The position numbers were made by a program, and so were the translations under genes. From positions 1 through 64,000 of the forward strand of contig CAKZPN010000042.1 in assembly GCA_937139335.1 (NCBI GenBank): a stretch of 64,000 nucleotides of DNA. Reading direction: 5' to 3'. Shown piece by piece: positions 1 through 64,000 of the stretch. The notes under the pieces are model-generated. The model was not told where the DNA came from, searched no databases, and worked only from the letters and a program-made list of their open reading frames with translations. This stretch comes from an uncultured Roseicyclus sp. (lineage in GTDB: Bacteria > Pseudomonadota > Alphaproteobacteria > Rhodobacterales > Rhodobacteraceae). Numbering within the stretch: position 1 is the first letter of the stretch; every line of letters begins with the position of its first letter.

Positions 1-1127
1 CGCTGGCGGGATGCGACAACGGCGCCTCGGCCGAAGGGGGCTTCGAGGGGACGCTGAACGAGAACGCGTTCTTCAACGCCTACCTGATGACGGCGGACGA
101 CATGCTGCCGCGCATCGACGAGATCGGCACCGAGCTGCACTTCAACCACTTCCCGGCCGGCTGGGCCTGGGGCGTGGACAGCCCCTTCCAGTGGACCAAG
201 CAGGTGGCGAGCCACCTCGGCGGCGTGCGCAACCCGATGATCGTCAAGTGGCCGGCGCGCTTCGCCGGCCGGGGCGAGACGCGCACCCAGTTCCTGCACG
301 TCATCGACATTGCGCCGACGCTCCTCGACGCGGCGGGGGTGGCCGAGCCGCGCAGCGTCAACGGCACGGCGCAGACCCCGATCCAGGGCACGAGTTTCCT
401 GCCGACGCTCGACAGCGCCGACGCGGACGAGGTGCGCACCAGCCAGTATTTCGAGATGGTCGTCAATCGCGGCATGTACAAGGACGGCTGGTGGGCCGCT
501 TCGCTGGCCTTCGAGCCGTGGGACCCGATCCGGGGCGAGTTCGACCCGATGACGGCGCCCTGGGAACTCTACAATCTGGAGGAGGATTTCACCCAGGCCC
601 GCGACGTCGCGGCGGAGAACCCGGCCCGGCTGGAGGAGCTGAAGGCGCTGTGGTGGGCAGAGGCGTCGCGCAACAAGGCGCTGCCGCTCGACTGGCGCGG
701 TGCGGAGCGCTTCAGCGCCGAGTTCACGGGCAAGCCGAACCTGGCGGGCGACCGCACGACGTTCACCTATCCGGGGCCGCTCGCGGGGCTGCCGGAGGCC
801 TCCTCGCCGGACCTCAAGAACAAGTCGTTCAGCGTGACGGCGAAGGTCGACAAGCCGCTGGTCGGCGCGAACCTTGCGGCGCACCTGGACGGTCTGCGCA
901 CGCAGATGCGCAAGGCGGCAGAGAACCTGGAGTTCGAGGAAGCCGCCCGGCTGCGCGACGAGGTGAAGCGACTGGAAGCCGTGGAGCTTGCGGTGGCGGA
1001 CGACCCGCTGGCGCGCCAATCGGCGGTGGAGGCGGCAAGCGAGGCCGCCACGAAGATGGCCGGAAGGAGCACGGCGGGCCGGCCGGGACAGCGGGGCGGG
1101 AAGAGCCGGTATGGGGGGAAGAGGTAG
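1..1127 (+). CDS. Sulfatase C-terminal part fused in frame to the UvrB C-terminal UVR tail (5' partial)
   Basis: The reading frame is open from base 3, so the gene starts before the window. Residues visible up to about base 850 are the C-terminal half of a family S1 arylsulfatase: the DNGASAEGG stretch that lies after the metal site, then GGVRNPMIVKWPAR, IDIAPTLLDAAG and a WELYNLEEDFTQARD segment, all typical of the family. From about base 852 the protein becomes the UvrB C-terminus: LVGANLAAHLDGLR, then the UVR motif AAENLEFEEAARLRDEVKRL and a basic Gly-rich tail ending GGKR. A sulfatase would normally continue into a beta-sandwich C-terminus here, and a UvrB would have its helicase domains in front. 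The join falls at a VTAKVD stretch that I would expect in both parents. It may be a real deletion fusion or an assembly artefact. The sulfatase activity is doubtful without its own C-terminus. Confidence 0.8.
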   Translation, partial: LAGCDNGASAEGGFEGTLNENAFFNAYLMTADDMLPRIDEIGTELHFNHFPAGWAWGVDSPFQWTKQVASHLGGVRNPMIVKWPARFAGRGETRTQFLHVIDIAPTLLDAAGVAEPRSVNGTAQTPIQGTSFLPTLDSADADEVRTSQYFEMVVNRGMYKDGWWAASLAFEPWDPIRGEFDPMTAPWELYNLEEDFTQARDVAAENPARLEELKALWWAEASRNKALPLDWRGAERFSAEFTGKPNLAGDRTTFTYPGPLAGLPEASSPDLKNKSFSVTAKVDKPLVGANLAAHLDGLRTQMRKAAENLEFEEAARLRDEVKRLEAVELAVADDPLARQSAVEAASEAATKMAGRSTAGRPGQRGGKSRYGGKR

Positions 1128-1147
1128 GGTGGGCAATTCTGCCCACC
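1124..1147 (+). repeat. REP-like hairpin, copy A
   Basis: GTAGGGTGGGCAATTC is followed by TGCCCACC, forming an 8-bp stem (GGTGGGCA / TGCCCACC) with a 4-base loop at 1128-1147. It overlaps the TAG stop codon of the preceding gene at 1125-1127. It is 23/24 identical to the reverse complement of copy C at 1786-1809, so copies A and C form an inverted pair around the RAYT pseudogene. Confidence 0.8.
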
Positions 1148-1178
1148 ACCTCGCAACATCGGTCGTGGTCAACCGTGA

Positions 1179-1197
1179 GCAGGATTGCCCACCCTAC
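1179..1197 (-). repeat. REP-like element, copy B (half)
   Basis: GCAGGATTGCCCACCCTAC is the reverse complement of the head of the REP unit (GTAGGGTGGGCAATCCTGC) but lacks the second arm of the hairpin. With copy A about 30 bases away in the opposite orientation it makes a BIME-like inverted pair next to the 3' end of the transposase pseudogene. Confidence 0.7.
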
Positions 1198-1717
1198 TCG
1201 CCGAAGTCTCCCTCCGTCTCTCTCGCGGACCACCCGTCCGGCACTCGCCCTGCCCGATGATCGCGGTGAATGGATGACAGCGTCCAGTCCATCGGGGCCG
1301 CGACCAACCTGTGCCGCACCGGATTGGCCCAGCAGTACTCGCGTGGCGCTGGTAGTCCTCCTGATCTCGCACCAGATGCTCCCAGTAGCGGCGCTGCCAG
1401 ACTCCGGCTTCGCGTTTCCGCTCCTTCGAGCGGGATCGCGCAAGCCTCGCACCAAGGCCGTGCGTGAAGCGCGCCTTGATGCGTCGCCATCTCTCCGGGA
1501 ATTCCGCATCACCTGCCGGCAGGGTCCAGACCGCGTGAAGATGATCAGGCAGGATCACGATGGCATCACAGACCACCGGAAGCTCCAGAACTGTCCGACG
1601 ATAGGCGTCGCGCAGCAGGTCGGCGTGATCCGACAAGAGAGGCTCGCCCCGACTGGCGGTGACCACCGTGAAGAAATAGGTCCCGCCGGGGACGCGCAGG
1701 CGACGATAGGACGACAT
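1194..1717 (-). pseudogene. REP-associated tyrosine transposase (RAYT, Y1/IS200-like), frameshifted
   Basis: The N-terminal frame (from 1717) reads MSSYRRLRVPGGTYFFTVV, the usual RAYT opening, then ILPDHLHAVWTLP carrying the HUH metal-binding pair (HLH), and VWQRRYWEHLVRDQEDYQRH with the candidate catalytic Tyr region. After YQRH, at about 1345, the expected EYCWANPVRHRLV continues in another frame and runs to a stop at 1194. One missing base between the His codon and the GAG codon explains the switch. RAYTs nick and join REP hairpins at single-stranded DNA. The matching REP copies A, B and C sit directly on both sides, so this is a decayed or recently broken REPtron. A programmed frameshift or a sequencing error remains possible. 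Confidence 0.85.
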
Positions 1718-1785
1718 GCCGGCAAGGTTGCCGGAGATCGGTTAACAATCTGTAGCCGCGGGGACGCGACGTAGCGGCGGCGGTT

Positions 1786-1809
1786 GGTGGGCAGGATTGC
1801 CCACCCTAC
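1786..1809 (-). repeat. REP-like hairpin, copy C
   Basis: GGTGGGCA and TGCCCACC form an 8-bp stem with a 4-base loop at 1786-1805, followed by CTAC. The element is inverted relative to copy A and lies 69 bases upstream of the RAYT start codon, as expected for a transposase flanked by its own target elements. Confidence 0.8.
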
Positions 1810-1916
1810 GGGCAGGGCCTCCGCCAAGTAAGGACATCCACCATTGTCCTGCCCTGCCACCATCCCGCACCTTGCCCCCATTTATCAGGGGCCTGCGTCA
1901 TCTTGCAGGGACATTC

Positions 1917-2255
1917 ATGCAAAGCATTTCACTTGGAATCGGCTTCATCGCCGTCACCACGCTCGTCGTGATCGTCGGCGATCTTCTTCTCAAGATGGCT
2001 GCCGACAGGGGGCTGACGGCGGTCTCCGCGCTCGTGGTGCTCGGGATCGTGCTCTATGGCATCTCGGCGCTGCTCTGGTTCGGGGCGATGCGCCACATCA
2101 CGCTCGGGCAAGCGGGGGTGGCCTATTCCATGCTCACCCTCGTGGCCCTCGCGCTCATCGGGGCCACGGTCTTCGGTGAACGGCTGGGGCTGCGCGAGGT
2201 TGCCGGGATCGGCTGCGCGCTGACCGCGATGTGCCTGATGGTGCGGGTGGAGTAA
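1917..2255 (+). CDS. Small DMT/SMR-type membrane transporter
   Basis: The protein has 112 residues and four hydrophobic segments, the size and layout of single-EamA or SMR-type members of the drug/metabolite transporter superfamily. The last two segments read VAYSMLTLVALALIGATVFGERLGLREVAGIGCALTAMCLMV, where the FGERLGLREVAGIGCAL part is the typical final-helix signature of EamA/SMR proteins. It starts at 1917 because a GCAGGGA ribosome site lies just upstream and earlier in-frame starts would give a non-hydrophobic, REP-derived leader. The substrate is unknown. Half-size members work as dimers in the inner membrane. There is no operon partner. Confidence 0.75.
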   Translation: MQSISLGIGFIAVTTLVVIVGDLLLKMAADRGLTAVSALVVLGIVLYGISALLWFGAMRHITLGQAGVAYSMLTLVALALIGATVFGERLGLREVAGIGCALTAMCLMVRVE

Positions 2256-2281
2256 CACCCAGGCCAGCGTGCCAGCGATGG

Positions 2282-2560
2282 CTACCGCGCCTTGCGTCTG
2301 ACGGCGCCAACGATCGCGAGCACGACCACGGCAAAGACCGCCCCGGCGATCAGGATCAGCAACACGCCGCCCGCCGCAAGCGCGGTCAGCCCAAGCGCGG
2401 CCAGCACGAAGGGCGCGGCGACGGCGGCCAGGATGCCCACGATCACGTAGAGCGCCGTCGAGCCCTCGGCCACGCGGCTGGCGAGGAAGCCTGCGGCGGC
2501 TCCGATCAGGATCAGGAAGATCAGGGCAACGACCCCGATCACGTCGAGCAAGGCTTCCAT
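2282..2560 (-). CDS. Small integral membrane protein, GlsB/YeaQ-like
   Basis: The protein has 92 residues and is almost entirely hydrophobic, with three predicted helices rich in Ala, Val, Ile and Leu and a basic C-terminus (VRRKAR). Length and composition resemble the GlsB/YeaQ/YmgE stress-associated membrane proteins, but the Gly pattern of that family is not clearly present, so the family call is tentative. It is a single gene, convergent with the DMT-type gene (26-base gap) and followed upstream by the ZIP transporter on the same strand. Confidence 0.6.
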   Translation of the reverse strand: MEALLDVIGVVALIFLILIGAAAGFLASRVAEGSTALYVIVGILAAVAAPFVLAALGLTALAAGGVLLILIAGAVFAVVVLAIVGAVRRKAR

Positions 2561-2652
2561 TGGGTCTCTCCATCCGGCGTGTCAGGTAAGACAACGGCAA
2601 GAAAGGGCCGGCGGTTCCGCCCGGCCGCGACGACCCGCGACGCGGGGCGGCC

Positions 2653-3426
2653 TCAGACCCCCAGCCAGACGTCGAGGAACAGCATGAGGACGAGCCCCAC
2701 CGCCAGCCCCAGCGTGGCGAGCTTCTGGTGCCCCGCCCGGTGCGTCTCGGGGATGATCTCGTGGCTGATGACGTAGAGCATCGCGCCGGCCGCGAAGGCC
2801 AGCCCCCAGGGCAGCAGCGGCTCCGACACCGACACCACGCCCGCGCCCAGCAACCCGCCGAGCGGCTCGACCATGCCGGTCAGCGCGGCGATGCCCCAGG
2901 CGTGGTCCCGCCGATAGCCCTCGCCCAGCAGCGCCACCGCCACCGCAAGCCCCTCGGGCGCGTTCTGCAGGCCGATGCCGATGGCCAGCGGCAGGCCGCT
3001 TGCGTAGCCCTCCGCCCCGAAGCCGACGCCGACGGCCAGCCCCTCGGGAAAGTTGTGGATTGTGATCGCGATGATGAAGAGCCAGACCCGCCGCAGCGCC
3101 GCACCTTCCGGCCCCTCGTGTCCCGACCGGAAGTGCTCATGCGGCAGCACCTCGTTCATCACGTGCACCGCCGCCATGCCGAGCAGGATTGCGGCGCAGA
3201 CGATTGCGGCGGGCACCGCGCCGCCGAAATCCTCCGCCGCCGCGTCGAGCGCCGGGATGATCAGCGAGAAGAACGATGCGGCCAGCATGACGCCTGCGGC
3301 GAAGCCGAGCGACATGTCGCGGAAGGCGCGGCCGGGCCGCCGCCCCAAAAGCACCGGCAGCGCGCCCGCCGCCGTCATCGAGCCGGCGGCGAGGCTTCCG
3401 AGAAATCCGAGGAGCAGGGGTGACAT
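2653..3426 (-). CDS. ZIP family divalent metal transporter
   Basis: The protein has 257 residues with about eight membrane segments. Two metal-site helices are evident: H124-N-F-P-E128-G and Q154-N-A-P-E158-G, the paired transport-site motifs of ZIP proteins of the GufA/ZupT branch. Between helices III and IV is the expected His-containing cytoplasmic loop (PHEHFRSGHEG, about 95-106). ZIP proteins bring zinc, iron or manganese into the cytoplasm. No Zur or Fur box was recognised in the 67-base gap to the rhodanese gene. The specific metal cannot be told from sequence. Confidence 0.9.
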   Translation of the reverse strand: MSPLLLGFLGSLAAGSMTAAGALPVLLGRRPGRAFRDMSLGFAAGVMLAASFFSLIIPALDAAAEDFGGAVPAAIVCAAILLGMAAVHVMNEVLPHEHFRSGHEGPEGAALRRVWLFIIAITIHNFPEGLAVGVGFGAEGYASGLPLAIGIGLQNAPEGLAVAVALLGEGYRRDHAWGIAALTGMVEPLGGLLGAGVVSVSEPLLPWGLAFAAGAMLYVISHEIIPETHRAGHQKLATLGLAVGLVLMLFLDVWLGV

Positions 3427-3493
3427 CCGGACAGCCTAACCTGCTTTGCTCGGCGTGCACCAGTCGCAGACGTCTGCGCGCAGGACTGCGGCG

Positions 3494-4105
3494 TCACTGC
3501 CCCGCCACGACCGAGGGATCGCCCGGCACCACGGTCAGGCCGAGCATATGCCAGTTCTGCATGCCGCCGCGGTAGTAGCTGATGTTCTCGGCCGGGAACC
3601 CCGCCTCGATCATCCGTCGCGCCGCGGTGGGCGACTGGCCGCACCAGGGGCCGTTGCAGAACAGGATCACCTGCGGCAGGTCGCCCTCACAGACGAAACC
3701 GTCGAAATCCACGACGCAGCCCAGTTCGCCCAGCCGGTCGGCGGCCTCGGTATAGGGCACGGAGATCGCGCCGGGGATGGTGCCAGCCTCGAACTCGGGC
3801 TCGATCCGGCCATCGACCACGAGTGTGCCGGGATCCTGCAGGCCCGCCAGAACCTCGAGCTCGCCCACCGGCGTCACGCCCTCGGCGGGGATCATCGGCT
3901 GGATGCAGAAGTTCGGACAGGGCCGCGAGGTGAGCGTCCAGTCGCCCTCCAGCCGGGCCGCGTTGTCCTGGTTGCGCGTGATCTCGACCGGGCCGGCGGC
4001 TGTCTCGACCGTGACCGACATCGCGTCGGGCGTGAGGCCGACCGGGTCGGCGAGCGCCAGACCGGGAAGGCTGAGCAGGGCGGCTGCTAGAACTGTGATA
4101 CGCAT
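3494..4105 (-). CDS. Periplasmic rhodanese-like protein
   Basis: The protein has 203 residues. The start at 4105 gives a clean signal peptide (MRITVLAAALLSLPGLALAD); the upstream in-frame ATG would put charged residues before it. The C-terminal rhodanese domain has DGRIEPEFEAGTIPGAISVPY (CH2A-like) around 98-118 and the active-site loop C150-NGPWCGQSP, followed by the typical AARRMIEAGFPAENISYYRGGMQNW ending. C150 is the likely persulfide-carrying Cys. Two further Cys pairs (63/67 and 130/139) could form disulfides. Rhodaneses of this kind occur near thiosulfate or quinone-linked sulfur metabolism, but no such partners are next to it. The exact role is unknown. Confidence 0.85.
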   Translation of the reverse strand: MRITVLAAALLSLPGLALADPVGLTPDAMSVTVETAAGPVEITRNQDNAARLEGDWTLTSRPCPNFCIQPMIPAEGVTPVGELEVLAGLQDPGTLVVDGRIEPEFEAGTIPGAISVPYTEAADRLGELGCVVDFDGFVCEGDLPQVILFCNGPWCGQSPTAARRMIEAGFPAENISYYRGGMQNWHMLGLTVVPGDPSVVAGQ

Positions 4106-4228
4106 GGGATCCTCCGTTTCTCCTCGCATCCAGCCTCGGGCGGATGCTTGGCGCAGTCAACCACGGGTTGGTCGCGCGCGGGCAATGCGGCGCCTTTCCT
4201 TGCCGGGCGCCCGTGCTACCCTCACCCC

Positions 4229-4666
4229 ATGCATCCGATCCTCGTCGCCTGCCTCGCCCTGTGCTTGACCGCGCCCGCCCATGCCTGGCAGGCCGGGCAG
4301 GACGGCGCGATATGCACCCTCGACCACAGCGAGGCTTCCGGCGACATCCGGCTGACCTACGACCCCGCCGGGCCGCTCTACACGATCACCGTCACCCGAG
4401 CGGAGCCCTGGCCGGTGGCCGATCTGTTCGGCATCGCCTTCCTGGGCGGGGAGGAGAACACCATCACCACGGAGCGCCACAGCAATTCCGCCGACGGGCG
4501 CGCGATCAGCGTGGCCGACCGCGGCTTCGGCAACGTGCTGCGGGGGCTGGCGGCGAACACGGCCGCGACGGTCTTCGCGGGCACAGAGACGCTCTCCGTC
4601 TCGCTCGCGGGCGCAGCGCCGGAGGTCGCCGCGTTCGAGGCCTGCGGGACGAGGCCGAGCGTCTGA
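4229..4666 (+). CDS. Secreted protein of unknown function
   Basis: The protein has 145 residues with an N-terminal signal peptide (MHPILVACLALCLTAPAHA, cleavage after AHA). The mature part is a predicted beta-rich domain with two Cys, one near the N-terminus (ICTL) and one near the C-terminus (EACGTRP), likely a disulfide. No enzyme motif is visible. The ATG at 4229 is preferred over upstream starts because it begins the signal peptide. The stop codon abuts the stop of the convergent spermidine-synthase-like gene with no gap. I do not recognise the family. Confidence 0.65.
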   Translation: MHPILVACLALCLTAPAHAWQAGQDGAICTLDHSEASGDIRLTYDPAGPLYTITVTRAEPWPVADLFGIAFLGGEENTITTERHSNSADGRAISVADRGFGNVLRGLAANTAATVFAGTETLSVSLAGAAPEVAAFEACGTRPSV

Positions 4667-6226
4667 TCAGCGGAACCAGAAATCCCAGCCGCGCTGGTAT
4701 TCCGCGACCAGCGGATGGCCTTGGATCGAGTTCACCTCGACCTCGCGCGGACCCTGGTCCGGACCGAAGGCCTGCGACGCGCGCCAGACCTCGGGTGTCA
4801 GATGGCGCAGGCCGTCCGGCAGGAACGGGTCGCGGTCGGCGGCAGGCAACAGGGGCGCGGCCATCACGAAACCCCAGTCGCCGAAGCTGGGCACGTAGAC
4901 GTGGTAGGGCAGCGTGTCGAGCGTGCCTCCGGGATCAAGCGGGTTGCGGGTGTCAGCGAGCGTCGCCTCGACCGTCCAGAACGCGCCGGGCGAGAAGGTG
5001 GGGGAGCCCGCCTGCGTGACGAAGATCCCCTGCCCGCTCAGCCGCTCGGCCATCATGGCGTAGAATTCGACCGAGTAGAGCTTTGACAAGGCGGGGGACT
5101 TCGGGTCGGGCAGGTCGCCGATGATGACGTCGTAGATGTCCTGATCTTCGGCCAGGAAGGCCCAGGCGTCGGCGTTCACGATCTCCACCCTCGGGTCGTT
5201 CAGCGAACTCGCATTGAGCGCCGTCAGGTCAGGGTTCTCGGAAAACAGCTCGGTCACGCGCGGGTCGAGGTCGACCAGCCGCACCCGCTCCACGCCGTCG
5301 TGGCGCAGCACCTCGCGCACCGCCATGCCGTCGCCACCGCCCAGCACCAGCACCGAGGCGCGGCGCGGCGCGAGACCCATCGCGGGGTGCACCAGCGCCT
5401 CGTGGTAGCGGTGCTCGTCCAGGCTGTCGAACTGGATCGAATGGTCGAGGAACAGGCGGTAGCGTTCGTCGAAGCGGGTCAGGATGATCGACTGGTAGGG
5501 AGTCGTTTCGGACAGGATCACCTGGTCCTCGAAAAGCCGGGCGTCGACAATGGAAACCAGCCGTTCGGACCCGAAGAGGCCCAGCAGTGCCGCCAGCATG
5601 AAGCCGCCCCAAGGCACCCAGTAGACCGGCGAGAGACGGTCGCGGAACAGCCAGATCGAAAACCCCGCCACCATCAGATTCAGAGCGCCGAAGGCCAGCG
5701 AGGCGGCCATCAGCGACAGGTTGGGGATGATGAGCAGCGGAAAGGCCAGCGAGGCGGCCAGCGCGCCGATGTAGTCGGCTGTCAGCACGTTCTCGAACCG
5801 GAATTCGGCCGCCCCGATCCCCTTCATCACGCGAGAGATGAGCGGGATCTCCATCCCCGACAACACGCCGATGGCGATCAGCCCGCCGTAGAGCGGCAGG
5901 CCCACAGTGCCGTACCACGCGTAGGAAAAGAACAGGAGCGGCCCGAGCGCACCGCCGATCACGCCGAGCGCCAGCTGCGCGCGCACGAAGCCCGACAGCG
6001 CGTCGCCGACGTAGCGCGAGACATAGGCGCCGACTCCCATCGCGCTCAGGAACACCCCGATGACGAAGCTGAACTGCCGGATGCTGTCGCCCAGCAGGTA
6101 GCTGGCGATGGTCGCCGCGATCAGCTCGTAGATCAGGCCCGCGACGGCGACGACGAAGGTCGCCGCCAGAAGCCAGGCGACCTTGGGCGTAACCTCGGCG
6201 CGGTCCGGGGAGGGGGCCGCGGTCAC
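4667..6226 (-). CDS. Membrane-anchored spermidine/spermine synthase-like aminopropyltransferase
   Basis: The protein has 519 residues. About 200 N-terminal residues form seven hydrophobic segments. The C-terminal half is a SpeE-type Rossmann domain: ETTPYQSIILT, FLDHSIQFDSLDEHRYHEALVHPAM, the nucleotide-binding loop VLVLGGGDGMAVREVLRH, VDLDP, and the catalytic region VIIGDLPDPKSPALSKLYSVEFY with the expected Asp. SpeE proteins move an aminopropyl group from decarboxylated SAM to a polyamine. This fused form is a separate branch whose substrate is not established. It is the last gene of a five-gene operon (DUF4178, DUF4178, small membrane protein, DUF350, this gene), 7 bases after the DUF350 stop. 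No SpeD (SAM decarboxylase) gene lies in the window, so its aminopropyl donor must come from elsewhere or it uses another chemistry. Confidence 0.88.
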   Translation of the reverse strand: MTAAPSPDRAEVTPKVAWLLAATFVVAVAGLIYELIAATIASYLLGDSIRQFSFVIGVFLSAMGVGAYVSRYVGDALSGFVRAQLALGVIGGALGPLLFFSYAWYGTVGLPLYGGLIAIGVLSGMEIPLISRVMKGIGAAEFRFENVLTADYIGALAASLAFPLLIIPNLSLMAASLAFGALNLMVAGFSIWLFRDRLSPVYWVPWGGFMLAALLGLFGSERLVSIVDARLFEDQVILSETTPYQSIILTRFDERYRLFLDHSIQFDSLDEHRYHEALVHPAMGLAPRRASVLVLGGGDGMAVREVLRHDGVERVRLVDLDPRVTELFSENPDLTALNASSLNDPRVEIVNADAWAFLAEDQDIYDVIIGDLPDPKSPALSKLYSVEFYAMMAERLSGQGIFVTQAGSPTFSPGAFWTVEATLADTRNPLDPGGTLDTLPYHVYVPSFGDWGFVMAAPLLPAADRDPFLPDGLRHLTPEVWRASQAFGPDQGPREVEVNSIQGHPLVAEYQRGWDFWFR

Positions 6227-6233
6227 GGGCGGA

Positions 6234-6455
6234 TCAGTCCGACAACACCACGGCCGCGATGATGATCGCCATCGCGATGAAGATCGACGCGATCAGGATC
6301 GCCAGAGCGACGTTCTGATCTTCCTCGATCTCCTTGATGATCGGGAAGGGGGTCACGATGTCGACCACCTTCCAGCAGATATACATGAGGCCCATGCCGA
6401 TGCCCGTGTAGAACAGCATCGAGACGACCTCGGAGAGTATGATCCCGTCCAGCAT
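6234..6455 (-). CDS. DUF350 family small membrane protein
   Basis: The protein has 73 residues with two hydrophobic helices (about 9-30 and 47-72) joined by an acidic loop (PFPIIKEIEEDQN). Size and pattern fit a single DUF350 repeat; YjfL of E. coli is a multi-repeat relative. DUF350 genes are often found with DUF4178 proteins, polyamine-type enzymes and PspA-like proteins in membrane-stress clusters, which is the arrangement here without PspA. It lies 7 bases before the synthase and 16 bases after the preceding small gene, so it is co-transcribed. The biochemical role is unknown. Confidence 0.8.
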   Translation of the reverse strand: MLDGIILSEVVSMLFYTGIGMGLMYICWKVVDIVTPFPIIKEIEEDQNVALAILIASIFIAMAIIIAAVVLSD

Positions 6456-6471
6456 CAGGTTTCCTTTCTGA

Positions 6472-6657
6472 TCATTTGACGCGCCCGAAAAATCCGTAGC
6501 CGCCTGTGGTTCCCGTTCCCGTCGATCCGGTGCGCACCGACGGCGCGGTGGCGGACAGGTCGCTGCTTGCGCGCCCGATCCCGTACCAGGACATGTAGCC
6601 GGCCCCCAACAGGAGGGTCACGCAGCCGGCGATGATGACAAGGCGAAAGGGGTTCAT
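6472..6657 (-). CDS. Small single-span membrane protein in the DUF4178/DUF350 operon
   Basis: The protein has 61 residues: a short basic start (MNPFR), one hydrophobic helix (LVIIAGCVTLLLGAGYMSWYGI), then a flexible Ser/Thr/Gly-rich tail ending GYGFFGRVK. The start at 6657 lies 4 bases after the DUF4178 stop; a farther upstream ATG would overlap the previous gene by 29 bases. No family recognised. Its tight position between the membrane DUF4178 gene and DUF350 suggests it belongs to the same complex. Confidence 0.65.
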   Translation of the reverse strand: MNPFRLVIIAGCVTLLLGAGYMSWYGIGRASSDLSATAPSVRTGSTGTGTTGGYGFFGRVK

Positions 6658-6661
6658 CGCG

Positions 6662-7933
6662 TCAATCCTCGCTCCAGTCGCTGCCGGCAAAGCGCCGCTT
6701 CCAGTGGATGGCCCGTCGCGCCTTGAGGAAGATCCATGCCGCGACGAACAAGCCGCCGATGACGATCAACCAGAAATACGTCACCTTGCCCTCGTCGATC
6801 TGCACGCTCAGGCTGTTGCCGTTGCCGCCCTCGGCAAGCGCGAGGGTGATCTGGTGGGGCCCCGCGACCTCGGGCCGGAAGCGGAGCGTCGCGCTGCGGT
6901 AGCCCTCGATCCAGGTGCCCTCGGCATCGCGGCCGGTGTAATATTCGACCAGCCGCTCGCCCTCGACCAGCAATCCGCCATCCGGGCCGGTGATCCGCGT
7001 GCCGATCACCAGCCAGTTGTTCGTGACATCAGTGCCGAGACGCAGCCGCGCGATCTGGGAGGCGTTGGTGATCTCGAAGGGAAAGCTGACCGGCGTGGTG
7101 CTGAGCGCCACATCCTGCACATCCAGCACGCGCGGCCCCGAGATGGCGGCAAAGAGCAGCGCCAGCACGAAGGCCACCAGCGCGGACCAGCCCAGCACGC
7201 GGGCGGCAAACCCTTCTTCCGGCAGCGGCGTGTAGGGCGACAGCGGATGGCGCGGCTCTGGCCCGGCGGGCAGGTCGGCGCCCATCTCCCGCGCCACGGC
7301 CTCGCGCGGCAAGAGGGTGGTCAGTTCGACCTCTTTCTCGGTCTTGCCGTCCACGAGGCTCAGCATGGCGGAATGGCCCAGCAGCGTCACCGCCGTCGTG
7401 GTCTCGCCGATTGCGGGGATCCAGTTGAACTCCCCCTCGAGGAAATCGATCTCGGAGATGGAAGTCTCGTAGTACTTGTAATTCTCGCCCCGGTAGACGC
7501 GCCAGGGCGGGGTTTCGGCGGCCTCCACCTGCGCGGGGGTGATCCACCAGCGCCCGACGTCGAAATCGCGCACCTTGCGCGAAAAGGTGAAATGCTGGTC
7601 TTCCCACGTCAGCCAGGCGTAGCCGTGGGTGGGCGAAAAGACCTGGTGTTCGACCCAGCGCGCGACGCCGCCCGACCAGCGTTCGACCTTGCCGATGGTG
7701 CCGATGACGGTGAAGATCACGCCCTCGACCGTCAGTTCCATGCCGATCCTGACCGGGCTGGACGGATGGTCGCGTTTGCCGATCGAGGTCAGGATCTTGT
7801 AGTTGTCCTGGCTGTCCAGCATCGCGCCGCAATAGCCGCAAACCTGCGTCAGCACGCGACCGCCGCCCAGCACCGACAAGCCGGCGCCGCATTGCGTGCA
7901 GTTGATCGAACCGAGGCCCGGCGCGCGCGTCAT
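6662..7933 (-). CDS. DUF4178 protein with zinc ribbon and two membrane helices
   Basis: The protein has 423 residues. It opens with a zinc ribbon (CTQCG ... CGYCG, about 12-36), then a DUF4178 domain (about 45-200: IGMELTVEGVIFTVIGTI, VFSPTHGYAWLTWEDQHFTF, PPWRVYRGENYKYYE), a linker, a hydrophobic helix near 255-275, a predicted beta-rich extracytoplasmic domain, and a second helix (TYFWLIVIGGLFVAAWIFL) near the C-terminus. The start at 7933 overlaps the previous stop codon (ATGA), so translation is coupled to the first DUF4178 gene. The layout, a cytoplasmic zinc-ribbon sensor-like domain with a periplasmic domain between two helices, suggests signalling or scaffold work at the membrane; that is inference. 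Confidence 0.82.
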   Translation of the reverse strand: MTRAPGLGSINCTQCGAGLSVLGGGRVLTQVCGYCGAMLDSQDNYKILTSIGKRDHPSSPVRIGMELTVEGVIFTVIGTIGKVERWSGGVARWVEHQVFSPTHGYAWLTWEDQHFTFSRKVRDFDVGRWWITPAQVEAAETPPWRVYRGENYKYYETSISEIDFLEGEFNWIPAIGETTTAVTLLGHSAMLSLVDGKTEKEVELTTLLPREAVAREMGADLPAGPEPRHPLSPYTPLPEEGFAARVLGWSALVAFVLALLFAAISGPRVLDVQDVALSTTPVSFPFEITNASQIARLRLGTDVTNNWLVIGTRITGPDGGLLVEGERLVEYYTGRDAEGTWIEGYRSATLRFRPEVAGPHQITLALAEGGNGNSLSVQIDEGKVTYFWLIVIGGLFVAAWIFLKARRAIHWKRRFAGSDWSED

Positions 7934-8556
7934 CCGATCTGCCTTTCGACGTTCAGATCGAACGGGTCGAGCCACGAGCCGAGGAACCAGCTTTCGCCGC
8001 CGTCCCAGACCTCGCCCGACAGGAGCGCGCCGGCAGCGCCGCTCGCGTTGACGAAACGGTGGGTGTCGCCCAGCTCGATCCGCTCGGGCAATTCGCCGCG
8101 GAAGGCCACGGCCGTTGCCGCGTCCATCTCGGTGACGGTGTAGATCCGGTTCTCGACCCGGACCTGCGCGCCGAGCCTCAATTCGCCCATCAGACCGGCG
8201 CGAACGGCCTCGTCAGGCAGGGCACGCTGGATCACCACGTCGCCCTCGTCAATGGAAATCCACGCGCCGTAGCCCTGCGGATCCTCGGCCCACATCTCGT
8301 CCCAGAAGCCGCGGCCATAGTCGTAGCGGACGTGGCCCAGCACGCTGTAGGCGCGTTCCTCGGCATGGACGGTATCGCCGATGCCAAAGAGCATCGGGGT
8401 GTCGTGCATCTCGCCGTGGTTGCCGAGGGGAGCCAGCGCGTCGCCCTCGCGAAACAGCGTGGTGCCGCACGAGGGGCAATCGAACATCCGGGTCGACCGC
8501 CGCAATGCGTCGAAACCGTAGCCGCAATTGGGACAGGACACCGGGGCAGACGCCAT
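7930..8556 (-). CDS. DUF4178 protein with N-terminal zinc ribbon (soluble)
   Basis: The protein has 208 residues and is the first gene of the five-gene operon. It begins with a zinc ribbon (CPNCGYGF ... CPSCGTTLF), followed by one DUF4178 domain (IGDTVHAEERAYSVLGHVRYDYGRGFWDEMWAEDP ... GYGAWISIDEGD) and a second half (LGAQVRVENRIYTVTEMDAATAVAFRGELP) that looks like another small barrel. No membrane helix. The ATG at 8556 is chosen because the zinc ribbon starts right after it; a GTG at 8598 is possible but would sit on a candidate -10 sequence. Its own promoter should lie between the terminator at 8624-8657 and 8560; TTTACG, 18 bases, TAGGGT is a weak candidate. Function unknown. Confidence 0.8.
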   Translation of the reverse strand: MASAPVSCPNCGYGFDALRRSTRMFDCPSCGTTLFREGDALAPLGNHGEMHDTPMLFGIGDTVHAEERAYSVLGHVRYDYGRGFWDEMWAEDPQGYGAWISIDEGDVVIQRALPDEAVRAGLMGELRLGAQVRVENRIYTVTEMDAATAVAFRGELPERIELGDTHRFVNASGAAGALLSGEVWDGGESWFLGSWLDPFDLNVERQIG

Positions 8557-8623
8557 CGTCACGGAACAATCGGTAAGGTCATCAAAAATCCCGATCACCC
8601 TAGACGTGTGTCCTCCGGCCCGT

Positions 8624-8657
8624 AAAGGGGGAAGGCACCGGTGGCCCTCCCCCCTTG
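8624..8657 (-). terminator. Terminator-like hairpin after the aminotransferase gene
   Basis: AAAGGGGG pairs with CCCCCCTT across an imperfect inner stem (GGCACC / GGTGGCC). It follows the aminotransferase stop codon by 8 bases on the minus strand and separates it from the DUF4178 operon. A T-tract is weak. Confidence 0.55.
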
Positions 8658-8664
8658 ACAGGTG

Positions 8665-10035
8665 TCAGCCGAGCACCTCGGCGATGCTGTCGACGGTGGC
8701 CGTGACGATCTCGTCGGCCTCCGCGCGGCTCAGGCATAGCGGAGGCGCATAGCCCAGGATGTCGCCCTGCGGCATCGCCCGCGCGATCACGCCACGCCGC
8801 GACATGGCGCCCACGATCTTCGGCACGATCTTGTCGGCGGCATCGAAGCCTTCGCGGGTATCGCGGTTCTTGACCAGTTCGACCGCTGCCAGCATCCCCG
8901 CGCCGCGCACCTCGCCGATATGCGCGTGCTCGGCCAGCGCCTCGGTCATGGTGCGGGTCAGGTAGGGACCGACCTCGCCCGCGTTCTCGACCAGGTTCAG
9001 GCTGTCCACGAGCTTGAGGTTCGCGACCCCAGCCGCCGCGCCGATGGGATGCGCCGAATAGGTCCAGCCATGGCCGAAGGGGCCGAATTCGTCGGTGCCC
9101 TGCTCCAGCACCTTCCAGACCTTGTCCGACACGATGGAGCCGGACATCGGCGCATAGGCCGAGGTCAGGCCCTTGGCGATGGTCATGATGTCGGGCTTGA
9201 TCCCGTAATGCGGCGAGCCGAACATGGAGCCGAGGCGGCCGAAGCCGGTCACGACCTCGTCGGCGATCAGCAGGATGTCGTGCTTTTCCAGCACCGGCGT
9301 GATCGCCTCCCAGTAGCCCTTGGGCGGGGGCACGATGCCGCCGGTGCCGAGCATCGGCTCGCCGATGAAGGCGGCGATGGTGTCCGCGCCCTCGGCCGCG
9401 ATCAGCTCTTCGAGGTCGGCGGCGCATTGCGCGCTGAACTGCTCCTCGGTCTGCGACACGTCCGCCCGCCGGTAGTAGTAGGGCGAGGTGGTGTGGCGCA
9501 CCGTGTCGAGCGGCAGGTCGAATTTCTGGTGGAACAGCGTGAGCCCGGTCAGCGACCCCGACATCAGGCCCGAACCGTGGTAGCCGCGCCAGCGCGAAAT
9601 GATCTTCTTCTTCCGCGGCAGTCCGCGGATGTTGTTGTAGTACCAGACCAGCTTGATGTTGGTCTCGTTCGCGTCAGACCCGCCAAGGCCGAAATAGACC
9701 TTCGACATGTGGTCGGGCGCGCGCTCCATGACCATGCGCGACAGCGTGATTGACGCCTCTGTGCCGTGGCCGACATAGGCGTGGTAATAGGCCAGCTCGC
9801 GCGCCTGCTCGGCGATGGCCTCGGCCACCTCCTGCCGTCCGTAGCCGATGTTCACGCAATAGAGCCCGGCGAAGGCGTCGAGCAGGCGGTTGCCGTCGCG
9901 GTCGGTGATGTAGCAGCCCTCACCGGTCTGGATCACGCGGCCCGGCGCCTCGCCACGGGCGTGCTGGGCGAAGTGGGTCGACGGATGCAAGAAGTGATCG
10001 CGGTCCCATTTCGCGAGCTGGTCGTTGGTGAGCAT
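8665..10035 (-). CDS. Class III PLP-dependent aminotransferase (omega-amino acid/polyamine:pyruvate type)
   Basis: The protein has 456 residues, the full length for the family. Landmarks in order: WDRDHFLHPST, LLDAFAGLYCVNIGYGR (53-66), YFGLGGSDANETNIKL (PLP phosphate loop, about 114-129), ISRWRGYHGSGLMSGSLTG, AAFIGEPMLGTGGIVPPPKGYW, D259 in IADEVVTGFGR and K288 in MTIAKGLTSAY as the likely Schiff-base Lys. The start at 10035 has an AGGAGAG ribosome site. The sequence looks like the SpuC / beta-alanine:pyruvate / taurine:pyruvate branch. The exact amine donor cannot be fixed by eye. Its place directly upstream of an operon ending in a spermidine-synthase-like gene makes a polyamine substrate worth considering, but a terminator lies between. 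Confidence 0.88.
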   Translation of the reverse strand: MLTNDQLAKWDRDHFLHPSTHFAQHARGEAPGRVIQTGEGCYITDRDGNRLLDAFAGLYCVNIGYGRQEVAEAIAEQARELAYYHAYVGHGTEASITLSRMVMERAPDHMSKVYFGLGGSDANETNIKLVWYYNNIRGLPRKKKIISRWRGYHGSGLMSGSLTGLTLFHQKFDLPLDTVRHTTSPYYYRRADVSQTEEQFSAQCAADLEELIAAEGADTIAAFIGEPMLGTGGIVPPPKGYWEAITPVLEKHDILLIADEVVTGFGRLGSMFGSPHYGIKPDIMTIAKGLTSAYAPMSGSIVSDKVWKVLEQGTDEFGPFGHGWTYSAHPIGAAAGVANLKLVDSLNLVENAGEVGPYLTRTMTEALAEHAHIGEVRGAGMLAAVELVKNRDTREGFDAADKIVPKIVGAMSRRGVIARAMPQGDILGYAPPLCLSRAEADEIVTATVDSIAEVLG

Positions 10036-10172
10036 GGCTCTCTCTCCTGTCTGAAGGGCTTGCCCGCAGGTAACGGGGCGGACGGGCAGGATGCAACCCA
10101 CGGCCGGCGAAGCGCCGGTCTGGCCGGGCGAATCGCCGGGGGCGAGCGCCCGGCCTGGCGCATTGCTCGCGC

Positions 10173-10883
10173 CTAGCCGTGGCGGCGAAACGTCAGGTAG
10201 TGCGGCACCCGCCCTTCGCGCAGGGCCTTCACCTCGTAGCGCGTGGAGATCCAGTCGCCCCACGGCCTGCGCCAATCCTCCGGCCCCTCGGCCAGCCAGT
10301 CGAAGCCCGCGCGCGGCACCTCCTCGAGCGTCTGGCGGACGTAGTCGGGGATGTCGGTCGCCACGCGGAACTCGGCACCCGGTTTCAGGACACGGGCCAA
10401 AGGCTCCAGATGCTCGGGCGTGACGAAGCGGCGGCGGTGGTGGCGCACCTTGGGCCAGGGGTCGGGGTAGAGCAGGAAGGCCTTCGCGATCGAGGCGTCG
10501 GGCAGCACGTCGAACATGTCGCGCACGTCGCCGGGGAAGACGCGGAGGTTGTCCACGCCCGCGCGCCGGATCTTGCCCAGCAGCATCGCCACCCCGTTGA
10601 TGTAGGGCTCGCAGCCGATGATGCCGACGTCGGGGTTCTGCGCGGCCTGGTGCACCATGTGCTCGCCGCCGCCGAACCCGACCTCGAGCCAGGTATCGCG
10701 ACCGCCGAAGAGCGCGCCGAGATCCAGCGGCACCCGCTCCGGGTTCACCTCCCAGTCGACAGCGCCCGGGCTGAGCGCGTCGAGGTCTTCTTGCAGATAG
10801 ACCTCCTGGCTGTCGCGCAGGTGCTTGCCACGGCGGCGGCCGTAGAAATTGCGGTGCGGGCGCGCAGGGCTGTCAGGCGTCAT
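10173..10883 (-). CDS. trmB: tRNA (guanine-N7-)-methyltransferase TrmB
   Basis: The protein has 236 residues, normal for TrmB, which makes m7G46 in tRNA from SAM. The N-terminus has the familiar FYGRRRGKHLR. SAM binding: LEVGFGGGEHMVHQAAQNPD; IGCEPYINGVAMLL; FLLYPDPWPKVRHHRRRFV is the diagnostic catalytic/tRNA-binding motif; ATDIPDYVRQTLE near the end. It is a single gene with a 137-base gap to the aminotransferase. In many relatives trmB sits directly by metK; here four genes separate the two. Confidence 0.96.
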   Translation of the reverse strand: MTPDSPARPHRNFYGRRRGKHLRDSQEVYLQEDLDALSPGAVDWEVNPERVPLDLGALFGGRDTWLEVGFGGGEHMVHQAAQNPDVGIIGCEPYINGVAMLLGKIRRAGVDNLRVFPGDVRDMFDVLPDASIAKAFLLYPDPWPKVRHHRRRFVTPEHLEPLARVLKPGAEFRVATDIPDYVRQTLEEVPRAGFDWLAEGPEDWRRPWGDWISTRYEVKALREGRVPHYLTFRRHG

Positions 10884-11013
10884 CGGGGCAGTCTCGGGGT
10901 TGGTCCGGGGCCTGCGGTCTAGCCCGGCGCGCCGCGCGCCTCAATCCCCTGCCCAGCCTTCCTTTTGCGGCGCAAATGCTTAGGTTCGAGAGGTCACAGA
11001 AAGGGCGCCCCAC

Positions 11014-12147
11014 ATGTTCGGCCATTCCGTCAAGCTGTTCGACCTCTTCGGTTTCGAGATCAAGATCGACGCAAGCTGGCTGCTGATCGCGGCGCTGATC
11101 GTCTGGAGCCTGTCGTCGGGCTATTTCCCGCAGGTGCTGCCCGATCTCACCACCACCGCCTATCTCGCGCTGTCCGTGGTGGCGATGCTGGGTCTGTTCG
11201 CCAGCCTGATCCTGCACGAACTGGCGCATTCGCTGGTTGCGCGGCGCTATGGGCTGGGCATCGGGGGGATCACGCTGTTCCTGTTCGGCGGCGTGGCCGA
11301 ACTGGTCGAGGAGCCGCGGGACGCTGCCTCGGAATTCTGGATCGCCATCGCGGGCCCGGCAATGAGCTTCCTGCTTTCCGGGCTGTTCGGCCTTGCCGCG
11401 CTGGCCTTCGGGGGCGTCGGGCTGGTCGGCATCGTGCTGGCCTATCTCGCCACGATCAACCTCGTGCTGGCGGTGTTCAACCTGATCCCGGCGTTTCCGC
11501 TCGACGGCGGCCGCGTGTTGCGGGCCTGGCTCTGGCGGCGCTCGGGCAACGTGCTGGAGGCGACGCGCAAGGCCAGCGGCGCGGGCACGGTTCTGGCCAT
11601 CGGCCTGATGGCGCTTGGCCTCTTTTCCGCGCTCTCGGGCGGCGGGATCGGCGGCGCCTGGCTGGTGCTGATCGGCTTCTTCGTCCTGAACGCCAGCCGC
11701 GGCGCCTACCAGCGGCTGATGGTGCAGGAAAGCCTCAAGGGCCGACGAGTGGCCGAACTGATGACCGCCGACCCCTGGACGGCCAGCCCCGAGATGACGC
11801 TGGCCGATGTCGCCGATCGCATCATGCTGGCCCACGCCGTCAGCTTCGTGCCGGTGGTCGCGGGGGGCGTCGCGGTGGGATATGTCGACGCGCAGCTGAT
11901 GCGCGCCATCCCGCGCGAGGAATGGCCGGCGCAAACGGTCGCCGATGTCATGGCCCCGCTGGACGACGCCTGCGTCGTGCCGCCGCGAATGACGGCGGAG
12001 GAGGCGCTGAAACTGCTGGCCGAAGGGCCGCACCGCAAGCTGATCGTGGCCGAGGGGCGGCAGCTGCGCGGCGTGCTCAGCCTGCGCGACCTGATGGGCC
12101 ATATCCGGGTCGTGCAGGCGCTCGGGCGCGGCGCGAGCCCACGTTAA
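11014..12147 (+). CDS. Site-2 protease (M50) family membrane metalloprotease with CBS domains
   Basis: The protein has 377 residues. The zinc motif H68-E-L-A-H72 lies in the second or third membrane helix and the third ligand is D164 in [12 protein letters not shown], both diagnostic for S2P/Rip3-like proteases that cut within membranes. About six helices cover residues 20-215. The C-terminal part (about 240-370) has two CBS-like halves ([25 protein letters not shown] and [16 protein letters not shown]), which usually bind adenine nucleotides and may gate activity. It is the first gene of a three-gene operon with a phospholipase-D family protein 13 bases downstream and an EEP protein. The substrate is unknown. 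Confidence 0.92.
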
Positions 12148-12160
12148 CGCAGGCGCGGCG

Positions 12161-13573
12161 ATGTTCGGATTGCTGATTGCCGTTGCCTCGGCGCTGGCCA
12201 TCGCGCTGGCGGTCTGGCTCAGCTGGCGGGCCGCGGTCGCGGCGCGCACGCCACAGGGCGCCGTGGGCTGGGTCGTGTTCCTGCTGACCACACCCTATGT
12301 CGCCATCGTCCTTTACGCCCTCTTCGGGCCGCACCGCTACCGCCGCCGCAGCCGCGCCCGGCAGGCCAGTCGGCTGCTGTTCCAGAACAGGCGCCCCGAC
12401 CGCAGCGCGATCACCCGCCAGGGCGAGGAGGACGGCATCGACCGCCGCCCGTTCGAGCGGATCGCCGGGCTCCGCTTCGTTGCAGGCAACCGGGTAGATC
12501 TGCTGATCGACGGCGAGGCGACCTTTGCCGCGCTTGTCGACGCCATCGACCGGGCCGAACGCTACGTGATGATCCAGTTCTACACCTTCCGCCACGACGT
12601 GATCGGACGGCAGATGATCGACCGGCTGGTCGCTGCCGCCGGACGCGGCGTCACGGTCCGACTCTCGATCGACGCGGTCGGGTCCTCGCGGCTGAGCCGG
12701 GCGGAGATCAGCCGGATGCAGGATGCGGGGATCGAGGGCTTCCGGCGCCGCTGGCGGGTGCCGCTTTCGCGCCATTTGCAGATCAACTTCCGCAATCATC
12801 GCAAGGTGCTGATCGTCGACGGGCGGGAGGCCTATATCGGCGGGCTGAACGTGGCCGACATCTACCTGGGCCGCGACAAGGTGATCGGCCCTTGGCGCGA
12901 CAGCTTCGCCCGCATCACCGGACCCGTGGTCAAGCAGCTGCAACTGGTCTTCGCCGAGGATTGGCACTGGCTCACGGGCCAAGCGCTGCACGACGCGCTC
13001 GACTGGGACGCGCCCGCCCCCACCGGCCCGACCGAGGCGCTGATCGTCCCGACCGGCCCCACCGACGGCGAAGACGGCGGTGCCGCGATGTTCTTCGCCG
13101 CAATCGCGCAGGCGCAGAGCCGGATCTGGATCAGTACGCCCTATTTCGTGCCCGACGCGGCGCTGATCGCGGCCCTCAAGCTCGCCGCGATGAAGGGGCG
13201 CGAGGTGCGCATCCTCGTCCCCGATGGCATCGACCATGTCCTGCCCTGGCTGGCGGCCTTCGCCTATTTCGACGAGCTGGTCGAGGCGGGTGTGGAAATC
13301 TGGCGCTACAACGCCGGGTTTCTGCACCAGAAGGCGCTGCTGATCGACGACCGGCTGTCGGGGATCGGCAGCACGAATTTCGACAACCGTTCCTTCCGAC
13401 TGAACTTCGAGACCATGGGCCTGTTCATCGACCCCGAGCTCGGCGAGCGGATGGAGCGGATGCTTGAGGCCGATTTCGCCCGCGCCGAGCGACTGACCAC
13501 GCCCCTGTCAGGCCAGCCTCTGCCGATCCGTCTGGGCGCACCGCTGGCGCGGCTCTTCGCGCCGGTGCTGTAG
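12161..13573 (+). CDS. Cardiolipin synthase-like phospholipase D family protein
   Basis: The protein has 470 residues. Two N-terminal hydrophobic segments (about 3-25 and 35-56) anchor it to the membrane, with the GWVVFLLTTPYVAIVLYALFG pattern of bacterial ClsA-type proteins. Two HKD motifs follow: H213-R-K215-VLIV-D220 and H389-Q-K391-ALLI-D396, each followed by the Gly-rich GGLN or GSTNFDNRS segment. Cardiolipin synthases of this type join two phosphatidylglycerols. A Pro/Thr-rich linker (about 284-303) between the catalytic halves is a small oddity. It is co-transcribed with the site-2 protease and the EEP gene (10-base gap). Confidence 0.9.
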   Translation: MFGLLIAVASALAIALAVWLSWRAAVAARTPQGAVGWVVFLLTTPYVAIVLYALFGPHRYRRRSRARQASRLLFQNRRPDRSAITRQGEEDGIDRRPFERIAGLRFVAGNRVDLLIDGEATFAALVDAIDRAERYVMIQFYTFRHDVIGRQMIDRLVAAAGRGVTVRLSIDAVGSSRLSRAEISRMQDAGIEGFRRRWRVPLSRHLQINFRNHRKVLIVDGREAYIGGLNVADIYLGRDKVIGPWRDSFARITGPVVKQLQLVFAEDWHWLTGQALHDALDWDAPAPTGPTEALIVPTGPTDGEDGGAAMFFAAIAQAQSRIWISTPYFVPDAALIAALKLAAMKGREVRILVPDGIDHVLPWLAAFAYFDELVEAGVEIWRYNAGFLHQKALLIDDRLSGIGSTNFDNRSFRLNFETMGLFIDPELGERMERMLEADFARAERLTTPLSGQPLPIRLGAPLARLFAPVL

Positions 13574-13582
13574 GGGTCTGGG

Positions 13583-14293
13583 ATGCGCGTGCTCAGCTAC
13601 AATATCCGCAAGGCCGTGGGACTGGATGGCCGTCGCAATCCGGAACGGGTGATGAGCGTGATCGCCGACAGCGGCGCCGACGTGGTGATCCTGCAGGAGG
13701 CCGACCGGCGGCTGGCCCCCCGCCCCTCGGCGATCCCGCGCCACCTGATAGACCTGCACAGCGCCTATGACGCGGTGGACCTGGGCGGCACCGACGTGAG
13801 CCTCGGCTGGCACGGCAACGCGGTGCTGGTGAAACCCGGCATCTCGGTGACGGGCCTGCGCCGCCTGACCCTGCCGGGGCTGGAGCCGCGCGGCGCGGTG
13901 CAGGTGGAGGTCGAGGCGCAGGGCTTGGGCCGGGTGGTGCTGGTGGGCGCGCATCTCGCGCTGCTCAGGCGCTGGCGGCGGCTCCAGATGCAGGCGATCC
14001 GCGCGCATCTTGAACCGGGCGACCTGCCGCGCACGATCATCGCGGGTGATTTCAACGACTGGACGCCCGATGGCGGCACCACGCCCTTCGGCGAGGGCCT
14101 GTCGGTGGTGACGCCCGGGCGCAGCTTTCACGCGGCCTACCCGGTCGCGGCGCTGGACCGGTTCGTGCATGGCGCGGCGCTGGACGTGACGGGCTCGGGG
14201 GTGATCCGGCAGGGGGCGGCGCGGCATGCGTCCGATCACCTGCCGGTCTGGGCGGAGTTCGCGCCGACCCCGAGGGACCGGCGCGAAGACTAG
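13583..14293 (+). CDS. Endonuclease/exonuclease/phosphatase (EEP) family protein
   Basis: The protein has 236 residues and carries the standard EEP landmarks: MRVLSYNIRKA (Asn metal-site strand), DVVILQEAD (catalytic Glu), LVGAHLALLRRWR, IIAGDFNDW (Asp-x-Asn) and HASDHLPVWAEF (Asp-His). This Mg-dependent fold cuts nucleic acids or phosphodiesters, including lipid headgroups. Operon position after a cardiolipin synthase-like gene makes a lipid or envelope role plausible; no signal peptide is visible, so it is probably cytoplasmic. The homologue next to clsB in E. coli (YbhP) shows the same pairing. Confidence 0.9.
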   Translation: MRVLSYNIRKAVGLDGRRNPERVMSVIADSGADVVILQEADRRLAPRPSAIPRHLIDLHSAYDAVDLGGTDVSLGWHGNAVLVKPGISVTGLRRLTLPGLEPRGAVQVEVEAQGLGRVVLVGAHLALLRRWRRLQMQAIRAHLEPGDLPRTIIAGDFNDWTPDGGTTPFGEGLSVVTPGRSFHAAYPVAALDRFVHGAALDVTGSGVIRQGAARHASDHLPVWAEFAPTPRDRRED

Positions 14294-14295
14294 TC

Positions 14296-15462
<1,167 letters not shown>

Positions 15463-15472
15463 GTGCTGAGAG

Positions 15473-15516
15473 TGCTCCATTGAAAAATGTCCCCACGCCA
15501 GGAAGCCGTTGTGGGG
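15473..15516 (-). ncRNA. SAM/SAH riboswitch upstream of metK
   Basis: Read on the minus strand: CCCCAC opens a stem that closes with GTGGGG; the loop holds AACGGCTTCCTGGC; after a short A/T-rich linker comes ATGGAGCA. This matches the compact SAM/SAH riboswitch, in which loop CUUCC pairs with GGAG to form a pseudoknot when ligand is bound. GGAG (15475-15478) is also the metK ribosome site, so bound SAM or SAH should block translation. The class is known chiefly from Rhodobacterales in front of metK, which supports both the identity and the taxonomic call. Confidence 0.95.
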
Positions 15517-15536
15517 TAATGCTGCGGACTACGCCG

Positions 15537-17093
15537 TTACGCGCCGGGGCGCAATGGTCGCAGGTGTCGCCCCGCCAGTACGGCCGCGCCTGTTGCCAGA
15601 AGCACCAGCACAAGGACAGGCAGATCGCCGGTTCGCGCGTAGATCGTGGGCGGCAGGGCGGCGGGCAAGGCGGCGTCGAGGAACCCCGCCTCGTTCAGCG
15701 GCAGGGAGGCGCGCACATGGCCGCGCGCGTCGATCACCGCCGAGACGCCGGTGTTGGCGGCGCGCAGCACCGGCAGCCCCTGTTCGGCGGCGCGAAGCCG
15801 CGCGATGGCGAGATGCTGGTAGGGGCCGGAAAAGGCGCCGAACCACGCGTCGTTGGTCAGGTGCACCATCCAGTCAGGGCGCGGAACCTGCCGGATGTAG
15901 CCCGGAAAGATCGCCTCGTAGCAGATCATCGGAAAGGCGCGCCCAAGCGGGCCGCCGATGTCGATGACCTCCGGTCCGGGACCGGGCGAATAGCCGCCGC
16001 CCATGATCTCGGCAAGGCCGCGCAGATCCAGCGCCTCGGCAAGGACACCTCCGGGCATGTATTCGCCGAAGGGCACGAGGTGGTGCTTGTCATAGACCTG
16101 CCGGATCAGCCCCCTGGGCGTCAGCAGGGCGGCGGTGTTGCGGGCGCGGAACCCCTCGAACCGCTGGCCGCCTAGCAGGACCTGCGCCGCGCCACCGGCT
16201 TCGCTGATCCGGGCACGGGCGGCATCGGATCGTTCCAACAGCACCGGCAGCGCGGTCTCTGGCCAGACGATCAGGTCGGGTACCGGGCCGCCCTCGACCG
16301 GCGCCGCGGCGGTCAGGTCGAGGCCGCGCTCGAAGAACACCGGCACCATGTCCGAGCGCCATTTCAGGTGCTGCGGCGCGTTGGGCTGGATCAGGCGGAC
16401 AACGGGGGCATCGGGTGCCGGTGCCTCATCGGCCGGTGCCAGGGTCAGGACGATGACAGCGCCAAGAACCGGCGCGGCGGCCAGACCGATGGCCCACACC
16501 GGGCGGCTGAGGAGTGCTGCGGCGATGCCCGCTGCAATCCCCACCACGACCAGTGTCAGCCCGTGCGGCCCCGCCAGCGGCGCCAGCGCCAGCAGCGGCG
16601 AACCGATCAGGATGTGGCCCGGATGCGCCCAGGGAAAGCCGGTGAAGATGGTGGCCCGCGCCGCCTCCGCCAGCACCAGAAGGCCCGCCAGCGCGACAAT
16701 GCGCAGCACGGGCCGTGTCACCGGCACCAGCCGCGCGGCAAGCCACCCGGCCAGCAGCCAGAACAGCGCAAGGCCACCGGCCAGCAAGACCAGCGCGAAG
16801 GGCGCCATCCACCCGTGACGCGGCGCGTCGACGAAGAACGGCTCCACGATCCAGTGCAACGCCACGGCGAAATAGGCCGTCGCCCCCACCCAGGCCAGAA
16901 GCGCCGCGCGGGGCGGGGTGGCGGGCACCGCCACCAGCAGCACGAGGCCCGCAAGCCCCGCCCAGCCCAGCGGCCAGAGATCGAACGGCGCCAGCCCCAG
17001 CGCTGCCATACCGCCGCAGCCCGCAGCCACCCCCAGTCTCTGGCGCGGGGACAAGGCAGCGACCCGGCGCGCCGCCAGCGTGGGTTGTGTCAC
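15537..17093 (-). CDS. lnt: Apolipoprotein N-acyltransferase
   Basis: The protein has 518 residues and adds the third acyl chain to lipoproteins in the inner membrane. About eight hydrophobic segments cover 20-220. The C-terminal nitrilase domain carries the catalytic triad E279 (VWPETALP), K336 (YDKHHLVPFGEYMPGG) and C391 (MICYEAIFPGY). The start overlaps the corC stop (ATGA), so the two are coupled in a phoH-ybeY-corC-lnt operon, the same order as E. coli ybeZ-ybeY-ybeX-lnt. The stop is 21 bases before the metK riboswitch, so metK may also receive read-through transcripts. Confidence 0.96.
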   Translation of the reverse strand: MTQPTLAARRVAALSPRQRLGVAAGCGGMAALGLAPFDLWPLGWAGLAGLVLLVAVPATPPRAALLAWVGATAYFAVALHWIVEPFFVDAPRHGWMAPFALVLLAGGLALFWLLAGWLAARLVPVTRPVLRIVALAGLLVLAEAARATIFTGFPWAHPGHILIGSPLLALAPLAGPHGLTLVVVGIAAGIAAALLSRPVWAIGLAAAPVLGAVIVLTLAPADEAPAPDAPVVRLIQPNAPQHLKWRSDMVPVFFERGLDLTAAAPVEGGPVPDLIVWPETALPVLLERSDAARARISEAGGAAQVLLGGQRFEGFRARNTAALLTPRGLIRQVYDKHHLVPFGEYMPGGVLAEALDLRGLAEIMGGGYSPGPGPEVIDIGGPLGRAFPMICYEAIFPGYIRQVPRPDWMVHLTNDAWFGAFSGPYQHLAIARLRAAEQGLPVLRAANTGVSAVIDARGHVRASLPLNEAGFLDAALPAALPPTIYARTGDLPVLVLVLLATGAAVLAGRHLRPLRPGA

Positions 17094-17989
17094 CCGGCCA
17101 CCCCTTTCGGGATCCGGACCCGCAATCGCTTGATCCGCCGGGGGTCTGCCTCGATCACTTCGAATTCCACGCCCGAGGGGTGCGGCACGACCTCACCGCG
17201 CGCCGGCACCCGGCCGGACAGCAGGAAGACGAGACCGCCCAGCGTGTCGACCTCTTCCTCGTCATCGACCTCGGAAAGGGCGATGCCCAGTTCCGCCTCG
17301 AACTCGTCAAGCGGTGCACGCGCCAGCGCCAGCCACTGCCGTTCGCTTTCGCGGCTCCAGGGCTGCGCCTCCTCGATGTCGTGCTCGTCCTCGATCTCGC
17401 CGATGACCTGTTCGATCAGGTCCTCGATCGTCACCAGCCCGTCGACCCCGCCGTATTCGTCGATCACCAGCGCCATGTGCGTCCGCTCGGTCTGCATCTT
17501 GGTCAGCAAGACGCCGATCGGCATCGAGGGCGGAACGTAGAGAAGCGGGCGCAGCATGGTGCGCAGGGAAAACTCCTCGCCCACGCCGTTGAAGCCGAAG
17601 CGCAGCGCCACGTCCTTCAGGTGGACCAGCCCCAGCGGGCTGTCGAGCGTGCCCTCGTAGACCGGCAGACGGGTCATGCCGCTGTCGCGAAACACCTCGA
17701 CCAGCCCCGCAAGATCGACGTCGCAGGAGACCGATTCGATCTCGGCCCGTGGGATCGACACGTCCTCGACCCGCATGCGGCGCAGGTTCGACATGCCAAA
17801 GGCCGGCGGAGCGCTGCCATTGGCCCCGCCCGATGCCGGATGTTCGACAGCTTCGGAAACTTCGGCCTCGGCGTCGTCGCCCGTGCCGAACAATCGTGAG
17901 AAAAACCCCTGCCTGTTAGGCCCAGAGTCGTCATCCTCGTCCTGCGCGTCGAGCGACGCCGGAGACGAGGGATCAGGGTTCGAGCTCAT
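17090..17989 (-). CDS. corC: CorC/YbeX-type CBS-domain protein
   Basis: The protein has 299 residues. After an acidic, disordered N-terminus with a GFFSRLFG segment, it has a CBS pair (VEDVSIPRAEIESVSCDVDLAGLVEVFRDSGMTRLPVYEG ... MALVIDEYGGVDGLVTIEDLIEQVIGEI) and a C-terminal CorC_HlyC transporter-associated domain (GGLVFLLSGRVPARGEVVPHPSGVEFEVIEADPRRIKRLRV). It has no membrane domain. YbeX-type proteins are linked to ribosome metabolism and magnesium/cobalt handling. The ATG at 17989 has a strong GAAAGGAGCC ribosome site. It lies 44 bases after ybeY and overlaps lnt by four bases. Confidence 0.93.
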   Translation of the reverse strand: MSSNPDPSSPASLDAQDEDDDSGPNRQGFFSRLFGTGDDAEAEVSEAVEHPASGGANGSAPPAFGMSNLRRMRVEDVSIPRAEIESVSCDVDLAGLVEVFRDSGMTRLPVYEGTLDSPLGLVHLKDVALRFGFNGVGEEFSLRTMLRPLLYVPPSMPIGVLLTKMQTERTHMALVIDEYGGVDGLVTIEDLIEQVIGEIEDEHDIEEAQPWSRESERQWLALARAPLDEFEAELGIALSEVDDEEEVDTLGGLVFLLSGRVPARGEVVPHPSGVEFEVIEADPRRIKRLRVRIPKGVAG

Positions 17990-18033
17990 GGCTCCTTTCC
18001 AGAGATTACCGGGCCTCGGTCGGCCCCACGCCC

Positions 18034-18531
18034 TCAATATGGGTCAGGGATACCCAGACTTGCAAGGATGCGGCTCTCCAGACCTTCCATCAGGGCGGCG
18101 TCGGGGTCGGTTGTGTGATCGAAACCCAACAGGTGCAGCAGACCGTGCACGATCAGGTGCATCAGGTGGTGATCGAAGGGTTTGCCAGCCCCTGCGGCCT
18201 CGCGCGTCAGCACGCCCAGCGCCAGCGCGATGTCACCAAGCTCCTCCGGCGGTCCATCAGCGGCGGGTTCGGGCAGATGCGGCATATCGCCGGGCGCTTC
18301 CGCCGCGCGATCCTCGGACGGCCAGGAGAGCACGTTGGTAGGGGCAGGTTTGCCGCGAAACTCGGCGTTCAGCGTGGCGATGCGGGTATCGTCGCAGGCC
18401 AGGATCGAGACGGCGAAGCGATCCGGATCGAGGCCAAGCTCCGCCAGCGCCGCCGCGCAGGCCGTGGTGGCAACGGTCTCCAGCACATCGGCGTCCCAGC
18501 CGTCGTCCTCGATGAGAATGTCGATCTCCAT
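18034..18531 (-). CDS. ybeY: Endoribonuclease YbeY, 16S rRNA maturation factor
   Basis: The protein has 165 residues. The zinc motif HLIVHGLLHLLGFDH (H-G-x-x-H-L-x-G-x-D-H) near the C-terminus is diagnostic. The middle holds the usual RIATLNAEFRGKPAPTNVLSWP segment. YbeY processes the 3' end of 16S rRNA and takes part in ribosome quality control. The start at 18531 (MEIDILIEDDGW) fits the family start; upstream ATGs would add a short basic extension. It follows phoH by 51 bases and precedes corC. Confidence 0.95.
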   Translation of the reverse strand: MEIDILIEDDGWDADVLETVATTACAAALAELGLDPDRFAVSILACDDTRIATLNAEFRGKPAPTNVLSWPSEDRAAEAPGDMPHLPEPAADGPPEELGDIALALGVLTREAAGAGKPFDHHLMHLIVHGLLHLLGFDHTTDPDAALMEGLESRILASLGIPDPY

Positions 18532-18582
18532 GGCCCGCGCCATGCACCGGGGCGCGGGGCAGGTCAAGCGGCGGCCGGGGCC

Positions 18583-19587
18583 CTACCCGATCGGCTCGTC
18601 CGCGCCATAGGCCTCGATGATCTTGGCGACCATCGGGTGGCGCACGACGTCCTTGGAGGTGAAGTAGTTGAACGAGATGCCGGAGACATCCTTGAGGATC
18701 CGCTCCGCGTCCGACAGCCCGCTGGTCACGCCGCGCGGCAGGTCGACCTGGCTGCGGTCGCCGGTGATGACCATGCGCGAGCCGCGCCCGAGGCGGGTCA
18801 GGAACATCTTCATCTGCATCGAGGTGGCGTTCTGCGCCTCGTCCAGCACCACATAGGCGCTCGACAGCGTGCGGCCGCGCATGAACGCCAGCGGCGCGAT
18901 CTCGATGGTCTTTTCCTCCATCAGCTTCTGCAGCTGCTTGCCCGGCAGGAAATCGTTCAGCGCGTCGTAGAGCGGCTGCATGTAGGGGTCGACCTTGTCC
19001 TTCATGTCGCCGGGCAGGAAGCCCAGGCGCTCACCCGCCTCCACGGCGGGACGGCTGAGTATGATCTTGTCGACGCGGCCGTGAATCAGCTGGTTCACCG
19101 CGACCGCGACCGCGAGATAGGTCTTGCCGGTGCCCGCCGGACCGATGCCGAAGGCCAGTTCATTGGCGTAGAGCGCGCGGACATAGGCCTGCTGCGCCTC
19201 GGTCCGCGGCTCGACCGTCTTCTTCCGCGTGCCGATCTCCAGCGAGCCCGGCTTGAACATCTCGATCTGGTCGCCCGACCGCGTACCGGTGCCTTCGTTC
19301 GAGCCGCGCAGGCGCACGGCGGCGTCGATGTCGCCGGGTTCGATCCCCCGGCCGGCCTCGAGCCGCGCGTAGAGCTTCTTCAGAACCTCGGCCGCTTCGC
19401 TGCGCGCATCGCCGAGGACGACCAGCAGATTGCCGCGGCGCAAGACATGGACGGAGAGGAGATGTTCGATCTGGGCGAGGTTGCGGTCGAATTCGCCGCA
19501 CAGCTCGATCAGAAGCCGGTTGTCTGGAAATTCGAGCGCCAGCTCGACCGGGGTGCCTTCGATGGTGGCCAGTGGGGTGATTGCCAA
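18583..19587 (-). CDS. phoH: PhoH family ATPase (YbeZ)
   Basis: The protein has 334 residues. The N-terminal part has the KH-like region of YbeZ; then Walker A GPAGTGKTYLAVAVAV, SRPAVEAGERLGFLPGDMKDKVDPYMQPLYDAL, and Walker B VVLDEAQNATSMQMKMFLTRLG, with sensor ITGDRSQVDLPRG. PhoH/YbeZ proteins are nucleotide-dependent RNA helicase-like partners of YbeY, whose gene follows. In relatives miaB is directly upstream; here two envelope genes and a convergent small gene lie between them. A strong terminator of the upstream lipoprotein gene (19710-19731) separates phoH from them, so phoH should have its own promoter in 19588-19709. Confidence 0.96.
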   Translation of the reverse strand: MAITPLATIEGTPVELALEFPDNRLLIELCGEFDRNLAQIEHLLSVHVLRRGNLLVVLGDARSEAAEVLKKLYARLEAGRGIEPGDIDAAVRLRGSNEGTGTRSGDQIEMFKPGSLEIGTRKKTVEPRTEAQQAYVRALYANELAFGIGPAGTGKTYLAVAVAVNQLIHGRVDKIILSRPAVEAGERLGFLPGDMKDKVDPYMQPLYDALNDFLPGKQLQKLMEEKTIEIAPLAFMRGRTLSSAYVVLDEAQNATSMQMKMFLTRLGRGSRMVITGDRSQVDLPRGVTSGLSDAERILKDVSGISFNYFTSKDVVRHPMVAKIIEAYGADEPIG

Positions 19588-19709
19588 ATCACGCTCCGGT
19601 TTGGTGTTTCGACTGTGTCAAGTCTGGCGAGGCGCGGGGCGCAACGCAACAGGTTGTGTCACCTGTTACCAAAGTTTCTTCATACGGTGGTCGGCGGCCA
19701 GAATGAAAA

Positions 19710-19731
19710 CGGGCCGCAGTCCTGCGGCCCG
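19710..19731 (-). terminator. Intrinsic terminator of the small lipoprotein gene
   Basis: CGGGCCGCAG and CTGCGGCCCG form a perfect inverted repeat with a two-base spacer. On the minus strand it is followed by GTTTTCATT. It lies 30 bases after the lipoprotein stop codon and before phoH. Confidence 0.85.
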
Positions 19732-19761
19732 GTCTCCTCATTCTGCTGTCTTGTCCGGGGC

Positions 19762-20094
19762 CTAGCCGCGGGGGACGTAATCCGCAACGCCGGGATTCCG
19801 GTCGATCGTGCCGATGATCGAATTGGGCGGGGCGACGTTGGTACACACCGGCAGGCCCGACACCGGATCGCGGCGGCGCGACCAGTAGCCTTCGAGGCCG
19901 TCGTCGATCATCCAGATGTGGCATCCGTCGGGGTCGATGTAGATGCCCGCCTCAAGCTGCGACAGCGACCCGGCGTCAAATCCGGTGTCCCGGTCGATCG
20001 CGCGCACACCCGGCCCTGCACCCACGCCGACGCAGCCTGCCATCAGCAGGGCGGCACCGGTCAGCGCTGCGAGTTTTGTCAGTTTCAAGATCAT
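19762..20094 (-). CDS. Lipoprotein with an IDPDGC...GxPVC module
   Basis: The protein has 110 residues. The signal peptide ends in LLMAGC, a good lipobox, so Cys is lipidated. The start at 20094 gives this signal peptide; the ATG at 20121 would overlap the preceding stop. The mature part contains GIYIDPDGCHIWMIDDGLEG, then a short link and DPVSGLPVC, a module also present in the OmpA-family protein encoded just upstream (14 bases away, same strand). Both copies conserve two Cys that probably form a disulfide in the periplasm. The rest is Gly/Pro-rich without known motifs. Function unknown; co-transcription with an OmpA-like protein suggests envelope structure. Confidence 0.8.
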   Translation of the reverse strand: MILKLTKLAALTGAALLMAGCVGVGAGPGVRAIDRDTGFDAGSLSQLEAGIYIDPDGCHIWMIDDGLEGYWSRRRDPVSGLPVCTNVAPPNSIIGTIDRNPGVADYVPRG

Positions 20095-20108
20095 GATCTT
20101 TCCCTCGC

Positions 20109-20681
20109 TCAACGGTAGCACACGATTTCGACGCGGCGGTTCTGCTGCATGTTCGCGGCGCTGGTGTTCGGCGCCACCGGGCGGCGTTCGCCATAGCCGA
20201 TCTCGCGCGCGACCCGCGCGCCGACCGACCGGGCGACGCCTGCAACCGAGGCCGCGCGGCGCTGGCTGAGGCCCATGTTGTATTCGTCCGAGGCGCGGCT
20301 GTCGGTATGTCCGTAGATCGCGTAGGCAAAGGCGCCGGCCGAGCTGAAGAACTGCTCCAGCTGCGCCCGGCCCGAGGTGGTCAACCGCGAGCTGTCGGTA
20401 TGGAACAGAACGTCGGTGTTGGTGACGGCGCAGGTGTTCACGTCGAGACAGACGGGCATGCCGTTTTCGGGGTTGACGCGGCCCTCCATGTAGCCTTCGA
20501 CGCCGCCATCGGCGACCCAGTGCATGCAGCCATCCGGGTCGATCCAGATGCCCGGACGCACCGTTCCGGTGATCGTGACCGTCTCCTGGGCCATGGCAGC
20601 GACCGGCGCCAGCAGCACCGTCGCCGCGGCCATCGCCGCAGCGCCCAAAATGCGAACAAATATGCGTGACAGTCGGGTCAT
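20109..20681 (-). CDS. OmpA family peptidoglycan-associated protein with IDPDGC module
   Basis: The protein has 190 residues: a signal peptide (to about residue 33, APVAAMA), a module GIWIDPDGCMHWVADGGVEG ... PENGMPVC, then a C-terminal OmpA/MotB peptidoglycan-binding domain (DVLFHTDSSRLTTSGRAQLEQF, GHTDSRASDEYNMGLSQRRA, GYGERRPVAPNTS, QQNRRVEIVCYR). The Asp and Arg residues that hold diaminopimelate (the D of GHTD and the R of LSQRRA) are present. There is no lipobox, so it is soluble in the periplasm or bound by its module. The start at 20681 begins the signal peptide. The gene and the lipoprotein gene form a two-gene operon. Confidence 0.88.
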   Translation of the reverse strand: MTRLSRIFVRILGAAAMAAATVLLAPVAAMAQETVTITGTVRPGIWIDPDGCMHWVADGGVEGYMEGRVNPENGMPVCLDVNTCAVTNTDVLFHTDSSRLTTSGRAQLEQFFSSAGAFAYAIYGHTDSRASDEYNMGLSQRRAASVAGVARSVGARVAREIGYGERRPVAPNTSAANMQQNRRVEIVCYR

Positions 20682-21105
20682 CACATCAACATCCCCCAAA
20701 ATGTAACCGGTCCGTTCTCGCGCCCGATGTGGCCTGGCAGGAGCCGCACGAAAACATCTTTGATTTCGGCACGATAGCAGCATGCCCTGACAAGGAAAGA
20801 ACATTTTTGCCGAGAGTGTCGACGGATCGGAAACAACCTGAACGCGAATCGCTCTTTTGGCGTGGAATCGCATCGGATTGTTCCGACCCTGGGGCGGGGG
20901 GCGCGCCGCCTGCGTCCGCGTGTCTCGGCAAGGCCGGAGCCAATCCCTTGCCGAACGCTGCATTGTTCACCGACTGGCGACAAGCCGAGCGCATTTCTGT
21001 GGAAATGTGACCACATTGTGGCGACGGTCGTGCTAGACTTGTCCCGACGGTCCGGGCTGCCATCCGGTCCTCATTCCATCATTCCTTTGGGGGAAGGACA
21101 CCACC
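20682..21105. other. 424-base divergent intergenic region
   Basis: This lies between the OmpA-family gene (minus) and a small secreted-protein gene (plus). It is noticeably poorer in G+C at 20760-20860 than its surroundings. TAGACT at 21034-21039 is a possible -10 for the plus gene but no good -35 is at the right distance. Frames on either strand give only low-complexity Arg/Pro/Ala-rich peptides without ribosome sites, so I see no gene here. Confidence 0.5.
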
Positions 21106-21438
21106 ATGACAGCTTTGAAGGCTCTCTCTGCGGCTGCACTCGCCGGTGCGGCGTGGCTTGCGCCGGTCACATCGGCCAGCGCGGACAACTACGGCTACCG
21201 CCACGGCGGCGCCACCCACGTCATCACGGTCAGCTGCTACCGCGGCCCGTGGCAGGACGTGATCTGGGACCGGCCCAACCCGGAGTTCACCGACAGCCTG
21301 GTCAGCGCCGGCTACTCGTTCCCGGAGGCTCACGCGATCGGCGAACGTGTCTGTCGCGATCCGGGCGCTGTGGGTCAGCCCAACGTCCTGCTCGCGACGA
21401 TGACCTCAATCCTGCGCGAGTCGCCGCCCCGGCGCTGA
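21106..21438 (+). CDS. Small secreted protein of unknown function
   Basis: The protein has 110 residues with a signal peptide (to about residue 27, TSASA). The mature part begins DNYGYRHGGATHVITVSCYRGPWQDVIWDRPNPEF and has two Cys (SCYRG, RVCRDP) that could pair. A strong GGGGGAAGGA ribosome site lies 10 bases before the ATG. It is convergent with miaB (21-base gap) and divergent from the OmpA-family gene. I do not recognise the family; it appears to be an envelope protein in the insert that splits miaB from phoH. Confidence 0.7.
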   Translation: MTALKALSAAALAGAAWLAPVTSASADNYGYRHGGATHVITVSCYRGPWQDVIWDRPNPEFTDSLVSAGYSFPEAHAIGERVCRDPGAVGQPNVLLATMTSILRESPPRR

Positions 21439-21459
21439 ACCGTCGGCGCGATTGCTGGC

Positions 21460-22785
21460 CTAGGCCAGCAGCCGCCCGGCCAGTGAATTGGTGTTCGACC
21501 CGACGATCTCGACGGCCGCTATGTCGCCCAAAAGCGACTCGGGGCCGTCGACATGGACCGCGTGCAGGTAGTCGGATTTCCCGGTGATCTGCCCCGCCAT
21601 CCGCCCCGACTTTTCGAACAGGACCTGCAACCTGCGACCGACCATGCCCTGTTGCGTCGCGCGCTGCTGGTCCGTCACCAGCGCCTGCAACCGCTGCAAC
21701 CGCTCGTCTGCCTCGGCGGCGTCGACCTGTTCGCGCTCGGCGGCGGGCGTGCCGGGGCGCGGGGAATACTTGAACGAATAGGCGCTGCCGTAGCCGACGC
21801 TGCGCACCAGATCGAGGGTCGCCTCGAAATCCGCCGCGGTCTCGCCCGGAAAGCCCACGATGAAATCGCCGGACAGCACGAGATCGGGCCGCGCGGCGCG
21901 GATCCGCTCTATCAGGCGCAGGTAGCACTCCGCCGTGTGCTTCCGGTTCATCGCCTTCAGGATGCGGTCCGACCCCGACTGCACTGGCAGGTGCAGATAG
22001 GGCATCAGCTTGGCGCAGTCGCCATGGGCGGCGATCAGGTCGTCTTCCATGTCGTTGGGGTGCGAGGTGGTGTAGCGGATGCGGTCGAGCCCGTCGATCT
22101 CGGCCAGTTCGCGCACCAGCCGCGCCAGCCCCCATTCGCCCCCCTGCGGCCCCGGCCCGTGGTAGGCATTCACGTTCTGACCCAGAAGCGTGATCTCGCG
22201 CACGCCACGCTCCACCAGGTCACGCGCCTCGCGCAGCAGACGCTCCGCCGGGCGGCTGACCTCGGCGCCACGGGTGTAGGGCACGACGCAGAAGGAACAG
22301 AACTTGTCGCAGCCTTCCTGCACGGTCAGGAACGCCGCCGGCCCCCGGTTGGTGCCGCGCCCCTTGGGCAGATGGGCGAACTTGTCTTCCTCGGGAAACT
22401 CGGTGTCGAGCGCGGTTTCGCCCCGCTCCACCGCCTCCATCATCGCCGGCAGGCGGTGATAGGTCTGCGGCCCGACGACAAGATCGACGATCGGCATGCG
22501 GCGCATGATCTCGCCGCCCTCGGCCTGCGCGACGCAACCGGCCACCCCGATCTTCAGCTCGGGCTTGGCGTCGTGCAGCGGGCGCAGGCGGCCGAGATCG
22601 GAATAGAGCTTTTCCGCGGCCTTCTCGCGGATGTGGCAGGTGTTGAGCAGGATCATGTCCGCCGCTTCGGGCGTGTCGACCTGCACATAGCCCTGCGCGC
22701 CCAGCGTCTCGGCCATGCGTTCGCTGTCATAGACGTTCATCTGACAGCCATAGGTCTTGACGTAGAGCTTCTTTGCCTCGGTCAT
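21460..22785 (-). CDS. miaB: tRNA-2-methylthio-N6-dimethylallyladenosine synthase MiaB
   Basis: The protein has 441 residues. N-terminal UPF0004 domain: [20 protein letters not shown] with Cys ligands for the auxiliary cluster, and [21 protein letters not shown], then [11 protein letters not shown]. Radical SAM motif [15 protein letters not shown] gives CxxxCxxC. C-terminal TRAM domain ends [17 protein letters not shown]. It adds the methylthio group to i6A37 of tRNAs reading U-starting codons. The ATG at 22785 ([17 protein letters not shown]) is the family start; longer frames add an Arg-rich non-conserved leader. In relatives it heads the phoH-ybeY-corC-lnt cluster; here it is followed by convergent and unrelated genes. 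Confidence 0.97.
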
Positions 22786-22940
22786 CGCGCGCATCCGGCC
22801 TTCTGGGTCAGGAAATCCCGATCCGCCGCATGTACAGCGCCGCAGACGCCGCTTCAACCGATCGGCGCGATTGAATTCCCGCCGGCGCCGGGCCAGACTG
22901 CGCGCCGAGGCAGACACAACAGACCGGCAAGGCCGCCCCG

Positions 22941-23813
22941 ATGGATTTCGACAGTCTCGACCAGTTCGCCGCGGCGCGGCCCGGCTCCTTCGGCAAGGGA
23001 CCGGCGGCGATGGTCGTGGCCGAGGACCGGGTCGAGGTCGGCGCGACGCTCGACCATGTCCGCTCGCTGGGGTTCCGGCATGTCTTCGTGCTGGCCCCGC
23101 CGGACCTGCGCGTGCCTCCCGCGCCCGATGGGTCGAAGGTGGAACAGCACGTGATCCGCGCCCGCAGCCGTGCGCCCGGTGCCACCCAGCAGGCGGTGAA
23201 CACGCTGATCGACAAGATGCCGGGCGAATGGCTGCACTACTGCTACAACGGCGAGTTCCTGTTCTACCCGTTCTGCGAAGATCGCAGCGTGGGCGAGATG
23301 GTCACCTGGGTTATGGAGGAGCGGCGCAGCGCGGTCCTGACCTACGTGATCGACCTCTATGCCCCCGACCTGCGCGCCTACCCCGATGCCGTCGCGCTCG
23401 ATTCCGCGATGCTGGACAGCTCGGGCTACTACGCCGAGGGGCGGCCGGACGAGAATGGACACCCGCGCGAGCGGCAACTGGATTTCTACGGCGGGCTGCG
23501 CTGGCGGTTCGAGGAACATGTCGCCAAGCCCAAGCGCAAGATCGACCGCGTCGGCCTGTTCCAGGCCCGGCCGGGCCTGCGGCTGCGCGACGATCACACG
23601 CTGTCCGACGAGGAAATGAACACCTACACCTGCCCGTGGCACCATTCGCTGACGGCGGCGATCTGTTCGTTCCGGGTCGCCAAGGCGCTGCGCACCAACC
23701 CCGGCTCGCGCCATGACATCTCGGATTTCCGCTGGCACCGCTCGACCCCATTCCACTGGTCGTCGCTGCAACTGATGGAGCTGGGGCTGATGGAACCGGG
23801 GCAATGGTTCTGA
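22941..23813 (+). CDS. Conserved protein, possibly glycosyltransferase-like
   Basis: The protein has 290 residues, without signal peptide or membrane helix. Visible pieces: [23 protein letters not shown] near the N-terminus, [55 protein letters not shown], and a His/Trp-rich C-terminal segment ([23 protein letters not shown] ... [19 protein letters not shown]). The order (nucleotide-sugar-like beta-alpha start, a DLYAPD acidic motif and a late HH/W region) resembles GT-A type family 2 or DUF glycosyltransferases in Rhodobacterales, but I cannot be sure. An MFS gene follows 4 bases later, so they are probably co-transcribed. Divergent from miaB. Confidence 0.6.
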
Positions 23814-23817
23814 GGCG

Positions 23818-25005
23818 ATGACACCCCCGCCCCCGGCTTGGCGGGACCGGCCCGTGCTGGCCTTCATGGTCGCCGAAACGGTGATCTGGGCCGCGATCTT
23901 CTACAGTTTCCCGGCTCTGGTGCTGCACTGGCAGGGCGAATTCGGCTGGTCCGCGACGGTGGCGATGGGGGCCTTCAGCCTGGCGCTGGCGGTGCAGGGG
24001 CTGGCCGCGCCCTCGGTCGGGCGGGCCATCGACAGCGGCTTTGCACCCTTGGGCTTTGTGCTGGGCACCGTCGGGGCCGTGGCGGGGCTGGCGACGCTGA
24101 CGCAGGTGCAGTCGGTGGGCGCCTTCTACGCCGCCTGGGCCTGGATCGGCCTGATGATGGGCTTCACGCTCTACGACGCGACCTTCTCGGTGGTGACGCG
24201 GGCGCGGGGCGCCGGGGCAAGGTCGGCGATCACCGCGATCACGCTGGCGGCAGGTTTCGCCTCGACCCTCGCCTTCCCGCTCACGGCCTGGGTGACAGAG
24301 GCCGCAGGCTGGCGCGCGGCGGTCTGGGTGTTGGCCGCACTGGTCGCGGTCTGTGTGTTGCCGCTGGTCGCCTTCGCCGCGCGAAAGCTGGAGGCCGAGG
24401 CGCGGGCGCGGACCGCCGTTGCGCTCGACCCCGCCACGTCCCGGCTGCGCGCCAACAGGCGGCCCGGCTACTGGCCGCTGGCGGGTGGCTTTGCCCTGAC
24501 CGCGCTCGGCGTGGGGGTGTTGCTCTCGAACCTCCTGCCGCTGATGGCGTCTTTGGGCGTGCCGGACGGGCTGGCGATCCTCGCCGCGTCCATCATCGGT
24601 CCGGCGCAGGTGGCGGGCCGGATCCTGCTGATCCTCGCCGGCGCCCGCGTTGCAGCGCAGCGCGTGTCGATCGGCGCTTTCGTGGTGCTGGCCGTGGCCG
24701 CCGCCGTGCTGGGGGCTGCCGCCGCCCTGCCCGCGCTGGCCCTCGTCTTCGCCGTCGCGCAGGGCGTGGGCAACGGCGTCATCTCCATCCTGCGCCCGGT
24801 CGTCACGCGCGAGGTAATGGGCGAGGCGGGCTATGGCGAAAGCGCCGGCGCGGTGGCACGGTTGTCGCTCTACGCCTTCGCGCTCGCCCCGACGCTGGGC
24901 GCGGTGCTCGCCGACCTGTTCGGCTACGGCGCGGTCATCGCCCTTTGCGTCGCGGCCCCGCTGGCCGGCGCGGTGCTCCTGGCGCGCTTCGCCCCTGCCC
25001 CATGA
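23818..25005 (+). CDS. MFS transporter
   Basis: The protein has 395 residues and twelve predicted membrane helices in two halves, separated by a cytoplasmic loop rich in basic and acidic residues (RKLEAEARARTAVALDPATSRLRANRRPG, about 180-210). The loop after helix 2 has the expected GRAIDSGFAPLGFVLG, a variant of the MFS GxLaDrxGrr motif. No substrate signature is evident. It overlaps nothing and ends at a bidirectional terminator. It starts 4 bases after the preceding gene. Confidence 0.85.
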   Translation: MTPPPPAWRDRPVLAFMVAETVIWAAIFYSFPALVLHWQGEFGWSATVAMGAFSLALAVQGLAAPSVGRAIDSGFAPLGFVLGTVGAVAGLATLTQVQSVGAFYAAWAWIGLMMGFTLYDATFSVVTRARGAGARSAITAITLAAGFASTLAFPLTAWVTEAAGWRAAVWVLAALVAVCVLPLVAFAARKLEAEARARTAVALDPATSRLRANRRPGYWPLAGGFALTALGVGVLLSNLLPLMASLGVPDGLAILAASIIGPAQVAGRILLILAGARVAAQRVSIGAFVVLAVAAAVLGAAAALPALALVFAVAQGVGNGVISILRPVVTREVMGEAGYGESAGAVARLSLYAFALAPTLGAVLADLFGYGAVIALCVAAPLAGAVLLARFAPAP

Positions 25006-25008
25006 GCA

Positions 25009-25034
25009 AAGGGCGGCCCCGCGGGACCGCCCTT
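25009..25034. terminator. Bidirectional terminator between the MFS and Hsp20 genes
   Basis: AAGGGCGG pairs with CCGCCCTT around a ten-base loop that itself contains CCCGCGGG. It lies 3 bases after the MFS stop on the plus strand and 24 bases after the Hsp20 stop on the minus strand. Confidence 0.75.
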
Positions 25035-25057
25035 CGACATTCGCACTGCAATCGGGA

Positions 25058-25513
25058 TCAGGCGGTTTCCGCCTCGATCACCTTGCGGCCGGAGCGCGCG
25101 ATCTCGATCTGGCGCGGCTTCAGGGCTTCGGGCACTTCGCGCACGAGGTCGATGTGCAGCATGCCGTTCTCATGCAGAGCGCCGGTCACGCGGACGTGGT
25201 CGGCCAGCTGGAACCGCTTTTCGAAGGCGCGGGTGGCGATGCCGCGATGCAGGTAGGTGCGGCTTGCCTCCTCCTGCGCCTTGCGGGCGGCGACGATCAG
25301 TTCCTGCTCGCGCTGCTCGACGCTCAGGTCGGCCTCGCTGAAGCCGGCCACGGCGATCGAGATGCGATAGGCGCTCTCGTCGGTCTTTTCGATGTTGTAG
25401 GGCGGGTAGGTCGGGACGGTGCTGTCTTGCGACATCACGCGGTCAAGCATGTCTGCCATCCGGTCGAAACCGACACTGGCACGGTACAGCGGGGAAAGGT
25501 CATAGTTCCGCAT
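25058..25513 (-). CDS. Small heat shock protein, Hsp20/IbpA type
   Basis: The protein has 151 residues and prevents aggregation of unfolded proteins. The N-terminus MRNYDLSPLYRASVGFDRMADML is typical of alphaproteobacterial IbpA-type (class A) proteins. The alpha-crystallin domain (about 35-125) has YRISIAVAGFSEADLSVEQREQELIVAARK and the conserved GIATRAFEKRFQLADHVRVTGALHENGMLHIDLVREVPE; the C-terminal I-x-I/V-like anchor is QIEIAR. The 5' leader contains a small hairpin (CGACA / TGTCG) next to the ribosome site GGAGG, which could act as a temperature-sensitive structure as in other alphaproteobacterial hsp20 leaders. Confidence 0.95.
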   Translation of the reverse strand: MRNYDLSPLYRASVGFDRMADMLDRVMSQDSTVPTYPPYNIEKTDESAYRISIAVAGFSEADLSVEQREQELIVAARKAQEEASRTYLHRGIATRAFEKRFQLADHVRVTGALHENGMLHIDLVREVPEALKPRQIEIARSGRKVIEAETA

Positions 25514-25669
25514 CTGTCATCCTCCATTGAGCGACAACTGAAATGTCGGACCGCCCCGTCTGCGGGCACGGTCCTGGGGTGAAGCGCGACGGCCCGGCTG
25601 GCGGCACCCTCGCGCATCAGAAATTTGGGAAGCGGTGCGGGGCCTGTCAAGACCTCGGGCATGGGGCGA

Positions 25670-26512
25670 TCAGGGGCGCAGGAAGCGCGCGCCGATGCCG
25701 TCGCGCGCCAGGCCGCCGTCGCCCACCGACCGGAAGGTGACGCTGCCGCCTTGCGTGGCCCGCACGCCCGCACGCGGTTGCGACGCGAGGAGGTCCGGCA
25801 GCAGGGTTTCCGGCACGACCGCAACGCTGACCGCCTCGCCCTCCACTTCGGCCCCGCCCGAGACAATCGCCACGATCTCCGGCCCGCCGGGCCCGACGGA
25901 GATGACTGGCGCCCCCGAACTTCCCGCCTCGATGCTGCAGGTCAACAGCATCACGCTGCCCTCTCGCGAAAGGATCCGGCAGCCTTCCTCGATCGAGGGG
26001 AACGCTTCGCGGTCGGCGCCGTAGGACACGAGCGTCACCTCGCGGCGCAGCATCGCGGGTCGTCCGACCACCATCGGCGGCACGCTGCTTTCCGGGACAG
26101 GCTGGTCAAGGCGCAACAGGGCGACATCGGCAGCGATCGACGCGAAATCGGCAAGGCCGGCGGACCGCACGTAGCCTGCGGGCACGCTGCTCTGGACCAC
26201 GCCGCGCGTCGCCTCCGACCGGCCATGGCGAAGCCCGGCGGAAAAGCTCAAATCGGCGTCAGGCAGGCGCCGACCCTCGGGCGAATACAGGCAATGCGCG
26301 GCGGTCAGCGCCAGGTCGGGCGCGATCAGCGTTGCCGTGCAGAACGAAATCCCGGTGTCGAGGCGCCCCACCGCCTCCCAGTCGCGCGCCTCATCGGCCG
26401 TGTGCATCGCGCGCAGGGGCGGCTCGGACGCCCCGCCAACCTCCTGCCCAGACAGGGGCAGGCTCAGAGGAACCAGCGCGACCAGCGCGAGAACAAGGAC
26501 AGGACGGCGCAT
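25670..26512 (-). CDS. Secreted trypsin-like serine protease
   Basis: The protein has 280 residues with a signal peptide (to about residue 22, PLSGQ). S1-family catalytic triad: H73 in LTAAHC, D129 in DVALLRLD, and S199 in AGSSGAPV; the usual GDSGGP is changed to G-S-S-G-A-P, as in glutamyl-endopeptidase-like V8/S1B enzymes. Cys58-Cys74 and Cys178-Cys192 positions suggest disulfides. The C-terminus has a further short domain of Arg/Gly-rich sequence. It is a single gene between Hsp20 and glcF. The specificity pocket is not readable by eye. Confidence 0.88.
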   Translation of the reverse strand: MRRPVLVLALVALVPLSLPLSGQEVGGASEPPLRAMHTADEARDWEAVGRLDTGISFCTATLIAPDLALTAAHCLYSPEGRRLPDADLSFSAGLRHGRSEATRGVVQSSVPAGYVRSAGLADFASIAADVALLRLDQPVPESSVPPMVVGRPAMLRREVTLVSYGADREAFPSIEEGCRILSREGSVMLLTCSIEAGSSGAPVISVGPGGPEIVAIVSGGAEVEGEAVSVAVVPETLLPDLLASQPRAGVRATQGGSVTFRSVGDGGLARDGIGARFLRP

Positions 26513-26590
26513 CGATTCCGGATCATCGCGGACAGGGTGGTCCCTGATCGCAGTGCAACCGGGCAGAATTATGGCCCGCCCCTCGCCCCC

Positions 26591-27910
26591 TCAGCGCAGG
26601 ATCGGCACCGGCACCGCGCGCTTGCCCGCCGCGTCGAGGCCCGCGGGCCGCGGCCCGCCGGTCGCCCAGTCCAGCAACTCCACCGTGTGCACGATCGGAA
26701 TGTCGGTGCCCGACCCGATCTGCATCATGCAGCCGATGTTGCCCGCCGCGATGATGTCGGGGCGTGTCGCCTCCAGCGTCTCTACCTTGCGCGCCTTCAA
26801 CTGCCCGGAAATCTCGGGCTGCATCAGGTTGTATGTGCCTGCCGAGCCGCAGCAGAGGTGACTGTCCACCGGCTCCACCACCTTGAAGCCGGCGCGCTTC
26901 AGCAGGTCCTTGGGATAGGTCTTGATCTGCTGGCCGTGCTGCAAGGAACAGGCGGCGTGATAGGCGACCCTCGCCGTCATCGCGCCCGCGGGCAGCTCGA
27001 GTTTCATCAGCACTTCGGACACGTCCATGGCGATCTCGGCCACCGCCGCGGCCTCTGAAGCGAGTGCTTCATTGCGGAACATGTGCCCGTAATCCTTCAC
27101 CGTCGTGCCGCAGCCGCTGGTGTTGATGACGATGGCATCCAGCCCCTCGCCCGCGATCTCGCCTGTCCAGGCCCGGATGTTCTTGGCGGCCGAGGCGTGG
27201 CTTTCCGCCGTCTTGCCCATGTGATGCGTAAGCGCCCCGCAACACCCCTGCCCTTCGGCGATCACCACGTCGCACCCCAGCCGCGTCAGCAGCCGGATCG
27301 TGGCGTCGTTGATGTCGGTGTTCAGCGCCCGCTGCGCGCAGCCGGTCATCAGCGCCACGCGCATCTTGCGCGGACCCTCGGCGCGAAATACCTGCGGCGC
27401 GTCGTTGGGGGACGGGGCCGGGATTACCTTCGGCGCCATCGCCAGCATCGCCTTCAGCCGCGCGTCCGGCATCAGGAACGACAGCGGCCGCCCGATCCGC
27501 GCGCCCCAGAGCGCGAGCCGGAACCGGCCGGGATAGGGCAAGGTCTTGGCGAGCACCCAGCGCAGCATCCGCTCGAAGACCGGCCGTCGATAGGTTTGCT
27601 CAATATACTCGCGGGCATGGTCCACCAGGTGCATGTAATGTACGCCCGAGGGGCAGGTGGTCATGCAGGCCAGGCACGACAGGCAGCGGTCGATGTGCTG
27701 CACCGTCTTCGCATCGGCGGGGCGGCCTTTTTCGAGCATATCTTTTATAAGATAGATCCGCCCCCGCGGGCTGTCCAACTCATCGCCCAAGATCTGATAG
27801 GTCGGGCAGGTCGCGGTGCAGAACCCGCAATGAACGCAGGACCGCAGCACCTCGTTCGCGCGCGCGGTGGCGGGGTCAGCCAGTTGATCCGCTGTGAAAT
27901 TCGTCTGCAT
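26591..27910 (-). CDS. glcF: Glycolate oxidase iron-sulfur subunit
   Basis: The protein has 439 residues. Two ferredoxin-like clusters: CVHCGFCTATCPTYQ (about 27-41) and CLSCLACMTTCPSGVHY (about 77-93). Two CCG domains follow, with GCCGALTHHMG and HLCCGSAGTYNLMQPEISGQL. GlcF passes electrons from the FAD subunits GlcD/GlcE to the quinone pool at the membrane. The gene follows glcE after 3 bases, in the order glcD-glcE-glcF, so they form one operon that oxidises glycolate to glyoxylate. Confidence 0.97.
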   Translation of the reverse strand: MQTNFTADQLADPATARANEVLRSCVHCGFCTATCPTYQILGDELDSPRGRIYLIKDMLEKGRPADAKTVQHIDRCLSCLACMTTCPSGVHYMHLVDHAREYIEQTYRRPVFERMLRWVLAKTLPYPGRFRLALWGARIGRPLSFLMPDARLKAMLAMAPKVIPAPSPNDAPQVFRAEGPRKMRVALMTGCAQRALNTDINDATIRLLTRLGCDVVIAEGQGCCGALTHHMGKTAESHASAAKNIRAWTGEIAGEGLDAIVINTSGCGTTVKDYGHMFRNEALASEAAAVAEIAMDVSEVLMKLELPAGAMTARVAYHAACSLQHGQQIKTYPKDLLKRAGFKVVEPVDSHLCCGSAGTYNLMQPEISGQLKARKVETLEATRPDIIAAGNIGCMMQIGSGTDIPIVHTVELLDWATGGPRPAGLDAAGKRAVPVPILR

Positions 27911-27913
27911 CGC

Positions 27914-29032
27914 CTATCCCATCAGTCCGGGGTTCAGGATGCCGCGCGGGTCGAACTGCGCGCGCAGCCCCGCCGACAGGGCCGCGATCGGCGCCGCTTC
28001 CGGCTGGAACGGCGCGATCCGCGCCCGCGTCTCTTCCGACGCGCGGATCAGCGTGGCGTGGCCCGCGAAAGGCCCCAGTTTCGCGCGCAGGTCTGTGCCC
28101 TCGGGCACCAGGGCCCAGATCAGCCCGCCGCCCCAGTCGTAGACCACGTCGCCGCCGGTGCGCTTGGCGATATCTGGCCCGTCCGAAGGCTTCACCGAAA
28201 TCCGCCAGACGTCGCCGGACCGCTCCGCGAACGCTGTCACGTCGCGAATGCGCCGCCACTCCTCCGCGACCGCCCCGGCATCCTCCTGCACCGAGACCGA
28301 CCCGAACGGCGCCATCACCTCGGCCAGCCGCCCGGCGCGGTAGGCCACGCTGGCGGCGAACCCCTCGATCCGCAGCAGCGTCACCGGCGCCGCGCCCGGC
28401 ACATGCGCCGCCCCCGTCACCTCGAAGGGCGAGCCCAGCGCCGTCGCCATCGCCTCGACCGCCTGGTAGTCGCTCAATCCCGCGATCCGCACGCAGGCCG
28501 CCGTTTCGGGCGTGGGCAGCACCTTGAACGCCACCTCGGTCAGCACCCCCAGCGTCCCCCAGGACCCCGCCAGCAGTTTCACGAGGTCATAGCCGGTGAC
28601 ATTCTTCATCACCCGACCGCCGTTCTTCACCACGGTCCCGCGCCCGTCCACGAAGCGCACCCCGATGAGGCTGTCGCGCGCCGCTCCCGCCTGGATGCGC
28701 CGCGGACCCGAGACATTGGCCGCCACCACGCCACCGATCGTCGGCTCCCCCCCGGTGCCGAGCAGCGCGCGATGATCCATCGGCTCGAACGGCAGGCGCT
28801 GCCCTTCGCTGGCCAGCACCGCCTCCACCTCGTCAAGCCGCGTTCCAGCCTGCACCACCAGCGTCAATGCGCCGGGGTCGTGCAACACCACGCCCGACAG
28901 CCCCGCGACCGACAGCGCCTCCCCCGGCACCGGCCGGCCGACGGGCCGTGTGCCGCCGCCGACCACGCGCAGCGGTCCCGCGGCCCCCGCCACGATCTCG
29001 CTCAGCTCCGTCTCGGTCGCAGGACTCAGCAT
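27914..29032 (-). CDS. glcE: Glycolate oxidase FAD-binding subunit GlcE
   Basis: The protein has 372 residues. The FAD_binding_4 (PCMH) domain is seen as LRVVGGGTRPVGRP, ALTLVVQAGTRLDEVEAVLASEGQRLPFEP and GGEPTIGGVVAANVSGPRRIQAGAARDSLIGVRFVDGRG, then GRVMKNVTGYDLVKLLAGSWGTLGVLTEVAFKV. Shorter than GlcD and lacking its long cap, which is normal. It lies 82 bases after glcD with a perfect hairpin in the gap, and 3 bases before glcF. Confidence 0.96.
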   Translation of the reverse strand: MLSPATETELSEIVAGAAGPLRVVGGGTRPVGRPVPGEALSVAGLSGVVLHDPGALTLVVQAGTRLDEVEAVLASEGQRLPFEPMDHRALLGTGGEPTIGGVVAANVSGPRRIQAGAARDSLIGVRFVDGRGTVVKNGGRVMKNVTGYDLVKLLAGSWGTLGVLTEVAFKVLPTPETAACVRIAGLSDYQAVEAMATALGSPFEVTGAAHVPGAAPVTLLRIEGFAASVAYRAGRLAEVMAPFGSVSVQEDAGAVAEEWRRIRDVTAFAERSGDVWRISVKPSDGPDIAKRTGGDVVYDWGGGLIWALVPEGTDLRAKLGPFAGHATLIRASEETRARIAPFQPEAAPIAALSAGLRAQFDPRGILNPGLMG

Positions 29033-29075
29033 TCGGCCCGCTCCTTCTCTGTTTCACAAGTATCCTCGGGGGAGC

Positions 29076-29100
29076 GCGAGGGGGCAGACAGCCCCCTCGC
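29076..29100. repeat. Perfect hairpin between glcD and glcE
   Basis: GCGAGGGGG and CCCCCTCGC form a 9-bp perfect stem with loop CAGACAG. It is preceded by a TATCCTCGGGGG stretch. It lies within the glc operon, without a T-tract; it may protect or attenuate the transcript, or be a dispersed genomic repeat. Confidence 0.6.
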
Positions 29101-29114
29101 ACGGGTCGGCGCCG

Positions 29115-30560
29115 TCAGGCGGCGAAAGCCCTCTCGCGCCGCGCCCGCGATGCCGCCAGCGGAAACACCTTGGCGGGGTTCAGGAGCCACGCCGGGTCGA
29201 ACACGTCCTTCACCCGCATCTGCGCCTCCAGATCCTCGGGCGCGAACTGCGTCGTCATCAGGTCGCGCTTCTCGATCCCCACACCGTGCTCGCCGGTGAG
29301 GCACCCGCCCACCTCGACGCAGAGCTTCAGGATGTCGGCCCCGAATGCCTCGCACAACTCCAGGTCGCCCGGCTTGTTGGCGTCGAACAGGATCAGCGGA
29401 TGCATGTTGCCGTCGCCCGCATGGAACACGTTCGCTACGCCCAGCCCGTACTCCTTCGACATCTCGCCGATGCGCTTCAGCACGTAGGGCAGTTCCGACA
29501 CCGGGATCGTTCCGTCGAGGCACATGTAATCGTTGATCTGCCCCATCGCCCCGAAGGCCGATTTCCGCCCCAGCCAGATCCGCCTGGCCTCGTCCTCCGA
29601 CTGCGCCTCGCGCAGCTCGACCGGATTGTGGCGGCGCGCGATCTGCGTGATCAGGCCCAGCTGCGCGTCGATCTCGGCGGGCGAGCCCTCCACCTCCACG
29701 ATGAGCAGCGCCTCGCACATCGGGTAGCCGGCCTTGGCGAAGGCCTCGCAGGCCTCGATGCAGGGGCGGTCCATGAACTCGATCGCGACCGGCAGCACGC
29801 CCGCCTTGATGATGTCCGAGACGCAGGCGCCCGCGACTTCGTTGGCGTCGAAGCCCATCAGCACGGGCCGCGCGCCCTCAGGCTTGCGCAGGATGCGCAG
29901 CGTGGCTTCCGTCACCACGCCCAGCTGCCCCTCGGAGCCGCAGATCACGCCCAGCAGGTCATAGCCCGCCGCGTCGAGATGCGCGCCGCCGATCTCCATC
30001 ACCTCGCCTGCCATCGTCACCATCGTGACGCCCAGCAGGTTGTTCGTCGTCACCCCGTATTTCAGGCAATGCGCGCCACCCGAGTTCATCGCGATGTTGC
30101 CCGCGATGGCGCAGGCCAGCTGCGAGGACGGGTCGGGGGCGTAGAAGAAATCCTCCTGCTCGACCGCGCCGGTGACGCTCAGGTTGGTGCGTCCGGTCTG
30201 CACCCGGATCAGGCGGTTGTCGTAGTCGACCTCCAGCACGCGGGTCAGGCGCGAGACGCCGAGGATGACGCTGTCGGCTGTCGGCAGCGCGCCGCCCGCC
30301 AGCGACGTGCCCGAGCCGCGCGGCACCACCGGCACCCCCTCGGCGTGGCAGATCCGCAGCACCGCCGCGACTTCCTCGGTCGAGGCGGGCAGCGTGACGG
30401 CCAGCGGCGGGCAGCGGTAGGCGGTCAGCGCGTCGCATTCGTAGGCGCGCAGCTCCGCCTCGTCGTGAATCACCGCCGCAGCGGGCAGCGCTGCGCGGAG
30501 GCGGTCCACGATCTTGCTTTTGCGCGATAAAATCGCGGCGTCAGGTTCCGGCATCTCCAT
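29115..30560 (-). CDS. glcD: Glycolate oxidase subunit GlcD (FAD-linked)
   Basis: The protein has 481 residues, usual for GlcD. FAD-binding PCMH landmarks: GVPVVPRGSGTSLAGGALP, QTGRTNLSVTGAVEQEDFFYAPDPSSQLACAIAGNIAMNSGGAHCLKYGVTTNNLLG and ICGSEGQLGVVTEATLRIL. C-terminal FAD-oxidase_C: HAGDGNMHPLILFD, GGCLTGEHGVGIEKRDLM with the conserved His. The start at 30560 has a GAGGAGA ribosome site 7 bases upstream. It is the first gene of glcDEF, divergent from a CopD-like gene. A candidate operator (ATTGGT ... ACCAAT) sits just upstream. Confidence 0.97.
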   Translation of the reverse strand: MEMPEPDAAILSRKSKIVDRLRAALPAAAVIHDEAELRAYECDALTAYRCPPLAVTLPASTEEVAAVLRICHAEGVPVVPRGSGTSLAGGALPTADSVILGVSRLTRVLEVDYDNRLIRVQTGRTNLSVTGAVEQEDFFYAPDPSSQLACAIAGNIAMNSGGAHCLKYGVTTNNLLGVTMVTMAGEVMEIGGAHLDAAGYDLLGVICGSEGQLGVVTEATLRILRKPEGARPVLMGFDANEVAGACVSDIIKAGVLPVAIEFMDRPCIEACEAFAKAGYPMCEALLIVEVEGSPAEIDAQLGLITQIARRHNPVELREAQSEDEARRIWLGRKSAFGAMGQINDYMCLDGTIPVSELPYVLKRIGEMSKEYGLGVANVFHAGDGNMHPLILFDANKPGDLELCEAFGADILKLCVEVGGCLTGEHGVGIEKRDLMTTQFAPEDLEAQMRVKDVFDPAWLLNPAKVFPLAASRARRERAFAA

Positions 30561-30584
30561 GTCGCGATCTCCTCTCTCGCGCCA

Positions 30585-30607
30585 ATTGGTAAAGAAATAT
30601 AACCAAT
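30585..30607. promoter_or_regulatory. Candidate operator in the glcD upstream region
   Basis: ATTGGT and ACCAAT are inverted repeats separated by 11 bases (AAAGAAATATA). The half-site TTGGT/ACCAA is that of FadR-subfamily GntR regulators such as GlcC, PdhR and LldR, though those usually have a shorter spacer. On the minus strand the repeat surrounds TATATT, a possible -10 (TTGCAA, 15 bases, TATATT), 30 bases before the glcD start. Confidence 0.45.
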
Positions 30608-30686
30608 ATGGGTGTTTTGCAACGAATTTCCGCCTGAGACATTCGCGCACCTTGCGAAGAGGGAGCCAGCGGGCGCAAGTGCCGGC

Positions 30687-31097
30687 ATGGATTGGATCAA
30701 GGTTCTGCACCTGCTCGCCGTGCTCGGCTGGATGACCGGCATCTTTTCGGTGCCGCGCGCGATCATCTTCTGGAAGCGCGAACACGCCCGGCTGGGCGAG
30801 GTCGGGCCGACCGGCGACCTGACCATCCGCCTCTACCGCTTCTCGCTCGGGCTCGGCGTCATCGCCATTCTGACAGGCCTCTGGCTCGGCTGGTTCTGGG
30901 GCTATCCGCTCTGGGTCTGGACAAAGGCAGGCGTGGTGGCGTTGCTGGCCGCGCATTACGGCTGGACCGGGCGGCTGGTGCTGCGCGCCCGCAGGGGCGT
31001 CTTCACCGAAAGCGACCTCTGGCTGCGCATCTTCAACGAGGTCAGCGTGCTGGGCGCCGTCGCGGTACTGTTCATCGTGGTGTTCAAGCCGTTCTGA
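30687..31097 (+). CDS. CopD/HemJ-like four-helix membrane protein
   Basis: The protein has 136 residues and four membrane helices. It starts MDWIKVLHLLAVLGWMTGIFSVPR, the pattern shared by CopD-domain and HemJ (YfeH/TIGR00701) proteins, with His in helix 1. Helix 2 is LGVIAILTGLWLGWFWG; helix 3 begins WTKAGVVALLAAHYGWTGRLVLRARRG with the conserved Lys and a His; the end is VLFIVVFKPF. HemJ oxidises protoporphyrinogen IX and binds haem through such His residues. Rhodobacterales usually have another hemJ elsewhere, so this could be a paralogue. It is a single gene, divergent from glcD. Confidence 0.75.
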   Translation: MDWIKVLHLLAVLGWMTGIFSVPRAIIFWKREHARLGEVGPTGDLTIRLYRFSLGLGVIAILTGLWLGWFWGYPLWVWTKAGVVALLAAHYGWTGRLVLRARRGVFTESDLWLRIFNEVSVLGAVAVLFIVVFKPF

Positions 31098-31151
31098 CCG
31101 CTCACCAAGCTGTGACGCACGACCAGGCGCAGGGCGGCTAGGCTGAGGCGC

Positions 31152-31511
31152 ATGAGATACGCACTCCTCGCCGCCGCCCTCGTCCTGCCCGGTCCCGCGC
31201 TGGCCGACCCCGCCCGCGTCGTCGCGGTCGAGGCCGTGCCGTCCCGAACCGGCTGGACCTTCCACGTGACGCTGGAACACGCCGATACCGGCTGGGACGA
31301 CTACGCCGACGGCTGGCGGGTCGAAACCGCCGACGGCACGATCCTGGGCGAGCGCCCGCTGCTGCATCCCCATGTCGACGAGCAGCCCTTCACCCGGTCG
31401 CTTGCGGGAGTGACCATTCCCGCGGGTCTGTCCGAGGTCGTGATCCGCGCCCGGACCAACGTGGAGGGATGGTCGGACGCCACCTCCGCGCCGGTGGCGA
31501 TTTCGAGGTAG
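31152..31511 (+). CDS. Secreted protein of unknown function
   Basis: The protein has 119 residues with a signal peptide (to about 19, GPALAD). The mature part is a likely single beta-sandwich: HVTLEHADTGWDDYADGWRVETADGTILGERPLLHPHVDEQPFTRSLAGVTIPAG. It contains a cluster of acidic and His residues (HPHVDEQ) but no Cys. The ATG at 31152 fits the signal peptide. No family is recognised. It lies 55 bases after the CopD-like gene on the same strand and may be co-transcribed. Confidence 0.68.
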   Translation: MRYALLAAALVLPGPALADPARVVAVEAVPSRTGWTFHVTLEHADTGWDDYADGWRVETADGTILGERPLLHPHVDEQPFTRSLAGVTIPAGLSEVVIRARTNVEGWSDATSAPVAISR

Positions 31512-31611
31512 CTCAGCGGCGTCCGCCGCGTGCGCGCCCCACAATCGCCACGCATTCGCCGCCTTGCGCTGGCAACCTCGCTCTCTTCAACCATCAGAGG
31601 GTGCTGCCGCG

Positions 31612-31836
31612 ATGCCCGTGCACCAGACCTATCGGAAGGCCAAACCCGTGGAGGCACCCCGCCGGTGTCACCGCTGCAACGGCACCGGCCAGGCGCCCTG
31701 CCGCGTCTGCGGCGGATCAGGCAAGCTGATGCGCGGAGCGGACCCGAACGGGCATCCGCTCTTCGGCCAGTGCGAAGGCTGTTTCGGACGCAAGATGGTC
31801 CGCTGCCAAACCTGCAACGGCCAGCTCTTCGTGTAG
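31612..31836 (+). CDS. DnaJ-type zinc-finger mini-protein
   Basis: The protein has 74 residues, almost all of it zinc-ribbon repeats: CHRCNGTGQAP, CRVCGGSGKL, CEGCFGRKMV and CQTCNGQLF. These are four CxxCxG units like the central cysteine-rich domain of DnaJ, without J-domain or substrate-binding C-terminus. Free-standing modules of this kind occur as assembly factors or chaperone partners, for example BSD2-like proteins. It follows the secreted protein gene by 100 bases on the same strand. Partner unknown. Confidence 0.75.
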   Translation: MPVHQTYRKAKPVEAPRRCHRCNGTGQAPCRVCGGSGKLMRGADPNGHPLFGQCEGCFGRKMVRCQTCNGQLFV

Positions 31837-31870
31837 CCCGTTGGGTGCGCCTCTCAAGGGCGCCCCTCCG

Positions 31871-33937
31871 TCAGCGCCGCCCTTCGCGCAGCCAGCCTGC
31901 GAGCGTCAGCGCCGCCGCCAGAAGCAGGAACAGCCAGGTCGCGATCAGCGGCGTCACGGTGACGTCGGTCGTGAGGTAAGCCTCGCGCGCGGTCAGCCCG
32001 ATCCATCCACGGCCCGAGGCATTGCGACCTTCGGCCACCCGACGGATATCGGGCATGCCATCCTCCAGCCGCATCACGGCCCCGCCCAGCGGGTCGGCCA
32101 ACGGCGCCAGCCGGTCGATCGAGGCGATGGTTTCCTCGAACTCGCGCGGCGCGGCCGGCCCCAGCGCGATGACGGTTTCCAGATCGCCCTCGGCCAGCCG
32201 GTAGAGACCCTGCTCGGTCCCGTCGATCTCGGCGGTGAAGCGGCCCGGCGCGGTTTCCTCCAGCACCATTTCGCTCTCGGTGCCGTCGGGCGCGGTGACG
32301 CGGAGCGCGCCGACGCCATCGCCCAACGTGCGCCGGGTCACGCGGATGGTCTGGCCGTCGGCCGTGGCCACCAGCGCCTCTTCCTCCAGGTCGGGCTCGC
32401 CCATCATCCAGTGCGCCAGCCGTCGCAGCAGTTCCAGCTGCGGGCCGCCGCCCTCGTAGCCGCGATCCCAGAGCCAGGCGTGGTCGGAGGCCAGCAGCGC
32501 CACGCGCCCCTGCCCCACGCGGTCGAGCATCAACAGCGGCGCACCGCCGTTGCCGGTCATCACGGTCTGGCCAGATTGCGGCGTCACCTCGATCTGGCGC
32601 ATCCAGCGGCCCCAGGGCTGGTCGCTGTCGGCCAGCGGCTCATGGGCGTCGGCCAGCCCCGCCGTCACCGGGTGGCGTTGGCCGAGGTCCGAGATCTCGG
32701 GCAGGAACGGCGCCTCGATCACCCGCGCGGTAGGCCGGCCCGGCAGGATATCGGCCAGCGGCGTGCGGTAGAGCGAGGCGGCCGAAGCATAATCCGGCCC
32801 CGCCGCCAGGAGCAGCGCCCCCCCATCCTCGACGTAGCGGCGGATGTTGTCGATGTAGAGCATCGGCAGGATGCCGCGGCGCTGGTAGCGGTCGAAGATG
32901 ATCAGGTCGAAATCATCGACCGATTCCATGAACAGCTCGCGGGTCGGGAAGGCGATCAGCGACAGCTCGGTCACCGGCACGCCGTCCTGCCGGTCCGGCG
33001 GGCGCAGGATGGTGAAATGCACAAGATCGACGGACGGGTCGGATTTCAGCAGGTTGCGCCAGGTGCGCTGGCCCGGATGCGGCTCGCCCGACACCAGCAG
33101 CACCGACAGCCGGTCGCGGATACCGTTGATCTGCACCACGGCGGCATTGTTGCGGTCGGTCAGCTCATCTTCGGCCTCGGGCACGGTGAACTGCACCACG
33201 TTCTGGCCCGCATGGTCCAGCGTCAGTGGCAGTTGCAGTGTCTCGTTCGTGGGCACGGTGAAGGTCATCGACACGCCGCCGTCGATCGCGATCGCGATCT
33301 CGGCCCGACCGGAAAGGCCCGCGGGCACCGCGCCCTGGTCCTCGATCCTCAGCGTCATCATCAGCTCTTCGCCGATAATCCCGAAGGCCGGCGCTGTCTC
33401 GATCACCAGCCGCCGGTCCCAGTCGCTGTCGCGCCCGGTGATCAGCGCGTGCAGCGGCGCGGGCAGGTCGGGCACCAGTTGCGCGTCGTGCAACTGCCCG
33501 TCGGTGACGAGGATGGCGCCGGCGATGCGCGCGCGCGGTTCCTCGGCCAGCATCCGGTTCAGCTCCGCCATCAGGAGCGTGCCGGCGTTGTCGGGCGCGT
33601 CGGCCACGGTGGAGACGCGCATTTCCATCCCCAGCGCCGCGATCTCGGTCTCCAGCGCCTCGAGCGCCTCCGCCGTCTGGTCGGGACGGTCCGAGATGCG
33701 CTGGCTGGCCGAGGCGTCAGTCACGACCAGCACGATGTCGGTCATCGGCTCGCGTTCTTCGGACTGGAGCGAGGGGTTCAGCAGCGCGGCCAGCAACGCC
33801 GCGGAGGCCAGCAGGCGGAACGGCCAGCCGGATAGCCTGCGCCAGAGTGCCAGCGCCACGATCATCAGCGTCGCCGCGCCCAGCGCCCAGATAACGGCCA
33901 TCGGCAGGAGCGGATCGAAGAGGATGGTCTGTTCCAT
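31871..33937 (-). CDS. Large membrane protein with VWA-like/glutamine-amidotransferase-like regions (MoxR operon, last gene)
   Basis: The protein has 688 residues. It has two N-terminal helices (about 10-35 and 38-58), a vWA-like beta-strand with a DASAS motif (IVLVVTDASASQRISD), then an extracytoplasmic region with a GATase1-like fold (LSVLLVSGEPHPGQRTWRNLL ... YVEDGGALLLAAGPDYASA ... GHPVTAGL-type ending) and a C-terminal helix (TPLIATWLFLLLAAALTLAGWL). It is the last of four genes MoxR, DUF58, BatA/DUF4159 protein, this; the start is 1 base after the preceding stop. The same domain order is common in alphaproteobacterial operons; the function is not established. Confidence 0.82.
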   Translation of the reverse strand: MEQTILFDPLLPMAVIWALGAATLMIVALALWRRLSGWPFRLLASAALLAALLNPSLQSEEREPMTDIVLVVTDASASQRISDRPDQTAEALEALETEIAALGMEMRVSTVADAPDNAGTLLMAELNRMLAEEPRARIAGAILVTDGQLHDAQLVPDLPAPLHALITGRDSDWDRRLVIETAPAFGIIGEELMMTLRIEDQGAVPAGLSGRAEIAIAIDGGVSMTFTVPTNETLQLPLTLDHAGQNVVQFTVPEAEDELTDRNNAAVVQINGIRDRLSVLLVSGEPHPGQRTWRNLLKSDPSVDLVHFTILRPPDRQDGVPVTELSLIAFPTRELFMESVDDFDLIIFDRYQRRGILPMLYIDNIRRYVEDGGALLLAAGPDYASAASLYRTPLADILPGRPTARVIEAPFLPEISDLGQRHPVTAGLADAHEPLADSDQPWGRWMRQIEVTPQSGQTVMTGNGGAPLLMLDRVGQGRVALLASDHAWLWDRGYEGGGPQLELLRRLAHWMMGEPDLEEEALVATADGQTIRVTRRTLGDGVGALRVTAPDGTESEMVLEETAPGRFTAEIDGTEQGLYRLAEGDLETVIALGPAAPREFEETIASIDRLAPLADPLGGAVMRLEDGMPDIRRVAEGRNASGRGWIGLTAREAYLTTDVTVTPLIATWLFLLLAAALTLAGWLREGRR

Positions 33938-33938
33938 G

Positions 33939-36707
33939 CTACTGCCCCAGCCGGTCGAGCAGGTCGGGCACGTGCACCTGGTCGGATTTGTAGTTGCCCG
34001 ACAGCACGTACATCACGAGGTTGATGCCGAAGCGCAGCGCGATCTCGCGCTGGCGTTCGCCGGTGGCGCCGCGACCCACGGGCAGCACGGGGCGGCCGGC
34101 CTCGTCCTGCGCCCAGGCGGCGGCCCAGTCGTTGCCGCCGATCAGCACCGGGGTGACGCCGTCGTTGAGGTTGCGGAACGGCATCCCCTCGACCATCTCG
34201 GCGTCCGGCGGCGCAGCCTCGACCCAGACATCGCGGCTGAGGTGGCGACCGGGGAAATCCTGGAGCAGGTAGAAGGTGCGCGTGACGATGTGATCCGGCG
34301 GGATCGGTTCGAGCGGCGGGATGTCGAGCGGGGCTGCCAGCGCGCGCAGCCGCCGTCCCTCGGGCGTGCCAGAGCCGAAGCCGCCGATATGTGCGTCGCG
34401 GGTGTCGAACACGATCATTCCGCCCGACCGCAGGTAGTCGTTGAGGCGGCGATAGGCGGCGGAGGACGGCATCGGCTGGTCGGCGGTGACGGGCCAGTAG
34501 AGCAACGGGAAGAACGCCAGCTCGTCCTGTTCCAGGTCGACGCCGATGGGCGGGGCAGGCTCCACCGAGGTGCGTTGCCAGAGCGTGTTCGACAGGCCCT
34601 GAAGCCCGGCGCGCGAGATCTCGTCGATCTGCGCGTCGCCGGTCAGGACATAGGCCAGCGTCACCTCGGAGGTCGCGAGCAGCGCGCGCGCGTCCTCCGG
34701 GCTGAGTGTGGTGTTCACCTGCGCCTCCGCCCCCTGCGGCAGGGTCAGGACGAGGGCGAGGATCGCCGCGCCGCGCGTGAGGCCCGACAACCGACCGGCG
34801 AGCCAGAGAGCGGCGAGCGCGTCGATCAGCAGCAGAACCAGCGCGGCTGTCAGGAACGCCGCCATCAGGTCGGTGGGAGCGATCACGCTCATCCCCTCGA
34901 CCGGCACGCTGGCGGGCCAGCTTGCGGGGGTCAGCACCGTTTCGGCGGTGATGACATTGCGCGCGATCCGCCGGTCGCCTCCTTCGTAGAGACCCGGCAA
35001 CAGGTCCGCCGACAGCGGCGCCTCGGCCAGCAGCGCGCCCTCGACCCCCGGCCGCGTGCCGGCGTCTCGCAGGGTGCCGAAGCCGTCCAGCACCTCGTCC
35101 GGCGTCCAGACCGTGCCTTCGAGATCCTCGGCATCTGGCGTGGACGGACGGGTGGAGACGGCCAACCGCTCCAGCATCTGCACGAAGAGCCCCGAGAGCG
35201 GCAGGCTCGACCAGTCGGCGTTCGCCGTGACGTGGAACAGCACGACCGACCCCTGCCCATGCGCCGCGCGCGTGACCAGCGGCGTGCCGTCGGTGAGCGA
35301 GGCGATGGTGCGCGCCGCAAGCTCCGGGTCGGGCTGCGCCATCACCTGCGCGCTGATCTGCACGTCCTCGGGGATGGCGAGGCCGAAAAAGGGCGAGCTG
35401 TCGGGGAACGGTCGAAGCTGTTTCGGCTCGCCCCAGCTCATCGCGCCGCCGACGCTGCGGCCACCTTCGCGCAGTCGCACCGGCATCAGTGGGCCTGCCG
35501 CATCGCGCGCTGTGTCCGAGGCTGCAAGCCGCGGCCCGGCGAAGCGCACCAGAAGCCCGCCACGATCGACCCAGTCTGTCAGCCCCTCTTCCTCTTCCGG
35601 CGAAAGCGTCGCGATATCGGCGAGGATGATGACATCGGGGCTGGCCAGCAGCATGTCGGTCAGCGCGCCTTCCATCAGGTCGGCGGTCGGCTCCAACGCC
35701 TGGCGCAGGTAGTGCAATGGCGACAGCAGCGCCTGCTGCTCGTCGCTGGCCCCGCCCGCGATCAGCGCGACCTGCCGCCGTTGCAGCGCGTCGTCGGTCA
35801 GGGTGACGGTGCCCGCGCCACGGATGCCCGCGACCTCGAACCGGGTGATGCGGTTGCGCAACTCGGGCGGGAGGTCGAACTCGGCCTCCGCTTCCGTCGC
35901 GCCGGCCTCGAACACGGCATCGGCGCGGGCGAGGTCGCGCGGGATGCCGGCGGGGTCGAGGCCGTGGGCGATGACCTCGAGGGATAGCGGTGTATCTGCG
36001 CCCAACCGCGTCAGGGTGGCCCGCACCAAGCCATCCTCGTAGCGCGGCGGCGCCAGCGCGAGGATGTCGCGCGCGCCCTGGAACACGGAGAGCGGCCCGA
36101 GGTCCCTCAGCGCCGCAGTCAGGTCGTCGCGCCCGTCATGGTCGAGGCCATCAGCGATCCAGTAGGTTTCCAGCGGCCCCTCCAGTCCCTCGGCCCAGTC
36201 GGTCGCCGCGGCAAGGTCGGGGGCGTAGGGCGCGGGCGCCAGCGAGGGCAGACGGGGCTCCCAGGCGTTGGCCGACTGCAACGGCAAGTCGCCGGGCGGC
36301 AGGTCGGTCAGCTGCACCAGCGCCACCGGTCGCCCGGCGCGCGAGGCTTCCTCGAGCAGCAGGCCCGCGCGCTCCACCCGGTCCGACCAGTCGCGGGCCG
36401 AGGCCCAGGAGGCGTCCATCAGGATCAGCAGCGGCCCCGTGCCGGTGCGCGCAGTCTGCGGGTTCAGCACCGGGCCGGCGAAACCGATGATCGCCGCCGC
36501 CAAAGCCGCCATCCGCAGAAGCAACAGCCACCACGGCGTCTTGTCGGTCTGGCTGTCGTCGTCCTTCAGACCCAGCAACAGCGCCACGCCCGGAAACCGC
36601 CGCCGGATCGGCGCGGGCGGCACCGCGCGCAGAATCCACCACAGCACCGGCAGCGCGATCAGCGCGACAAGCAGCAGGGGAGTTGCGAAGGCGAGATTGC
36701 CGATCAT
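33939..36707 (-). CDS. BatA N-terminal plus DUF4159 membrane protein
   Basis: The protein has 922 residues. Its N-terminus is the aerotolerance regulator BatA type (MIGNLAFATPLLLVALIALPVLWWILRAVPPAPIRRRFPGVALL), with two membrane helices (about 7-25 and 60-80), then a vWA-like strand (GPLLILMDASWASARDWSDRV). The middle is a long periplasmic-type region with one GATase-like section, a helix around 600-635, and a C-terminal DUF4159 domain (LSPEDARALLATSEVTLAYVLTGDAQIDEISRAGLQGLSNTLWQRTSVEP ... RSGGMIVFDTRDAH). The start at 36707 overlaps the DUF58 stop by one base (TGATG). It is part of the MoxR operon. Confidence 0.85.
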   Translation of the reverse strand: MIGNLAFATPLLLVALIALPVLWWILRAVPPAPIRRRFPGVALLLGLKDDDSQTDKTPWWLLLLRMAALAAAIIGFAGPVLNPQTARTGTGPLLILMDASWASARDWSDRVERAGLLLEEASRAGRPVALVQLTDLPPGDLPLQSANAWEPRLPSLAPAPYAPDLAAATDWAEGLEGPLETYWIADGLDHDGRDDLTAALRDLGPLSVFQGARDILALAPPRYEDGLVRATLTRLGADTPLSLEVIAHGLDPAGIPRDLARADAVFEAGATEAEAEFDLPPELRNRITRFEVAGIRGAGTVTLTDDALQRRQVALIAGGASDEQQALLSPLHYLRQALEPTADLMEGALTDMLLASPDVIILADIATLSPEEEEGLTDWVDRGGLLVRFAGPRLAASDTARDAAGPLMPVRLREGGRSVGGAMSWGEPKQLRPFPDSSPFFGLAIPEDVQISAQVMAQPDPELAARTIASLTDGTPLVTRAAHGQGSVVLFHVTANADWSSLPLSGLFVQMLERLAVSTRPSTPDAEDLEGTVWTPDEVLDGFGTLRDAGTRPGVEGALLAEAPLSADLLPGLYEGGDRRIARNVITAETVLTPASWPASVPVEGMSVIAPTDLMAAFLTAALVLLLIDALAALWLAGRLSGLTRGAAILALVLTLPQGAEAQVNTTLSPEDARALLATSEVTLAYVLTGDAQIDEISRAGLQGLSNTLWQRTSVEPAPPIGVDLEQDELAFFPLLYWPVTADQPMPSSAAYRRLNDYLRSGGMIVFDTRDAHIGGFGSGTPEGRRLRALAAPLDIPPLEPIPPDHIVTRTFYLLQDFPGRHLSRDVWVEAAPPDAEMVEGMPFRNLNDGVTPVLIGGNDWAAAWAQDEAGRPVLPVGRGATGERQREIALRFGINLVMYVLSGNYKSDQVHVPDLLDRLGQ

Positions 36708-37593
36708 CAGCGAACCTTCTCCAGCGCCTGATAAAGCCAGAGCAGTGTCGGCTCCGCCGCGTGGTCGGTGTGGTGCAGATGGTAGCGCCAGCCGGTGCGC
36801 CGGCACAGATCCTTCAGCCGCGCCTTACGCTCGGCCAGCCGCGACAGGTAGGCATCACGCAGCCCGCGCGCCTTCAGCGTCTCGAACCGGATCGCGCCGG
36901 ACATGGATTCGAACACGGTGCGGCCGTCGTAGGGAAAGACTTCCTCGTCGGGGTCGAGCACCTGCACCAGCGCGCCGCGCACCTCGCGGTCGGCGGCGCG
37001 GCCCAGAACGGCCTCGATCGCGGCAAGATCGCCGAAGAAATCCGAGAAGAACACCGCGCGGCTGCCCACCGGCATCATCTGCGGCCGCGGCGCGCCGTAG
37101 TCGCCCGGCTCGTGCCGATCCATCAGCGCCTGCGCCAGCCGCATCAGCTGTGCCGAGCCCCCGCGCGGCGGCTCGGGCATGTGGGTCAGCCCCACCCGCT
37201 CGCCACCCCGCACGGCCACGATCGCCAGCGCCATCGCCAGCGTCTGTGCCCGGCGCAGTTTCGAGGGCCGGTCGCGGTGCCCGGTGAAGGTCATCGAGGC
37301 GGCGTCATCCACCCCAAGGATCACCGATTGAGCCGCCTGCCATTCGGTCTGGCGGATGAAGTGCCCGTCCGACCGGGCCGAGCGGCGCCAGTCGACCTGC
37401 CGGTAGCCGTCGCCCGCCTGCGCCGGGCGGTATTGCCAGAATTCGTCACCCGTGCCGGCCCGCTTGCGGCCGTGGACGCCGAACAGAACCGTCGCCGCAA
37501 GGTGCTGCGCGTCGACCATCAGCGCCGGCAGCGCCGCCGCCGCCGCCTCGGACCGCGAGCGGAGCGTTTCGGGCGTATGGAGCGACGTGTCGC

Positions 37594-37597
<4 letters not shown>
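36707..37597 (-). CDS. DUF58 domain protein
   Basis: The protein has 296 residues with no membrane helix. The DUF58 core is seen as VLFGVHGRKRAGTGDEFWQYRPAQAGDGYRQVDWRRSARSDGHFIRQTEW, then a vWA-like strand SVILGVDDAASMTF and VFFSDFFGDLAAIEAVL. DUF58 proteins are regular partners of MoxR ATPases and vWA proteins, thought to help assemble or activate other proteins. The start overlaps the moxR stop (ATGA), so the genes are translationally coupled. Confidence 0.92.
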
Positions 37598-38601
<1,004 letters not shown>

Positions 38602-38663
38602 GGCAATGCTCCGCATGATGATTATGTAGGACAGTGGTAACAGACCTATTCCTTGGACCACAA

Positions 38664-39284
38664 ATGGCAAAGCCAGACACACCACAAAAGATCGTGACGG
38701 GTGCCCAAGGCACAGGCATGGAGAGCCTGATGCGGGCGACCCAGAAAGCCGCCAAGGGCGGCGGCCTTCCGCCGGTGCATCTGTGGAACCCGCCCTTCTG
38801 CGGCGACATCGACATGGAGATCCGCCGCGACGGGACGTGGTTCTACGAGGGCACGCCCATCGGCCGGCCGGCGATGGTGCGGCTGTTCTCGACCATTCTT
38901 AAGAAGGAAGACGGCCAGCATTTCCTCGTCACCCCGGTCGAAAAGGTCGGCATCCGGGTCGAGGACGCGCCCTTCGTTGCGCAGGATTTCGAGGTTGAGA
39001 GCGAGGGCAAGGGTGCGGCGCAGGTCGTGACCTTCACCACCAATGTGGGCGACACCGTCGCAGCCGGCCCCGACCACCAGATCCGGGTGGAACGCGACGC
39101 CAGCGGCGAGCCCAGCCCCTATGTCCACGTCCGCGCCGGGCTCGAGGCGCTGATCGACCGCAAGAGCTTCTACCGGCTCGTCGACATCGGCGAGGCGCAG
39201 GATGTTTCGGGGGAGCCGTGGTTCGGCGTCTGGTCGGGTGGCACGTTCTTCAAGATCATCCCGGTGCGGGACCTCTGCGCCTAG
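38664..39284 (+). CDS. DUF1285 family protein
   Basis: The protein has 206 residues. Core motifs: PPVHLWNPPFCGDIDMEIRRDGTWFYEGTPIGRPAMVRLFSTILKKEDGQHFLVTPVEKVGIRVEDAPF, typical of DUF1285. The N-terminus MAKPDTPQK at 38664 is taken as the start. It has no signal peptide. The family is widespread in Proteobacteria and often sits by MoxR in alphaproteobacteria, divergently as here. Function unknown. Confidence 0.88.
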   Translation: MAKPDTPQKIVTGAQGTGMESLMRATQKAAKGGGLPPVHLWNPPFCGDIDMEIRRDGTWFYEGTPIGRPAMVRLFSTILKKEDGQHFLVTPVEKVGIRVEDAPFVAQDFEVESEGKGAAQVVTFTTNVGDTVAAGPDHQIRVERDASGEPSPYVHVRAGLEALIDRKSFYRLVDIGEAQDVSGEPWFGVWSGGTFFKIIPVRDLCA

Positions 39285-39347
39285 CGCGTCAGGCCGCGAT
39301 GGCGGCGCGCGAAAGCGAATCGTCCAGCTAAGCAAATTATCGGGGAA

Positions 39348-39424
39348 TGGCGCACCGGGGAGGATTCGAACCCCCGACCCCTTGATTCGTAGTCAAGTAC
39401 TCTATCCAACTGAGCTACCGGTGC
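39348..39424 (-). tRNA. tRNA-Arg (anticodon ACG)
   Basis: The 77-base cloverleaf reads GCACCGG acceptor, D-arm GCTCAGTTGGATAGAGT, anticodon stem CTTGA with loop CTACGAA (anticodon ACG), T-arm GGGGGTTCGAATCCTCC and acceptor CCGGTGC, then G and an encoded CCA (39348-39350). The A34 is expected to become inosine by TadA, reading CGU, CGC and CGA. Confidence 0.97.
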
Positions 39425-39481
39425 GTGAGGCGGGGGTTTAGCGCCGTGGGTTCTGGCTTGCAAGGGGAAATCCCGGCGCGA

Positions 39482-40867
39482 TCAGACGGCGAGACCGGCC
39501 GGCAGGATCAGGCGAAAGCAGGTCCCCTCCGGACCGGTGCGGGCGAGGTCGAGGCTGCCGCCATGACCGCGGACGAGCTCGGCGCAGATCGCGAGGCCGA
39601 GGCCCGAGCCGCCCTTGCGCGCGCCACCATGAAACGCCTTGAACAGATGGTCCTGCGCCTTCTTCGGCAGGCCGGGGCCGGTGTCGGCGATCTCGATCAC
39701 CCAGCCCTCCGCGGTCTCGCAGCCCACGATCTCGATGGTTCCGTCGCGGCCCGTGGCGCCGATCGCCTGGCGCGCGTTGCGCACGAGGTTGGACAACACC
39801 CGGTGCAGCTGCTCGGCGTCCGCGCGCACCGTGAGGTCGGCCGGCACCTTGCAGGTGTAGGTGATCTCGGCCTTCTCGGCGGCCAACTGGTCATTCTCGA
39901 TCACGTCCTCGACCAATCCGCGCAGCCCGACGCGGTCGAGCTTGGGCGCGGGCTCTTCGGCGCGGCCGAAGGCCAGCGTCGCCTCGGTCAGGTTGATCGC
40001 CCGGTTCAGCGAGCTGACGAGCCGCGGCGCGATGCGCTGCACGGTCGGGTCCTGCGATGATTCCAGCCGGTCGGCGACCAGCGTGGCGACCGAAAGCATG
40101 TTGCGCAGATCGTGGCTGATCTTGGCAACGGCCTCGCCCAGCTGCGCCAGTCTTTCGCGCTGCTTCAGCGCGCTGGTCAGGTCCGTCTGCAGCGACTGCA
40201 GCGCCTCCTCGGCCGTGCGCAGCTCGTGCACGCGGCCCTGCGGGCGGATGATGCGGGCGGACTCCGACGGCGCCTCGGCATAGCGCGTCATCGCGGCGAC
40301 CAGCCGGCGAATCGGCGTGACCATCAGGCGGCGCACGGCGACGAACAAGAGCACCGCGGTGAAGATCGAGATGACGGCCGACAGCGCGAGGATGCGCAGC
40401 CCGTAGTCGATCATCGCCATGCGCAGCGGCTCGGTCGGGATGGTGATCTCGATCAGCAGCCCCGCCTCGCGCACCGGCTCGCCGATCACGCGGATCACCT
40501 GCGGCTCCGGGTCGGCCAGGCGCGCCAGCGCATCGCGCATCAGGACGAAGGCGGAGGGGTCACGCAGATCGAAGCTGGCGGCGATGGCGGGCATCCCGTC
40601 GCTCGACAAGATCAGCTGGCGCACCGCGTCGCGGCGCAACACGACGTTCAGCACCTCGGCGTTGCGCAGCAACTCGTCCTCGAGCTCGTCCGAGATCATT
40701 CCCTCGGTCGCCAGCAGCGCGAGCGAGGCGATCTGCGCCCGCTCCAGCCGCGCCAGCAGGTAATCCTCGCGGAAGCGGGCGATCGACGGCAGAAAGATGA
40801 AGATCTCGGCCAGCATCACGAAGATGATGGTGAGGATCAAAAATCGCCCTGAAAGGGTTTTCGTCAC
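39482..40867 (-). CDS. Sensor histidine kinase without neighbouring response regulator
   Basis: The protein has 461 residues. Membrane helices at about 9-29 and 156-178 flank a roughly 125-residue sensor region outside the membrane. A HAMP-like linker (RRLMVTPIRRLVAAMTRYAEAP) and coiled-coil (about 215-245) lead to the phosphoacceptor H252 in AKISHDLRNMLSV and to a HATPase domain with N-box NLVRNARQAIG, G1 DTGPGLP and G2 GGSGLGLAI. The H-box SHDLRNML is of the HDLRN type. No response regulator gene lies next to it: its upstream neighbour is an oxidoreductase and its downstream neighbour a tRNA. Signal and partner unknown. Confidence 0.93.
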   Translation of the reverse strand: MTKTLSGRFLILTIIFVMLAEIFIFLPSIARFREDYLLARLERAQIASLALLATEGMISDELEDELLRNAEVLNVVLRRDAVRQLILSSDGMPAIAASFDLRDPSAFVLMRDALARLADPEPQVIRVIGEPVREAGLLIEITIPTEPLRMAMIDYGLRILALSAVISIFTAVLLFVAVRRLMVTPIRRLVAAMTRYAEAPSESARIIRPQGRVHELRTAEEALQSLQTDLTSALKQRERLAQLGEAVAKISHDLRNMLSVATLVADRLESSQDPTVQRIAPRLVSSLNRAINLTEATLAFGRAEEPAPKLDRVGLRGLVEDVIENDQLAAEKAEITYTCKVPADLTVRADAEQLHRVLSNLVRNARQAIGATGRDGTIEIVGCETAEGWVIEIADTGPGLPKKAQDHLFKAFHGGARKGGSGLGLAICAELVRGHGGSLDLARTGPEGTCFRLILPAGLAV

Positions 40868-40906
40868 GCGGCCCTGGCCCTTACCTCTACTTGCACCACC
40901 CGGTCC

Positions 40907-42319
40907 TCACAGCCAGCGTTGTACGAAGCGCACGACGTGTTTGACCATGGGGCTGTCGAACAGCTTTGGAGAGAAATAGGCCCCCGCGGCGCGTTTGTTA
41001 ATCTCTCCCAGTGTCGGATAGGGCGCGACCATGCCCGCGACGGCCGACATCTTGAGGCGATTTGCGATCGCAAGCGCCCAGATCTGGATCAATTCGCCGG
41101 CCTGCGGCCCGACAATCGTCGCCCCCACCGGACGGCCCCGGACCACCATCACCTTGGCAAAGCCCGTGGTCTGTGCGGTGGCGATGGCGCGGTCGTTGTG
41201 GGCGAACTCGGCGCGGGCGACGAACAGGCGGCTGCCATGCTGCTTGCGCGCCTCGACCTCGGTCAGGCCAACCTGTGCCAGTTCCGGGTCGGTGTAGGTG
41301 GCCCGCGGAATGTGATCGGTGCGCGCCTTCGCCGGCAGGCCGAACAGCATCGGGCGGATGATCACGCCGGCATGGTAGCCTGCGACATGGGTGAACTGCA
41401 TCCCGCCAGCCGCGTCACCCACCGCGTAGACCCGCTTGTTGGTGGAGCGCAGGCCGCTGTCGACGGTCACGCCCGTGCGCGCGTGCCCGACATGAGCCTT
41501 GTCGAGGTCGAGGGCGTCGACATTCACCTGCCGCCCCACCGCCACCAGCAGATGCGTGCCGTCGAAGACCTCGCCCTCCTTCGTCTCGACCCGGATCGCG
41601 CCCTCACTGCCCGAGGTCGCCGAGACCTCCGCCCCCTCGACGATCTCGATTCCCTCGCCGCGCAGATGATCCAGCACCAGCGCCACGGCCTCTGGGTCAT
41701 CCTTGCCCAGCGCCTTATGCCCCTCCAGCACCGTGACGCGGCAGCCCAGCCTGCGATGCGCCTGCGCCAGTTCCAGCCCGATGGGACCGCCGCCGATGAT
41801 GATGAGGTGTTCGGGCCGCTCGCGCAGGGCGAATATGGTCTCGTTGGTGTAGTGCGGCGTGGCATCGAGGCCCGGGATCGGCGGCACAAGCGGGCGCGAG
41901 CCCGTGGCGATCACGAAGCGGCGGGCGGTGATCACATGCTCGCCCGCCTGAAGCTCGGTGTCCGACAGGAACCGCGCCTGCGCGCGGATGACGCGAACGC
42001 CCAGCCCCTCGAACCGTTCCTGGCTGTCGACCGGCGCGATGGTCTCGATGGCGGCGCGCACGTGATCCTTCGCGGCGGCGAAATCGGGGGCGGCGGCGTG
42101 GCCCTCGGTGCCGAAGGCAGCCTGCGCCGTCTGATGCGCCTTGTGGGCGGCGGCCAGCAGCGCCTTGGACGGAACGCAGCCATAGTTCAGGCAATCGCCG
42201 CCCATCTTGTGGCCTTCGATCAGGACCACGTCGGCGCCCATCTGCACCGCCCCCGCCGCGACCGAAAGCCCGCCGGACCCGGCGCCGATGATGCAGATGT
42301 CGGTCTCGATGCGGCTCAT
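40907..42319 (-). CDS. FAD-dependent disulfide oxidoreductase, mercuric reductase-like, without catalytic His
   Basis: The protein has 470 residues. FAD site IIGAGSGGLSVAAGAVQMGADVVLIE; redox pair C43-LNYG-C48 in GGDCLNYGCVPSKAL; NAD site IIIGGGPIGLELAQAHRRLG; and FAD second site VYAVGDAAGGMQFTHVAGYHAG. The C-terminal dimerisation motif reads MVAPYPTLGEINKRAA where lipoamide dehydrogenases have HAHPTLSE: the catalytic His is replaced by Tyr, as in MerA, yet the protein ends soon after without the C-terminal vicinal Cys pair or N-terminal HMA domain of MerA. It follows a TVP38 gene by 40 bases, a recurrent pairing. Its substrate is unknown. Confidence 0.88.
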   Translation of the reverse strand: MSRIETDICIIGAGSGGLSVAAGAVQMGADVVLIEGHKMGGDCLNYGCVPSKALLAAAHKAHQTAQAAFGTEGHAAAPDFAAAKDHVRAAIETIAPVDSQERFEGLGVRVIRAQARFLSDTELQAGEHVITARRFVIATGSRPLVPPIPGLDATPHYTNETIFALRERPEHLIIIGGGPIGLELAQAHRRLGCRVTVLEGHKALGKDDPEAVALVLDHLRGEGIEIVEGAEVSATSGSEGAIRVETKEGEVFDGTHLLVAVGRQVNVDALDLDKAHVGHARTGVTVDSGLRSTNKRVYAVGDAAGGMQFTHVAGYHAGVIIRPMLFGLPAKARTDHIPRATYTDPELAQVGLTEVEARKQHGSRLFVARAEFAHNDRAIATAQTTGFAKVMVVRGRPVGATIVGPQAGELIQIWALAIANRLKMSAVAGMVAPYPTLGEINKRAAGAYFSPKLFDSPMVKHVVRFVQRWL

Positions 42320-42359
42320 GGGGCGGCCTTTCAAACGGTGGCGTCAGGACTGGAACGCG

Positions 42360-43094
42360 TCAAAGCCCGGATCGGCCTCGAAAAATCTTGAGGACGATGG
42401 GCAGCAGCGCCAGCGCGCAGAGACCCAGCAGGGGCAACAGGATCTTCGGCTCGAAGATGATGCCGAGGTCGGGTGTCTCGCCGCGGGCGAAGACCTCCGA
42501 CAACCCGGCGCCCACCGAGGTGTAGACGACGGCGCCCGGCATGATGCCGAAGAAGGTGGAGATCACAAAGCGCCGCAGCGGCACGTCGAGGAAGGCGGGG
42601 ATCAGGTTCGCGACGAAGAACGGAACCACCGGCAGAAGCCGCATCAGGAACAGCATCGACCACTGGTTCTCGTCGATGCCGGCCTTGATGCGTTTCACCA
42701 GCCCCTCCGATCCTTCCAGCCGCGCCCCCATGTGCGCGCCGATGCCGGAGCGGGCGGCAAGGAAGATCGCGCTCGCGCCGAGCGTGGCCGCGATAACGTT
42801 GAAGAGCGCGCCCGGAAAGGTCGCGAAGAGAAACCCGCCGGTCAGCGTGGCGATGGTCGCGCCGGGCAGGGAAAAGGCCACGATCAGCACGTAGACCGCG
42901 ATGAAGCCCAGCGCGGCGACCGCATAATTCGCGTCGCGAAACGCGATCAACGCCTCGCGGTTGTCGGCCAGCGCCTGGAAACTGATGCGATCGCCCAGAA
43001 GCCACCAGCCCAGCGCCGCGCCGACCGCGATGGCGATCAGCGGCAAGTTGCGGCCGAGGGGGGAACGTCTGGTTTCTGTCACGATATCGGTCAT
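42360..43094 (-). CDS. TVP38/TMEM64 (DedA/VTT) family membrane protein
   Basis: The protein has 244 residues, about six membrane segments. VTT-domain signature: VAFSLPGATIATLTGGFLFATFPGALFNVIAATLGASAIFLAARSGIG, with re-entrant loop F-x-x-R-L-L-P seen as FLMRLLPVVPFFVANLIPAFLDVPLRRFVISTFFGIMPGAVVYTSVGAG. VTT proteins move or scramble lipids, or exchange ions, in membranes. The start at 43094 has no strong ribosome site; a longer frame exists but is non-hydrophobic. It is co-transcribed with the disulfide oxidoreductase. Confidence 0.92.
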   Translation of the reverse strand: MTDIVTETRRSPLGRNLPLIAIAVGAALGWWLLGDRISFQALADNREALIAFRDANYAVAALGFIAVYVLIVAFSLPGATIATLTGGFLFATFPGALFNVIAATLGASAIFLAARSGIGAHMGARLEGSEGLVKRIKAGIDENQWSMLFLMRLLPVVPFFVANLIPAFLDVPLRRFVISTFFGIMPGAVVYTSVGAGLSEVFARGETPDLGIIFEPKILLPLLGLCALALLPIVLKIFRGRSGL

Positions 43095-43305
43095 CTGGCT
43101 CACTGTCCTTGGCTGGTAGCATCTAAATGCGCCAGCGGGCGAGGATGCGACAGGGGTCTCACGGGTGGTTGATGCACCGTGACGGGAGCACCGGTTTTCG
43201 TGACGGACAGGAGCCGACCCCGTAACATCGGGCGGGAAGTATTGCAGAAGCGGCGACCGCGCGAAGGCTGACTGCGAAAATCGCCGGTCCCGCGCCCAAG
43301 ATTCA

Positions 43306-43334
43306 TTGACAGCCCCCGCGGCTTTCCTTAGTAG
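43306..43334 (+). promoter_or_regulatory. Promoter of the rpmH-rnpA-yidD operon
   Basis: TTGACA, 17 bases, TAGTAG: a near-consensus housekeeping promoter, about 80 bases before the rpmH start codon. The 321-base region 43095-43415 has no gene; its left part must also serve the minus-strand TVP38 gene, where no clear promoter was seen. Confidence 0.75.
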
Positions 43335-43415
43335 CCGGGCTTCATCGGAGATTCCCTTGGGTCGAAGAGGCGCGCTCCTGTAGCGACCCGGCCCGGTAGA
43401 GCGACGGAGAAGACA

Positions 43416-43553
43416 ATGTCGAAGCGTACTTTTCAGCCCTCGAACCTCGTGCGCAAGCGGCGCCACGGGTTCCGTGCACGCATGGCCACCAAGGCAGGTC
43501 GCAAGATCCTCAACGCCCGCCGCGCCATCGGCCGGAAGTCGCTGAGCGCCTGA
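43416..43553 (+). CDS. rpmH: 50S ribosomal protein L34
   Basis: The protein has 45 residues, [20 protein letters not shown] then [20 protein letters not shown] and KSLSA, the complete L34 sequence. A GGAGAAGA ribosome site precedes the ATG. It starts the operon with rnpA and yidD in the order conserved through bacteria. Confidence 0.99.
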
Positions 43554-43567
43554 TCCGGGCCAGCGTG

Positions 43568-43966
43568 ATGCACGACCAGACGCCTCCGCCGGGTGATGGC
43601 CCGCCGGGGGCTTTTTCTGTCGTGAAACTCTCCGTCCTGAACCAGCGCGCCGATTTCCTGCGCGCCGCCCGCGCCAAGCGGCAGCCGATGCCGGGGTTCC
43701 TGCTGCAGGCCCGCGAGCGCGCCGCGGACGAACCCGCCGAGACGCCGATCCGCGTCGGCTACACCTGTTCCAAAAAAGTGGGCAACGCCGTCGCCCGCAA
43801 CCGCGCCAAGCGCCGCCTGCGCGAGATCGCCCGCGCGGTTCTGCCCGTGGACGGGCGGCCCGGCTGGGATTACGTTCTCGTCGGGCGCGCGGGGGCCACG
43901 GCCGAGCTTCCCTTCGCCCAGCTCAAGTCCGACCTCTCGGCCGCCCTGGGAAAGCTCCACCGATGA
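43568..43966 (+). CDS. rnpA: Ribonuclease P protein component
   Basis: The protein has 132 residues. The RNR motif is clear: [31 protein letters not shown]; also DYVLVGRAG near the C-terminus. It binds RNase P RNA and helps cleave tRNA 5' leaders. The start is either the ATG at 43565 or 43568; a long non-conserved N-terminus ([24 protein letters not shown]) means the true start could be the internal codon before [12 protein letters not shown]. It overlaps yidD by four bases. Confidence 0.95.
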
Positions 43967-44184
43967 GCCCGCTCGCCTATGTCGTGTCCCTGCCGGTGCG
44001 GTTCTACCGCCTCGTCTTCAGCCCCTGGGTCGGGCACGGCTGCCGCTATCACCCGACCTGCTCCGCCTACGCGATGGAGGCGCTGGAGAAACACGGCGCA
44101 CTGAAGGGAAGCTGGCTCGCCGCCCGCCGCATCGCCCGCTGCCACCCCTGGGGCGGATCGGGCGTGGACAACGTGCCGGACTGA
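43963..44184 (+). CDS. yidD: Membrane protein insertion efficiency factor YidD
   Basis: The protein has 73 residues: [63 protein letters not shown], the complete YidD pattern with three conserved Cys. It begins with an amphipathic helix and is attached to the inner membrane face, helping YidC insert proteins. ATGA overlap with rnpA. Confidence 0.97.
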
Positions 44185-44187
44185 GGC

Positions 44188-45105
44188 TCAGGTCAGCAGC
44201 GCCAGGTCGGACGAGCCCACCGTCGGCCGCCGGGTCGGCATCAACGCCGGATCGGCGCCGCCCAGCGTGAGCGCAAGATCGGTGTAGAACCCCTGATCGT
44301 TGAAATACCAAAGGTGCGAGCCGCGCAGCGTCTTGCCCGCCGGCGGCACCTTGGCCTCGTATTGCGCGCCGCAGTAGACGTCGTGGAACCGCGCCGGGAT
44401 CGCCACCGGCAAGCCGTTCCGCCCCGCCCGTTGCTGGCCGTGCACGATGCCCTCGGACAGATCCAGCACCTTGTCGAAGGTGGAATAGTAATTCGTCAAC
44501 CGCTCGCTGCGCAGGTCCATCACCAGCGCGCCCCAGGCCCCGCTTTCCATCCAGGGCTTGTCGGCATCGGCGGCGACAAAGGCCACCTCGCCCACGCCCC
44601 AGGGCACGGTGCCCGGCGAACCGCCATCGCCCACGCCGGAAAACCCGCGAAGCGTCAGGTAGGCGCCCATGGAATGGCAGATCAGGTGCACCCGCGGCTG
44701 CGGCCGCAGATTCAACAGCGGCCCGATCAGGTCGATGATGAGGTAAGGTGCGGTGTGCTTGGCATCGTTGCGGTCGCTCAGGTAGGACCAGATCGTGCCA
44801 TCGCTAGGCCAGTCGTAGGCCACGACCAGTCCGGACCATCCAGCGGCGGCCAGCCCCAGTTCGATCTTGCGCCGCCGCTCCAGCATCTCGGACTGCTCGG
44901 TGTTGAAGCCGTGCACGTAGACCAGCACCTCGCCGCCCTGCGCCTGCTGCTTCACGAGGCTGAGCCATGTCGCCTGGTCGACGATATGGTCCCCGTCGGG
45001 CGACACCCCCTCGGGCACCGAGACATGGCGCGTGATGGTGGCGCGGTTGTGCGTGAAACGGCGCGTCGAGGCGTTGTAGCTGCGGCGGGTGACGAAGAGG
45101 GGCAT
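44188..45105 (-). CDS. DUF900 alpha/beta hydrolase
   Basis: The protein has 305 residues. Alpha/beta hydrolase landmarks: VLVYVHGFNTEQSEMLERRRKIELGLAAAGWSGLVVAYDWPSDGTIWSYLSDRNDA (oxyanion HGFN strand), nucleophile elbow HLICHSMGAYL with the Ser, VAFVAADADKPW and FHDVYCGAQ ... GSHLWYFND near the His. No signal peptide. This DUF900 family is widespread in Rhodobacterales, substrate unknown. It lies on the opposite strand, convergent with yidD (3-base gap), breaking the usual yidD-yidC run. Confidence 0.87.
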   Translation of the reverse strand: MPLFVTRRSYNASTRRFTHNRATITRHVSVPEGVSPDGDHIVDQATWLSLVKQQAQGGEVLVYVHGFNTEQSEMLERRRKIELGLAAAGWSGLVVAYDWPSDGTIWSYLSDRNDAKHTAPYLIIDLIGPLLNLRPQPRVHLICHSMGAYLTLRGFSGVGDGGSPGTVPWGVGEVAFVAADADKPWMESGAWGALVMDLRSERLTNYYSTFDKVLDLSEGIVHGQQRAGRNGLPVAIPARFHDVYCGAQYEAKVPPAGKTLRGSHLWYFNDQGFYTDLALTLGGADPALMPTRRPTVGSSDLALLT

Positions 45106-45240
45106 GGGCAGACCTCGGTCAGGCAGGATCACGAGATCATGCCCTGCTTGGAGCGAACCGCACAGTGGGGTTTCCCGCCAGCGCGCTTGACGTCTGCGGG
45201 CCCCCGGCCCTATGCCCGCCCGGCGTGACAGGAGGCAGAC

Positions 45241-46119
45241 ATGCTTGACGCCGACGAGGCCGATGCGACCGAGGCCGACGACATCCACCCGCTGTTCCAC
45301 GGCGCGCCGAAGACCACGGCGTTCCGCAAGCTGCGCAAGCGGCTGGTCCGCGAGACGCGCGAGGCAATCGACCGCTACGGCATGATCGACCGGGTAGGGC
45401 CGCGCGCGAGATGGCTGGTCTGCCTGTCGGGCGGCAAGGACAGCTATACCCTGCTCGCGATCCTGACCGAGCTGCAATGGCGCGGGCTGTTGCCGGTCGA
45501 CCTGCTGGCCTGCAACCTCGACCAGGGCCAGCCCGGCTTTCCCGCGACCGTGTTGCCGGAGTTCCTCGCGCGGATGGGCGTGCCGCACCGGATCGAATAC
45601 GCCGACACCTATTCCATCGTGAAGGACAAGGTCCCGCAGGGGCGCACCTATTGCGCGCTCTGCTCGCGGCTCCGGCGCGGCAACCTCTACCGCATCGCGC
45701 GGGAGGAAGGCTGTTCCGCCGTGGTTCTCGGCCACCACCGCGACGACATTCTCGAGACATTTTTCCTCAACCTGTTCCATGGCGGCAAGCTCGCCACCAT
45801 GCCGCCGCGGCTGTTGAACGACGAGGGCGATCTGTTCGTGCACCGCCCGCTTGCCCATGTGGCCGAGGAAGATTGCGAGGCTTTCGCCCAGGCGATGGGC
45901 TACCCGATCATCCCCTGCGACCTTTGCGGGTCGCAAGACGGGCTGCAACGGCAGGTCATCAAGCGCATGCTCGACGAGTGGGAAACCCGGGCGCCCGGTC
46001 GGCGCGGCAAGATGTTCTCGGCGCTGATGAACGCGCGGCCCTCGCATCTGCTCGACCCCGAGCTGTTCGATTTCGCGGGTCTGGCGCGGGCGGCAACTGG
46101 CGACAATTCGACGGACTGA
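45241..46119 (+). CDS. ttcA: tRNA 2-thiocytidine biosynthesis protein TtcA
   Basis: The protein has 292 residues. PP-loop [15 protein letters not shown] binds ATP; two CxxC motifs CALCSR and CDLCGSQ bind the 4Fe-4S cluster; [34 protein letters not shown] is the family signature. It makes s2C32 in certain tRNAs. The ATG at 45241 follows a GACAGGAGG-like ribosome site. Located upstream of an EAL protein and yidC as in related Rhodobacterales. Confidence 0.97.
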
Positions 46120-46219
46120 GGTGCCGCGCGTTAAGCGGGCGTCAGGTCTTGGCCTCTAGGCCGGACAGCGGGTTGCAGGTCTGCGACCGATCTGTCCGGT
46201 TGATTGAGGAGTCACAGAG

Positions 46220-47773
46220 ATGCCCCCGGGACGCAGCACCCTTCCCGCACGGCTGGCCGAGGCAACCGGCCGCGCGCTGGCCCGGCTCGACGTGCTGGCC
46301 CTGTTTCCCCTGGCGACGCTGGCGGCGATCTGGCTGGGGCTGAGCGACATGGTGGTGCTGACCGCCTTTCTGCTGCCGGCACTTTTGGCGTTTCGCGCCA
46401 TCTGCCTGGCCCTTGGCGGCGCACCGACAGCGGCGGCGGGTCGAGGCTTTGTCCCGCACTCCGGCGGACTGGTGGGGCGCGATGCGCTTTTGGCGACGCT
46501 CGACCGTCTTGCGCGCGAGCCCGGCGATGATGGCGCCTGCATCCTGATCCAGGTCGACGACTGGGACCGGCTGGTGGACCGCTGGGGCAACGAGACCGCC
46601 GAAGACCTGTTGTCGCGCTGCGGCGACCGGCTCTGCGCGGCGCTGCGCCACCACGATCTGGTTGCAAGGCTGGGTGATGCGCGGTTCTGCGTCGTGCTGC
46701 ACTCCGCCCGCCCGGTGCGTCTCGCCACGCGCGAGGCGATCACCGACCGGCTGCGGGCGGCTCTCGGCGAACCGCTTGCCGTCGGCGGCACCGCAATCCG
46801 GCTCAGCGCGTCGGCCGGGCACACCGGGCTGATACGCGAGCAGGGCGATGTCGCGGGCGCAACCTTTTCCGCCGCCGAGGCCGCATTGGCCGAGGCGCTG
46901 CGCCACGGACCGAACGCGGTGCGCACCTACGCGCCGGGGCTGATGCATCACCGCGCTGAACAGACCGACCTGGTCGATGCGGTCGAGGCCGCGCTTGACC
47001 GCGGCGAGATCCGGGCCTGGTTCCAGCCGCAGATCTGTATCCGCAGCGGCGCCCTTTCCGGGTTCGAGGCGCTGGCGCGCTGGAACCACCCCGCGCGTGG
47101 CGTGCTTTGCCCCGCCGAATTCCTGCCCGCCGTCGAGGAGGCGGGTCGGATGTCCGCGCTTGGCCAGACCATCCTTGGCCAGGCGCTGGATGCGCTGCGC
47201 CACTGGGACAGGGCCGGGCTGGATGTGCCGAGGGTGTCGGTGAATTTTTCGGCAACGGAATTGCGCAACCCCGCACTGGCCGATCATGCCCGCACGGAGC
47301 TGGACCGTTTCGATGTCGCGCCGGATCGTCTGACCGTCGAAATCCTCGAGACGGTGGCGGCCAGCAGCGCGGATGCGCAGGTGCTTGCCACGATCGCCGC
47401 GCTGCGCGCGCAGGGCATCTCGCTCGATCTTGATGACTTCGGGGTCGGCCAGACCTCGCTGTCGGCGATCCGGCGCTTCGGCGTGACGCGGATCAAGATC
47501 GACCGCTCCTTCATCCTCGGCCTCGACCGCGACCCGGACCAGCAGGCGATGGTCGCCGCGATCTTGTCGATGGCACGCCATCTCGGCGTCGGCACCCTGG
47601 CCGAAGGTGTGGAAACCCAGGCGGTTCACCGGATGCTGGCCCAGATGGGCTGTGACCACATGCAAGGCTTTCACCTCGCGCGCCCGATGCCGCTGGAGGA
47701 CACCCTCGCCTGGGCGGCGGGGCAGGCCGCATCCGGCCTTCAGCCGCCCATGATCAGCCTGCGAGCCGGATGA
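46220..47773 (+). CDS. c-di-GMP phosphodiesterase (EAL) with degenerate GGDEF domain
   Basis: The protein has 517 residues. Two N-terminal helices (about 20-38 and 42-60) anchor it. The GGDEF domain (about 90-240) has lost its active site: the loop reads ARLGDARFCVVLH instead of GGDEF. The EAL domain (about 255-500) is complete: SGFEALARWNHP, VSVNFSATELRN, LTVEILET, LDLDDFGVGQTSLSAIRRFGVTRIKIDRSFI, LAEGVETQ and MQGFHLARPMP. The metal and general-base residues are there, so it should hydrolyse c-di-GMP to pGpG; the GGDEF remnant may bind GTP as a regulator. It sits between ttcA and yidC. Confidence 0.93.
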   Translation: MPPGRSTLPARLAEATGRALARLDVLALFPLATLAAIWLGLSDMVVLTAFLLPALLAFRAICLALGGAPTAAAGRGFVPHSGGLVGRDALLATLDRLAREPGDDGACILIQVDDWDRLVDRWGNETAEDLLSRCGDRLCAALRHHDLVARLGDARFCVVLHSARPVRLATREAITDRLRAALGEPLAVGGTAIRLSASAGHTGLIREQGDVAGATFSAAEAALAEALRHGPNAVRTYAPGLMHHRAEQTDLVDAVEAALDRGEIRAWFQPQICIRSGALSGFEALARWNHPARGVLCPAEFLPAVEEAGRMSALGQTILGQALDALRHWDRAGLDVPRVSVNFSATELRNPALADHARTELDRFDVAPDRLTVEILETVAASSADAQVLATIAALRAQGISLDLDDFGVGQTSLSAIRRFGVTRIKIDRSFILGLDRDPDQQAMVAAILSMARHLGVGTLAEGVETQAVHRMLAQMGCDHMQGFHLARPMPLEDTLAWAAGQAASGLQPPMISLRAG

Positions 47774-47872
47774 GCCCATACACCCCGCCCCCCGCGCGGA
47801 AAACGCCCCTTGACCTTTCGCCCCCCGATCTGTTGAACCCGCGTGACTATCAATGGCGGGACCCAAACACTC

Positions 47873-49699
47873 ATGGACGATCAGAACAGAAACCTGATCC
47901 TGGCCACGGCGCTGAGCTTCGTGGTCATTCTCGTCTGGTTCGTCCTCTTCCCGCCGCCCGAGCCGGAAACCGACCCCAACGCCCCGGCCATCGTCGAGCA
48001 GCAGCCCAGCGCCACCGGCACCGACATGGCGGTGTTGCCGCCGGCGGCGACGGACGGCACCGCCGCCACCCCCGACGCCGACACCGCGACCGAGGTCGCC
48101 CTGACTGGGGCCGCGCGCCTGCCGATCGAGACGCCGGAACTGGAAGGCTCGATCTCGCTCATCGGCGGCCGGATCGACGACCTGTTGCTGCGCGGCTATT
48201 TCGAGACCCTCGAGGATGACAGCCCGAACGTCCGCCTGCTGTCGCCCGTTGGCAGCGACGAGCCCTATTACGCGCTCTACGGCTGGGCACCCGGCGGCGA
48301 GTTGAGCTTCGAGGAAGTCCCCGGTGCCAACACCGAGTGGAGCGTCGAAGAGGGCGAGACGCTGACCCCCGAAACCCCGGTCACGCTGTCTTGGGACAAC
48401 GGCGCGGGCCTGATCTTCCGCCGCACCATCGCGATCGACGCGAATTTCATGTTCACGGTCACGCAATCGGTCGAGAACACCGGCGAAGGCTCGGTGCGGC
48501 TCGCCCCCTACGGGATCGTGGCCCGCCACGGCCTGCCCGACGACCTGCAGAACTTCTTCATCCTGCACGAAGGTGTGGTGCGCAAGGTCGACGGTGAGCT
48601 CGACGAGATCGGATACAACGACATCCCCGACCTTGATTTCGTGCAGCGCGAAGCTGCCGCCGCCGAGGTGGTCGAGGTCGCCGAGAACGGCTGGATCGGC
48701 TTCACTGACAAATACTGGATGACCACGCTCATCCCCGGCGCCGACCAGCCCTTCACCTCGGTGACGAAATACGTCGAGGCCTCGGACATCTACCAGACCG
48801 AGGCACGCCTCCCCGCGATGACCGTCGAGGCGGGCCAGACGGCGCAGGTGACGACGCAGCTTTTTGCCGGCGCCAAGGAATGGGAAACCATCCGCAACTA
48901 CCAGGAGGCGGGGATCGACCGCTTCATCGACTCGATCGACTGGGGCTGGTTCTTCTTCATCACCAAGCCGATGTTCTGGCTGCTGCACAACCTGAACATG
49001 CTGATCGGCAACATGGGCATCGCGATCATCGCGCTCACGATCATCGTGAAGGCCGTGCTGTTCCCGCTGGCCTACAAATCCTACGCCTCGATGGCGCGGA
49101 TGCGCGAGTTGCAGCCGCAGATGGAGAAGCTCAAGGAACGCGCCGGCGACGACCGTCAGAAGCTCCAGCAGGAGATGATGGAGCTCTACAAGCGCGAAAA
49201 GGTGAACCCGGCCTCCGGCTGCCTGCCGATCCTGTTGCAGATCCCGATCTTCTTCTCGCTTTACAAGGTGATCTTCGTCACGCTGGAACTGCGTCACGCG
49301 CCCTTCTTCGGCTGGCTCAACGACCTGTCCACGCCCGACCCGTCGTCGATCTTCAACCTCTTCGGGCTCCTGCCCTGGGACGCGCCGGATCCGACCAGCA
49401 TCCTCGCGCTGATCTTCATCGGGGTTCTGCCGATCCTGCTCGGCATCTCGATGTGGTTGCAGCAGAAGCTGAACCCGCAACCGACCGACCCGACTCAGGC
49501 GGCGATCTTCGCCTGGCTGCCCTGGGTGTTCATGTTCATGCTGGGCAGTTTCGCCAGCGGCTTGCTGGTCTACTGGATCGCGAACAACACGATCACCTTC
49601 ACCCAGCAATACATCATCATGCGCAGCCACGGCTACAAACCGGACCTGTTCGGCAACATCCGCTCGAGCTTCAAGCGGAAGACCCCGCAGGACAAATGA
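47873..49699 (+). CDS. yidC: Membrane protein insertase YidC
   Basis: The protein has 608 residues, the usual size for proteobacterial YidC with its large periplasmic domain. MDDQNRNLILATALSFVVILVWF is the standard first helix. The 60KD_IMP core has FFFITKPMFWLLHNLNMLIGNMGIAIIALTIIVKAVLFPLAYKSYASMARMRELQPQMEKLKE, NPASGCLPILLQIPIFFSLYKVIF, and a final WIANNTITFTQQYIIMRSHGY. A hydrophilic groove Arg lies in the first core helix region. It inserts and folds inner-membrane proteins. It overlaps the MOSC gene by four bases. The upstream 99-base gap contains TTGACC but no convincing -10. Confidence 0.98.
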   Translation: MDDQNRNLILATALSFVVILVWFVLFPPPEPETDPNAPAIVEQQPSATGTDMAVLPPAATDGTAATPDADTATEVALTGAARLPIETPELEGSISLIGGRIDDLLLRGYFETLEDDSPNVRLLSPVGSDEPYYALYGWAPGGELSFEEVPGANTEWSVEEGETLTPETPVTLSWDNGAGLIFRRTIAIDANFMFTVTQSVENTGEGSVRLAPYGIVARHGLPDDLQNFFILHEGVVRKVDGELDEIGYNDIPDLDFVQREAAAAEVVEVAENGWIGFTDKYWMTTLIPGADQPFTSVTKYVEASDIYQTEARLPAMTVEAGQTAQVTTQLFAGAKEWETIRNYQEAGIDRFIDSIDWGWFFFITKPMFWLLHNLNMLIGNMGIAIIALTIIVKAVLFPLAYKSYASMARMRELQPQMEKLKERAGDDRQKLQQEMMELYKREKVNPASGCLPILLQIPIFFSLYKVIFVTLELRHAPFFGWLNDLSTPDPSSIFNLFGLLPWDAPDPTSILALIFIGVLPILLGISMWLQQKLNPQPTDPTQAAIFAWLPWVFMFMLGSFASGLLVYWIANNTITFTQQYIIMRSHGYKPDLFGNIRSSFKRKTPQDK

Positions 49700-50439
49700 C
49701 CTGGTCGCTCGCCCAGATCTGGCGGCATCCGATCAAGGGCGTCGGCGCGGAACGGCTGGACCACGTGGGCCTGCACATCGACCGGCCGCTGCCGATGGAC
49801 CGCGCCTGGGCGGTGCTGGAAGAGGGCGGCGAGGCGGCCGATGGCTGGCGATCGTGCCGCAACTTTCTGCGCGGGGCCAAGGGGCCGTCGCTGATGGCCG
49901 TCACCGCGCGCGTCGCGGATGAGGTGATCCATCTGTCGCACCCGGACCTGCCCGACCTCGCCATCACCCCCGGCTCGCAGGAAGCGAGCCGCGCGCTCTG
50001 CGCCTGGGTAAAGCCGATCTACCCCGCCGACCGGCGCGGCCCCGCCGCGCTGGTGAAGGCGCCCGAGGAGGGGATGAGCGACGCGCCCTTCGCCTCGGTC
50101 TCGGTGCTGAACCTCGCCTCGCTCAGGGCGCTGTCGCAAAAGCTGGGCCAGGACCTCGAGCCGCGGCGCTTTCGCGGCAACCTGTGGCTCGACGGGCTGG
50201 CGCCGTGGGAGGAATTCGATCTCGTGGGCAAGCGCCTGAAGATCGGCGCGGCCGAGCTGGAGATCATAGAGCCCATCGGCCGCTGCCGCGCGACCGAGGC
50301 GAACCCGGATACCGGCCGGCGCGACGCGGGCACGCTGGCGGCCCTGCAGGACGGCTGGGGACACACGCGGTTCGGCGTCTACGCGATGGTCCGGCGCGCA
50401 GGCCGTGTCGCGGTCGGTGATGAGGTGATCCGCACATGA
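49696..50439 (+). CDS. MOSC domain protein
   Basis: The protein has 247 residues. N-terminal MOSC_N beta-barrel (LAQIWRHPIKGVGAERLDHVGLHIDRPLPMDRAWAV) then the MOSC domain with RRFRGNLWLDGLAPWEEFDLVGKRLKIGAAELEIIEPIGRCRATEANPDTG, where the Cys of GRCRAT is the probable sulfur or molybdenum-ligand Cys. MOSC proteins carry sulfur or the molybdenum cofactor. The start overlaps the yidC stop (ATGA) and the stop overlaps engB (ATGA), so it is coupled to both. Confidence 0.93.
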   Translation: MTWSLAQIWRHPIKGVGAERLDHVGLHIDRPLPMDRAWAVLEEGGEAADGWRSCRNFLRGAKGPSLMAVTARVADEVIHLSHPDLPDLAITPGSQEASRALCAWVKPIYPADRRGPAALVKAPEEGMSDAPFASVSVLNLASLRALSQKLGQDLEPRRFRGNLWLDGLAPWEEFDLVGKRLKIGAAELEIIEPIGRCRATEANPDTGRRDAGTLAALQDGWGHTRFGVYAMVRRAGRVAVGDEVIRT

Positions 50440-51089
50440 CGGCCCTGCCCTTCCCCCTCGCCCCCGAGCCTGACGAGGCCACCGCGGAGGTCGGTCGCAA
50501 GCTCTTTGCCGGGGGCGCCGAGTTCCTCAAGGGCGTCGTCGCGATGGATGGCTTGCCGCCCGCCGACCGGCCCGAGGTCTGTTTCGCAGGCCGCTCCAAC
50601 GTGGGAAAATCCACGTTGATCAACGCGCTGACCGGGCGCCGCGCGCTCGCCCGCGCCTCGAACACGCCGGGCCGCACGCAGGAGATCAACTACTTCACGC
50701 TGGGAGAGAGCCACTACCTCGTCGACCTTCCGGGCTACGGCTACGCCGAGGCGCCGGTCGACGTGGTGCGGAAATGGCAGACGCTCTTGCGCGCCTACCT
50801 CTCAGGGCGCGCCACGCTGCGCCGCGCCTTCGTGCTGATCGACGCGCGCCACGGCGCGAAGGAGGTCGACCAGGAGATCATGACCCTGCTCGACAAGTCC
50901 GCGGTGCCGTTCCAGGTGGTCGTGACCAAGGCCGACAAGGTGAAGGGCAACGATCTCGAGGCGGCGCTGACCCGGACCCGCGCGGCGCTGGCGAAACACC
51001 CGGCGGCCTATCCGGAACTGATCCTGACCTCGTCCGAGAAGGGCGAGGGGATCGCCACCCTGCGCGCCACGATCGCCGCCATCGGCTGA
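50436..51089 (+). CDS. engB: Ribosome biogenesis GTPase EngB/YsxC
   Basis: The protein has 217 residues. G1 GRSNVGKSTLINALTGR, switch I NTPGRTQEINYF, G3 LVDLPGYGYAE, G4 TKADKVKGND and G5 SSEKGEG are all present. EngB is a small GTPase needed for 50S assembly. Coupled to the MOSC gene by overlap. It ends 95 bases before argB. Confidence 0.97.
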   Translation: MTALPFPLAPEPDEATAEVGRKLFAGGAEFLKGVVAMDGLPPADRPEVCFAGRSNVGKSTLINALTGRRALARASNTPGRTQEINYFTLGESHYLVDLPGYGYAEAPVDVVRKWQTLLRAYLSGRATLRRAFVLIDARHGAKEVDQEIMTLLDKSAVPFQVVVTKADKVKGNDLEAALTRTRAALAKHPAAYPELILTSSEKGEGIATLRATIAAIG

Positions 51090-51184
51090 CCGGGCGGCGG
51101 CATCTTTCCCCGAAACTGCGAACCCGCCGCTTCACAGCGGCGCGGCGGTCGCCTATTCAGGTCTGACGGCAAACGAGGCGCAGG

Positions 51185-52045
51185 ATGAAACCCCGAGACA
51201 TGACCCGCGACAACATCGCCACCGCCCGCACCCTGAGCGAGGCCTTGCCCTACCTGCAACGCTTCAACGACGCGGTCGTCGTGGTGAAGTTCGGCGGCAA
51301 CGCGATGGGCGATGACGAGACGATGGAAAGCTTCGCCCGCGACATCGTGCTGCTCCGGCAGGTCGGCGTGAACCCCGTCGTGGTCCATGGCGGCGGGCCG
51401 ATGATCAACGAGTTGCTGGACAAGCTCGGGATCAAGTCCGAGTTCATCGACGGCAAGCGCGTCACCGATGCCGCGACGGTCGAGGTCGTGGAAATGGTGC
51501 TTTCGGGCCTTGTAAACAAGCGGATCGTGCAGGCGATCAACGCGCAGGGGGGCAAGGCGGTGGGGCTGTCGGGCAAGGACGCCTCGATGATGATCTGCGA
51601 GCCGGCGGACCCGAAGTTCGGCTTCGTGGGCGAGCCGGTCGAGGTCGACCCCGCGGTCATCAACAACCTCTTCGAGGATGACATGATCCCGGTGATCGCG
51701 CCGCTGGGAATGGGCCGGAACGGCGAGACCTTCAACGTGAACGGCGACACGGCGGCGGGCGCGATTGCCGCGGCGCTGAAGGCTGACCGGTTGTTATTGC
51801 TCACGAATGTCGCCGGAGTGAAGAATTCCGCGGGTGAGCTGGTGACGGAACTGCGCGCCGCCGAGGTCGAGGAGATGACGCGGGCGGGCGTGATTTCGGG
51901 CGGGATGATCCCGAAGACGGAAACCGCGCTTCAGGCTGTCCGGGGCGGCGTCAGGGCCTGCACCATCGTCGACGGCCGGGTGCCCAACGCGGTGCTGCTG
52001 GAGCTGTTCACCGAGCATGGCGCGGGCTCCATGATCCGGGCCTGA
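51185..52045 (+). CDS. argB: Acetylglutamate kinase
   Basis: The protein has 286 residues. ATP loop [42 protein letters not shown] (Lys and Gly loop), [17 protein letters not shown] (acetylglutamate-binding Arg), [52 protein letters not shown] (phosphate loop). It does the second step of arginine synthesis. The ATG at 51185 has a GAGG ribosome site 7 bases upstream; the ATG at 51203 is an alternative. It belongs to the same direction as yidC and engB. Confidence 0.97.
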
Positions 52046-52114
52046 GCGGGTCACAGCGCGTACACACCCCGTACACAGCGCGTGCACCGGACGCGCCCGA
52101 CGGAAGGATCCGCG

Positions 52115-52765
52115 ATGCGGCATCTGGAGGAAATCGAGAGCCGCCTCATGGCGCACCACCTGTCGGTCTTCGGCGGCTTCCACCCGGTGCCCGAGGACGG
52201 CGCGCCCGAAGGCTGCGCCACGCTGCTGATGCTGGGGCCGGCCGAGCCGGGGTTCTGGGCGCATGTGAGCGCCGAGCCGGAATTCGCGGACGAAAAGCCC
52301 GACCCGATGGACCGCTGGTCACGGCGGGTGATCGGGCGGTTGGCCTGCGACCTCGGGGCCAAGGCGCTCTTTCCCTTCGGCGGGCCGCCCTGGCGTCCCT
52401 TCATCGCCTGGGCAAAACGGACCGGGCGCGCCCATGCCAGCCCGGTGAGCCTGCTGGTCCATGACGCGGCCGGGCTGATGGTGTCCTACCGCGGCGCGCT
52501 GGCCTTGCGGGAGCAGATCGACCTGCCACCCCCGCCGCGGTCCCCCTGCGCGCCCTGCCCCCGCCCCTGCGAGACGGCGTGTCCCGTTGGCGCGCTGACC
52601 GCCGACGGCTATGACACCGGGGCCTGCCATGCCTTTCTCGAGACGTCGGCGGGACGTGACTGCCTCGAGCAGGGCTGCCGCGTGCGGCGGGCCTGCCCGG
52701 TCAGCGACGGATACGGGCGCCTGCCGGCACAATCGGCCTTTCACATGCGGAGCTTTCACCCATGA
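52115..52765 (+). CDS. QueG-like ferredoxin-type protein
   Basis: The protein has 216 residues. An N-terminal region (LSVFGGFHPVPEDGAPEGCATLLMLGPAEPGFW) resembles the QueG/Rossmann-like part of epoxyqueuosine reductase relatives. The C-terminal region has ferredoxin-like Cys clusters: CAPCPRPCETACPVGAL and CLEQGCRVRRACPV. It is much shorter than QueG (about 350 residues), lacks the corrinoid-binding region and is unlikely to be QueG. A GGAAGGA ribosome site precedes the ATG at 52115. It overlaps the SixA-type gene (ATGA). Function unknown. Confidence 0.75.
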   Translation: MRHLEEIESRLMAHHLSVFGGFHPVPEDGAPEGCATLLMLGPAEPGFWAHVSAEPEFADEKPDPMDRWSRRVIGRLACDLGAKALFPFGGPPWRPFIAWAKRTGRAHASPVSLLVHDAAGLMVSYRGALALREQIDLPPPPRSPCAPCPRPCETACPVGALTADGYDTGACHAFLETSAGRDCLEQGCRVRRACPVSDGYGRLPAQSAFHMRSFHP

Positions 52766-53262
52766 CCCTCACCCTGATCCTGACCCGGCACGCGAAATCG
52801 GATTGGGACGACCCGCGCCTGAGCGACCATGACCGGACGCTGAACGCGCGGGGCAAGCGCGACGCGCCGCGGGTCGGGGCGTGGCTATCGGCGCAGGGGC
52901 ATCTGCCGGACGCGGCGCTGGTGTCTTCGGCCCGGCGGACGCAGGAGACCTGGGAGTTGCTTTCGCCGGAGCTGGGGCGCGATGTGCCGATGACTGTGGT
53001 GCCGGGGCTGTATCATGCCGAGGCCGGGGATATCCTGACGCATCTTCGCGCGGCGACGGCGCCGGTGGTGATGGTGATTGGGCACAATCCGGGGATCGGC
53101 GAGTTCGCGCACCGGATCGTGGATGCGCCGGCCGCCCACCCAAGGTTCATCGACTACCCGACCTGCGCCACCCTGGTGGCGGAGTTCGCGGGCGACGACT
53201 GGGGTGCCGTCGACTGGTGGTCGGGCCGGGTGGTGGATTTCGTGGTGCCGCGCGACCTCTGA
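52762..53262 (+). CDS. SixA-like histidine phosphatase
   Basis: The protein has 166 residues. The catalytic RHAKSDWDD motif is in LTLILTRHAKSDWDDPRLSDHDRTLNARGKRDAPRVG, then VSSARRTQETWELL, and the second His in VMVIGHNPGIGEFAHRI. SixA-type enzymes remove phosphate from His residues of Hpt domains. No Hpt gene is nearby. It overlaps the previous gene by four bases and is convergent with aapP (29-base gap). Confidence 0.9.
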   Translation: MTLTLILTRHAKSDWDDPRLSDHDRTLNARGKRDAPRVGAWLSAQGHLPDAALVSSARRTQETWELLSPELGRDVPMTVVPGLYHAEAGDILTHLRAATAPVVMVIGHNPGIGEFAHRIVDAPAAHPRFIDYPTCATLVAEFAGDDWGAVDWWSGRVVDFVVPRDL

Positions 53263-53291
53263 GCGGCAGGGCTGCCCCCGCCGCCGCCGGG

Positions 53292-54095
53292 TCAGTGCCC
53301 GAGAATCTGGCTCAGGAACAGCTTGGTACGCTCGTTCTGCGGGTTGGTGAAGAACGGCTCGGGCTCGTTCTGTTCGACGATCTGGCCCTGGTCCATGAAG
53401 ATCACGCGGTTCGCGACCTGGCGGGCGAAACCCATCTCGTGGGTCACGCAGATCATCGTCATGCCTTCCTCGGCGAGCGCGATCATGGTGTCGAGCACCT
53501 CCTTGATCATCTCGGGGTCGAGGGCGGAGGTGGGTTCGTCGAAGAGCATGATGCGCGGCCGCATGCACAGCGACCGCGCTATGGCGACGCGCTGCTGCTG
53601 ACCGCCGGAGAGCTGGCCCGGATACTTGTGAGCCTGCTCGGGGATCTTCACCTTTTCGAGGAAATACATCGCGGTTTCCTCGGCCTCGCGCTTGGGCGTC
53701 TTGCGGACCCAGATCGGCGCGAGGGTGCAGTTCTCGAGGATGGTCAGATGCGGGAACAGGTTGAAGTGCTGGAACACCATCCCGACCTCGGACCGGATGC
53801 GGTCGATGTTCTTGATGTCGTTGGACAGCAGCGTGCCGTCGACGGTGATCTGGCCCTTCTGGTGTTCCTCCAGCGCGTTGATGCAGCGGATCAGGGTGGA
53901 TTTGCCCGAACCGGAAGGGCCGCAGACCACGATGCGTTCGCCGCGGTTCACCGTCAGGTTGATGTCGCGCAGCACGTGGAAGGTGCCGAACCACTTGTTC
54001 ATGCCGGTGATGTCGATGGCGATCTCGTCCGAGACCTTCATCTGCGACCGGTTGATCTGGCGCTCCTGCGCGGTGTTCGTGTGAGCTTCAGCCAT
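53292..54095 (-). CDS. aapP: General L-amino acid ABC transporter ATP-binding protein
   Basis: The protein has 267 residues. Walker [28 protein letters not shown]-loop [23 protein letters not shown], signature [40 protein letters not shown] and H-loop [18 protein letters not shown]. It powers uptake by AapQM with AapJ. The start at 54095 has a GGAGG ribosome site 8 bases upstream. Last gene of the aapJQMP operon; 13 bases after aapM. Confidence 0.97.
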
Positions 54096-54108
54096 GGTCA
54101 GGTCCTCC

Positions 54109-55425
54109 TCAGCGGCGGTCGGTGGCGAGCTTGCGCTCGAGGAATTGCGAATAGCGGCTCATCGCGAAGCAGCAGACGAAGAAGCACAGCCCGATGAAGA
54201 TGAACAGCTCCCAGTAGATGCCGTTCCAGTCGGTGGTCGCCCGGATCGAGTTGGACAGGCCGATCGGGTCGAGAAGCCCGATGAACACCACCAGCGTCGT
54301 GTCCTTGAACAGGCCGATGAAGGTGTTGACGATGCCGGGGATGGAGATCTTCAGCGCCTGCGGCAGGATGATCAGGCGCATGGATTGCCAGTAGTCGAGG
54401 CCGAGACTGTCGGCGCCCTCGTACTGGCCGCGCGGCAGCGCCGCGAGACCGCCGCGGATCACCTCGGCCATGTAGGCGGAGGCGAAGAGCGTGACCATGA
54501 TGATGACGCGCAGCATCAGGTCGAAACTGGTGCCGGGCGGCAGGAAGTAGTTCAGGAGCAGCGAAGCGGTGAAGAGCCACACGATCAGCGGCACGCCGCG
54601 GATCACCTCGATGAAGATCACGCTGAACTTGTTGATGATGAAGAGGTCCGATTGCCGGCCGAGCGCCAGCAGGATGCCCAGCGGCAGTGACATGACGATG
54701 CCGGAGATGCCGATCACCAGCGCCAGCATGAAGCCGCCGAACTGGTTGGAGGCGATGGACCGTATGCCGATGGGCAGGATGTTGTCGAGCGCGCCGGCCA
54801 GCGGACCGACGAGGACGACCCAGTATATCAGCGGCACGAGGACGGTCGCGATCATGCCGCCGAGGTTGCCGATGACGGGCGTGGCGAATTTCAGCACCGC
54901 GTAGCCGATGCCGAAGCCTGCCGCGACCAGGACCGGGCCCCAGATCGAGCCGCCCCAGAGCAGCCAGTAGCACAGGAAGGGGGCGGCTGCGGTGAGATAG
55001 AGCAGCTGTTTCGGCGCGCGCTGGAACATGACCGGCGCAACGGCGAGGAAGAACACGAGGAGCGCCGCGACCGGGCGCCAGTAGACCTGCGGCGGGTAGA
55101 AGCCGAAGAGGAGCTGTTCCCAGCGATCACCCAGCACGGCCCAGCACGCGACGTTGGCGCCCTCGCCATAGAGGCTGTCGCGGATCGCGCGGCATTCGGT
55201 CAAGCTGTCCGCGTCCCAGATGCCGTAGACGATCCAGCCGAGGATGTGGCTCAGCACCCAGTAGATGATGAACAGCGACGCGATCGTGAGCAGCGCATTG
55301 AGCCAGGACGAGAACAGGTTGTCGCGCAGCCATTTGACGGCGCCCGCCTCGGTAATCGGCGGGGATTCTTCGGGGAGCATGGTGTCGCGGACATAGGCGA
55401 CGGTCTGGGCGTGAACTTCGCTCAT
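54109..55425 (-). CDS. aapM: General L-amino acid ABC transporter permease AapM
   Basis: The protein has 438 residues, about nine membrane segments. The permease core in the C-terminal half has the EAA loop [46 protein letters not shown]. The N-terminal extension with extra helices is usual for AapM. One-base gap to aapQ with an AGGAG ribosome site inside the end of aapQ. Confidence 0.96.
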
Positions 55426-55426
55426 C

Positions 55427-56854
55427 TCAGCGCTCCTTCAGTTTCACGGAGGAGTTGTAGAAGTTCATCACGCTGGAGATGATCAGCGACGTGATGAGGT
55501 AGAAGGTACCCAGAAGCAGCATCCCCTCGAGCTCGCGGCCGGTCTGGTTGATGGTGATGCCGCCCAGGGTCGCGCGGACGTCCATGTAGCCCACGGCTAT
55601 GGCCAGCGAGGAGTTCTTGGTCAGGTTCAGGTATTGCGAGATCAGCGGCGGGATGATCACTCGCAGGGCCTGCGGCAAGATCACCAGGTTCATCGTGCGG
55701 CTGGGGCGCAGGCCGAGCGCGAAGGCGGCCTCGCTCTGTCCCTTGGAGATGGCGAGGATGCCGCCGCGCACGATCTCGGCGATGAAGGCGCCGGTGTAGA
55801 GCGCCAGCGCGAACCACAGCGCGACCAGCGAGTTGCGCAGGTGAATGCCCTCGCCGAAGTTGAAGCCCTGCAACTGCGGGTACTGGAACTGCGCCCCGAG
55901 CACGACAAGGACCGCGATGACCGGCAGGAAGATCGCGCCGACCTGCATCCAGAACGAGCCGGTGGGGCGGACGCCCGTCGCCTCCTGCTTGACGGTGGCC
56001 CAGCGCGAGATGAACCGAGCGCCGACCACACCGGCCACGAAGACGCCGAGGATCACCAGCCAGTCGAGCCCGGAGGAGGTGGGGATGATGTCGCCCTCGG
56101 CCAGATTGCCGCCGGAGGTCTGCGTGGCGCCGGGGCCGCCGGACTGTTCGGCATCGGCGTCGACGCCGGCACCGCCGGTGGCGATGCGGCTGCTGCCGTA
56201 GGTGCCGACCGCGTTGGTGCGCGGCGCGGCCTCGACCGGGGCCTCGACGGGCGCCTGTTCGATCTCGTTGCCGCCAAGCGAGCGGCTGAACACGACATTC
56301 GGCACGTAGATGCCGCGGTTGGTCACGGCCACGCTGTCGAACAGGATCATCCGCGCGCTTCCATCCTCGCGGAAATCGCGGGGCTGCGGCATCGACTCGG
56401 TCATCACGGCGAAGATGACGAGGATCCACAGAAGCAGGGGGATGTTACGGAAACCTTCGACGTAGACGCCCATCAGGCGCGCCACGATCCAGTTGTTCGA
56501 CAGCCGCAGGACACCGGCGATCACGCCCAGCACGGTGGCGAGGATGCAGCCGAGGGCCGCGACAAGCAGCGTGTTCAGGATGCCGACGAAGGCCGCCCGC
56601 GCATGGGTGGAATTGTTACTGTATTCGACGAGGCGCTGGTTGATGTCATACCCCGCCCGCGTGCCGAGAAAGCCGAAATTGATCGGTTTGCCCAACGCAG
56701 CGAGGTTCTGCGCCGTGTTGTTGGCCAGCCAGTAGAAGGCCGACATGATCAGGATGAAGGCCACGACCTGGATCGTCATGGAGCGATACCGGGTGTCGTA
56801 GATCAGCTGGCTCAGGCGGAAGCCTTCGCTGGGCGGGTCGGTCATCGTCGCCAT
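55427..56854 (-). CDS. aapQ: General L-amino acid ABC transporter permease AapQ
   Basis: The protein has 475 residues. The EAA loop is IAEIVRGGILAISKGQSEAAFALGLRPSRTMNLVILPQALRVIIPP. Start MATMTDPPSEGFRLSQLIYDTRYRSMTIQVV. It pairs with AapM to form the pore. The periplasmic loop between helices (about 185-255) is longer than usual and rich in Gly/Ala/Glu (TNAVGTYGSSRIATGG ... GGPGATQTSGGNLAEGD), apparently an inserted disordered stretch. The gap to aapJ has a strong terminator, so aapQMP is expressed below aapJ. Confidence 0.95.
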   Translation of the reverse strand: MATMTDPPSEGFRLSQLIYDTRYRSMTIQVVAFILIMSAFYWLANNTAQNLAALGKPINFGFLGTRAGYDINQRLVEYSNNSTHARAAFVGILNTLLVAALGCILATVLGVIAGVLRLSNNWIVARLMGVYVEGFRNIPLLLWILVIFAVMTESMPQPRDFREDGSARMILFDSVAVTNRGIYVPNVVFSRSLGGNEIEQAPVEAPVEAAPRTNAVGTYGSSRIATGGAGVDADAEQSGGPGATQTSGGNLAEGDIIPTSSGLDWLVILGVFVAGVVGARFISRWATVKQEATGVRPTGSFWMQVGAIFLPVIAVLVVLGAQFQYPQLQGFNFGEGIHLRNSLVALWFALALYTGAFIAEIVRGGILAISKGQSEAAFALGLRPSRTMNLVILPQALRVIIPPLISQYLNLTKNSSLAIAVGYMDVRATLGGITINQTGRELEGMLLLGTFYLITSLIISSVMNFYNSSVKLKER

Positions 56855-56950
56855 GTCATCCCCCTGTGGATGCGCCGGATGCGGCTGTTTCGTGGTGCAC
56901 CTGAACAGGGCAACCCGGCCGCTTGTTGTATTGGCGTGAAAGCGCAGTGA

Positions 56951-56980
56951 GAAAGGGCGCGGACAATGCCGCGCCCTTTC
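56951..56980 (-). terminator. Terminator/attenuator between aapJ and aapQ
   Basis: GAAAGGGCGCGG and CCGCGCCCTTTC form a perfect 12-bp stem with six-base loop, 12 bases after the aapJ stop codon and 96 bases before aapQ. Partial termination here is expected to give more binding protein than permease. Confidence 0.85.
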
Positions 56981-56992
56981 AGGATCAGAGAG

Positions 56993-58012
56993 TTACCGGA
57001 ACGGCGGTGCGTAGAGCAGGCCGCCGTCGGTCCACTGGGCGTTCAGGCCGCGTGCGAGCCCGATCGGAGTGGATTCACCGATGTTGCCTTCGAAGATCTC
57101 GCCGTAGTTGCCGACGGCCGCGATCGCGCGCTGCATCCAGTCGGCGTCGAGGCCGATCATCGCGCCGAGGTCGCCCTCGGTGCCGAGGATCCGGTTGACC
57201 TCGGGGTTCTCGGTGCCGGCAGCAAGCTCGCCGACGTTGGCCGAGGTGATGCCGTATTCTTCAGCGGCGATCAGGCCGTTGAGGGTCCAGCGAACGATGT
57301 CACCCCATTCGTTGTCGCCATGACGCACGAGCGGGCCGAGCGGTTCTTTCGAGATGATCTCGGGCAGGATGACATGTGCCGAGGGATCCTCGAAGGTGGC
57401 GCGCGTTGCGGCCAGGCCCGAGGCATCGGTGGTGTAGACGTCGCAGGCACCGGCAAGGTACTGCTGCTGCGCCTCGGCGTTCGTCTCGATCGGCACGGGC
57501 TCGTAGCTCATGTTGTTCGAGGCGAAGAAGTCGGCGAGGTTCAGTTCGGTCGTGGTGCCGGTCTGGATGCAGACGGTCGCGCCGTCGAGTTCCAGCGCCG
57601 AGGACACGCCGAGTTCGCGCGGTGCCATGAAGCCCTGGCCGTCGTAGTAGTTCACGCCGACGAATTCGAACGCGAGGTCGGTGTCGCGGCTGAACGTCCA
57701 GGTGGTGTTGCGGGCCAGCATGTCGATCTCGCCCGAGGACAGCGCGGTGAAGCGGGTCTGGCCTGTGGTGGGGACGAATTCGACAGCGCTGGCATCGCCG
57801 AGAACGGCGGCGGCGACGGCGCGGCAGACGGCCACGTCGAAGCCCTGCCATTCACCGCTGGCGTCGGGTGCCGCGAAGCCGGTCAGACCGGTCGTCACAC
57901 CACAGTTCAGCGCGCCACGGGACTGGACTTGCTCCAGGGTCGACTGCGCCGACGCGATGCCGGCCGCAAGGCCGGCAACCGCGAGCGTGCCGAGAAATAC
58001 GGATTTGTTCAT
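56993..58012 (-). CDS. aapJ: General L-amino acid ABC transporter substrate-binding protein
   Basis: The protein has 339 residues. Signal peptide MNKSVFLGTLAVAGLAAGIASA ends at about residue 22. SBP_bac_3 landmarks: LNCGVTTGLTGFAAPDASGEWQGFDVAVCRAVAAAVLGDASAVEFVPTTGQTRFTALSSGEIDMLARNTTWTFSRD, typical of AapJ/BztA. The start at 58012 has a GGAAGAGG ribosome site; a longer frame adds no signal peptide. In the 235-base upstream region TTGACC followed after 17 bases by CCAATT is a weak candidate promoter. Confidence 0.97.
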   Translation of the reverse strand: MNKSVFLGTLAVAGLAAGIASAQSTLEQVQSRGALNCGVTTGLTGFAAPDASGEWQGFDVAVCRAVAAAVLGDASAVEFVPTTGQTRFTALSSGEIDMLARNTTWTFSRDTDLAFEFVGVNYYDGQGFMAPRELGVSSALELDGATVCIQTGTTTELNLADFFASNNMSYEPVPIETNAEAQQQYLAGACDVYTTDASGLAATRATFEDPSAHVILPEIISKEPLGPLVRHGDNEWGDIVRWTLNGLIAAEEYGITSANVGELAAGTENPEVNRILGTEGDLGAMIGLDADWMQRAIAAVGNYGEIFEGNIGESTPIGLARGLNAQWTDGGLLYAPPFR

Positions 58013-58247
58013 GTTAACCTCTTCCTGATGGACCGCCCTTTGGGCTGTGTTTTGGTTGCCCCAAGGGCCTTGGTAAAAGTCCGTGAGAGACAATTGCCTC
58101 TGCACCGATGCCAAATTGGGCAAATCTGGCGCAATAGGTCAAGGGCAACGGGCGCGCTTTCCGGCGGGTCACGCCAATGAAACGCCCAAAACCTCACCGT
58201 GTCGCCTGATATTTCGGCAGCAAGCGGCCCTTATTCCACAGGACGGG

Positions 58248-58964
58248 TCAGGCGCCCGTGGACAGGGCCCAGAAGCGGTCGGCCTGCAGGAACTGCGCGC
58301 GCTTTATTTCCATGGCCTCATCGGCCTCTTCGTCGCGGCCCCACTGTTCGATCTGCCACTCCTCATCGATTCGCGACATTGCCCAGGCCGTTTCCGGATC
58401 GAGGTGCCGCTCGGCCACGGCGAGACCCAGGATCAGCGATCCCGAGAGCGTGACGAGGTCGTGCAGCGCGGTGAGCTGGAAGGGGTCCAGCGCCGCCACA
58501 CGGGCCGACAGGGCGGCAAGGCTGGCTGGCGGCTGGTCCACGGGCAGGACGCCCCTGGTCGGCGTCAGGCGGGCGCCATGCGCCGCGGCGGCCCAGTCGA
58601 GGAGCGGATCCCAGGCCCGCGCCTGACGCTCGACCAGTTCGGGCGGGGTTTCGGCGCGGTGGCAGGTGAGGTCGGTCTCGGCATAGGCCGCGAGCATCGC
58701 GGCCACTTCGGGCTGTTGCGGGCGGACACGCTCGATGGCGGAGTTGGCGGCGCGGGTGACGGGCATGGTGAGCGGCTGGATCTCGTCCTGTTGCGCCTGC
58801 CATTCCTCGGCGATGGCCTCGGCCATGGCACGGGTCGGAACGACGAGGGGCAGCTTGCCCGGGGTCATAACCTGGCGCGCGTCGAGGAAGACGGCAAAGC
58901 CGCCCTCGGCCTCGCGCACCGAGACGTCGGTCCAGAACCGCTTTGCCTTCCACCCGCCGATCAT
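58248..58964 (-). CDS. ATP12 family F1-ATPase assembly chaperone
   Basis: The protein has 238 residues. ATP12 signature: KRFWTDVSVREAEGGFAVFLDARQVMTPGKLPLVVPTRAMAEAIAEEWQAQQDEIQPLTMPVTRAANSAIERV, then ETDLTCHRAETPPELVERQARAWDPLLDWA. The C-terminus has the ALHDLVTLSGSLILGLAVAERHLDPETAW and DEEWQIEQWGRDEEA segments. In mitochondria ATP12 binds the F1 alpha subunit; it occurs in alphaproteobacteria. The start at 58964 is chosen because ATGA overlaps the HAD stop; the ATG at 58976 is four codons earlier. Confidence 0.95.
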   Translation of the reverse strand: MIGGWKAKRFWTDVSVREAEGGFAVFLDARQVMTPGKLPLVVPTRAMAEAIAEEWQAQQDEIQPLTMPVTRAANSAIERVRPQQPEVAAMLAAYAETDLTCHRAETPPELVERQARAWDPLLDWAAAAHGARLTPTRGVLPVDQPPASLAALSARVAALDPFQLTALHDLVTLSGSLILGLAVAERHLDPETAWAMSRIDEEWQIEQWGRDEEADEAMEIKRAQFLQADRFWALSTGA

Positions 58965-59641
58965 GCCGGGGCACATATGCGTTCGAGGGCGGCTGGCAAG
59001 GCGTCGAAGCCGGTGAGCAATCCGGCTGCGCCGGCGCGGGTCAGCGCCTCGGGCGGGTGATAGCCCCAGGTGACGCCGAGGGTGTGGATGCCGGCGGCAA
59101 AGCCCATGTCGATGTCGAATGTGGTGTCGCCAATGATGACGGCGCGGGTCGCGGCGACGCCAGTGTCACGCAGGCATGCCCCCACCATCGAGGGGTGGGG
59201 TTTCGACGGGTGGTCGTCGGCCACCTGCACCGACTGGAAGAAGCCGCGGAGATCGTGGAGGTCGAAGATATGCTCCATCCCGCGGCGCGACTTGCCGGTG
59301 GCGATGGCGAGCAGGGTGTGATCCTCGGACGCCAGCAGTTCCAGGGCTGCGCGCGCACCGGGGAAGAGCGGGGAGAGTTTCGCGCCGTCGGGGGCGCGGC
59401 GGAGGGAGGCGAAGGCGTCCTTGTAGGCGGCGACGAGATCGTCCTGCGCCTCCGGGTGGTCGGGGGCGAGGCGGGCCATGGCGACGGGGAGCGACAGACC
59501 GACGATGGCGAGCGTAGCGGCGCGGCTGGGCGGCGGCAGCGCGTTGGCGGAAAATGCGGCCGCCATCGCGGCGAGGATGTGGCCCTGGCTGTCGATCAGC
59601 GTGCCGTCGACGTCGAAGATGACGAGGCGCAGATCGCTCAT
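58961..59641 (-). CDS. HAD family hydrolase, phosphoglycolate-phosphatase-like
   Basis: The protein has 226 residues. HAD motif I FDVDGTLIDSQG, motif II IATGKSRRG, motif III Lys in HPSKPHPSM and motif IV VIIGDTTFDIDMGFAAG. It is of the Gph/PGP size and cap type C1. Overlaps rluC and the ATP12 gene by four bases each. The true substrate could be phosphoglycolate or another small phosphoester; glcDEF lies elsewhere in the window. Confidence 0.92.
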   Translation of the reverse strand: MSDLRLVIFDVDGTLIDSQGHILAAMAAAFSANALPPPSRAATLAIVGLSLPVAMARLAPDHPEAQDDLVAAYKDAFASLRRAPDGAKLSPLFPGARAALELLASEDHTLLAIATGKSRRGMEHIFDLHDLRGFFQSVQVADDHPSKPHPSMVGACLRDTGVAATRAVIIGDTTFDIDMGFAAGIHTLGVTWGYHPPEALTRAGAAGLLTGFDALPAALERICAPA

Positions 59642-60681
59642 GCCTCGTCCTCGAACGGGTCCACGGGCACGTCGGCGGCGTGCCATTCCAGCGCGTCCCA
59701 GGTTTTCTGCATGTGCTGGGGCAAGGGCGCGGTGATGTTCAGCCGTGCGCCGGTGATCGGGTGGGTCAGGCTGAGCGAGCGGGCATGCAGGTGCAGTTTG
59801 CGGCTGATCTCGCCGCCCAGTTGCGCGCCCCAGCCGTCGCCGAGGTTCTCCTGCCCAGAGCCACCATACTTGCCGTCGCCCACGATCGGGTGGCCGATGG
59901 CGGCCATGTGGGCGCGCAACTGGTGCGTGCGGCCGGTGACGGGCACCAGCGCAACCCAGGCAGTGCGGGTGCCGAGCGCCGACAGCGTGGCGTAATCGGT
60001 GACGGCGCGCTTGGCGCCGTCGGTCTTGTCGACGGCGTCGGTGGGGATGGTGAGCATCTTTTCCCCCTCGCCCGCCGCGCCGTGGCCCGGCGCCTTCACC
60101 AGCCCGGTCTTGATCGTGCCCATGCGCGGGTGCGGCACGCCGGCGGTCGCGGCCCAGTAGATCTTGCGGGTGGCCTTGGCGCGCAACGCCTCTGTCAATG
60201 CCTGCGCGGCCTGGCGGGTGCGCGCGAGCAACAACACGCCCGAGGTGTCCTTGTCGAGACGATGGACGAGACGCGGCTTGTCGATGCCGTCGAAGATCAG
60301 CGCCTCGGCCAGCCCGTCGACGTGGCGGGTGTGGCCCGAGCCGCCCTGCGTCGGCAGACCCGGCGGCTTGTTGATCGCGATCAGGTGGTCGTCGCGGTAA
60401 AGGACAGCGGCGCGGATCATCGCGGCGTCAGCGTCCGAAACGCGGGCCTGTACCGGCGGCGCGGGGGCGTCGCTGTCGGGCAGCGGCGGGATGCGGATGG
60501 TCTGCCCGGCCTCAACCCGTGTTGCGGGCTTGGCGCGCGCGCCGTCGACGCGGATTTCACCCTTGCGGCACATCTTTTCGATGCGGCCCTGCGGGATGTG
60601 CGGGAACTGGCGGCGGAACCAGCGGTCGAGGCGCTGGTCGCCGTCGCCCGGTCCGACGGTGAGGGTCTGGACGCCGGTCAT
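59638..60681 (-). CDS. rluC: RluA-family 23S rRNA pseudouridine synthase
   Basis: The protein has 347 residues. An N-terminal S4 domain (DQRLDRWFRRQFPHIPQGRIEKMCRKGEIRVDGARAKPATRVEAGQTIRIP) binds RNA. The catalytic motif is RLVHRLDKDTSGVLLLARTRQAAQ with the conserved Asp. The C-terminus has VTGRTHQLRAHMAAIGHPIVGDGKYGG. The S4-containing layout is that of RluC/RluD; symbol rluC is the best fit but RluD cannot be excluded. Overlap with crcB by four bases. Confidence 0.92.
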   Translation of the reverse strand: MTGVQTLTVGPGDGDQRLDRWFRRQFPHIPQGRIEKMCRKGEIRVDGARAKPATRVEAGQTIRIPPLPDSDAPAPPVQARVSDADAAMIRAAVLYRDDHLIAINKPPGLPTQGGSGHTRHVDGLAEALIFDGIDKPRLVHRLDKDTSGVLLLARTRQAAQALTEALRAKATRKIYWAATAGVPHPRMGTIKTGLVKAPGHGAAGEGEKMLTIPTDAVDKTDGAKRAVTDYATLSALGTRTAWVALVPVTGRTHQLRAHMAAIGHPIVGDGKYGGSGQENLGDGWGAQLGGEISRKLHLHARSLSLTHPITGARLNITAPLPQHMQKTWDALEWHAADVPVDPFEDEA

Positions 60682-61052
60682 GCGAAGCTCCTGCCGAGGG
60701 CTAGGCCGAGAAAGAGGGCCGCGATGGAAAGGGTGACGTTGGCCAGCACATAGACCGCCGCCAGCCCCAGCGCGCCGCGTTCGTAGAGCGTGACGGCCTC
60801 GAGCGAGAAGGCGGAAAAGGTGGTGAAGCCGCCGAGGATGCCGGTGGCGACGAGCGGCGACAGATGCGTCAGCCCGCGCTGCGCGGCGGCGATGACGAAG
60901 AGGCCCATGAGGAACGAGCCGAGGATGTTCACCGTGAGCACGCCGAGCGGCATCGTCGTGTGCCCGAGCAGCCGCACGAGGCCGATGCCGGTGAGGTATC
61001 GGAGCACGGCGCCAAGGGCGCCGCCGAGGGCGATTTGCAGGACGGCGATCAT
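60678..61052 (-). CDS. crcB: Fluoride channel CrcB/Fluc
   Basis: The protein has 124 residues with four membrane helices. Family motifs: GGALGAVLRYLTGIGLVRL, GVLTVNILGSFLMGLF (N-x-x-G-S-F) and TGILGGFTTFSAFSLEAVTLYERG. It is a dual-topology dimer that exports fluoride. Overlaps rluC. No fluoride riboswitch pattern was seen in the 60 bases upstream. Confidence 0.95.
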   Translation of the reverse strand: MIAVLQIALGGALGAVLRYLTGIGLVRLLGHTTMPLGVLTVNILGSFLMGLFVIAAAQRGLTHLSPLVATGILGGFTTFSAFSLEAVTLYERGALGLAAVYVLANVTLSIAALFLGLALGRSFA

Positions 61053-61112
61053 GGCGGGGTGATGTGTCGGGGCGCTGGGGGAGTCAATGGGGCTGGGCTG
61101 AGGAGCGGCGCG

Positions 61113-62432
61113 TCAGGCCTTGGGTTTTCGCTTGGCCCGCAGCCCCTCGAACCAGTCGAGGCGCTTTTTCAGGTCGCGCTCGTAGCCGCGTTCGACGGGC
61201 TGGTAGAAGGACGCGCGCGACATGGTGTCGGGAAAGTAGTTCTGTCCCGAAAACCCGTCCTCGGCGTCGTGGTCGTAGGCGTAGCCGGCGCCGTAGCCCT
61301 GCTCCTTCATCATCTTCGTCGGCGCGTTCAGGATGTGCTTGGGCGGCGGCTCGGAACCGGTGGTTTTCGCCGAGGCGCGCGCGGCCTTGTAGGCGACGTA
61401 GGTGGCGTTCGATTTCGGCGCGAGCGCGAGGTAGAGCACGGCCTGCGCCAGCGCCAGCTCGCCCTCGGGGGAACCCAGCCGTTCATAGGTGGCCCAGGCG
61501 TCGAGGCAGTGGCGCTGCGCGGCGGGGTCGGCGAGGCCGATATCCTCGACCGCCATGCGGGTGATGCGCCGCGCGAGAAAGCGCGGATCCTCGCCACCCT
61601 CCAGCATCCGCGCCAGCCAGTAGAGCGCCGCGTCGGGATCGGAGCCGCGGACGGATTTGTGCAGCGCCGAGATCAGGTTGTAGTGCCCCTCACCCGACTT
61701 GTCGTATTGCGCCGCGCGGCGTTGCAGGCGGGTCGACAATTGCTCGCGGGTCAACTGCCCCTCGACCTTCCAGGCCGCGACCTGTTCCACGAGGTTCAGG
61801 AGCGCGCGACCGTCACCGTCGGCCATGGAGATCAACGCCTCGCGCGCCTCTGGGCGGAGCGGGAGGGGGTGGTGCAGCTCCAGCTCGGCATGGGCGATGA
61901 GCTTTTCCAGCGCGGCATCGTCGAGCCGGTTCAGCACCAGCACCTGCGCGCGGCTCATCAGGGCGGCGTTCAGCTCGAAACTCGGGTTCTCGGTGGTGGC
62001 GCCGACGAGGAGGATCGTGCCGTCCTCCATATGCGGCAGGAAGCCGTCCTGCTGCGCCTTGTTGAACCGGTGGATCTCGTCGACGAAGAGCAGCGTGCCC
62101 TGCCCGTTGGCATGGCGGTGGCGCGCGGCCTCGAACACCTTTCGCAGGTCCGGGACGCCGGTGAAGATCGCGCTGATCTGGACGAAATGCAGGCTGCTTT
62201 CCTGAGCCAGCAGCCGCGCGATGGTGGTCTTGCCGACGCCCGGCGGCCCCCAGAGGATCAGCGACGACAGCGCGCCGCTGTCGAGCATGACGCGCAAAGA
62301 CCCCTCGGGGCCGAGCAGGTGGTCCTGCCCGATGACATCGGCCAGCCGCGCGGGGCGCAGCCGGTCGGCGAGCGGGCGGGGGCCCTTGGGCGTGTCGCCG
62401 GCGTCGGGCGTGGCGGAGTCGAAAAGGTCCAT
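61113..62432 (-). CDS. rarA: Replication-associated recombination protein A (RarA/MgsA), AAA+ ATPase
   Basis: The protein has 439 residues. Walker A LILWGPPGVGKTTIARLLA, Walker B LLFVDEIHRFNKAQQDGFLPHMEDG, sensor LVGATTENPSFELNAALMSR, and C-terminal MgsA_C: LARMLEGGEDPRFLARRITRMAVEDIGLADPAA. The start at 62432 (MDLFDSATPDAG) is the family-type start with DLF near the N-terminus. RarA works at stalled forks. It lies 60 bases upstream of crcB on the same strand and may be in one transcript with crcB-rluC-HAD-ATP12. Confidence 0.96.
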   Translation of the reverse strand: MDLFDSATPDAGDTPKGPRPLADRLRPARLADVIGQDHLLGPEGSLRVMLDSGALSSLILWGPPGVGKTTIARLLAQESSLHFVQISAIFTGVPDLRKVFEAARHRHANGQGTLLFVDEIHRFNKAQQDGFLPHMEDGTILLVGATTENPSFELNAALMSRAQVLVLNRLDDAALEKLIAHAELELHHPLPLRPEAREALISMADGDGRALLNLVEQVAAWKVEGQLTREQLSTRLQRRAAQYDKSGEGHYNLISALHKSVRGSDPDAALYWLARMLEGGEDPRFLARRITRMAVEDIGLADPAAQRHCLDAWATYERLGSPEGELALAQAVLYLALAPKSNATYVAYKAARASAKTTGSEPPPKHILNAPTKMMKEQGYGAGYAYDHDAEDGFSGQNYFPDTMSRASFYQPVERGYERDLKKRLDWFEGLRAKRKPKA

Positions 62433-62469
62433 GGCCCCAAGGTAGGCGCACGCAGGGCCGGGCGCCAGA

Positions 62470-63174
62470 TCAACCGGGTGGCAGGCAGACGCCCCGATAG
62501 CCGCGTCCGGAGACATTGCCCCAGCGCGACGGACGGTCAGGCGGGCGGCAGGCCACCACGGTCAGGCCGTCGGGGTTGCCGGGAACGCTCGACAGGCGCA
62601 CCTCGCCGGGGTCGAAGGTGACGCTTTCGCCGGGTTGCAGGGTGACACTCTGCGCGCAGGGGGCCGGGTTCATCTCGCCCGGCAGGCACAGGCCCACGGT
62701 GATCGCGAAATCGCAGGTATTGGCCACCTCGCGCGGCTGCACCTGGCCCATCATGCCACGGGTGCAGCGGGTCACATCGGGACGCAGGGAGGCGTTCTGG
62801 AAGCTGCCGGTCGCCCGGTCGATCAGCGGCGGCAGCAGCGCGGCGACGGCCACCCCGATGAGCAGCCCGGCCCAGAGCGGCAGGCGCGGCGGCTGGCCGC
62901 GGCGCTGGGTGAGGGTCAGGGCTGCGACGGTCGCCCAGGCGCCGAGAAAGACCTGGCCGGAGGTGACGACCGGCAATGCGGGCAGCCAGGGCGTGGCCTG
63001 CCAGACGCGCGCCAGAAACACGAAGGTCGGCGGGAGGATATAGGCGGAAGCGACGCCGATCAGCGCCAGCTTCCACAGCGACAGGCGAGGCTTTAGGGCG
63101 CGGGCGCGCAGGATGATGACGGAAAGCACCGTCAGGAGACCGATGAACACGGCGCCGGGAAGCAGGTCTGGCAT
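62470..63174 (-). CDS. Membrane protein with C-terminal Cys-rich region, unknown function
   Basis: The protein has 234 residues. Four hydrophobic segments (about 5-22, 35-55, 67-86, 100-118), then an extracytoplasmic region with seven Cys residues (TRCTRGMM, NTCDFAITVGLCLPGEMNPAPCAQSVTL, VVACRPPD, YRGVCLPPG), likely several disulfides. The mix of membrane part and Cys-rich tail is not recognised by me. The start at 63174 fits the first helix. It lies 38 bases before rarA on the same strand and 76 bases after luxI. Confidence 0.7.
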   Translation of the reverse strand: MPDLLPGAVFIGLLTVLSVIILRARALKPRLSLWKLALIGVASAYILPPTFVFLARVWQATPWLPALPVVTSGQVFLGAWATVAALTLTQRRGQPPRLPLWAGLLIGVAVAALLPPLIDRATGSFQNASLRPDVTRCTRGMMGQVQPREVANTCDFAITVGLCLPGEMNPAPCAQSVTLQPGESVTFDPGEVRLSSVPGNPDGLTVVACRPPDRPSRWGNVSGRGYRGVCLPPG

Positions 63175-63208
63175 CGATGATCCGTCTTGCAGGACGCAAG
63201 GACGGCGC

Positions 63209-63233
63209 CCGGATCGGGATGTGCCCGATCCGG
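63209..63233 (-). terminator. Terminator-like hairpin after the luxI-like gene
   Basis: CCGGATCGGG and CCCGATCCGG form a 10-bp perfect stem with loop ATGTG. It starts 17 bases after the luxI-like stop codon on the minus strand; no T-tract follows. Confidence 0.6.
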
Positions 63234-63250
63234 ACGCGGCGCACAATGTT

Positions 63251-63838
63251 TCAGTGCATCTTGGACGCCATCGAGACGAAGAAGCAGCGGTGTGCGACGC
63301 CGCCGATCTTCATGACCGGGCCGGCCGGGACCATGTCGATGCCGAGACGCCGACCCAGACGCGGGATCGCGATGGGCAGGAGCCCGATCAGGATCGACGC
63401 GCCGAGGTCGCGGGCAGAGCGGACCATGTGGCCCATCAGCGAAAGCTGGACGGCATGCCGGATCTCGGTCTCGACGCCCTCGGCGACGAAGAGCCGGTTG
63501 GCGTCCCAGATGTGCTCGGCCACCGGAGCGGGGTTGTCGAGCAGGTTGGACGGGATCGAGTCCAGCAGCCCGCGCTGGGCATCGCGCACCATGTAGGAAT
63601 AGACCCCGCAGCGCGCGGTGGTGGGCGTGAGCCGGACACCGGCGAGCACCCGGTCGCCGTCATGGACGCAGACCCAGCGGCTTTGCGCGGTGTCGTACTG
63701 GTCGAATTCCATGCCGTCGGCGCTTGGAAGTTCCCAGTTCATCTCCTGGATGAAGGTGCGGTGCCGCGCCTTCAACATGTTCGAGAACAACACCCCGTGC
63801 TGGTGAAAGTTCGTGAAGGACAGAGTCGTCATTTCCAT
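63251..63838 (-). CDS. LuxI-family acyl-homoserine lactone synthase
   Basis: The protein has 195 residues. LuxI signature positions are matched: RHRTFIQEMNW (Arg and Trp), EFDQYD (acidic pair), VLAGVRLTPT (Arg), YSYMVRDAQRGLLDSIPSNLL, then IWDANRLFVAEGVETEIRHAV. At the E-x-x-R site (E100/R103 of LuxI) this protein has D-A-N-R: the Glu is Asp. It makes acyl-HSL from SAM and acyl-ACP; the acyl length cannot be told. The start at 63838 has a run of five G 8 bases upstream. A LuxR gene lies upstream, ending 83 bases before it, so this is a luxR-luxI pair. Confidence 0.88.
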   Translation of the reverse strand: MEMTTLSFTNFHQHGVLFSNMLKARHRTFIQEMNWELPSADGMEFDQYDTAQSRWVCVHDGDRVLAGVRLTPTTARCGVYSYMVRDAQRGLLDSIPSNLLDNPAPVAEHIWDANRLFVAEGVETEIRHAVQLSLMGHMVRSARDLGASILIGLLPIAIPRLGRRLGIDMVPAGPVMKIGGVAHRCFFVSMASKMH

Positions 63839-63921
63839 TGGCTATACCCCCTAGGTTGGCCGGTTGTGAAAACATACCGCGCCGCGGGGGGCACCCCTGA
63901 TCCTCAGCTGTCAGTCCCGTC

Positions 63922-64000
63922 TCAGATCAATCCGTATTCCTTGGCCCGCTGGACGGCTTCCGCCGTGGTCCGGGCCATGAGCTTTTGCCTGGCAGAGGTC
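63922..64000 (-). CDS. LuxR-family transcriptional regulator, C-terminal part (5' partial)
   Basis: Only the last 25 residues are in the window: TSARQKLMARTTAEAVQRAK then EYGLI and stop. This is the end of a LuxR helix-turn-helix: the recognition helix end (SARQKLMARTTAEAVQRA) is typical, where the Thr-rich part follows the second helix. The gene continues beyond base 64000. It lies upstream of the luxI-like gene on the same strand, as in cognate quorum-sensing pairs. By eye I saw no convincing lux box in 63839-63921. Confidence 0.85.
   Translation of the reverse strand, partial: TSARQKLMARTTAEAVQRAKEYGLI

Follow-up and report, generated by a model that had tools for sequence, protein, structure and literature searches.

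The membrane-fused, spermidine-synthase-like enzyme SpeE-7TM, encoded in the window (the whole 64,000-nucleotide stretch of DNA that was analysed), is proposed, with a probability of about one half, to aminopropylate the C-terminal lysine of a small membrane protein, using decarboxylated SAM (dcSAM). The aminopropyl group would be transferred from dcSAM to the last residue of the protein encoded two genes upstream of SpeE-7TM, and the modified side chain would form a spermidine-like end, or cap. The lysine side chain corresponds to the aminobutyl half of putrescine, which is the acceptor for ordinary SpeE, and it is because of this likeness that we infer lysine to be the acceptor, the enzymology of SpeE-7TM on the tail lysine being likewise inferred. 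If true, the proposal would answer the open question of the SpeE-7TM substrate, extend the known protein modifications by aminopropylation of a C-terminal lysine and tie polyamine chemistry to the cell envelope.

The gene block and the fusion enzyme

The five minus-strand genes that a preliminary description of the window had placed at 4667..8556 are all present (table 1), and their spacing, a 4-base overlap followed by gaps of 4, 16 and 7 bases, is exact. The five-gene order was found to be kept in 15 of the 19 Rhodobacteraceae loci fetched (this and all other locus counts are raw and ignore relatedness among loci). The other four belong to a different, rhomboid-GNAT variant, in which SpeE-7TM and a lysine tail occur with neither DUF4178 nor DUF350 nearby; the chemistry does not, therefore, require DUF4178 or DUF350. 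Membrane-fused aminopropyltransferases are not rare, SpeE-7TM scoring over cut-off in 27 of 249 Pseudomonadota genomes. DUF350 is found in all of these 27, and the 19 genomes with DUF4178 (in 18 the score exceeds the curated cut-off, and G007 falls just short of it) all lie among them (hypergeometric 1.6e-22).

Table 1. Features of the five-gene block, in coordinates of the window.
Feature	Position	Strand	Basis
SpeE-7TM, seven-helix domain + spermidine-synthase-like domain, 519 aa	4667..6226	-	NF002956, PF01564, AlphaFold2, Foldseek
SpeE-7TM membrane domain	5573..6187	-	helices 14-45, 48-72, 76-105, 109-136, 144-169, 172-193, 200-218 (model)
SpeE-fold domain, residues 235-457	4856..5524	-	model + structure/sequence matches
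D371-L-P-D374-P motif	5102..5116	-	sits where aminopropyltransferases have DxxDP
DUF350 short form, 73 aa, membrane	6234..6455	-	PF03994
Lysine-tail protein, one membrane helix, 61 aa, proposed acceptor	6472..6657	-	position + terminal lysine conserved
K61 codon, C-terminal lysine, proposed aminopropylation site	6475..6477	-	sequence, conservation; putative role
DUF4178-type protein B, 423 aa	6662..7933	-	homologues' PF13785 labels, helices
DUF4178 protein A, zinc-ribbon-like cysteines + DUF4178, 208 aa, soluble	7930..8556	-	PF13785

SpeE-7TM matches NCBIfam NF002956 over residues 7-516 with 621.9 bits, passing the curated cut-off of 472, and PF01564 with 120 bits. The name of the former family, polyamine aminopropyltransferase, would imply a free polyamine as substrate. 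Its AlphaFold2 model (mean pLDDT 93.6) places seven membrane-length helices ahead of a SpeE fold, so that both parts of the fusion described earlier are seen, and a Foldseek search with the model returns aminopropyltransferases. Aspartates 371 and 374 belong to the DxxDP motif, which is catalytic in aminopropyltransferases; together with Q265, D321 and D353, they are conserved in 121 of 121 SpeE-7TM proteins, as are E126, D151, Y152 and N183 of the membrane domain. A dead SpeE domain was considered and rejected, the catalytic acids being intact across these 121 proteins. The acid of the GGG(D/E)G motif, the loss of which is described as a mark of the fungal 7TM methyltransferase in PMC10349129, is also present in all 121 (aspartate in 120, glutamate in one; D299 here). 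The earlier notion of a conserved membrane gene set that includes an aminopropyl-type enzyme is borne out.

As for the partner proteins, DUF350 is matched by PF03994 (50.9 bits, cut-off 26) and protein A by PF13785 (69 bits, cut-off 25). The assignment of two DUF4178 proteins holds for A but not, as it was worded, for B, in which no Pfam family, PF13785 included, exceeds its cut-off and only sub-threshold zinc ribbons appear. Protein B consists of zinc-ribbon-like cysteines, a beta-rich domain, a membrane helix, a beta ectodomain and a second membrane helix, the helices at 240-263 and 387-417 flanking a beta-rich domain. Among the 50 matches listed by Foldseek against the PDB, its query-normalized TM-scores are only 0.09-0.18. 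Since it lacks a PF13785 match of its own, yet most of its listed homologues carry that label in precomputed annotation, protein B may be regarded as a diverged DUF4178 member at most.

The lysine-ended tail protein

That the small peptide ends in lysine, a point missed in the preliminary description, is the most informative feature of the block. The 61-residue protein, matched by no family, has a Gly/Ser-rich tail ending in ...GGYGFFGRVK; an IAGC sequence (residues 9-12) is lipobox-like, but lies very early, and its cysteine is not kept in relatives (P0244 has a serine there). A homology search yielded only eight proteins, the window's own among them; every relative found by sequence has lysine as its last residue. 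Further relatives were, therefore, sought by position, as open reading frames of 40-160 residues that lie between DUF4178 and DUF350 and include a hydrophobic segment. This test, which is blind to the last residue, recovered a terminal lysine in 55 of 58 loci, against a background of 63 among the 1004 genes in the fetched loci that are 150 aa or longer. In 13 of 24 loci without such a frame, the DUF4178 protein itself ends in a membrane helix and a ...HK tail, an apparent natural fusion of the tail with its partner. When a Gly/Ser-tail filter was used instead, which omits six of 125 loci for want of an anchor, the terminal lysine occurred in 40 of 42 candidates near SpeE-7TM versus one of 24 farther off.

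Once fused and displaced versions are counted, some of them placed by eye, all 106 loci having both SpeE-7TM and DUF350 show a membrane tail that ends in lysine; by the fully automatic criterion, a lysine end is found in only 69 of the 106, the remainder having been placed by eye. The runner-up end under that criterion is aspartate (46), mostly from the acidic ends of DUF4178 proteins. Frames that stop within a labelled gene were dropped from the automatic count, and the DUF350 frames often reach too far upstream; the loci were inspected individually after that count. The tail was not seen in 13 of 125 loci, of which 10 are without DUF350 in the fetched stretch and three have a tail by DUF350 on a different contig. 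That a peptide had been listed among possible targets of the enzyme agrees with the lysine-tail proposal.

Donor supply, membrane side and other readings

AdoMet decarboxylase (SpeD) is encoded outside the operon in the same genome (PF02675, 126 bits, C18:44023-44334), adjoining a canonical speE, and an operon without donor was thus rejected. In the family sample, SpeD is found in 19 of 19 genomes with SpeE-7TM versus 31 of 180 without, and in 15 of those 19 no soluble-type SpeE scores over 100 bits; in the phylum sample, PF02675 occurs in 22 of 27 versus 47 of 222. Three of the five phylum genomes lacking PF02675 carry the other decarboxylase family, PF01536, and in the remaining two (G037 and G057) neither family was found. 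In the light of this association across genomes, and of the SpeD in the genome at hand, the term ‘self-contained’ does not fit the gene set. Similarly, the statement that neither PspA nor SAM decarboxylase is present is right for the operon itself, but the decarboxylase is elsewhere in the genome and lack of PspA is common. For PspA, the operon holds none and the whole genome only a 21.8-bit partial match at a contig edge (cut-off 33.9). Near SpeE-7TM, it is found in at least 11 of 125 loci (10 of the 27 phylum genomes by Pfam, plus L185), a lower bound and probably an undercount, since beyond the phylum sample PspA was sought with a home-made, one-seed profile (>60 bits), which found it in seven of 125 and missed four of the ten Pfam-found cases (G006, G010, G014 and G022). 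Absence of PspA was, therefore, rejected as a special trait.

The charge distribution predicts that both enzyme and tail face outward. The SpeE-7TM loops predicted to lie inside hold 2.1-3.0 Lys+Arg apiece, against 0.1-1.5 for the outside loops (45 proteins), and 17 hand-picked tails have a mean net charge of +2.1 ahead of the helix and -0.1 behind it. The same side is suggested by a flavin amine oxidase that mostly carries a twin-arginine signal and in other lineages lies near SpeE-7TM in 54 of 125 loci, an RR motif preceding the FAD fold in 50 of 68 matches (some of them fragments or over-long frames). This oxidase had no match in the window's genome, an empty result that is by itself little evidence. 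In the model proposed, dcSAM would be passed outward by the seven-helix domain and used at the outer face of the inner membrane, while the DUF4178 proteins and DUF350 might keep the tail positioned; the flavin amine oxidase of other lineages may act on the product. However, dcSAM is made in the cytosol, and its carriage by the seven-helix domain is conjectural, so that the outward model could fail even with the right acceptor; the tail could instead be modified before export. The wider picture can be offered only tentatively, at somewhat less than even odds: an unrecognized modification system of many phyla, in which an aminopropyltransferase working outside the cytoplasm, supplied with dcSAM through its own seven-helix domain, caps the last lysine of the tail, the cap often being converted by an exported oxidase.

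Other readings start from the same observations. SpeE-7TM might act at the membrane on dcSAM and a small amine to give a free, non-standard polyamine, the tail protein, DUF4178 and DUF350 being parts of a regulator or transporter; the intact active site would suit such a role, and the sequence matches of SpeE-7TM in the PDB are soluble polyamine synthases, thermospermine synthase among them. This is, nevertheless, unlikely, as it leaves the fixed last lysine unexplained. Four of the 19 family genomes with the fusion carry a soluble-type SpeE as well, which also speaks against it. Furthermore, bacterial fusions of this kind are reported in PMC12803844 to be uninvolved in spermidine or spermine synthesis, and another acceptor is therefore needed.

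The last lysine could, alternatively, be a docking signal. In one form of this idea, DUF4178 or DUF350 would read it for binding or sorting only, and the aminopropyl group would go to a membrane lipid, such as an aminophospholipid. Most parts are indeed at the membrane, and the PspA, SPFH and DUF350 partners of other lineages suit work at a membrane surface; predicting neither the lysine tail nor its fusion to DUF4178, a lipid acceptor is decidedly unlikely. Methyl transfer or some other use of SAM by the domain, as in the fungal 7TM N-terminal histidine methyltransferase (NHMT), is highly improbable despite the common layout of seven helices and SpeE fold and the action of the fungal enzyme on secreted proteins (PMC10349129), because the fusion co-occurs with SpeD, which a SAM methyltransferase does not need, and the GxG(D/E)G acid is kept in every one of the 121 proteins. 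Aminopropylation of the tail lysine is the reading retained here.

Relation to known systems

Clusters of AdoMet decarboxylase, a membrane protein-SpdSyn-like fusion and DUF350 were reportedly described by Li et al. (Biochem J, 2019), who are said to have left the acceptor open, naming none. The enzyme type and the donor supply by an AdoMet decarboxylase in the same genome are common to both, whereas SpeD here lies outside the operon and a concrete acceptor is proposed. The yjfIJKLMC and ygiBC systems of Escherichia coli, whose enzymes YjfC and YgiC are annotated as peptide-spermidine ligases and are of the ATP-grasp type, also handle a polyamine. Each has, like the present block, a tail protein rich in Gly and Ser (YjfM, YgiB), which carries a membrane helix or a lipobox, and yjf also shares the DUF350 partner, in addition to having a PspA relative. 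However, SpeE-7TM stands here in place of the ligase, none having been found among the five proteins and four neighbouring proteins scanned, and YjfM and YgiB, which are only candidates as ligase targets, end in Gly-Gly, offering a carboxyl acceptor, where the tail described here ends in lysine. By analogy, the capping system would be the chemical twin of ligases attaching spermidine to peptides, and, if so, these unrelated enzymes and SpeE-7TM may both have reached polyamine-ended envelope proteins.

Fungal NHMT, as presented in PMC10349129, likewise joins seven helices to a SpeE-like fold and modifies exported proteins at their end, but it is without the acidic dcSAM residue kept here and transfers a methyl group to an N-terminal histidine. 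Closely related, too, is the operon of mSystems 2024 (PMC11237479), which, in its accessible text, comprises PspA-CesT/Tir, a 7TM-spermidine synthase-like fusion, DUF350, DUF4178 and a novel lipoprotein; the block can, therefore, no longer be called ‘not-yet-described’. Both operons combine the same kind of fusion enzyme with DUF350, DUF4178 and an extra envelope protein, but here there is no PspA, DUF4178 genes are two and DUF350 is short. In the place of the lipoprotein (Ctha_1186) stands the one-helix protein with its lipobox-like IAGC sequence. That text names the lipoprotein with no mention of a terminal lysine, and ‘c-terminal lysine’ has zero occurrences in its main text. Literature searches returned no paper naming the acceptor of membrane-fused aminopropyltransferases, and we found no lysine tail in print in literature listings and this one main-text term search. 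The operon type itself is, then, already known, and what is new here is that the small peptide ends in lysine.

The operon and its distribution

The five genes of the operon (table) are closely packed, with overlap and gap sizes that agree with those read from the sequence alone in the preliminary description. Its suggestion of a not-yet-described system does not stand: the operon type is already known, though uncharacterised, and the window operon is a PspA-less variant of it, with the DUF4178 genes split.

Features of the window operon and of related loci (G000, the window's genome; C, contig; L, fetched locus; operon genes numbered in transcription order, from gene calls and family matches)
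Feature	Position	Length	Strand	Remarks
Five-gene operon	4667-8556		minus
Gene 1		208 aa	minus	Soluble DUF4178 protein, zinc-ribbon-like cysteines
Gene 2		423 aa	minus	Diverged DUF4178-type protein, two helices
Gene 3		61 aa	minus	One-helix protein, C-terminal lysine (tail)
Gene 4		73 aa	minus	Short DUF350 protein
Gene 5		519 aa	minus	SpeE-7TM, spermidine-synthase-like enzyme with membrane domain
Class III aminotransferase	8665-10275		minus	PRK07482 subfamily, 823 bits; directly upstream of operon, same strand
PspA match	G000:C24:1-267 (L005, L099)			Partial, sub-threshold, cut by contig end
SpeE-7TM-like frame	G000:C46:107991-109304 (L003)	502 aa		Weak matches to membrane and SpeE parts of NF002956, the family of the fusion; such matches present in many family genomes
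Flavin amine oxidase (example)	L074:7439-9070			Near SpeE-7TM
YjfM (E. coli K-12)	L232:12388-13026			Adjoins peptide-spermidine ligase
YgiB (E. coli K-12)	L233:745-1416			Adjoins peptide-spermidine ligase

Among 249 Pseudomonadota genomes, SpeE-7TM is found above the curated cut-off in 27 and DUF4178 in 19 (18 above cut-off); all 19 fall within the 27 (1.6e-22; kinship ignored) and carry the DUF4178 match on the contig of SpeE-7TM, while DUF350 is found in 27/27. Neighbourhoods were compared at 125 loci, namely 26 from the phylum sample (without the window's genome), 19 from 18 further genomes of the window's family, the Rhodobacteraceae, and 80 titled records (the best 80 of 580 confirmed). 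The search for the gene order across genomes, proposed in the preliminary description, found it again in 15 of the 19 family loci, where DUF4178 (two genes or frames) is followed by DUF350 and SpeE-7TM, and where the gap holds a small ORF with lysine as its last residue. The other four (L136, L138, L146 and L147) have a variant made of SpeD (AdoMet decarboxylase), a rhomboid-GNAT fusion (PF01694 + PF00583 in L138) and SpeE-7TM, with neither DUF4178 nor DUF350 nearby; it also encodes a protein of approximately 200 residues ending in lysine.

The lysine end of the small membrane protein

Sequence relatives of the 61-residue protein end in lysine at 17/17 loci, as do 8/8 homologous proteins (the window's own counted), against a background of 63/1004 genes. 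In order to avoid choosing by the answer, a positional test ignored the last residue and considered ORFs of 40-160 residues with a hydrophobic segment, lying between DUF4178 and DUF350 genes of the same direction. It was applicable at 82 of the 125 loci (best 80 of 580 included) and gave a qualifying ORF at 58, the most hydrophobic one ending in lysine at 55; of the three exceptions, L165 and L183 have a second gap ORF that does so, and in L066 it is the DUF4178 protein itself. The 24 loci with no qualifying ORF have a DUF4178 protein with a terminal membrane helix and a tail ...HK (13), a lysine-ending gap ORF missed by the filter (7) or a lysine-ending ORF beside SpeE-7TM instead (4). As the remaining 24 loci with DUF350 likewise show such a tail, it is present at 106/106 loci with SpeE-7TM and DUF350 when the count is completed by eye, and at 69/106 by the strict script itself. 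The tail was not seen at 13 loci, ten of which have no DUF350 in the fetched stretch; the genomes of the other three (L076, L084, L087) have it beside DUF350 on another contig.

A filter for Gly/Ser-rich tails gave a lysine end in 40/42 cases near SpeE-7TM versus 1/24 farther away; one of the 40 (L150) resembles a chance ORF, and the lone distant match (L167) comes after the DUF4178 genes in its cluster. Several dissimilar types of end occur (...GRVK, ...FGK, ...LRGGK, ...FYHK, ...SGGGHK), so that inheritance of a single sequence is a poor explanation of the last lysine. Apparent fusions between the tail protein and DUF4178, in which a DUF4178 protein has a membrane helix at its C-terminus and a Gly/Ser tail ...(G/S)HK, occur in L182, L189, L191, L193, L198, L200, L203, L208, L227, L066, L068-L070 and L072. 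Within the literature searched (search listings and one main text), the lysine tail appears to be new.

The enzyme, its probable donor and its neighbours

In the AlphaFold2 model of SpeE-7TM (pLDDT 93.6), seven long helices precede a SpeE fold, which groups with solved aminopropyltransferases in Foldseek. Q265, D321, D353, D371 and D374 are kept in 121/121 proteins, with an acid at position 299 (D in 120, E in one); E126, D151, Y152 and N183 of the membrane domain are invariant.

SpeE-7TM travels with the maker of decarboxylated SAM (dcSAM), as expected of an aminopropyltransferase and as seen from SpeD co-occurrence in both samples. SpeD, found in 50/199 family genomes, is present in 19/19 with SpeE-7TM versus 31/180 without (p = 2e-13; kinship ignored), and in the phylum sample in 22/27 versus 47/222 (p = 9e-10; kinship ignored). 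No soluble-type SpeE above 100 bits was found in 15 of the 19 family genomes with SpeE-7TM, and only three of the 50 SpeD genomes lack both enzymes; the window's genome has one SpeD, adjoining a canonical SpeE on another contig. Three of the five phylum genomes with SpeE-7TM and without PF02675 carry the other decarboxylase family, PF01536 (nine genomes searched); in G037 and G057 neither was found.

Single-seed profiles, applied within 9 kb of SpeE-7TM at the 125 loci (best 80 of 580 included), found SpeD at 61, flavin amine oxidase at 54 and SPFH at 36; the oxidase was found at 0/19 family loci (L129-L147), and a twin-arginine motif precedes the FAD fold in 50/68 oxidase matches. PspA lies near SpeE-7TM in 10/27 phylum genomes (Pfam) and in L185, thus in at least 11 of the 125 loci, the best 80 of 580 included.

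Proposed reaction, placement and parallels

With its aminobutyl amine, the side chain of lysine reaches as far as putrescine, and the SpeE fold could therefore accept it. SpeE-7TM, by its predicted enzymology, would take the C-terminal lysine of the tail as aminopropyl acceptor, turning its side chain into a spermidine unit. Alternatively, the fixed last lysine might act as a docking signal. Against the model also stand the rhomboid-GNAT variant, which manages without DUF4178 and DUF350, and the two genomes that lack a known decarboxylase.

As to where aminopropylation would take place, mean Lys+Arg counts of SpeE-7TM (45 proteins) are 2.1 for the N-terminus, 0.5, 2.3, 0.4, 3.0, 0.1 and 2.9 for loops 1-6, and 1.5 for the stretch after helix seven, from which the positive-inside rule predicts the N-terminus inside and the SpeE domain outside. 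The tails are predicted to point outward, as the mean charge of 17 hand-picked ones is +2.1 before the helix and -0.1 after. Together with the twin-arginine motif of the oxidase, these charges all point to a predicted periplasmic location, so that dcSAM would have to cross the membrane; the seven-helix domain, which holds the invariant residues, may be its route. Outward placement with dcSAM crossing is the weakest part of the model.

In agreement with the proposed reaction, bacterial fusions of membrane domains to aminopropyltransferases are said in PMC12803844, citing Li et al. 2019, to be uninvolved in making spermidine or spermine. In E. coli, the annotated peptide-spermidine ligases YjfC and YgiC are encoded in the yjf operon, which also comprises DUF350, a PspA relative and a DUF1190 protein, and in ygiBC. 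YjfM and YgiB, with Ser/Gly/Arg-rich tails and a Gly-Gly end, would be the targets of these ligases, judging from neighbourhood. In this parallel, a carboxyl end could join spermidine in the E. coli systems, whereas in the window system a lysine end could become spermidine.
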